A stretch of DNA of 25,350 nucleotides. Source: a virus. Every line of letters begins with the position of its first letter. Positions within the stretch are counted from its first letter, which is position 1. Below the pieces are notes generated by a model. That model had not been told where the DNA came from, did not search any database, and saw only the letters and a list, made by a program, of their open reading frames with translations. A program made the translations under genes and the position numbers. The stretch spans positions 1-25,350 of the IMG/VR virus record IMGVR_UViG_3300033571_008694. The stretch is one strand, 5' to 3'. Positions 1-25,350 of the stretch are shown here, piece by piece.

Positions 1-264
1 ATACTTGGTATTGCCGCATATGGTCGTACACAAGAAAAGATGGCGGGTGCTAACAACGGTGGTTTAGCGTTACCAGGTGCTGGTCCAACACCAACACCAA
101 GTTTTAGTGCGCCTAGCCCAACACCAAGTTTCAGTGCTCCTAAACCGGCGCCGAGTTTTAGTGCTCCTAGCCCAGCACCAAGTTTCAGTGCTCCGCCGGC
201 AGCATCAACATTTTCAAGTACAGGTAAACCAATGCCTGTGCAACCAGATCAACCAGAACTATAA
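1..264 (+). CDS. Pro/Ser-repeat protein, C-terminal part (5' end outside window)
   Basis: The reading frame is open from base 1 to a TAA at 262-264, so this is probably the 3' end of a longer gene; an internal ATG at 40 is the first Met in the window but has no good ribosome binding site. The visible 87 residues begin with an ordinary stretch (ILGIAAYGRTQEKMAG) and continue into a Gly-rich and then Pro/Ser/Ala-rich low-complexity tail with four nine-residue repeats of the form P(T/A)PSFSAP(S/K/P). Such tails are usually extended, surface-exposed linkers in structural proteins. No domain is recognisable and the function is unknown. The stop lies 12 bases before the next gene and overlaps its Shine-Dalgarno region, so the two are probably co-transcribed. 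Confidence 0.6.
   Translation: MLGIAAYGRTQEKMAGANNGGLALPGAGPTPTPSFSAPSPTPSFSAPKPAPSFSAPSPAPSFSAPPAASTFSSTGKPMPVQPDQPEL
91..198 (+). repeat. Four tandem 27-bp coding repeats
   Basis: Four consecutive 27-bp units (91-117, 118-144, 145-171, 172-198) each encode P(T/A)PSFSAP followed by S, K or P. They differ mostly at third positions and at the T/A residue, which suggests old duplications kept at the protein level. Repeat number could vary between relatives by slippage or recombination. Confidence 0.85.
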
Positions 265-276
265 GGAGATAAGTTC

Positions 277-513
277 ATGAAAAAATTATTAGCACTATTA
301 GTAGCATCGGCATTTGTTATGCCAGTAATGGCAGCAGATGAGGCACCAAAAACAAAACGTGCCTGTGTAATGCAGAAGGATCCAAAAACAGGCAAGGAAA
401 AAGAAGTCTGTAAAGAAATCAAAATTCATAAAAAACACGAAGGCACAGCAGTACCTGACAAAGCACCTCCTAAAAAGGACGATAAAAAGAAACCTGAACC
501 AGCCAAAAAATAA
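277..513 (+). CDS. Small secreted Lys-rich protein with signal peptide
   Basis: The 78-residue protein starts with a classic Sec signal peptide: MKKLL, a hydrophobic core, then a likely signal peptidase I site after VMA at residues 17-19. The mature part is short and very rich in Lys and Pro, with two Cys (CVMQKDPKTGKEKEVC) that could form a disulfide in the periplasm. A strong Shine-Dalgarno (AAGGAG) sits 8 bases upstream of the ATG. It is the last gene before the hairpin terminator at 532. The function is unknown. A phage protein exported to the periplasm could act on the envelope or in superinfection exclusion, but nothing in the sequence shows this. Confidence 0.75.
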   Translation: MKKLLALLVASAFVMPVMAADEAPKTKRACVMQKDPKTGKEKEVCKEIKIHKKHEGTAVPDKAPPKKDDKKKPEPAKK

Positions 514-519
514 TTGGGC

Positions 520-548
520 TTGACATAAATTAAAAGGTATAGTATAAT
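520..548 (+). promoter_or_regulatory. Sigma70-type (early) promoter inside a terminator
   Basis: TTGACA at 520-525 and TATAAT at 543-548 are exact consensus boxes separated by 17 bp. The expected transcription start is near 555, about 17 bases before the dnaJ-like ATG. The -10 box lies in the loop and 5' arm of the terminator hairpin at 532-563. A transcript starting at ~555 would lack the 5' arm, so it would not be terminated. It would drive the dnaJ-def-clpA operon with host RNA polymerase early in infection. Confidence 0.85.
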
Positions 549-567
549 TTTACTATACCTTTTTTTA
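532..567 (+). terminator. Rho-independent terminator after the secreted-protein gene
   Basis: A perfect 13-bp inverted repeat (AAAAGGTATAGTA at 532-544, TACTATACCTTTT at 551-563) with a 6-base loop is followed by more T residues, giving a T-run from 560 to 567. It lies 19 bases after the stop of the upstream gene. The stem is AU-rich but long. Because it is palindromic with A-runs on the left, it could also act on the opposite strand. Confidence 0.85.
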
Positions 568-571
568 CCAT

Positions 572-1393
572 ATGAGTGATCACTATAATACATTAGGCGT
601 TGGACGAAATGCCAACGCAGACGAAATTAAAAAAGCCTACCGAAAGTTGGCTGGCAAACACCATCCCGATCGTGGTGGGGATACCAAACGGTTTCAGCAA
701 ATTCAAGAAGCATACGATACCCTAAGCGATCCAGGTAAGCGCCAGCAATACGACAATCCTCAACCAGAATTCCGTTTCCATACAGGAAATATGGGAGGGT
801 TTGAAGATATGTTTTCAAACTTTGGTTTTGGAGGCATGGGGCGTAGACAGCAAGTACGAAGAAATAAAAACGTTACTATACAAGTACGCATGACCTTAAA
901 AGATATTTTTGAAGGCAAGGAAGTAGTAGGAAGTATTCGACTACCCAGCGGCAAAGATCAAGCACTACAGATAAAAATACCAAGAGGTGTACAACACGGA
1001 GATCAGATTAGATTCCAGGGCCTAGGAGACGATAGTTTACCGGGAATACCCAAAGGCGATCTAATTGCCAACATTGTTCAACTACCCGATCATCGATATC
1101 GTAGAGATGGCCCGCATCTCTTTACTGAAGCACAGATAAATGCCTTTGATGCTATACTAGGCACTACTATTGTTGTGGACACTATTGCAGATACTCATTT
1201 AGAAATTTCAGTTCCTGCAGGAATTCAACATGGACAAATGATTAATTGTAGGGGACATGGGTTATACGAAATGAACAGACATGACTCCAGGGGTAGCATG
1301 TTTGTTGTAATTAATGTTACTACGCCTAATAATTTAGAACCTGGCGACAGAGTAGTATTAGAAAAACTACAGAGGAAATATGCAGGTCAGTGA
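572..1393 (+). CDS. dnaJ: DnaJ/CbpA-like Hsp40 co-chaperone
   Basis: This 273-residue protein has a full J domain at about residues 1-68 with the HPD triad at 31-33, which stimulates ATP hydrolysis by DnaK. A Gly/Phe-rich linker follows at about 72-92, then a two-lobed substrate-binding C-terminal domain (about 98-265). The zinc-finger CxxCxGxG region of type I DnaJ is absent, so it is a type II, CbpA-like Hsp40. It probably recruits host DnaK to phage proteins during assembly or replication. No DnaK gene is visible. There is no clear Shine-Dalgarno: the ATG follows the T-tract of the preceding terminator, and the predicted leader is only about 17 bases. It overlaps the deformylase gene by 14 bases, implying translational coupling. 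Confidence 0.93.
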   Translation: MSDHYNTLGVGRNANADEIKKAYRKLAGKHHPDRGGDTKRFQQIQEAYDTLSDPGKRQQYDNPQPEFRFHTGNMGGFEDMFSNFGFGGMGRRQQVRRNKNVTIQVRMTLKDIFEGKEVVGSIRLPSGKDQALQIKIPRGVQHGDQIRFQGLGDDSLPGIPKGDLIANIVQLPDHRYRRDGPHLFTEAQINAFDAILGTTIVVDTIADTHLEISVPAGIQHGQMINCRGHGLYEMNRHDSRGSMFVVINVTTPNNLEPGDRVVLEKLQRKYAGQ

Positions 1394-1889
1394 TTTCCAA
1401 CTTAAAAAAGATCCAGATCCGATACTTTATCAAAAATTAGAAGATTACGATTTTTCTTGTGGTATGGATCCATATGAAATCGAACGTGTGATGATTGCCA
1501 TAATGGAAGATGAATATGGCATTGGCATTTCGGCCAATCAAGTAGGATTTGATAAAAGAGTTGTAATAGTAAAACCAAAAGGACAATCGGCTTTTGCATT
1601 GTTTAATCCTGTTATTATAGAACGACACGGAGAATGTTCAGACGAAGAAGGATGTCTAAGTTTTCCAGGTTTGTTTATGCAGATAAAAAGATTCGAAACT
1701 ATTACTGCAAAATATCTTGACAAGGATGCAAAAGAATGTACAATTACATTGTCTGGTATGGATGCCAAGTGTCTTCAGCATGAAATAGATCATTTGGACG
1801 GAATAGTTTTTACCAGTCATGTTAGCAAAATGAAATTAGATTTAGCACGTAAACGTCAAAGGAAATTATTAAATGGTAGAACCAAGTGA
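1380..1889 (+). CDS. def: Peptide deformylase
   Basis: At 169 residues this is the usual length of bacterial deformylase. All three motifs are present: GIGISANQ at 47-54 (motif I, GxGxAAxQ), EGCLS at 90-94 with the metal-ligand Cys92, and QHEIDHLDG at 133-141 with the HExxH residues His134, Glu135 and His138. The enzyme removes the N-formyl group from nascent proteins. Phage deformylases are known from marine T4-like phages, where they are thought to support fast processing of viral proteins. The start at 1380 overlaps dnaJ, with AGAGG a few bases upstream; the stop overlaps clpA by 17 bases. It sits between a chaperone and an unfoldase, which suggests a shared role in protein maturation and quality control. 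Confidence 0.96.
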   Translation: MQVSDFQLKKDPDPILYQKLEDYDFSCGMDPYEIERVMIAIMEDEYGIGISANQVGFDKRVVIVKPKGQSAFALFNPVIIERHGECSDEEGCLSFPGLFMQIKRFETITAKYLDKDAKECTITLSGMDAKCLQHEIDHLDGIVFTSHVSKMKLDLARKRQRKLLNGRTK

Positions 1890-4125
1890 AGAACTACAAG
1901 CAGTCTTTGAAAAAGCAGTAGAAGATTGTAAAAAACTCAGTCACGAATATGTGACACTAGAGCATCTTACATTCGCTATATTATGCGAGGAAAAATTCTA
2001 CGAGTTATTGACTAACTACGGTGCCAACACAGAATATGTTAAAACTAATCTCGAACATCACTTAAAAACCAAGTGTGAAGATATTATTTTAGAAAACCCT
2101 GGCAAATACAAACCAAAGAAAACACAATCCGTTGAGCGTGTGTTAAATCGTGCATTTACACAAGTTCTTTTCAGCGGCCGCCAGAGTATTGAACTGTTAG
2201 ATGTATTCCTTAGCATTCTTAGCGAAAAACGCAGTTATGCTGTCTACTATCTAAACAAGGGCGGAATAGAAAAAGATAAGTTTGCTGACTTTATCAATAA
2301 CGAAGTTGAAAGCGAAGAAGAAGAACACACCAGCGACGGGCAAAGTGAAAAAGCCCTTCGTAGTTTTACCACTAATTTAAACGATCAGGTTAAAAAGAGT
2401 AAAGTTGATCCTGTGATTGGTCGTGAATTTGAATTAGAACAAATTGCACTAGGACTTGGACGTAGAACAAAAAATAATGTTCTGTTAGTTGGTGATCCTG
2501 GTGTTGGTAAGACTGCTATTGCAGAAGGTTTAGCCTATAATATTGTTAACGACAATGTTCCAAAGTTTTTAAAAGAATATACTGTTTATAACTTGGATAT
2601 CAGTAGTATGTTGGCTGGTAGTAAGTACCGCGGCGACTTTGAAGAACGTTTTAAACTTGTACTTAAGGCTCTGCAAAGCAAAGGCAAGACTGTGCTGTTT
2701 ATCGACGAAGCACATATGATTTCTGGTGCAGGTGCAGGAGGACAACAAAATAGCAACGATCTTGCTAACATGATGAAACCAGCATTGAGCAAAGGTAACA
2801 TCAAAGTTGTAGCAAGTACTACTTGGGAAGAATATCGCAAGTACTTTGAAAAAGATCGTGCCCTAATGCGTCGATTCCAACGTGTTACTGTAGACGAACC
2901 TACAGCAGACATGGCACGTGATATTCTTCTTGGAATTAAGAAATATTATGAAAAACATCATAATGTTATTATTACAGATGAAGCCGTTGAATCAGCAGTT
3001 AAACTATCAGTAAAATATATCACTGATAAGAAATTGCCAGATAAAGCCATTGACTTAATTGACGTTGCTTGCAGTCGATTTAATATTAAAGAACAGGATG
3101 AAAATCGAATTGTAGATGTTCCTGAAGTACAGTTTGAACTCAGTAAGATGGTTAACTTACCTGAGGAAACAGTTAAAGAGAGAGAAAGTTCTAATTTAGT
3201 TAATCTAGAAAAGAACATGAAAGCAGAAGTGTACGGACAAGATGAAGCCATTGGCGAACTTATTGATAAGATTTTAGTAGCACAGGCAGGATTAAAACCA
3301 GAAAACAAACCTATCGGAAGTTTTGTATTCATGGGTCCAACAGGCACTGGTAAAACAGAAACTGCTAAACAGTTGGCTAAACAAATGGGCATTCCGATGA
3401 TTCGCTTTGATATGAGCGAATATCAGGAAAAGCACAGTGTTAGTAAATTAATTGGTAGTCCTCCGGGCTATGTTGGCTTTGAAGAAAACGCAGGCCTACT
3501 GATTACTAAACTACAAGAACATCCACATTGTGTGTTGTTGTTAGATGAAATTGAAAAATCTCATCCAGATGTATCCACTATTCTTCTACAACTTATGGAC
3601 AATGGTAAGGTCACTGGTAGTAACGGTAAAGAAGCAGATGCTCGTAACGTAGTATTAATTATGACTACTAACTTGGGTGCCGCTGATGCAGATCGCAATG
3701 TTATCGGATTTGGTAATCAAGACAGTGAATATGAAGATCGAGAACTTAAGAAGTTCTTTGCTCCAGAGTTCCGTAATCGTTTAGATGGTATTATCACATT
3801 TGGTAAACTTAGCAAAGAAACTATGATTAAGGTAGTAGGCAAGTTCTTAGTAGAACTTAAAGCACAAATCAAAGACAAAGACATTGATATCACTATTTCC
3901 AACGACGCAATAGATTATCTAGTTGAAAAAGGCTTTGATAAGAAGATGGGTGCCCGTCCTCTACAACGTGTAATCGATAAAGATATTAAACGTCCGCTAA
4001 GTAAGAGTATGTTGTTTGGAGACTTAAAAGGCGGCGGTCGTGTTCATATCGATGTACAAGATAACGAGTTAGTCCTTAAAACTGAAAATGAAACAAATAA
4101 AGAAAACCAATCATCTGTTCTATGA
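1873..4125 (+). CDS. clpA: ClpA-like double-AAA+ unfoldase
   Basis: The 750-residue protein has the ClpA layout. An N-terminal Clp-N-type helical domain (about 1-140) is followed by an acidic linker, a first AAA+ module with Walker A GDPGVGKT at 207-214 and Walker B VLFIDEAH, and a second module with Walker A GPTGTGKT at 488-495 and Walker B VLLLDEIE. The long coiled-coil middle domain of ClpB is absent, so disaggregase activity is unlikely. The second module carries IGF at 611-613, in the position of the ClpP-docking loop (IGL in ClpA, IGF in ClpX). This suggests it can dock on a ClpP protease. No ClpP gene is in the window, so host ClpP is the likely partner. It overlaps def upstream and an unknown gene downstream (38 bases). 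Confidence 0.93.
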   Translation: MVEPSEELQAVFEKAVEDCKKLSHEYVTLEHLTFAILCEEKFYELLTNYGANTEYVKTNLEHHLKTKCEDIILENPGKYKPKKTQSVERVLNRAFTQVLFSGRQSIELLDVFLSILSEKRSYAVYYLNKGGIEKDKFADFINNEVESEEEEHTSDGQSEKALRSFTTNLNDQVKKSKVDPVIGREFELEQIALGLGRRTKNNVLLVGDPGVGKTAIAEGLAYNIVNDNVPKFLKEYTVYNLDISSMLAGSKYRGDFEERFKLVLKALQSKGKTVLFIDEAHMISGAGAGGQQNSNDLANMMKPALSKGNIKVVASTTWEEYRKYFEKDRALMRRFQRVTVDEPTADMARDILLGIKKYYEKHHNVIITDEAVESAVKLSVKYITDKKLPDKAIDLIDVACSRFNIKEQDENRIVDVPEVQFELSKMVNLPEETVKERESSNLVNLEKNMKAEVYGQDEAIGELIDKILVAQAGLKPENKPIGSFVFMGPTGTGKTETAKQLAKQMGIPMIRFDMSEYQEKHSVSKLIGSPPGYVGFEENAGLLITKLQEHPHCVLLLDEIEKSHPDVSTILLQLMDNGKVTGSNGKEADARNVVLIMTTNLGAADADRNVIGFGNQDSEYEDRELKKFFAPEFRNRLDGIITFGKLSKETMIKVVGKFLVELKAQIKDKDIDITISNDAIDYLVEKGFDKKMGARPLQRVIDKDIKRPLSKSMLFGDLKGGGRVHIDVQDNELVLKTENETNKENQSSVL

Positions 4126-4744
4126 CAAGTATGTAAATAAAATCTCCATCTACACACCGCTGGCTGGAGATTTTCGTACTAAAGAATTAGATCGACTAAA
4201 GATTAATTTTGATCACTACAGCCAACTTCTAGAAAACAGTAAAAATGGTTTTATAGAAGTGGGTTCGTGGAACAAAAAACGCATTTCAGTCAGCGATGTA
4301 TTTGTTGGTTTTAAACTATTAAATCTTTTAGATTCTGAAGAAGATTTTTCAGTTCGTGTTGAAGGCAGGATACTGGGAATTTATTCTAACAACGATAATC
4401 TTATAGAAAAAATACGCTGTTTAGATTCTAGCATAGTTCGTGAAATTAGTAGACCTAGCAACGAAACTGTGAAAAATTTTCTGTTAGCCAATCCTAACAA
4501 AGTCATTGCAAAAACCTACACTCACAAGTTTCGAGTAACAGTTAACCCTTTACGGCACAACAGCGAAAGTTTCCATGAATGGGCTGAAAAAATTCCTAAA
4601 ATTAAACTTTTAAAGCGTACTTATAAAACCGAAGGCTATTTCTATGCCGCAGACGAAAAAGTACTAGGTTTATGTAAGTTGTTTTTAGGCTCTAAAATAC
4701 GCCGCATAGACGAATTAGTCACAGAAGAGGAAATTTGTGGCTAA
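4088..4744 (+). CDS. Conserved phage protein of unknown function
   Basis: This 218-residue protein has no domain I can name. It begins MKQIKKTNHLFYDKYVNK and has mixed charged and hydrophobic segments without membrane helices or a signal peptide, so it is probably a soluble globular protein. The start lies inside the end of the clpA-like gene in another frame, and no later in-frame Met gives a sensible alternative, so the 38-base overlap is probably real. It closes the proteostasis operon. The late promoter and inverted repeat that start the next operon lie just past its stop codon. A function tied to the unfoldase, such as an adaptor, is possible from position only. Confidence 0.75.
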   Translation: MKQIKKTNHLFYDKYVNKISIYTPLAGDFRTKELDRLKINFDHYSQLLENSKNGFIEVGSWNKKRISVSDVFVGFKLLNLLDSEEDFSVRVEGRILGIYSNNDNLIEKIRCLDSSIVREISRPSNETVKNFLLANPNKVIAKTYTHKFRVTVNPLRHNSESFHEWAEKIPKIKLLKRTYKTEGYFYAADEKVLGLCKLFLGSKIRRIDELVTEEEICG

Positions 4745-4750
4745 AGCAAA

Positions 4751-4787
4751 ATAGCATAAATACTCTAATAATGGGTAGTTATGCTAT
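4751..4787 (+). promoter_or_regulatory. Inverted repeat flanking late promoter, reaching the start codon
   Basis: ATAGCAT at 4751-4757 and ATGCTAT at 4781-4787 are perfect reverse complements. The 3' copy includes the first two bases of the ATG at 4786. The late promoter lies between the arms. Only RNA that begins upstream of 4751 can form the hairpin, which would mask the start codon. Confidence 0.5.
4755..4762 (+). promoter_or_regulatory. T4-like late promoter (CATAAATA)
   Basis: CATAAATA followed by CTCTAATA matches the T4 late -10 element TATAAATA at seven of eight positions. No -35 box is expected for this promoter class. The inferred start is near 4768, so the late transcript would enter the cargo operon just before 4786. 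Confidence 0.75.
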
Positions 4788-5142
4788 GAAAACATTCAAA
4801 GAATTATTTGAAAGCCTTGATAAACCAGAAAACTGGTTAGAAGAAACATATCACGGCGATGATTTTTATCTACAATACGGTGACGTAGAAGAATCTTTAG
4901 AAGAAGCAGAGTATCGCGGACGTAAGGTTTCTCTGGGTAAACCGATGCAGGGCGATGTTAAAAAATTCAAAGTCTATGTGCGTAACCCACAGGGTAATGT
5001 TGTCAAAGTAAACTTTGGCGATCCCAACATGAAAATCAAAAAGTCTAATCCTGCAAGACGTCGCAGTTTCCGTGCCCGACATAATTGCGATAATCCCGGA
5101 CCAAGACACAAGGCACGTTACTGGAGTTGTCGCAAATGGTAA
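4786..5142 (+). CDS. Probable virion-internal protein with conserved basic Cys/Trp C-terminus
   Basis: The chosen start gives a 118-residue protein beginning MKTFKELFESL, closely resembling the capsid-targeting peptide of T4 internal proteins (MKTYQEF). It has an L-F-E/S site like those cut by the prohead protease. An in-frame ATG at 4771 and the open frame upstream are less likely because they precede this peptide. An acidic segment follows (about 24-45). The C-terminal half, from about RKVSLGKPMQG to the end, is a basic domain ending RARHNC...KARYWSCRKW, which I recognise as a recurrent module in marine phages; its function is not known to me. It is the first gene after the late promoter at 4755. 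Confidence 0.8.
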   Translation: MKTFKELFESLDKPENWLEETYHGDDFYLQYGDVEESLEEAEYRGRKVSLGKPMQGDVKKFKVYVRNPQGNVVKVNFGDPNMKIKKSNPARRRSFRARHNCDNPGPRHKARYWSCRKW

Positions 5143-5483
5143 AATTATACGAGTTAGATCAGCAATTAAAAAATTTAGAAGATGTAGATTTAGTAGACGA
5201 TCTACATTACTTCATGAACAACGATCCTAAATTTTATAGAAGAATTATGTATCCTGTTCTAAGTCAAGTAAAGAACAAGATGAAACAAGGACAGGGTTGC
5301 AGTCATGATGTCTTTAGACCCTGTGTAGATACAGCAGCCAAACTCTATTGTAAAAAGTTTCAAATACCAAGCAATGACAAATCTGTGTTTACCGATGTTG
5401 ACAGAGATGCACTAGCACGTAAAATATTTCAACAAGAAAGTGAAAGAATTAAGCAAGGCGCATACGATAGGAACGAACAATGA
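5136..5483 (+). CDS. Conserved small phage protein, unknown function
   Basis: I place the start at 5136 (MVKLYELDQQL), because GGAG at 5123-5126 is well spaced for it; an ATG 9 bases earlier is also in frame. The 115-residue product is soluble, rich in charged residues and predicted helical, with three Cys in the middle (QGCSHDVFRPCVDTAAKLYC) that could form a small metal or disulfide cluster. The start overlaps the previous stop and the end overlaps the next gene, so it is translationally coupled within the late cargo operon. The N-terminus is only loosely like the capsid-targeting peptides of its neighbours. Confidence 0.75.
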   Translation: MVKLYELDQQLKNLEDVDLVDDLHYFMNNDPKFYRRIMYPVLSQVKNKMKQGQGCSHDVFRPCVDTAAKLYCKKFQIPSNDKSVFTDVDRDALARKIFQQESERIKQGAYDRNEQ

Positions 5484-6223
5484 TATTGTTAGAAGGCGGC
5501 AATGTATTTGCAGATGCTACTCCTTTTGATCACAAAGAAGTACCTGCAATATTAAAAAGAGTTAATGATGCATTGCAAGGCACAGGCATACGTGCTATTC
5601 CTGTAGGCAGTGCTGCCACACCAACTCCTGGAAAACAAAGCGGAGATATGGATGTCATTGTTGATGAAAAGGCTGTGCTAGATTTTTTTAAAGCCAAAGA
5701 TGCTAAAACTGGTCGTAAAGCATTAAACGATTATATTGCTGGTAAAGGATTAGAAACTGCACAGAGCGGTATTAATGTTCATGTCCGTGTACCAACAGAA
5801 GATAGTTTTGCACAAGTGGACGTTATGGTGTCTCAAAATGCAGAACGTGTTTCTCAATTTCATAAACACAATATTCCAGCAGGTAGTCCTTACAAAGGTG
5901 TTAACAAACAATTAGTCATGGCCATACTTGCTAAGAGCAAAGGCTATATGTGGAGTGCGTGGCAAGGTCTATTCAGCCGCACACCCGACGGCAAAAAAGG
6001 GTCGTTAGTCACAGACGAACTAGCAGACATAGCAGAAATATTAACAGGAAAGAAAAACGCCGCAGTGTTAGGCAGTGTTGAAAGCATTTTAGATGCACTT
6101 CCAAAAGATCAAGCAGACGCATTGTTAGCCAAAGCCAAAGAAGATCCTAACTGGAGGGAAGTTCCAGTTAAACAAGAAAGTGCTGAACTACAGCGTATTA
6201 GAAAGTTGAGTGGATTAGCATGA
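5480..6223 (+). CDS. Pol-beta-superfamily nucleotidyltransferase
   Basis: The 247-residue protein has the nucleotidyltransferase signature: Gly43-Ser44 followed by GDMDVIVD, with Asp56 and Asp58 as the paired metal ligands, and a third Asp114 in FAQVDVMV. This fold transfers a nucleotide to RNA, DNA, protein or a small molecule; the substrate cannot be read from sequence. The C-terminus ends ESAELQRIRKLSGLA, nearly repeating the end of the protein at 11535-12521 (ESAELSDILKLAG). That may be a docking tag shared by virion proteins. It overlaps both neighbours by ATGA-type junctions. The order nucleotidyltransferase, KxDG protein, HxGH nucleotidyltransferase suggests a common nucleotide-linked task. 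Confidence 0.82.
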   Translation: MILLEGGNVFADATPFDHKEVPAILKRVNDALQGTGIRAIPVGSAATPTPGKQSGDMDVIVDEKAVLDFFKAKDAKTGRKALNDYIAGKGLETAQSGINVHVRVPTEDSFAQVDVMVSQNAERVSQFHKHNIPAGSPYKGVNKQLVMAILAKSKGYMWSAWQGLFSRTPDGKKGSLVTDELADIAEILTGKKNAAVLGSVESILDALPKDQADALLAKAKEDPNWREVPVKQESAELQRIRKLSGLA

Positions 6224-7371
6224 GACTAAGAGAAATTTTTTCAGGCTTAACAGAAGCAACGGCACCTAAACAATTAGGCCGTGCATTTAACCATTTAGAA
6301 GATTTAGTTTTCTTTTACGGCAGTAAAGGCACACAAGAAGCATTAAGCCATATTAAAGACTTTGCTACACAACAAGGTGCTGAAAGTATTCGTATGAAGT
6401 GGGACGGTAATCCTCAAATTTATTGGGGTAGAGAAACAAAGAACGGTCCACTATTGCTAGGTGGTCACAACGGTTGGAGCCGTGGAGCAAAAACTGACAG
6501 TCCTGAGGCTATTAGAGATTTTATTTTAAATAAAAGTGGTAGTCCTAAAACTCCAGACGAACAAGCGGCACGTGAACAATTTGCTGGACAGTTTGCTAGT
6601 TTATATGATTACTTCGATCGTAGTACACCCAGAGACTTTGTAGGATTTGTTTATGCTGATGGATTATTCCTACAACGTCCGCAATTAGACAAAGAAGATG
6701 TTTATAACTTCTGTCCTAATCCTAAATCACAAACCTGCTATCACGTTCGCAAAGACAGCGACCTTGGCAAGCGTATAGCACAGGCAGACGTTATGGTTGT
6801 TGGTCATGCATATTTTCCACAATGGGGCATGCCTGATTCAGCACAAAAACCAATTTCAGACTTCAGTCAATTTAATTCTAATCCTAAGTTAATAGTGTTA
6901 GGTCCTATCTATAATAAAAAACCTGTTAAGATAGACGATGACAGTGTGTTGGCTGTAGAAAAATATCTAGCACAACACGCAGGACAAATAGACGGCTTCC
7001 TTGCAGACACTGCGGGATTGGCAGATTTAAAAGATATCCTTTACAAGTATGTAAATCAAACAGCCAAAGCCAAACAATTAGACGACGTCAGTATGGCACA
7101 CTTTAAGCAATGGTTAAACACTGCTAAAGTCAGTGCAGGTAAAATGGCCAAAATTGATGAAAAAATTAAAGCAAATCCTAACGGTCTTGATGCCATATTT
7201 AAATTAGTACGTATGATACAAGATATGAAGGACGATGTTATTGATCAAATAGAAGGCGAGCAGGGAGACATATGGGACACACAAGGTGAAGGCCGTGTAC
7301 GCTATGCTGATCAAGGTAAAGAATTTGGTAATGTAAAACTAGTACCTCGTAAAAGGTGGACACCGCAATGA
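6220..7371 (+). CDS. KxDG ligase-like protein with capsid-targeting N-terminus
   Basis: The 383-residue protein starts MRLREIFSGLTEA, a capsid-targeting-like peptide with an L-T-E/A prohead protease site at residues 10-13. The segment RMKWDGNPQIYWG contains Lys60-Trp-Asp-Gly63, matching the KxDG nucleotidylation motif of covalent nucleotidyltransferases (DNA/RNA ligases). DFVGFVYADGLF further on resembles motif III. The C-terminal third is helical and charged. It looks like a family of phage ligase-like proteins of unproven activity, so polynucleotide ligation or an AMP transfer is plausible but not shown. The remaining ligase motifs IV and V are not clear by eye, so it may be a divergent or inactive member. 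It overlaps both neighbours. Confidence 0.72.
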   Translation: MRLREIFSGLTEATAPKQLGRAFNHLEDLVFFYGSKGTQEALSHIKDFATQQGAESIRMKWDGNPQIYWGRETKNGPLLLGGHNGWSRGAKTDSPEAIRDFILNKSGSPKTPDEQAAREQFAGQFASLYDYFDRSTPRDFVGFVYADGLFLQRPQLDKEDVYNFCPNPKSQTCYHVRKDSDLGKRIAQADVMVVGHAYFPQWGMPDSAQKPISDFSQFNSNPKLIVLGPIYNKKPVKIDDDSVLAVEKYLAQHAGQIDGFLADTAGLADLKDILYKYVNQTAKAKQLDDVSMAHFKQWLNTAKVSAGKMAKIDEKIKANPNGLDAIFKLVRMIQDMKDDVIDQIEGEQGDIWDTQGEGRVRYADQGKEFGNVKLVPRKRWTPQ

Positions 7372-8261
7372 GATTAAGAAAGTTATTTGAAGCGTTAGGC
7401 GAAGAAGTTGCTATTATATTCGGCCGTTTTAATCCTCCACACAAAGGACACAGAGCCGCTTGGGAATTAGCCAGCAAGAGTCCTGTATGGTTTGTAGGTA
7501 CCAATCAAAGTACACAAGGACCAAAAGACCCATTACCGTTTAACGTTAAAGTAGAAGCAATGAAAACTGTATGGCCCAAAGTAGAAGGACACATAGTTTC
7601 TGAAACAGGATGGTTGACATTGGCCAGCAGAGTATATGAAAAATATCCCAAGGCTACGTTGTTGTGTCTTACAGATGAGGATTGGGTTACTAAAACTATT
7701 CAACAGTATAACGGCAGGGAAGGCGCACACGGCTACTATAACTTTGCAAAAATTGAACAGAAGCCCACACCAAGATTAAGTTCAGCCACAGCACTACGTG
7801 ATGCAGTTATTAAAGGTGACAGAGAAGCATTTACAGTTGCCGCGGGAGTAGACGCCGATACAAATGTAGCCGGTAAACCTTTCTTTGATCTAGTAGCAGA
7901 ATACTTACTGCCCTATCAAAATGCTCCTAAAAAAACTAGTAAAAAGAAAGTTGCAGAGCCTGCAGAAAGTATAAGCGAAGCACCTATTGAAATGAATCCT
8001 GAAGATCCTATGGATCCAATGATCTATGGACACGATAAGGCCAATCCTGGCAGTTTAAAATATCGTATGATGAGAGCATCAAAACAACTAGCAGATCTTG
8101 CCGCCCGTGCTGAAAACGCTGGCCCTGGAGAATGGGACACTATTACTAAACATTTTCAAGAATTAAAAATGAACATTGAGCAGATACGTCACGGTTTAGA
8201 AGAACTACGTAAAATGCGTAGTCGAGGTGGTCGTGGAAGTAGAGGCATAGAGAAATTCTAA
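7368..8261 (+). CDS. HxGH nucleotidyltransferase with capsid-targeting N-terminus
   Basis: The start at 7368 overlaps the previous stop (ATGA), with AAAGGTGG at about 7352-7359 as the ribosome site; an ATG at 7356 is less likely. The 297-residue protein opens MRLRKLFEALGEE, which contains an L-F-E/A cleavage site. GRFNPPHKGH follows at residues 19-28 and LSSATALR at 137-144; these are the two signatures of the cytidylyltransferase/NMN-adenylyltransferase superfamily. The catalytic domain ends near residue 190. A Lys/Pro/Glu linker leads to a helical C-terminal domain (about 205-297) with a basic Arg/Gly tail. NMN or pantetheine-phosphate adenylylation are the best-known reactions of the family; the substrate here is not determinable. 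It may deliver NAD-forming activity with the virion. Confidence 0.85.
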   Translation: MRLRKLFEALGEEVAIIFGRFNPPHKGHRAAWELASKSPVWFVGTNQSTQGPKDPLPFNVKVEAMKTVWPKVEGHIVSETGWLTLASRVYEKYPKATLLCLTDEDWVTKTIQQYNGREGAHGYYNFAKIEQKPTPRLSSATALRDAVIKGDREAFTVAAGVDADTNVAGKPFFDLVAEYLLPYQNAPKKTSKKKVAEPAESISEAPIEMNPEDPMDPMIYGHDKANPGSLKYRMMRASKQLADLAARAENAGPGEWDTITKHFQELKMNIEQIRHGLEELRKMRSRGGRGSRGIEKF

Positions 8262-8479
8262 TGGACATAAAAGATTTAAAACGTCTTGCTGGCATAGAAG
8301 AATTCAAAGGATATAAGCCCGTTGAAGGTATTAATATTTCTCATACCGGCACAGAAAAACGTGAACTTGAACGTAAGCACAACATTAGACCTGGTACACC
8401 TGAATGGTTCCAATTATGGTTTAGTCTGCCTTACATGACTGGCGAAAAACCAGTGGGCAAAGGAATCAGAAACAAATGA
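8261..8479 (+). CDS. Small conserved phage protein
   Basis: This 72-residue protein begins MDIKDLKRLAGIEE. It contains the DLKRLAGI element that resembles the C-terminal tags of the proteins ending at 6223 and 12521. The second half, RPGTPEWFQLWFSLPYMTGEKP, is a compact, Trp/Phe/Pro-rich segment I associate with small conserved proteins of marine T4-like phages, without known function. The start overlaps the previous stop by one base and the end overlaps the next gene by four. It probably belongs to the virion or prohead core, because it sits among capsid-targeted genes and carries the LAG motif. Confidence 0.75.
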   Translation: MDIKDLKRLAGIEEFKGYKPVEGINISHTGTEKRELERKHNIRPGTPEWFQLWFSLPYMTGEKPVGKGIRNK

Positions 8480-9861
8480 GATTTCGTGACATAGAACCTA
8501 AAAAGTTAGTGGTCTTTGACATAGACGATACTTTAGTACATACCCAAACTAAGGTACACGTAGTCAAAGACGGCAAAGTTGTTAAGAGTTTAAACAGTCA
8601 CGACTTCACACACTATAAACTACAGCCTGGCGAAAAGTTTGATTTTGAAGATTTTAAAAATGCTAGAGAATTTTTTGACAATCATAAACCTATTATTCCT
8701 ATGATGAATCAGCTCAAACGTGATATTGCTACAGGTAATAAAGTTGTAATGGTAACTGCTCGATCTGATTTTGACGACAAAGAATTATTTCTAGATACGT
8801 TTCGTAAGTATGGAATAGATATGAACAAAGTTCATGTTTATCGAGCAGGTAATATCAAAGACGGATCAACAGAACAGCGTAAAAAAACAATTATTAAAAC
8901 ATTGCTAGATAAAGGTAATTATACCAAGGCCATTATGTATGATGATGCGAAACCTAATCTACATAGTTTTATGGAATTAAAAAAGGATCATCCTCATACA
9001 CGCTTTTATGCATGGTTGGTTAGTCTTGAAGGTGAGGCTTCTGAATACATGCGAGAGGACCTTGTCAGCGAACGTAAAAAGAAAAGAAAAAAGAATAAAA
9101 GTAAACGTACATACGGTGCAGTATGGGGTCCAGGTCCTTATGGGCTGTACGGTTGGGACGCAGGATACAGCGGTAGTGGTGGAGTATCGTCCGGCGACGG
9201 CGGTGGCGGTGTTGGCGAAGACATAGAAGAAGGTTGGAAAGATTGGGTAGCAGGTGCGGCACTAGGTGCGGCGGCATTAACTGCCAGTCCAGACGTTACA
9301 GCCAAAGTAGACAACAAAGCCGGTGTTATACAACAAGTTAAGAAAAAAGATATTGCTAAAACTGTAACAGGTTCGCCTCACGAAGTAGTATTAAAGAAAT
9401 ATGCAGAGAAAGCAGGAATAAAAGGTCAAGAACTTGCGGCGTTCTTAGCACAGTGCGCACATGAAACAATGAACTTTAAACACATGAAGGAAATTGGAGG
9501 CAGTCTAGACTTCCGTAAATACGATCCCAAGTATGCACCTAAGAAGGCCAAAGCACTAGGCAATAAAGTTGTAGGTGACGGTGCCAAGTTTAAAGGAAGA
9601 GGATACATACAACTTACTGGTCGTTATAATTATAAACGTGCCGGAGAAGCGTTAGGATTACCTTTAGAAAAACATCCTGAATTAGTTGAAAAACCTGAAG
9701 TGGCTGCCAAAGTTGCCGTGTGGTATTGGCAAAATCGTGTTGCTCCAAAGGTTGATACATTTAAAGATGTTAGAGCAGTAACTAAACCTATTAACCCAGG
9801 TATGAAACATTTAGATCAAAGAAAAGAGAAACATCAAGCATTCCAGGTGGCCATGAAATGA
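8476..9861 (+). CDS. HAD phosphatase - GH19 muramidase fusion, probable injected protein
   Basis: The 461-residue protein joins two enzymes. Residues 1-190 are a HAD-type phosphatase: DIDDTL with Asp15 and Asp17, motif II VTARSD at 93-98, and YDDAKPN around 155-161. A basic Lys/Arg patch and a Gly/Ser/Tyr-rich linker (about 200-248) follow, then I-E-E/G at 250-253, a consensus prohead protease site. After it come WKDW and a hydrophobic Ala-rich segment (about 257-271). Residues from about 310 are a GH19 chitinase/lysozyme-type domain with the catalytic Glu330 in AHETMNF and GRGYIQLTGRYNY at 374-386. The muramidase could open peptidoglycan during DNA entry or at lysis. The internal cleavage site suggests the halves separate in the capsid. 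Confidence 0.87.
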   Translation: MRFRDIEPKKLVVFDIDDTLVHTQTKVHVVKDGKVVKSLNSHDFTHYKLQPGEKFDFEDFKNAREFFDNHKPIIPMMNQLKRDIATGNKVVMVTARSDFDDKELFLDTFRKYGIDMNKVHVYRAGNIKDGSTEQRKKTIIKTLLDKGNYTKAIMYDDAKPNLHSFMELKKDHPHTRFYAWLVSLEGEASEYMREDLVSERKKKRKKNKSKRTYGAVWGPGPYGLYGWDAGYSGSGGVSSGDGGGGVGEDIEEGWKDWVAGAALGAAALTASPDVTAKVDNKAGVIQQVKKKDIAKTVTGSPHEVVLKKYAEKAGIKGQELAAFLAQCAHETMNFKHMKEIGGSLDFRKYDPKYAPKKAKALGNKVVGDGAKFKGRGYIQLTGRYNYKRAGEALGLPLEKHPELVEKPEVAAKVAVWYWQNRVAPKVDTFKDVRAVTKPINPGMKHLDQRKEKHQAFQVAMK

Positions 9862-10478
9862 GAGCAAAAGAATTTATAACAGAAAACTTTGCAGACGGAA
9901 AGAAACCCGGACGCAAAGGATTGGCAAAACGTAGTGGTGTTAATACTAAAGCCAGTGTTAGTAGTTTAAGAAAAACTGCTAAAAACAGTTCAGGCGAAAA
10001 ACAGCGTATGGCGCACTGGTTGGCTAATATGAAAGCAGGCCGTGCTAAAAAGAAAACAAACGAGTCTGTAGATTTTGAACAGATGCAACCGCAGAATATT
10101 ATAGCCGTAGCTCAACAGACATTTGCTAAACTTTATCCCAATGTTAAACTATACGGAAAGTCAGTAGTAGAAGGTGTAGGGTTAACAACACACAAAGGTG
10201 GAGCAGGCAGTGCCAGTGCATTTGCCGGTGGTGATACTCGTCGTGGTGAGTTTTATCTTACCTTAAATGCTTATGCCGAAGGTGACGCAATGATTGTAGT
10301 TATTGAAGATGCCACTGCTGGTAACTACAAAGGTGCCGCTACTGCTATTATCAAGTCATTGTTCGAAGCAGGCGAAAGACTATACAAAACAGAACAACGT
10401 GAATTAGTGGTTAACGATAATTCAAATTACGATGCATGGTCTACTATTGCTGATCGTGTAGGTGCAGAGTTACTATGA
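9858..10478 (+). CDS. Basic virion-internal protein with capsid-targeting N-terminus
   Basis: The 206-residue protein starts MRAKEFITEN, with an I-T-E cleavage site after residue 9. Residues 10-65 are strongly basic (GKKPGRKGLAKRSG and RMAHWLANMKAGRAKKK), as expected for a DNA-contacting segment inside the capsid. A globular C-terminal domain (about 75-206) has alternating beta and helix segments, including AEGDAMIVVIEDA. The fold is not recognised, though an acetyltransferase-like alpha/beta arrangement is possible. The first bases repeat those of the next gene (MRAKEF twice), suggesting duplicated or exchanged leader peptides. It overlaps both neighbours by four bases. Confidence 0.78.
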   Translation: MRAKEFITENFADGKKPGRKGLAKRSGVNTKASVSSLRKTAKNSSGEKQRMAHWLANMKAGRAKKKTNESVDFEQMQPQNIIAVAQQTFAKLYPNVKLYGKSVVEGVGLTTHKGGAGSASAFAGGDTRRGEFYLTLNAYAEGDAMIVVIEDATAGNYKGAATAIIKSLFEAGERLYKTEQRELVVNDNSNYDAWSTIADRVGAELL

Positions 10479-10933
10479 GAGCAAAAGAGTTTGTTACCGA
10501 ACAACATTTAGACGAACTGTTTAAACCAGGTCAGCAATGGGATTGGAAATTTACCGGCTACAGTGAAGCCGTTGCTTCGTTTAAAGTAGGTGACGTTCCT
10601 TATGAGTTTCATGCTGATCACGAAGGCGACGGTGAATGGGACGTAGAATTTAAACGCATTGGTTATGATCTTGATAAATCACAAAAGTACGGTTTAACCG
10701 GTACAGGGCGCAGTGCCGAAGTTATGAGCGTTGTAGTTGATATCATGCGTTCATTTATAAAAGAATATAAAGATGATATAGAAGTATTGAGATTTTCAGC
10801 CAAGGAAGGTTCACGTCGAGATCTTTATAGCAAAATGATCAGCCGATTACTGCCTAACTGGACATTAACACAAGATGGCGAAACCTTTGTACTACGTGCT
10901 CCTAATCCTTATAAGGCCAATAAGATACAATAA
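10475..10933 (+). CDS. Conserved phage protein with capsid-targeting N-terminus
   Basis: The 152-residue protein starts MRAKEFVTEQ, nearly identical to the preceding protein in its first nine residues, then differs completely. The body has a beta-rich half (WDWKFTGYSEAVASFKVG, DGEWDVEFKRI) and a helix-rich half with GTGRSAEVMSVVVDIMRSF and FSAKEGSRRDLYSKM. This pattern recalls small GNAT-like proteins often seen in marine phages, but key acetyl-CoA residues cannot be confirmed by eye. The stop overlaps the late promoter of the next gene (AATAAATA at 10929). Confidence 0.75.
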   Translation: MRAKEFVTEQHLDELFKPGQQWDWKFTGYSEAVASFKVGDVPYEFHADHEGDGEWDVEFKRIGYDLDKSQKYGLTGTGRSAEVMSVVVDIMRSFIKEYKDDIEVLRFSAKEGSRRDLYSKMISRLLPNWTLTQDGETFVLRAPNPYKANKIQ

Positions 10934-10936
10934 ATA
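10929..10936 (+). promoter_or_regulatory. T4-like late promoter (AATAAATA)
   Basis: AATAAATA followed by TTATATT matches the T4 late element at seven of eight positions and overlaps the stop of the preceding gene. The predicted start lies at or just before the ATG at 10944, so the message would be nearly leaderless. No Shine-Dalgarno precedes the ATG. Confidence 0.65.
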
Positions 10937-10943
10937 TTATATT

Positions 10944-11516
10944 ATGAAACTATACGAAATTATCTCAGAATCTAAAAAAGCCGAGGCTCCTAAGCCACGT
11001 AATTTTGTTGCTAAAAATGCTGTAAAAACTACATCAGGCGCCGGCGCACACAAAGATAAAAAGAGAGCCGAAAAGCAAGGCGATTTTAAGCACAAGAAAG
11101 AAAAAGTTCCTATGGGTGAAAGAGTACGAGATCCAGAAGATTGGGATGAAGGTAACACAGAACCACCTAATAACTTTGCTGTATACATTAATGGCAAGAA
11201 ATGGAAAGTATTTAAAGGTCGCGGACAATTTGCCAATGATTATAAAGAAATACAGCATTATCGACAACTTCGAAACTGGGCTCAGGCAAAATCTGCCGCC
11301 ACTGGAAAAAAATGGGAAGTTTCAGTCACTGGAGAGCCTGCTACAGAAAGTATGCAGGAAACTGCTACAGCGGGTGCTACAAGTGCTGGTAATGTTGGAG
11401 TAGGTGCAATTTATAAAAATAAACCTGGTAAAACACCTAAAAACAAAGATGGTACTGCAAAAAACGCCCTAGATATGAAAAACAATCTGCTCACCGGCGG
11501 TAGTGTTAAACGATAA
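10944..11516 (+). CDS. Basic, low-complexity virion-internal protein
   Basis: I choose ATG 10944, which gives MKLYEIISESKK, a capsid-targeting-like peptide with I-S-E/S. The open frame upstream to 10875 lies inside the previous gene. The 190-residue product has a Lys-rich N-terminal region (KDKKRAEKQGDFKHKKEK), a short folded middle (NNFAVYINGKKWKVFKGRG and a helix with HYRQLRNWAQAKS), and a Gly/Ala/Thr-rich tail ending in Lys/Asn repeats. The composition fits a DNA-associated internal protein. Function is unknown. A second late promoter immediately follows its stop, so this gene and the next are each served by their own late start. Confidence 0.75.
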   Translation: MKLYEIISESKKAEAPKPRNFVAKNAVKTTSGAGAHKDKKRAEKQGDFKHKKEKVPMGERVRDPEDWDEGNTEPPNNFAVYINGKKWKVFKGRGQFANDYKEIQHYRQLRNWAQAKSAATGKKWEVSVTGEPATESMQETATAGATSAGNVGVGAIYKNKPGKTPKNKDGTAKNALDMKNNLLTGGSVKR

Positions 11517-11519
11517 ATA
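11512..11519 (+). promoter_or_regulatory. T4-like late promoter (GATAAATA)
   Basis: GATAAATA followed by CAGTATC overlaps the stop of the previous gene. The inferred start near 11525 leaves the AGGAG at 11527-11531 just inside the transcript, about 10 bases before the next ATG. This is a compact late promoter/ribosome site unit. Confidence 0.75.
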
Positions 11520-11534
11520 CAGTATCAGGAGATT

Positions 11535-12521
11535 ATGATGCACGACGAAATAAAACCACAAATGCCCGTAGATGACAGCGAAGTCCGCATGGCTCGCGCT
11601 GAGCTATATAGAGCCGCTAAAAATTCTATGAAACTTTTTGAAATGATTCAAGAAGGACAAGAATTAGAAGGTTGGGTTAGTGCTAAGATTACAAAGGCAG
11701 CAGATTACCTAGATTCAGTGTATCATTACATGGAATATCAAGTAAAATTTGGTCAAGGCGGAACTGCTTCTAGCCTAGACGATATCACATCCGACGCCAC
11801 AATGGCTGTTAAAAGTGAAGTTTCTGAAGAGGACGATGAAAAAGAAATGAAAGAATCCGCATACCAACAAAAACTACAGGCCCTGTTAGAAGGTGCTATG
11901 AAGAAGGTCAAAGGCAAAAAAGCCGAAGAAAAGAAAGATGAAAAAATGGACGAAGCCAAATTTCAAGCCAGCGGTGTTCGTGCCACTGATAAGAAAAAAG
12001 GTAAAGTTGAAAAAACAACTCGCAAAGCCTATTTCTTAAAGTTTGAAAAAGACGGTCGCACCAAAGGTGTAACAATGGTCGCAGACGAAGGCGAAAGTCT
12101 TGGTGATATGAAGGATCGCGCCAAGCGTGAAAACATGGGCTGGTCATTAGTCAGCGTTCGTGAAAAAGAAGCCGTTGAAGAAAGCAAACAAGAAGACGCT
12201 AAGAAAGCCGAAGAAGAAAAGAAAAAGAAAGAAGAAAAGAAAAAGAAAATTGCTAAGATTGTGGACGAAGGAAAGAGTGAAGCACAAAAGGCTGCTCAAG
12301 AAAAATTCAAAGCCATGATTTCTAAAAAGAAGGGCGATAAGAAAGACGACAAAGAAGTTAAAGAAGCAAAGAAAGCCAAACCAGACTTCTTAGACGTCGA
12401 TAAAGACGGTGACAAAAAAGAACCTATGAAGAAGGCCGTTGCTGACAAAAAAGAAGTTAAGGAAAGTGCAGAACTTTCTGACATTCTTAAACTAGCAGGT
12501 CGTCGTCCAATTAACGGTTAA
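11535..12521 (+). CDS. Prohead core / scaffold-like protein
   Basis: The 328-residue protein may start at 11535 or at the adjacent ATG 11538, which is better spaced from AGGAG. The first 75 residues form a helical domain (ARAELYRAAKNSMKLFEM ... DYLDSVYHYMEYQ). Then come alternating Lys/Glu runs typical of phage scaffold and core proteins. Two consensus cleavage sites are visible: I-Q-E/G near residue 41 and L-L-E/G in QALLEGAMKK. A DVDKDGDKKEP stretch resembles a calcium-binding loop. The C-terminus ESAELSDILKLAG matches the tag ending the nucleotidyltransferase at 5480-6223. I infer an abundant late protein processed by the prohead protease, possibly with a role like the T4 core proteins. 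Confidence 0.72.
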   Translation: MMHDEIKPQMPVDDSEVRMARAELYRAAKNSMKLFEMIQEGQELEGWVSAKITKAADYLDSVYHYMEYQVKFGQGGTASSLDDITSDATMAVKSEVSEEDDEKEMKESAYQQKLQALLEGAMKKVKGKKAEEKKDEKMDEAKFQASGVRATDKKKGKVEKTTRKAYFLKFEKDGRTKGVTMVADEGESLGDMKDRAKRENMGWSLVSVREKEAVEESKQEDAKKAEEEKKKKEEKKKKIAKIVDEGKSEAQKAAQEKFKAMISKKKGDKKDDKEVKEAKKAKPDFLDVDKDGDKKEPMKKAVADKKEVKESAELSDILKLAGRRPING

Positions 12522-12531
12522 GGATCAAGTT

Positions 12532-13167
12532 ATGGACATGAAACAGATTCTTGCTGCCTTTGACGGTGCTGGTAAAAGGCCTGTTACAGGCACCAACGAC
12601 ATGAAAAAGTTTGTGTCTATTATCAAAGAAAACTCTGCCCCAACACAAGAAGCAATTATCACAGGGTTTGAAGAAGACAGCATCGGCGGACAGGCCAATG
12701 CTTTTCTTATTTCCGCTGATAAGATCAACGACATGGTCATGAGCGAAATTGAAAAAGTTAAAATTAATGCTAACCCAGAATTACTAAAAGGGTTGATGAA
12801 TAAGTTTAACGAATTCATGACTGCTTATCACAGTGTGGGTAAAGAAATTCTTCAACCAGATATGTTTAAAGATGATGTTAATGTTGAAGAAGGTGCCGCA
12901 GAAGATCTAGCACAGATTGAAAAACACCCTGCCGCAGATGATCCACGTATTCAGCAGGCTGTAGCAGACAAGAAAAAAGAATTTGATACTAAAGAAGAAG
13001 GCATACACAATGGCCTAGCATTTAAAGACTATTTTGCTTTAGAAGAAGCCAAAAAGAAAATTACCTCTAAGGAAGATCCTTGCTGGAAAGGTTACAAGAT
13101 GGTAGGCACTAAGAAAAAAGGCGGCCGAGAAGTGCCTAATTGTGTACCAGGCAAGAAGGGTGACTGA
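12532..13167 (+). CDS. Probable prohead/virion protein with CWKGY-NCVP C-terminus
   Basis: The 211-residue protein has an AAGGA site 8 bases before ATG 12532; ATG 12538 is a second option. The N-terminal half is helical and acidic, a middle segment around 120-150 is rich in Glu/Lys, and the end carries DPCWKGYKMVGTKKKGG and PNCVPGKKGD. That Cys/Trp tail module is one I know as a recurrent C-terminal end in marine phage proteins, with two Cys that may bind metal. Function is unknown. It lies between the scaffold-like gene and a coiled-coil gene and ends by overlapping the latter's start. Confidence 0.72.
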   Translation: MDMKQILAAFDGAGKRPVTGTNDMKKFVSIIKENSAPTQEAIITGFEEDSIGGQANAFLISADKINDMVMSEIEKVKINANPELLKGLMNKFNEFMTAYHSVGKEILQPDMFKDDVNVEEGAAEDLAQIEKHPAADDPRIQQAVADKKKEFDTKEEGIHNGLAFKDYFALEEAKKKITSKEDPCWKGYKMVGTKKKGGREVPNCVPGKKGD

Positions 13168-14285
13168 TGAAAATCAACGAGTTATTTGATAGACCAATTC
13201 ATCGTCGAGCAGAACTAGGAAAAATTGTTCGAGCTGTCATTGCCTCTGGTAATACCGAAGCATGGGATCAATTAGATGCTGAAGAAAAATTCTACGGGTT
13301 AGATGATAATGGTCTGGTACCCGATACTGCAAGTCCCTGGGAATGGAAGGACGCTAATAGGTCTGACAAGGTGTTGTTTAATGCTATCCGTCAAAGACAA
13401 GACAACAAATATCAAGTCGATATCGGTCCTGAGAAACGCAACGAGCTTAATGCCAAGGCCGAAGAACTAGCAGAAATGCGTCGTCAACAGTTACGTAAAG
13501 AAGCATTAGAAGATGCGGAGTTAGCGTTCCAACGTGCCGAGACTCGAGCACAACGCGAAGCAGAAATGGAAAAGATCAAACGTCAATTCCAACACGATCT
13601 TGAGGTGATCAATACTGACCATCGCAATAACATGGAAGCCATACGAACTGGCAATTCTCATGAGATTGCAAAAATGGACAAAGAACATAGTCACGAAAAA
13701 ACAATGTTCGACAAAGAAGCAAAAGAAAGAGATAAAGATAGAGCAGAACGTGAAAGACAGCAAAATCGTCCAAGTCAGGACAGTGGCAATATTCCAGATC
13801 TAGATAAAGAGAAAGATCAGGAATATCAAGATTTTAAAGCAGATTTGTTTAAACTTTCAGGTGTACCGTTGCCTGCTCCAGAAAAGAAAGATGACAACAA
13901 TCCATCAAAGTTCGATAACAGCGATGCCGTTGATGTAGATTTTAAAGAAGTTCCATCAGATGATGAAAAGAAAAACGATCAAGGAAAACCAAACATGCTA
14001 CCAGGACCAAAGAAAGAAAATATTTCATATTTTAGAGATCTTGTAGATAATATGCAAGCATCGACTGCACCGCCAACAAAAAACATTCCTAATCTTCAGA
14101 AAAAATTTAAAGTTGGACAAACAGTTGAGTTTGGTCATTTTCTTAAAATGGATAAACATCAAGTAGGTAAGATTGTTAATATAGACGATCATATCCTAAC
14201 TATAGATGTAGACGGAAAACCTGTAAAAGTTCATATTGGTAACAAGAGTTTAGCAATTAATATCCTAGACGAAAAACAAGTATGA
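13167..14285 (+). CDS. Long coiled-coil internal protein with C-terminal SH3-like domain
   Basis: The 372-residue protein starts MKINELFDRP, a weaker version of the capsid-targeting peptide (L-F-D instead of L-F-E). Residues about 90-200 form a continuous charged coiled coil (EELAEMRRQQLRKEALEDAE onward). They are followed by an acidic disordered linker with FKADLFKLSGVPLP, which resembles the LAG tag of its neighbours. The C-terminal 55 residues (KVGQTVEFGHFLKMDKHQVG, IDVDGKPVKVHIG) look like a small beta-barrel of SH3/KOW type. A structural or core-scaffold role is likely. The end overlaps the lipoprotein gene by four bases. Confidence 0.7.
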   Translation: MKINELFDRPIHRRAELGKIVRAVIASGNTEAWDQLDAEEKFYGLDDNGLVPDTASPWEWKDANRSDKVLFNAIRQRQDNKYQVDIGPEKRNELNAKAEELAEMRRQQLRKEALEDAELAFQRAETRAQREAEMEKIKRQFQHDLEVINTDHRNNMEAIRTGNSHEIAKMDKEHSHEKTMFDKEAKERDKDRAERERQQNRPSQDSGNIPDLDKEKDQEYQDFKADLFKLSGVPLPAPEKKDDNNPSKFDNSDAVDVDFKEVPSDDEKKNDQGKPNMLPGPKKENISYFRDLVDNMQASTAPPTKNIPNLQKKFKVGQTVEFGHFLKMDKHQVGKIVNIDDHILTIDVDGKPVKVHIGNKSLAINILDEKQV

Positions 14286-14671
14286 AAATTGTACCCATTC
14301 TTCTAATCAGTTTAACACTTACAGGGTGCTCAACTATTAAAGGGTGGGTTCCTAGTTTTTGGGATGATAATCAAAGTGCTAAAATTGTAGATGTTCGCCA
14401 TAAAGTGGAAAACTTAGATTGCACCAAAGATCAACTACCACAGATTACTGCTATACGATCTGACCTAGAATGGTTTCAGTTATACAGTGAAAGCAAAGGT
14501 TGGCGTCAAGCAGATGTACTACGTGTTGTTAAACCCATGCAGGAAACTGTAGAAGACATGTATAAAAGAGCGCAGAATAATCAAGGTAGTAAAACTTACT
14601 GCGAACTTAAAAAGAAAATTATGCAACAGCAGAGCAAACGTGCTGCCGAAGCAGTGCTAAGGAGATTTTAA
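14282..14671 (+). CDS. Predicted lipoprotein
   Basis: The 129-residue protein begins with a lipoprotein signal peptide ending in the lipobox LTGC, with the lipidated Cys near residue 16. The mature part starts with Ser-Thr, so sorting to the outer membrane is likely by the +2 rule. It contains a Trp-rich patch (GWVPSFWDD) and a helical, basic C-terminus with two Cys. It could be an outer-membrane spanin, an exclusion factor, or an envelope-modifying protein. No partner inner-membrane spanin is visible next to it, so I do not assign a lysis role. Confidence 0.75.
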   Translation: MKIVPILLISLTLTGCSTIKGWVPSFWDDNQSAKIVDVRHKVENLDCTKDQLPQITAIRSDLEWFQLYSESKGWRQADVLRVVKPMQETVEDMYKRAQNNQGSKTYCELKKKIMQQQSKRAAEAVLRRF

Positions 14672-14905
14672 ATGATAGAACAACTACAAGTACTATGCGG
14701 CGCTCCTGATCCTGCTATTGCTGGCAGAGCACAAATGGCCTTGCAAATTACAGAAGCCGCACAACGTGGCGAAATTAGTCAAGACGAATACAAAGAATTA
14801 ATGTTGGATCTTGTACGTTCTGATAAATTAAATGAAGAATGTAGTGATTTAGAAATGAAAACAATGTTAGTAACAGCAGTATACGCTGTAGCACAGGTAG
14901 CATAA
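14672..14905 (+). CDS. Small helical phage protein
   Basis: This 77-residue protein has a good AAGGAG ribosome site about 9 bases upstream and starts directly after the previous stop. It is almost entirely helical and acidic, with QRGEISQDEYKELMLDLVRS in the middle; that segment resembles a small helical domain common in T4-like phages. There is no enzymatic motif. It is followed one base later by the Dps gene, so the two are probably co-translated. Confidence 0.72.
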   Translation: MIEQLQVLCGAPDPAIAGRAQMALQITEAAQRGEISQDEYKELMLDLVRSDKLNEECSDLEMKTMLVTAVYAVAQVA

Positions 14906-14906
14906 A

Positions 14907-15341
14907 ATGGACGATTTACGTAAAGCACTTAAAATAGCATTTGCATCAGAATTTGCTTATTATCTAAAAGCACACTACTTCCATTGGAACGTAGAGGGTG
15001 CAGATTTTAAACAATATCACGAGTTGTTTGGAGATATCTATGAAGAAGTCTATGATAACATAGATACATTTGCTGAAAATATTCGTAAGACTGGGGGATA
15101 TACTCCGGGCAGTTTTGAACGTTTCAGTATGTTAAGTCGTATAGAAGATGAAACCGCAGTTCCATTAGCGTTAGACATGGTTAAAGAATTATTAGACAAT
15201 TCCGAAAAGATGGCTAATATTTTTAAACTAGTTTTTGATTTAGCAGAAAAATACGGCGAACACGGTCTTGCAGATTTTCTAGCAGGACGTCAAGATGCAC
15301 ATCGCAAACACGCATGGATGTTAAGGGCTACATTAAAATGA
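14907..15341 (+). CDS. dps: Dps-like ferritin
   Basis: The 144-residue protein has the Dps signature FHWNVEG...F...H...D...E. The ferroxidase ligands His26, His38, Asp53 and Glu57 keep the spacing of the family (12, 27 and 31 residues after the first His). Dps proteins form 12-subunit shells that oxidise iron with hydrogen peroxide and can coat DNA. A basic N-terminal DNA-binding tail is absent here, so shell formation and iron or peroxide detoxification are more certain than DNA binding. A phage copy could protect DNA during infection or be packaged. It is placed just downstream of the core/cargo block. The end overlaps the next gene (ATGA). Confidence 0.92.
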   Translation: MDDLRKALKIAFASEFAYYLKAHYFHWNVEGADFKQYHELFGDIYEEVYDNIDTFAENIRKTGGYTPGSFERFSMLSRIEDETAVPLALDMVKELLDNSEKMANIFKLVFDLAEKYGEHGLADFLAGRQDAHRKHAWMLRATLK

Positions 15342-15523
15342 AAGATATTACTCTAGCAGATTACATCAAAAGAACGATGGAAAATTTAGAGAAAGACAAG
15401 CAAAAAATAGCCGAAAACAGAAATGTCTGGAACGATCCATCGTTGGCAAAGCAAGACATTTATAATGTATATCCCGAAGATGATAGCACAGATCGTCCAA
15501 TCAATCCTTACAGCAATCATTGA
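15338..15523 (+). CDS. Small charged protein, unknown function
   Basis: The start at 15338 overlaps the Dps stop and gives a 61-residue protein beginning MKDITLADYIKRT. An ATG at 15314 lies inside dps. The sequence is helical in the first half and has a Pro/Asp-rich tail (YPEDDSTDRPINPYSNH). No function is recognised. The last 44 bases overlap a possible 34-codon ORF in another frame. Confidence 0.65.
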   Translation: MKDITLADYIKRTMENLEKDKQKIAENRNVWNDPSLAKQDIYNVYPEDDSTDRPINPYSNH

Positions 15524-15584
15524 AACATTAGCAAGGTTTGGCTGCGGACTAGCAGGCTTACCTTACGACCCAGACACACCTTAG
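15480..15584 (+). CDS. Possible 34-residue hydrophobic peptide
   Basis: An ATG at 15480 in a different frame from the preceding gene opens a 34-codon ORF ending in TAG at 15582-15584. The product begins MIAQIVQSILTAIIETLARF, one hydrophobic or amphipathic helix, and ends CGLAGLPYDPDTP. The orderly helix-plus-tail layout and the overlap with the upstream gene make it a better candidate than a random ORF. There is no strong ribosome site, and part of the region may instead be RNA structure. It could be a small membrane peptide. Confidence 0.4.
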   Translation: MIAQIVQSILTAIIETLARFGCGLAGLPYDPDTP

Positions 15585-15640
15585 GACCGCTATGGTGCGT
15601 GGCCGGCTGCTGGCCTAACCAACAGGATTCGCTACCCTTG

Positions 15641-15683
15641 AAGGTTTAAAGTGAGCATTTTTGTCCTAAACACTTAAAACCTT
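15641..15683 (+). terminator. Long hairpin, possible terminator or RNA element
   Basis: AAGGTTTAAAGTG at 15641-15653 pairs with CACTTAAAACCTT at 15671-15683 with one mismatch in 13, around a 17-base loop. There is no T-run after it, so it is a weak candidate for an intrinsic terminator. An RNA-stability or processing role fits equally well. Confidence 0.45.
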
Positions 15684-15709
15684 TGTCCAAGTGCGGTGCC
15701 GCAAAATAC

Positions 15710-15717
15710 GATAAATA
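15710..15717 (+). promoter_or_regulatory. T4-like late promoter (GATAAATA)
   Basis: GATAAATA followed by TTTGTTA is the same core as the box at 11512. The expected start near 15723 leaves about 7 bases before the ATG at 15730 and no Shine-Dalgarno. Confidence 0.65.
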
Positions 15718-15729
15718 TTTGTTACATCG

Positions 15730-15912
15730 ATGAAAAAGTTTGCTTGGTTGCCCACACGTATGTCTAGTCAAAGAGTAATCTGGCTTTCTTATTATTATGA
15801 ATATAAAACATTATACGATGAATCTACTGGTAGACCTCCGTTGAATAATTTGTATTTTATTTTTAAAGAAACACCAAAAGAAAAAACTTTTAGATTGTTA
15901 AAGGAAAAATAA
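15730..15912 (+). CDS. Small aromatic-rich phage protein
   Basis: The 60-residue protein begins MKKFAWLPTRMSSQRVIWLS and continues with a Tyr/Phe-rich segment (YYYEYKTLYDESTGRPPLN), then a Lys-rich helix at the end. The pattern WLPT...IWLS.YY...LYD..TGRPPL seems familiar from small uncharacterised proteins of marine T4-like phages, but I know no function. It follows directly behind the late promoter at 15710, so it is probably expressed late. Confidence 0.7.
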   Translation: MKKFAWLPTRMSSQRVIWLSYYYEYKTLYDESTGRPPLNNLYFIFKETPKEKTFRLLKEK

Positions 15913-15920
15913 AGATTATT

Positions 15921-16574
15921 ATGTTAGAAACTATATGTGATATTTTAGTAGAAGCATACAAACGTAACTGGATTACCAGTCGTGACGGCAACGTTTCTAT
16001 CCGTCATCACGATAGGGATCACTTTTATGTGACACCTAGCGGTGTGCGTAAACAAACTATGCAACCTGATCAGTTTAAGAAGATTAAAATCTGGAAATGT
16101 ATTAACAGCGGCGTTGGTAGTGCTACATTTGGTCATTTTTGGGAAGAAATGCCTTACAGTGATATTTCTAGTGGATTAAAACCTACTGGAGAAATGCCAT
16201 TGCATTTTGGCCTACAAAAGGAAATAGGCGATGATGAAGTACGTGTTGTTACACACATTCATCCTACTTATATTGTAGCAGCCATGCATGCTGGCATAGA
16301 ATTAAATGAATTAGTAAAAGATTTTCCAGAATTAAGTCGTTATACTCGTGTAGCACCTAACGTAGGTGATGTGCCTCCTATCAGTCAAGAGCTAGGAGAT
16401 CAGTGTCATGAAAAGTTAGGCTTAGATCAAAGAACTGGAAAATTGCAATACGACATAGTCGGAATTAAAGGTCACGGGGTCGTGGCTATCGATACTAGCC
16501 CTTGGCGCAGTTTCGAACATATCGAGAGACTAGAGCATATTTGTAAAATAGTTCTGTCCTCAGGGAACTATTAA
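15921..16574 (+). CDS. Class II aldolase/adducin-family enzyme
   Basis: The 217-residue protein shows the class II aldolase pattern: GNVS at 23-26, TPSG at 38-41, Glu91 in PTGEMPLH, the zinc-binding THIHP with His112 and His114, and a third ligand His185 in KGHGVVAI. Members cleave or dehydrate phosphorylated sugars, for example fuculose-1-phosphate aldolase and methylthioribulose-1-phosphate dehydratase (MtnB). The substrate cannot be fixed here; the RDGNVS and TPSGV segments also occur in MtnB-type enzymes. The length is typical. No clear Shine-Dalgarno precedes the ATG; AATAAAGATTATT upstream is only a weak late-promoter look-alike. It sits before a desaturase, so both look like auxiliary metabolic genes. 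Confidence 0.88.
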   Translation: MLETICDILVEAYKRNWITSRDGNVSIRHHDRDHFYVTPSGVRKQTMQPDQFKKIKIWKCINSGVGSATFGHFWEEMPYSDISSGLKPTGEMPLHFGLQKEIGDDEVRVVTHIHPTYIVAAMHAGIELNELVKDFPELSRYTRVAPNVGDVPPISQELGDQCHEKLGLDQRTGKLQYDIVGIKGHGVVAIDTSPWRSFEHIERLEHICKIVLSSGNY

Positions 16575-16576
16575 TA

Positions 16577-17290
16577 ATGATAGAAATAATTTATACACTT
16601 ATAGTAACACACATTACCATAATATGCGTTACTTTATACTTACACAGAAATCAAGCTCACCGAGGCATAGAATTTCACCCAACCCTAAGTCACTTTATGC
16701 GTTTTTGGTTATGGATGACTACAGGAATGACAACTAAGCAATGGGTAGCAGTACATCGTAAACATCATCAAAATACAGATGTAGAAGGCGATCCGCATAG
16801 CCCACATGTATTTGGTATTTGGCAATTAGTATTTGGTGGCGTCAAATACTATAATCGTGCAGGTAGTGATGCTCACATGATTGTAAAATACGGTGCAGGT
16901 ACTCCCAAAGACTGGATTGAACGCAAACTTTATACACCCCACCATCGTCTTGGTATTCTCTTAATGTTAGTTATAGACTTGTTATTATTTGGTCCATGGG
17001 GATTTCTAGTGTGGGGTGTTCAAATGTTATGGATCCCTTTCTGGGCCGCTGGCTTTATTAACGGTATTGGTCACTGGTGGGGATACCGCAACGGAGAAAC
17101 CAAGGATCATAGTCACAATGTAAGTCCATGGGGAATATTAATTGGCGGTGAAGAACTGCACAACAATCATCACCTAGATCCTGCTAATCCTAAACTAAGT
17201 CGTCGTTGGTTTGAATTTGACATTGGCTGGATGTGGTTTAAAATATTCAATATGTTAGGTTTGGCTAAATTGCGTAATCAAATTCCTTGA
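16577..17290 (+). CDS. Membrane fatty acid desaturase
   Basis: The 237-residue protein has the three His boxes of membrane acyl desaturases: HRNQAH at 23-28, HRKHH at 60-64 and HNNHH at 195-199, which bind the di-iron centre. GHWWGYRN at 165-172 is typical of the delta-9 acyl-CoA/acyl-lipid branch. Hydrophobic segments lie at about 3-20, 38-52 and 125-164. It should introduce a cis double bond into membrane acyl chains, raising fluidity of the host membrane. It is shorter than many family members but complete in motifs. The gene begins 2 bases after the aldolase stop. Confidence 0.92.
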   Translation: MIEIIYTLIVTHITIICVTLYLHRNQAHRGIEFHPTLSHFMRFWLWMTTGMTTKQWVAVHRKHHQNTDVEGDPHSPHVFGIWQLVFGGVKYYNRAGSDAHMIVKYGAGTPKDWIERKLYTPHHRLGILLMLVIDLLLFGPWGFLVWGVQMLWIPFWAAGFINGIGHWWGYRNGETKDHSHNVSPWGILIGGEELHNNHHLDPANPKLSRRWFEFDIGWMWFKIFNMLGLAKLRNQIP

Positions 17291-17315
17291 TTTCTTTAAA
17301 CAAATAATATAAAAT
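17287..17315 (+). promoter_or_regulatory. Probable sigma70-type promoter for the dsbA-like gene
   Basis: TTGATT at 17287-17292 and TAAAAT at 17310-17315 are spaced by 17 bp; TATAAA two bases earlier is an alternative -10. The start would fall near 17322, ahead of AAGGAG at 17329-17334. The match is good but less exact than the promoters at 520 and 20622. Confidence 0.6.
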
Positions 17316-17339
17316 ATTGTAGTTATTAAGGAGAAATAC

Positions 17340-17600
17340 ATGAGCAGTCGTACCTACGGACCAGAAGAAAAAGCAAAATTAGAACGTCTTATTAACGAGG
17401 GTGTTCAAATTAAGTATGAAGTAGAAAGTCTACAAGAAGGTCTAAAAGAAACTGTTAAGGCCGTGGCCGAAGAGTTGGAAATCAAACCAGCACTGATTAA
17501 TAAAGCAATTTCAATTGCACACAAAGGTAATTGGAACGAGGTATTCAGTGAGTTTGACGATCTAGAAACACTAATTGTTACTGTTGGTAAAGACAAGTAA
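17340..17600 (+). CDS. dsbA: DsbA-like late-promoter dsDNA-binding protein
   Basis: The 86-residue protein is acidic-helical in the first half with LQEGLKETVKAVAEELEIKP, then NKAISIAHKGNW and an acidic tail. Length and pattern match the small T4-family DsbA protein, which binds double-stranded DNA at late promoters and aids late transcription; it is unrelated to the thiol oxidase of the same name. It has its own promoter and a strong AAGGAG, suggesting early or middle expression before the late genes are switched on. It lies just upstream of the polymerase and clamp genes. The call rests on overall similarity rather than catalytic residues. Confidence 0.75.
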   Translation: MSSRTYGPEEKAKLERLINEGVQIKYEVESLQEGLKETVKAVAEELEIKPALINKAISIAHKGNWNEVFSEFDDLETLIVTVGKDK

Positions 17601-17602
17601 CT

Positions 17603-17890
17603 GTGAATGTTACCTCAAACATTATCCAATGGATCCAGAAAGATTACGCAAGTAATCGAGTACGTTTTTGTCTTGAGGTCCTTGCTTGGGCTATGTCTAT
17701 TGGTTGTGCTATCACTATGGCACTCACCGTTCCAACACCACCTTTCATGGTTCTTTACCCTGTTTGGATATCAGGCTGTATTATATACTCTTGGTGTTGT
17801 TATAACCGTGGTTCCTTTGGTTTGTTGGCTAATTACATGCTTATGGTCACGATCGACAGTATAGCCTTAGCAAGATTGATAATTACTTAA
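17603..17890 (+). CDS. Small inner-membrane protein (GTG start)
   Basis: The start is a GTG at 17603, giving a 95-residue protein (MNVTSNIIQWIQKDYASNR). Three hydrophobic segments at about 22-41, 47-66 and 71-93 predict an integral membrane protein; an ATG at 17607 in another frame gives a less coherent product. The pattern of a short amphipathic N-terminus, PTPP between the first two helices, and RGSFG before the third resembles small membrane proteins of T4-like marine phages. No function is known. It lies between dsbA and the polymerase. Confidence 0.75.
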   Translation: MNVTSNIIQWIQKDYASNRVRFCLEVLAWAMSIGCAITMALTVPTPPFMVLYPVWISGCIIYSWCCYNRGSFGLLANYMLMVTIDSIALARLIIT

Positions 17891-17903
17891 TATAGAAAAA
17901 GGT

Positions 17904-17923
17904 ATGCGGGCCATAAACCGCAT
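17904..17923 (+). promoter_or_regulatory. Upstream 8-nt-loop hairpin in the polymerase leader
   Basis: ATGCGG at 17904-17909 pairs with CCGCAT at 17918-17923 around the loop GCCATAAA. Two further G-U pairs could extend the stem. The loop matches that of the next hairpin at six of eight positions (GCCRTAAR). Confidence 0.65.
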
Positions 17924-17933
17924 GTTTGGCATT

Positions 17934-17958
17934 TGTGAGCCGTAAGTCACATAAGGAG
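17934..17958 (+). promoter_or_regulatory. Possible gp43 translational operator at the ribosome site
   Basis: TGTGA at 17934-17938 pairs with TCACA at 17947-17951 around the 8-base loop GCCGTAAG. The Shine-Dalgarno AAGGAG at 17953-17958 begins one base after the stem. T4 and RB69 DNA polymerases repress their own translation by binding a hairpin with a 5-bp stem and 8-base loop next to the gene 43 ribosome site. The geometry here is the same, although the loop sequence differs from that of T4. Confidence 0.65.
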
Positions 17959-17962
17959 AAAA

Positions 17963-20635
17963 ATGAGTTACGTTGACGCTCTGTTTGACAGAGAGAATGA
18001 TATTATCAAGGTCGTTGAAAGAAACGACAAAGGCGAAAGGGTTTTTAAAGAACACCCAGTACGCTACACATTTTACTATCCAGACGCTAGAGGCAAGTTC
18101 CAAAGTATCTATGGTGATCCTCTTACACGAGTAGTATGTAAAAATTCCAAAGACTTCCGTAAAGAATTAGCCATTAACAGTGGTAAAGACTTGTACGAAA
18201 GCGATATTAATCCAATTTTCGTACACCTAAGCGAAAATTATCTTAATCAAGATGCGCCTAAGTTAAACATTTGTTTCTTCGACATCGAAGTGGATTTTGA
18301 TCCAGAACGTGGCTATAGCACTCCCGAAGATGCGTTTATGCCTATTACTGCTATCACTGTTCATCTTAAATGGTTAGACAAATTAATTACACTTGCCATG
18401 CCTCCAAAAACTCTTACTATGGAGCAAGCAAAAGAATCAATTAAAGATATTCCAGATACGCACTTGTTTGATAACGAAGGCGATATGTTGGAAACATTCT
18501 TAGACTTAATTCAAGATGCTGACATTATTAGTGGTTGGAATAGTGAAGGCTATGATGTTCCCTATACTGTTAATCGAGTAACCCGTGTACTGAGTAAAGA
18601 AGATACTAAACGATTCTGTCTTTGGGGACAACTTCCTAAGAAACGTGAATACGAAAAATACGGGAAACAGGCTGTTACTTATGACTTCCACGGTCGTGTG
18701 CATTTAGACAGTCTCGAACTGTATCGTAAGTACACATACGAAGAACGTCATACATATCGTTTAGATGCTATCGGTGAAATGGAAATTGGCGAGAACAAAA
18801 CTGTTTACGAAGGTACGTTAGATCAGTTGTACAACAATGACTTTAAAAAGTTTATTGTGTATAACAGACAAGATACTGCACTACTAAACAAACTAGACGA
18901 TAAACTTAAATTTATTGATCTTGCTAATAAACTAGCACATGAATGTACAGTATTGTTACAGACTACCATGGGTGCTGTGGCTGTTACCGAACAGGCTATT
19001 ATTAACGAAGCACATCGCAGAGGATTTCAAGTGCCTAATCGTCCTAAACGTGACGAAGGCGAAGATACTGCGGCCGCAGGTGCTTATGTTGCTTATCCTA
19101 AAGATGGTCTTCAAGACTGGATCGGATCACTAGACATTAACTCATTGTATCCTAGTGCGATTCGTGCATTAAACATGGGTCCAGAAACTATTGTTGGACA
19201 ACTACGTCCTGTATATACGCAGGCACATATTCACGAACAAACAACTCTTAAGAAAAAATCATTTGCGGCTGCTTGGGAAGGAATGTTTGGCACTGTGGAA
19301 TACGAAGCAGTTATGGAAAAACGTAGAGATACTGAAATTACCATAGACTGGGAGGATGGCAACAGTACTGTACACAGTGCCGCAGAAGTACATCAATTAA
19401 TCTTTGATAGCAATCAACCTTGGATGGTTAGTGCTAACGGTACTATCTTTACCTATGAAAAAGAAGGAATTATTCCCGGACTGCTAAAGCGTTGGTATGC
19501 CGAACGTAAAGAAATGCAGGCCAAACTTAAAGAATGTATAACGGCGGGAAATAAAATTGAAGAAGAATATTGGGACAAACGTCAGTTGGTTAAAAAAATT
19601 AACCTTAATAGTCTTTACGGTGCTATTCTTAATCCTGGGTGTCGTTTTTTCGATAAGCGTATCGGTCAGTCTACCACTCTTACAGGACGTCAAATTGCCA
19701 AGCACATGGCTAGTAAGGTAAATGAGATTATTACTGGGGAATACAATCACGTAGGTCGTGCTGTTATATACGGCGACACAGACTCCTGTTATTTCAGTGC
19801 TTATTCTACACTAAAGAAAGACATTGAATCAGGTGTTATTCCGTGGACTAAAGAAAATGTTATTGCACTTTATGATCAAATAGGAGAAGAAGTTAATGGC
19901 ACGTTTGTTAAATTCATGGAACAACAGTTCCACTGTCCGCCCAGTAGAGGAGAAGTCATCAAAGCAGGTCGCGAGATTGTTGCTTCCAAAGGATTATTCA
20001 TCACAAAGAAAAGATATGCCGTGCTCTACTTTGACAAAGAAGGCAAGCGTACCGATATTGATGGTAAACCGGGAAAAATTAAAGCCATGGGACTCGACCT
20101 CAAACGAAGCGATACTCCTGCATTCATCCAAGACTTCCTAAGTGATGTTCTTGAACGTGTACTAACTGGTGCTACAGAAACTGAAGTACTAGATTTTATC
20201 ACAGCGTTCCGTACAGAATTTAAGAGCAGACCGGGTTGGGAGAAAGGTAGCCCTAAACGTGCTAACAATATTACTGAGTATGCCGCCAAAGAAGCCAAAG
20301 CCGGTAAAGCAAACATGCCAGGCCACGTTCGTGCAAGTATTAACTGGAACACACTACGTAGAATGAATGGCGACAAATACAGTATGCAAATTGTAGACGG
20401 ATCCAAAGTCATTGTATGTAAACTTAGAGATAATCCACTAGGGTTTACATCTGTTGCATATCCTGTAGACGAACTGAGATTGCCAAAATGGTTTATGGAA
20501 CTGCCATTCGACGATGCCGAAATGGAAAGTACTATTATAGACAACAAGTTAGAAAATCTGATTGGTGTACTTCATTGGGACATCAAATCAACCGAAGAGA
20601 AAAATACATTCAATAAATTGTTTGACTTTTCTTAA
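17963..20635 (+). CDS. 43: Family-B replicative DNA polymerase (gp43-like)
   Basis: The 890-residue protein matches T4 gp43 in length and motif order. The 3'-5' exonuclease begins with FFDIEVDF (Asp107, Glu109), then SGWNSEGYDVPY and YNRQDTALL. The polymerase has motif A LDINSLYPS (Asp391), motif B KKINLNSLYG and motif C YGDTDS (Asp605 and Asp607). The C-terminus FNKLFDFS resembles the clamp-binding tail of T4-type polymerases. It replicates the phage genome with the clamp encoded next. Two hairpins with 8-base loops stand before its AAGGAG, suggesting autogenous translational control. No intein or truncation is visible. Confidence 0.97.
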   Translation: MSYVDALFDRENDIIKVVERNDKGERVFKEHPVRYTFYYPDARGKFQSIYGDPLTRVVCKNSKDFRKELAINSGKDLYESDINPIFVHLSENYLNQDAPKLNICFFDIEVDFDPERGYSTPEDAFMPITAITVHLKWLDKLITLAMPPKTLTMEQAKESIKDIPDTHLFDNEGDMLETFLDLIQDADIISGWNSEGYDVPYTVNRVTRVLSKEDTKRFCLWGQLPKKREYEKYGKQAVTYDFHGRVHLDSLELYRKYTYEERHTYRLDAIGEMEIGENKTVYEGTLDQLYNNDFKKFIVYNRQDTALLNKLDDKLKFIDLANKLAHECTVLLQTTMGAVAVTEQAIINEAHRRGFQVPNRPKRDEGEDTAAAGAYVAYPKDGLQDWIGSLDINSLYPSAIRALNMGPETIVGQLRPVYTQAHIHEQTTLKKKSFAAAWEGMFGTVEYEAVMEKRRDTEITIDWEDGNSTVHSAAEVHQLIFDSNQPWMVSANGTIFTYEKEGIIPGLLKRWYAERKEMQAKLKECITAGNKIEEEYWDKRQLVKKINLNSLYGAILNPGCRFFDKRIGQSTTLTGRQIAKHMASKVNEIITGEYNHVGRAVIYGDTDSCYFSAYSTLKKDIESGVIPWTKENVIALYDQIGEEVNGTFVKFMEQQFHCPPSRGEVIKAGREIVASKGLFITKKRYAVLYFDKEGKRTDIDGKPGKIKAMGLDLKRSDTPAFIQDFLSDVLERVLTGATETEVLDFITAFRTEFKSRPGWEKGSPKRANNITEYAAKEAKAGKANMPGHVRASINWNTLRRMNGDKYSMQIVDGSKVIVCKLRDNPLGFTSVAYPVDELRLPKWFMELPFDDAEMESTIIDNKLENLIGVLHWDIKSTEEKNTFNKLFDFS

Positions 20636-20650
20636 AAAAACCTATATACT
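20622..20650 (+). promoter_or_regulatory. Sigma70-type promoter for the sliding clamp gene
   Basis: TTGACT at 20622-20627 and TATACT at 20645-20650 are spaced by 17 bp, each one mismatch from consensus. The -35 box lies inside the end of the polymerase gene. The start near 20657 leaves AAGGAG at 20661-20666 inside a short leader. Confidence 0.8.
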
Positions 20651-20671
20651 AAATCTATCCAAGGAGAAAAA

Positions 20672-21403
20672 ATGAAAGATATTTTACAAGACATCGTAGC
20701 ACATACACACAGCCTAGGCTTCTTGCCTTTGGTTAAAATTTCAGGTGCGGACGATTCAACAACAATTGAAAGTATGGCTGAAGATCGTTCAGTTATTGTA
20801 ACTGCTAATGCTCACAAGGCTGTAGAAGAATTTGTTGGCACATTTGGTATGCCAAATTTAGACAAACTTAATTTGCATTTAAAAAATCCTGAATATAAAG
20901 AAAATGCTAAAATTGATGTAGTCAAGGCAGAACGTAACGGTGCAGTTGTTCCAACAGGTCTACACTTTGAAAATCAAGCAGGTGACTTTCAGAATGACTA
21001 TCGCTTTATGAATGCAGATATCATTAATGAAAAATTAAAGAGTGTTAAGTTTAAAGGCGCTAGTTGGGAAGTTGAATTCAAACCTAGTGTTGCTAGTATT
21101 CAGCGTCTTAAACTACAGGCCGAAGCACACAGCGAAGAAAGTGTTTTTCAAGTTCGTACAGAAGATGGTAATCTAGTAATTTTCTTTGGCGATGCAGCCA
21201 GCCACGCAGGTAGTTTTGTATTCCAACATGATGTTGGTGGTAAATTAAAACACACTTGGAGTTGGCCAGTTAATCAGGTACGTAGTATCCTTAACTTAGA
21301 CGGTGATGTTACTATGAAGATTGCCGATGCAGGTGCCATGCAGATTACTGTTGACAGCGGTATTGCAGAATATAACTACATTCTACCAGCACAGAGCAAG
21401 TAA
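20672..21403 (+). CDS. 45: Sliding clamp (gp45-like)
   Basis: The 243-residue protein has the length of T4 gp45 (about 228) and the mixed beta/alpha pattern of a two-domain clamp subunit, which forms a trimeric ring. Recognisable stretches are FVGTFGMPNLDKLNLHLKNP and the final SGIAEYNYILPA, both familiar from T4-type clamps. It tethers the polymerase and, in T4, also activates late transcription through gp33 and gp55, which fits the late promoters found here. It has its own promoter and AAGGAG. The stop overlaps the antiporter start (TAATG). The clamp-loader genes do not follow, unlike the T4 order. Confidence 0.9.
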   Translation: MKDILQDIVAHTHSLGFLPLVKISGADDSTTIESMAEDRSVIVTANAHKAVEEFVGTFGMPNLDKLNLHLKNPEYKENAKIDVVKAERNGAVVPTGLHFENQAGDFQNDYRFMNADIINEKLKSVKFKGASWEVEFKPSVASIQRLKLQAEAHSEESVFQVRTEDGNLVIFFGDAASHAGSFVFQHDVGGKLKHTWSWPVNQVRSILNLDGDVTMKIADAGAMQITVDSGIAEYNYILPAQSK

Positions 21404-22569
21404 TGGCTACTCTGCTAATTGTTATTGCGGCCATGGTATTTTTTCCATGGTTGATTTTAAAAATAACTAGATTAGAAAAATGGGTGCCATTGCCTGTGGC
21501 GCAGATTGCGTTTGGTATTTGTTTTGGCCCTAGTGCTTTAGGAATGTACTGGCCAGAACTATGGACTGATATTTTTACTCAGCCAGTACGTGTAGGGTTA
21601 GATGCAATACAGTTACTGGCTATTACTATTTTTGCCTTTATTGCAGGTGTTGAATTAAAACCTAAAGAAATTATTGCTAGGGAAGGATCTAAGATTTGGA
21701 CACAGGCCATTCAAGTAATTATTGTTCCAATTATCCTAGCAAGTATTGCCTTTTTAGTATTTTTCGACAGCAATGTATGGCATAGTCCAGATGTTCCTTT
21801 TTGGAAATACGCCTGGGCAATGGGTGTAGCAACTTGTATTACTGCTATACCTATGCTAGTAGTTTCTTGTAAATCTCTAGGAATCTGGGGCAGTCATACC
21901 AGTAAAAAGTTATTAGGTATTGTAACTTTTGACGACTTAATACTATGGATTACTGTGGCTTTAATTATTAGTATAGGTGAGTTCTTAGTAAATTCGGCTA
22001 TATTTTTTACAGTTTTAGCAATCTTATTTGTTGTATGGCCTAAAATATTGGACCGCCTTGGAGAAGATTCTTGGCCATCTATGATTGTATCACTTGTATT
22101 ATTAATGGCGTTTTTTAGTCACTGGGCCGGATTACACTATATATTCGGAGCATTTTTTGCCGGAATGATTACACCTAGAAAAGCAGTTAAGTGGAATGAA
22201 GGAATGGACTATCAACAGATGTTCTGGTTGATGCCTGTATTTTTTATCTGGGCTGGTCTTAAAACACAATGGACCATTAACTTAGAATTAATTTTCCTAG
22301 CGGCTATTGGCATGTATTTTATTTCTTTAATTACAAAGTTTATCGGCGTTTGGTTAGCCTATAAACAAGAGGGCATGCGAGTAGTATGTTTTAAAACCGC
22401 TATGTTACAAAACAAAGGGTTAATGGAAATAGTTTTGGTTACAATGCTGTTGACTGCCAATGTTATTAGTGTTAACATGTTTGCGGCTGTAGTTATAATG
22501 AGTCTAATTAGTACAGTCAGTGCTGTGCCGTTAGCAAGGCTATTTTTTGATAAAAAAATGGAACAATAA
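21403..22569 (+). CDS. Kef/CPA-type cation:proton antiporter
   Basis: The 388-residue protein is almost wholly hydrophobic with about 11-12 predicted membrane helices, as in monovalent cation:proton antiporters. Supporting elements are the early helix pair with FGICFGPSALGM, FAFIAGVELKPKEI, and the conserved acidic pair Asp177-Asp178 in VTFDDLILW, at the position of the ion-binding DD/ND motif. It lacks the C-terminal nucleotide-binding domain of Kef channels. It probably exchanges Na+ or K+ for H+ across the inner membrane. A phage copy could hold host pH or ion balance during infection. Translation is coupled to the clamp gene by a TAATG junction. Confidence 0.88.
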   Translation: MATLLIVIAAMVFFPWLILKITRLEKWVPLPVAQIAFGICFGPSALGMYWPELWTDIFTQPVRVGLDAIQLLAITIFAFIAGVELKPKEIIAREGSKIWTQAIQVIIVPIILASIAFLVFFDSNVWHSPDVPFWKYAWAMGVATCITAIPMLVVSCKSLGIWGSHTSKKLLGIVTFDDLILWITVALIISIGEFLVNSAIFFTVLAILFVVWPKILDRLGEDSWPSMIVSLVLLMAFFSHWAGLHYIFGAFFAGMITPRKAVKWNEGMDYQQMFWLMPVFFIWAGLKTQWTINLELIFLAAIGMYFISLITKFIGVWLAYKQEGMRVVCFKTAMLQNKGLMEIVLVTMLLTANVISVNMFAAVVIMSLISTVSAVPLARLFFDKKMEQ

Positions 22570-22585
22570 TAAAAGGTAAAAAGTG

Positions 22586-23074
22586 ATGTCATCAAGGGAA
22601 AAGACGCAGGATGATTTAGATTTAGAAACGTTGATCGATTTATTCGACACAGCACTAACTTCTAATAATCCTGCTATGAAAAAAGCCATTAAGAACTTGC
22701 TTCTTGTGGCTACGCTAATCGACAGTGAATTAACACCAGAACAGCGTATTCGCAGGCCGTTGCGTCAGGCATTTGAAGATATGCGTGATCTTAGTCGACG
22801 CATGAGTATAATCGAAGCGGAACAGCGTAATCAAAAAAGTTATTATATATCTCCTATGCCAGCCACTCCCTATAGTCCAGCGCCTGCAACTCCTTGGCCT
22901 AACCCTAACGTCAACACACCTTGGACTATTCCGAATCCCAGTACAGGTCCAGTTTGGACTACAGGAACTGGTTCAACATCAACTAGTTACAAAATATCTA
23001 ATAATGTCAGCACTACTGCATTTGATGATCAATTCCGTGCAGAAGATCTATTAACCAAATTAGAGAATAAATGA
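22586..23074 (+). CDS. Conserved phage protein next to the TGT-like gene
   Basis: The ATG at 22586 is preferred over a GTG 3 bases earlier; AAAAGG lies about 9 bases upstream. The 162-residue protein has an acidic helical N-terminal domain (LETLIDLFDTALTSNNPAM, VATLIDSELTPEQRIRRPL) to about residue 85. A Pro/Ser/Thr/Trp-rich flexible region follows (about 88-135) and then a short tail. I recognise the N-terminal pattern from T4-like marine phages, where function is unknown. Its end overlaps the next start by four bases. Confidence 0.72.
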   Translation: MSSREKTQDDLDLETLIDLFDTALTSNNPAMKKAIKNLLLVATLIDSELTPEQRIRRPLRQAFEDMRDLSRRMSIIEAEQRNQKSYYISPMPATPYSPAPATPWPNPNVNTPWTIPNPSTGPVWTTGTGSTSTSYKISNNVSTTAFDDQFRAEDLLTKLENK

Positions 23075-24645
23075 ATACAAATTTAACTGCCGCACAAAAT
23101 GATTACGCTGTGTTTTTGCCAGCACTTAGCGGGTTTTATGCTACCTATGTGGGCAAGCAAAGATATCCAGATCCCGTAAAAGGATTATATGTAGATCCTG
23201 CTAGAATACCTAGTAATTTTAAAAATGGTATGGAGAGTCTTAACTGGCTCAATCCACAACAAGGTCAATTTCAATATCATTGGAGTTTATATTCTGCTGG
23301 ACATGCAGATTTAGATACTGCTAAACATAGTCCAAAAGAAGATATGGTGCGTAATCGTAATCGAGCAGATAGTTGGTTATTAGGTGACAGTGGCGGTTTC
23401 CAGATCGGTAAAGGCGTCTGGGAAGGCGATTGGAAGAATCCTAACTGCCCTAAAGCAATGAAAAAGCGCCAGCAAGTTCTTGCTTGGATGGATGCGTATA
23501 TGGACTATGGAATGATCTTAGATATTCCTGCTTGGGTGTGCCGCAGTCCTAGAGGTAGGGAAGCCACAGGGATTAACAGTTACATGGAGGCTGTACAGGG
23601 CACTTATATTAACAACGATTATTTTATTAACAATCGAAATGGTAATTGTAAATTTCTAAATGTTTTACAAGGTGAAAATCACGCAGAAGCAGACGACTGG
23701 TATGATCGTATGAAAAAGTATTGTGATCCTAAACAATACCCAGGACGTCATTTTAATGGCTGGGCTATGGGCGGTCAAAATATGTGTGATGTTCATTTAG
23801 TGTTAAGAAGATTAGTAGCATTACGTTTTGACGGTTTGTTAGAACCTGGTGTACATGATTGGATGCACTTCTTAGGAACTAGTAAATTAGAGTGGGCTAC
23901 TCTATTGACTGATATTCAACGTGCTGTAAGAAAATATCACAATCCAAACTTTACTATTAGTTTTGACTGTGCTAGTCCGTTCTTAGCAACTGCTAATGGA
24001 CAAATATATATTCAAACAGAAATTGAAGATAGAACCAAGTGGGTTTATAGAATGGTTCCTAGTATTGACGATAAAAAGTATCATCAAGATCATAGACCAT
24101 TCGGAGCCGCTGGTGTGCAAGATGGTCGTTTTAAAGGTTTCGAAGATAGCCCAATAAGTGCCGAACTTAAAGTATCAGATGTCTGTATATACGGACCAAA
24201 CGATATGAATAAGATTGGTAAAATTGGAAAAACTTCTTGGGATAGTTTTAGTTATGCTATTCAAATGGGCCATAACGTGTGGATGCATATCAACGCCGTA
24301 CAAGAAGCCAATCGACAATACGATGCCGGTATTGTTCCTGCCATGCTAGTACAAGAAAAATTTGATCGCTTATACTTTAAAGACATTGTAGAAGCAATTT
24401 TTGCAGCCAGTGATAGGAGTACTGCTGATGCAATAGTTGAAGAATACAGTAAATTTTGGATGAGTATTATTGGCACTCGAGGTGCTACTGGTAAAAAGAC
24501 TGTTAACGCTTCGACTAAATTTGCCGAATTATTTGACGAAGAAGAGTCAGAGACTGTACAATCAGAGCACGGTGAAGAATTTACTGAAGACGAAGAATCC
24601 AAACTTAATCAACTTGAAAACGATATAGACAACAATGAAGCGTGA
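23071..24645 (+). CDS. dpdA: TGT/DpdA-like base-exchange enzyme
   Basis: The 524-residue protein shows a tRNA-guanine transglycosylase-type barrel: LGDSGGFQ with Asp106, VLQGE at 198-202, GWAMGGQ at 230-236, and SFDCASPF with Asp299 in the place of the TGT nucleophile. The zinc motif CxCxxC...H of tRNA TGTs is not visible. DpdA proteins are TGT relatives that insert 7-deazaguanines into DNA, and phage versions protect DNA from host restriction. I infer a phage DpdA-type enzyme; a tRNA TGT is less likely. The C-terminal 45 residues are acidic and disordered. The symbol denotes the family resemblance only. Confidence 0.75.
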   Translation: MNTNLTAAQNDYAVFLPALSGFYATYVGKQRYPDPVKGLYVDPARIPSNFKNGMESLNWLNPQQGQFQYHWSLYSAGHADLDTAKHSPKEDMVRNRNRADSWLLGDSGGFQIGKGVWEGDWKNPNCPKAMKKRQQVLAWMDAYMDYGMILDIPAWVCRSPRGREATGINSYMEAVQGTYINNDYFINNRNGNCKFLNVLQGENHAEADDWYDRMKKYCDPKQYPGRHFNGWAMGGQNMCDVHLVLRRLVALRFDGLLEPGVHDWMHFLGTSKLEWATLLTDIQRAVRKYHNPNFTISFDCASPFLATANGQIYIQTEIEDRTKWVYRMVPSIDDKKYHQDHRPFGAAGVQDGRFKGFEDSPISAELKVSDVCIYGPNDMNKIGKIGKTSWDSFSYAIQMGHNVWMHINAVQEANRQYDAGIVPAMLVQEKFDRLYFKDIVEAIFAASDRSTADAIVEEYSKFWMSIIGTRGATGKKTVNASTKFAELFDEEESETVQSEHGEEFTEDEESKLNQLENDIDNNEA

Positions 24646-25162
24646 TTATGATACAGGCGTAGCCGAAAATGTTGAGTTTTTTGTTGGCGTTGAGATTGAA
24701 CGTACTCCTGCATACGGAATGAAAACTTTGTTTGTAGTAGGCGCTCACGACCCTGATAAAATTATTAATTTAGCTCGCAATAATAACTGTAAACATATAT
24801 ACTTTGGTGCTAATCAAAGTTTCCATACCAAAGGCGTAAACGACACAGAAGGTTGGCGTCCTTGGGAAATAATGATTAAAGCCTGTTTAGATAAAGATTT
24901 ATGGTGTACTTTAGATTTTGATGTAAAAGAAACAGAAGGACTGTTAGAAAGTATGCTAGTTGAATATCGTAGATTTATTCCGCAGATTAGTGTAAAATTG
25001 CCTTACATTAATCAACTAGGCTATAATGCTACATTAAAAATTGACGATAAAGATTTTAACGCTACTAATCCCGGAGTATGGTGTCATAATCTACAAAACT
25101 TGTTAAAAAGAGATTGTTTTACAGACTGGGATCAATATGGTAAGGACGAGATTATTAAATGA
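24635..25162 (+). CDS. Conserved companion of the TGT-like gene
   Basis: The 175-residue protein overlaps the TGT-like gene by 11 bases. It contains VGVEIERTPAYGMKTLFVVG, HIYFGANQSFH, CTLDFDVKETEGLLES, and IDDKDFNATNPGVWCH. Alternating short beta strands and helices suggest an alpha/beta fold, perhaps part of a TIM-barrel-like domain. There are no CxxxCxxC radical-SAM cysteines, so it is not QueE. I recall similar proteins beside TGT-like genes in marine phages but know no function. A role in making or handling the modified base is an inference from position. Confidence 0.75.
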   Translation: MKRDYDTGVAENVEFFVGVEIERTPAYGMKTLFVVGAHDPDKIINLARNNNCKHIYFGANQSFHTKGVNDTEGWRPWEIMIKACLDKDLWCTLDFDVKETEGLLESMLVEYRRFIPQISVKLPYINQLGYNATLKIDDKDFNATNPGVWCHNLQNLLKRDCFTDWDQYGKDEIIK

Positions 25163-25350
25163 AAATTAAACATGACATTAGACCTAACAAACTGATCTGG
25201 GTAACTTTCCGTAAGGAGGGCATCCACAAGTATCCTGCGGCATTAACAGATCCGGCACTAGCAACAGGAGACGAATATGACGTATCGTTTTTGGGTTATC
25301 CCCATCGCCACATTTTTCATTTCAGGGTGTGGATCAGTGTGCAACACAAT
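25159..25350 (+). CDS. Conserved phage protein with HRHxFHF motif (3' end outside window)
   Basis: An ATG at 25159 overlaps the previous stop, and the frame stays open for 64 codons to the window edge. The visible part begins MKIKHDIRPNKLIWVTFRKE and includes SFLGYPHRHIFHFRVWISVQ. The His cluster could bind zinc. A link to QueD/6-carboxytetrahydropterin synthase was considered, because these often accompany DpdA and use a His-rich site, but the CxxxHGH motif is absent, so I leave it unnamed. Same operon as the TGT-like gene. Confidence 0.7.
   Translation, partial: MKIKHDIRPNKLIWVTFRKEGIHKYPAALTDPALATGDEYDVSFLGYPHRHIFHFRVWISVQHN

What the first reader, a model, noticed from the sequence alone, without database searches (positions are those of the whole stretch)
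22586..25350. TGT-like enzyme without the zinc motif heading a probable DNA-modification cluster
Seen: TGT motifs with both catalytic Asp residues but no CxCxxC...H, and two tightly overlapping downstream genes of unknown function, one with an HRHxFHF cluster, running off the window. Known: DpdA proteins exchange guanine for 7-deazaguanines in DNA, and phages use them to resist restriction. Inference: the virion DNA is modified, and the unknown companions may supply or tailor the base.
Basis: partly seen in the sequence, partly recalled or inferred. Interest (0 to 1): 0.7.

Follow-up and report, generated by a model that had tools for sequence, protein, structure and literature searches.

The report
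Divergent phage DNA-guanine exchange enzyme cluster
A phage gene beside the DNA polymerase and sliding clamp encodes a distant relative of the enzymes that swap guanine in DNA for 7-deazaguanine bases, and related phages carry the base-making genes next to it, so these phages probably disguise their DNA with a modified guanine that may be made without the usual enzyme QueC.

Summary
ORF 23071-24645 (524 aa) has the TGT-type motifs in order (DSGGFQ, MILDIP, LQG, MGG, HFLG, SFDCASP) and no CxCxxC; the two downstream genes overlap as described. Pfam, NCBIfam, PHROGs and PDB sequence searches do not recognise it, but profile-profile comparison links it to phage DpdA2 (E 8e-9; reversed control 0.17). 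In relatives (at least 600 IMG/VR hits) it follows DNA polymerase and a gp45-type sliding clamp and precedes a 175-aa protein, a QueD-fold protein (the HRHxFHF gene), a GT4-like glycosyltransferase, then folE and queE. QueD lies elsewhere; QueC is almost always absent. Acidovorax ACP17, Xanthomonas X1 and Synechococcus BUCT-ZZ01 carry a similar module with a DpdA2 in this slot. New here: the enzyme's tail carries an FxxLF(D/E) peptide like the C-terminus of the phage's own polymerase (78/84 and 73/74), suggesting tethering to the clamp. Best reading: a DNA-guanine transglycosylase of a distinct DpdA2-related subfamily that inserts a base derived from 7-carboxy-7-deazaguanine near the replication fork. 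Not shown: the base itself, the role of the QueD-like protein, glycosylation, clamp binding. New variant of a known kind.

The parts
23071..24645 (+). DpdA2-related DNA-guanine transglycosylase (524 aa), zinc motif absent
   Evidence: TGT motifs in order; hhalign to DpdA2 E 8e-9; no Pfam/NCBIfam hit
23386..23388 (+). Asp106 codon, DSGGFQ motif (catalytic Asp by homology to TGT)
   Evidence: invariant; aligned with DSGGLQ of DpdA2
23965..23967 (+). Asp299 codon, SFDCASP motif (nucleophile Asp by homology to TGT)
   Evidence: invariant; aligned with SYDSSTH of DpdA2
24520..24534 (+). FAELF (residues 484-488), candidate sliding-clamp-binding peptide
   Evidence: motif in 78/84 family members and 73/74 polymerases, rare in other families; binding not tested
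24635..25162 (+). c3, 175-aa conserved partner of unknown function, weakly STAS-like N-terminal part
   Evidence: downstream of the enzyme in 64/70 loci with flank; AlphaFold2 pLDDT 79; no confident fold match; homologue in ACP17 cluster
25159..25350 (+). c2, QueD-fold protein with the HRHxFHF cluster (start only; runs off the window)
   Evidence: full-length relative: AlphaFold2 pLDDT 88; best PDB match E. coli QueD E 2.4e-4
17963..20635 (+). Family-B DNA polymerase, C-terminus NTFNKLFDFS
   Evidence: phrog_262 E 2.6e-203; upstream in 56/57 loci
20672..21403 (+). Sliding clamp (gp45-type), 243 aa
   Evidence: hhalign to gp45 alignment E 6.3e-6, reversed 0.022; relatives annotated sliding clamp or PCNA; upstream in 75/76 loci

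Best explanation
A divergent DpdA, related to DpdA2, exchanges guanine in newly replicated phage DNA for a 7-deazaguanine base. FolE, QueD and QueE of the same phages make 7-carboxy-7-deazaguanine (CDG). The QueD-fold protein c2 stands where QueC would otherwise act and probably processes CDG, perhaps decarboxylating it to 7-deazaguanine. The transglycosylase is probably held at the replication clamp by its FxxLFD tail peptide. A GT4-like glycosyltransferase and the 175-aa protein may tailor the modified DNA further. Shown by computation: homology, motifs, gene content of relatives, the predicted fold of c2, conservation of the peptide. Inferred: all activities, the identity of the base, clamp binding, glycosylation. 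The confidence below is for a DNA-guanine transglycosylase inserting a 7-deazaguanine base; my estimates for the sub-steps are about 0.6 (c2 acts on CDG in place of QueC), 0.6 (clamp tethering) and 0.35 (a sugar on the base).
For: Profile homology to DpdA2 with all motifs aligned (controls). folE in 28/36 relatives' records, QueD in 13/36 including the large ones, QueE next door. The similar module in ACP17, X1 and BUCT-ZZ01 has a DpdA2 in the slot of the window enzyme. Polymerase and clamp directly upstream. c2 has the QueD fold; true QueD is also present in c2-bearing phages, and QueC is absent in most c2-bearing records but present in nt-1, CAjan and Vibrio 2.275.O, which have no c2 hit. 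Tail peptide shared with polymerase. DpdA is experimentally required for 7-deazaguanine in CAjan DNA (PMC6884629).
Against: No enzyme, base or binding was tested. The window ends before folE and queE, so their presence in this very phage is inferred from relatives. The fold of the 524-aa enzyme was not predicted. Only half or fewer of the fragmentary records show QueD. One c2-bearing phage (D479) has a partial QueC-like match over cut-off. If c2 yields plain 7-deazaguanine, the glycosyltransferase has no obvious acceptor on the base.
Confidence: 0.8

Rival explanations
1. The enzyme is a phage tRNA-guanine transglycosylase: it modifies tRNA to alter decoding, and FolE/QueD/QueE boost queuosine precursors.
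For: TGT motifs are shared with tRNA enzymes. Phages with preQ0 genes but no DpdA have been suggested to boost Q in tRNA (PMC6884629).
Against: Closest relatives are DpdA2, not TGT; no PF01702 match in any of 36 records; no zinc motif; gene sits with polymerase and clamp and carries a polymerase-like tail peptide.
Confidence: 0.08
2. The phage relies on host QueC (or host preQ0), so the inserted base is preQ0 or a derivative, and c2 is a second QueD or an accessory subunit rather than a CDG-processing enzyme.
For: Many bacteria have QueC; a phage can use host enzymes (the 9g genes worked with the E. coli pathway, PMC6884629). c2 has the QueD fold.
Against: True QueD is present besides c2; c2 lacks a Cys before its HxH pair where E. 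coli QueD has CGRLHGH (versus my knowledge of QueD); c2 and phage QueC are nearly mutually exclusive.
Confidence: 0.3
3. The FxxLF tail peptide is a chance or structural hydrophobic motif and does not bind the clamp.
For: It lies about 30 residues from the end in most members instead of at the end; DpdA2 of nt-1 and its two nearest relatives lack it; related sequences are not independent.
Against: 78/84 members versus 4.6% of other proteins of at least 100 aa; tails resemble the polymerase of the same phage, e.g. ACP17 LDELFE / LDDLFE, Vibrio 2.275.O NNNDLFGW / NNTDLFDW. In T4 a clamp epitope made internal still works (PMC2988020).
Confidence: 0.35
4. The glycosyltransferase and c3 serve another target (capsid, host surface or another base), not the 7-deazaguanine.
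For: The acceptor is unknown; 7-deazaguanine itself has no handle at C7. Thymidylate synthase family genes (PF00303) are present in 12/29 records, so a modified pyrimidine is not excluded.
Against: GT sits in the run with DpdA, c2 and QueE in ACP17, X1, PA5oct and BUCT-ZZ01, i.e. with two kinds of DpdA.
Confidence: 0.5

Closest known systems
DpdA2 of Vibrio phage nt-1 and relatives (Hutinet et al. 2019, PMC6884629)
   Same: Same motif order, both catalytic Asp positions, no CxCxxC, works beside FolE/QueD/QueE; profile homology E 8e-9
   Different: No BLAST-level similarity (nt-1 absent from tblastn hits); longer N- and C-terminal parts; adjacent to clamp and polymerase; QueC normally absent
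DpdA (DpdA1) of phages 9g and CAjan
   Same: Predicted function: inserting 7-deazaguanine bases into DNA
   Different: No detectable profile similarity to CAjan DpdA with a single sequence; that phage uses QueC
DpdA3, DpdA4, DpdL (Cui et al. 2023, NAR; recalled, paper not held)
   Same: As I recall, DpdL is a predicted CDG decarboxylase in QueC-less phages, the role proposed here for c2
   Different: Could not be compared; whether the window enzyme equals DpdA3 is unknown. CP220 ORFs show no match to the profiles used
QueD / 6-pyruvoyltetrahydropterin synthase
   Same: c2 has the fold (Foldseek E 2.4e-4 to 4ntk; Z 10.5, rmsd 2.5 over 105 residues) and an HxH pair, a further His and a Glu
   Different: No sequence-level match to PF01242; no Cys before the HxH pair; occurs in addition to true QueD
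T4 alpha-glucosyltransferase binding gp45 (PMC13216743)
   Same: Post-replicative DNA modifier that co-purifies with the sliding clamp
   Different: Different enzyme and base; that paper finds clamp binding is not the main cause of its larger share of modification

Membership tests
TGT/DpdA superfamily (guanine transglycosylases) | Ordered motifs with two catalytic Asp (DSGGFQ and the FDC/SYD motif) | tested here: met
TGT (Pfam PF01702, tRNA enzymes) | Match to the curated profile | tested here: not met
   no match for the window protein or in 36 records of relatives, while all 14 control genomes rang
TGT (Pfam PF01702, tRNA enzymes) | Zinc site CxCxxC...H | tested here: not met
   absent in 85/85 members
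DpdA2 | Homology over the catalytic domain by profile | tested here: met
   hhalign prob 95.8, E 8e-9, 189 columns; reversed control 0.17
DpdA2 | Falls within the DpdA2 group by sequence similarity | tested here: not met
   tblastn finds no nt-1 or other DpdA2 record at E 1e-5, whereas ACP17, X1 and BUCT-ZZ01 match DpdA2 at E below 1e-58
DpdA3 / DpdA4 | Sequence similarity to the reference members | not tested
   references not available; CP220 search inconclusive
DpdA (function) | 7-deazaguanine in phage DNA dependent on the gene | not testable with these tools
   needs nucleoside mass spectrometry and gene deletion
QueD (c2, HRHxFHF protein) | Tunnelling fold as in QueD/PTPS | tested here: met
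QueD (c2, HRHxFHF protein) | Catalytic Cys before the HxH pair (E. coli QueD CGRLHGH; from my knowledge) | tested here: not met
   no conserved Cys there in 18 members; the only invariant Cys is C100 in KSCE
DpdL (CDG decarboxylase) | Sequence similarity to DpdL and activity on CDG | not tested
   reference paper not held; co-occurrence pattern only
GT4-type glycosyltransferase (c5) | Glycos_transf_1 domain and EX7E pattern | tested here: met
   EX7E invariant; homologue in X1 hits PF00534 at 8e-12, c5 to X1 GT hhalign E 3e-27; c5 itself is below cut-off
T4-type clamp-binding protein | Hydrophobic/acidic tail peptide like that of the phage's own polymerase | tested here: met
T4-type clamp-binding protein | Binding to the sliding clamp | not testable with these tools
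   needs pull-down or calorimetry

The most novel reading that the evidence does not exclude
A large, unnamed subfamily of phage DNA-guanine transglycosylases rides on the replication sliding clamp and, with a QueD-fold protein in place of QueC and a dedicated glycosyltransferase, builds a glycosylated 7-deazaguanine not yet described in DNA.
Probability: 0.2. Interest if true: 0.85.

Novelty: new variant of a known kind. Interest (0 to 1): 0.6.

Why it matters
None of the family libraries searched names this enzyme, and the cultured homologues found are annotated 'hypothetical protein', although it is very common in aquatic phages and present in laboratory-grown jumbo phages such as the PA5oct group. 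If right, it predicts modified DNA in those phages, a route without QueC, and a physical link between base exchange and the replisome, all testable on existing phage stocks.

Tried and rejected
Sequence search of the PDB with the enzyme and with its profile: no TGT hit. Sequence profiles of c2 against QueD and FolE: nothing significant, and my QueD set was partly flawed; only the predicted structure showed the fold. c3 as a degenerate QueE or a TGT fragment: hhalign E 0.27 (QueE), 0.26 (window family) and 0.08 (DpdA2), so no sequence support; E. coli QueE appears at Z 6.0 among many unrelated folds, uninformative. c3 fold: STAS proteins lead (RsbS Z 8.1, rmsd 3.3 over 92 residues), with barrels in Foldseek, none confident. 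DpdA3 in Campylobacter CP220: not found with these profiles. HMMER search of A1 in nt-1 and CP220 found nothing, not even nt-1's own DpdA2, so it shows nothing. IMG/VR scans with the PA5oct and Vibrio 2.275.O proteins found no loci; the Phosso protein found two. Clamp test by PDB profile gave nothing and a single gp45 was too weak; a gp45 alignment worked.

Full report
What is there. On the + strand the window holds a family-B DNA polymerase (17963-20635), a 243-aa protein (20672-21403), an Na+/H+ exchanger (21403-22569), a non-conserved 163-aa ORF (22583-23074), the TGT-like gene (23071-24645), a 175-aa gene called c3 here (24635-25162) and the start of the HRHxFHF gene, called c2 (25159 onward). 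The TGT-like protein has six motifs in TGT order and no zinc motif.

What the enzyme is. Pfam, PHROGs, NCBIfam and PDB sequence searches give nothing significant. tblastn finds thirteen cultured phage records (eleven PA5oct-like Pseudomonas records, Sinorhizobium Phosso, Vibrio 2.275.O), all annotated 'hypothetical protein', and an IMG/VR scan finds at least 600 stretches, of which 80 loci were kept. An alignment of 15 members against DpdA2 of Vibrio phage nt-1 and its relatives gives hhalign probability 95.8 and E 8e-9 over 189 columns: DSGGFQ aligns with DSGGLQ, MILDIP with MCFDEIP, LQG with the HGN/LQG stretch, HFLG with HMLG and SFDCASP with SYDSSTH. The reversed control gives 0.17, and the ORFs of Campylobacter phage CP220 give 0.006 at best. 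It is a homologue of DpdA2 but lies outside DpdA2 by pairwise similarity. Comparisons with single sequences of CAjan DpdA and E. coli TGT were not informative.

Where it sits. In loci with enough flank, polymerase lies upstream in 56/57 and the 243-aa protein in 75/76; downstream lie c3 in 64/70, c2 in 66/70, a glycosyltransferase-like protein (c5, about 356 aa) in 53/55, folE in 32/43 and queE in 27/43. Most of these loci are close relatives, so the counts are not independent events. The 243-aa protein is homologous to T4-type gp45 (E 6.3e-6; reversed 0.022), and depositors call relatives sliding clamp or proliferating cell nuclear antigen. QueD (PF01242) is found in 13 of 36 records, including the large contigs G003, G015, G019 and G032 and all three cultured phages; FolE in 28 of 36. 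QueC is strong only in Vibrio 2.275.O, with one borderline partial match over cut-off elsewhere.

The same kind of module with another transglycosylase. Acidovorax ACP17 has queD, folE, c3, a DpdA2, the GT, c2 and queE in one run. Xanthomonas X1 has folE, the GT, a gene annotated queuine tRNA-ribosyltransferase that matches DpdA2 at E 9e-59, c2 and queE. Synechococcus BUCT-ZZ01 has folE, a DpdA2 (E 6e-92), c2 and the GT. A different enzyme filling the same slot beside the same partners is the strongest argument that the window enzyme does the job of a DpdA.

The HRHxFHF protein c2. AlphaFold2 of a full-length relative (pLDDT 88) shows the strand-strand-helix-helix-strand-strand order of the tunnelling fold. 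Foldseek's best match is E. coli QueD (E 2.4e-4, probability 1.00); VIA-align 2 gives Z 10.5, rmsd 2.5 over 105 residues for 4ntk. It keeps H30, H56, H58 and E126 but has no conserved Cys before the HxH pair. True QueD is present besides c2 in the c2-bearing cultured phages tested, so c2 is not simply the QueD. Of 13 c2-bearing records searched for QueC, 11 have none, X1 has a sub-threshold match and D479 a partial one over cut-off; nt-1, CAjan and Vibrio 2.275.O, which show no c2 hit, have QueC. This fits a role on CDG in place of QueC. From memory, Cui et al. 2023 predicted a CDG decarboxylase, DpdL; the paper is not held, so identity of c2 with DpdL is a lead, not a result.

The glycosyltransferase c5 and c3. 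c5 has an invariant EX7E pattern and matches the X1 GT (hhalign E 3e-27), which matches Pfam Glycos_transf_1 at 8e-12. Its acceptor is unknown: if c2 removes the carboxylate, C7 offers no handle, so either c2 does something else in these phages or the GT acts elsewhere. c3 goes with c5 in the window family, PA5oct and ACP17; its fold is unresolved.

The tail peptide. Within the last 70 residues, [FLMIY]xxLF occurs in 78/84 TGT-like proteins and 73/74 polymerases; no other cluster with at least eight members of 100 aa or more has it in a majority, and 4.6% of all other such proteins have it. One small-protein cluster reaches 6/11. The tails resemble those of the polymerase of the same phage: window FAELFDE and FNKLFDF; PA5oct FNSLFDV and FDSLFGW; Vibrio 2.275.O NNNDLFGW and NNTDLFDW; ACP17 LDELFE and LDDLFE. 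DpdA2 of X1 and BUCT-ZZ01 and most IMG/VR DpdA2 loci end likewise (LEELFG, LDSFFD, LEDLFG), but nt-1 and its two nearest do not. In T4, polymerase, gp33 and gp55 bind gp45 by highly similar, interchangeable hydrophobic and acidic C-termini (PMC2988020), and alpha-glucosyltransferase co-purifies with gp45 (PMC13216743). The one held-library search for DpdA with sliding clamp showed no paper proposing this, but the library is partial.

Verdict. A DpdA2-related DNA-guanine transglycosylase in a 7-deazaguanine cluster that mostly lacks QueC is well supported. The exact base, the action of c2, c3 and the GT, and clamp tethering are testable inferences.

Noticed in passing
window 21403-22569: An Na+/H+ exchanger gene (PF00999, E 1e-22) lies between the clamp and the transglycosylase, as in a few close relatives (cluster 47): a possible host-physiology gene.
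   Followed up: no
window 8476-9861: One ORF joins an N-terminal stretch matching a polynucleotide-kinase PHROG (residues 7-167, phrog_415) to a C-terminal GH19 chitinase/endolysin domain (residues 306-458): an odd fusion.
   Followed up: no
window 572-4125: DnaJ, peptide deformylase and a ClpB/ClpA-type AAA+ ATPase gene lie in a row: host-like protein-quality genes in a phage.
   Followed up: no
window 16577-17290: Protein with histidine boxes (HRNQAH, HRKHH) that looks by eye like a fatty-acid desaturase; matches phrog_35201 of unknown function.
   Followed up: no
L004:7911-13989: Vibrio phage 2.275.O carries the window-family enzyme with QueC, QueF, a glutamine amidotransferase-like gene and FolE but no c2, c3 or GT hit: the same enzyme with a different base pathway.
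   Followed up: partly
L137:379-1722: In Synechococcus phage BUCT-ZZ01 a second protein between folE and DpdA2 looks by eye like a GT-B enzyme and ends SLEDFFND, like a clamp peptide.
   Followed up: no
L086:38416-39096: nt-1 protein of unknown function between QueD and FolE ends NSLANFF, like the tail of nt-1 polymerase (LESFFG), although nt-1 DpdA2 itself lacks such a tail.
   Followed up: no
L002:10912-11658: The PA5oct product annotated 'structural protein' (EST35_0314) belongs to the sliding-clamp family described here.
   Followed up: partly
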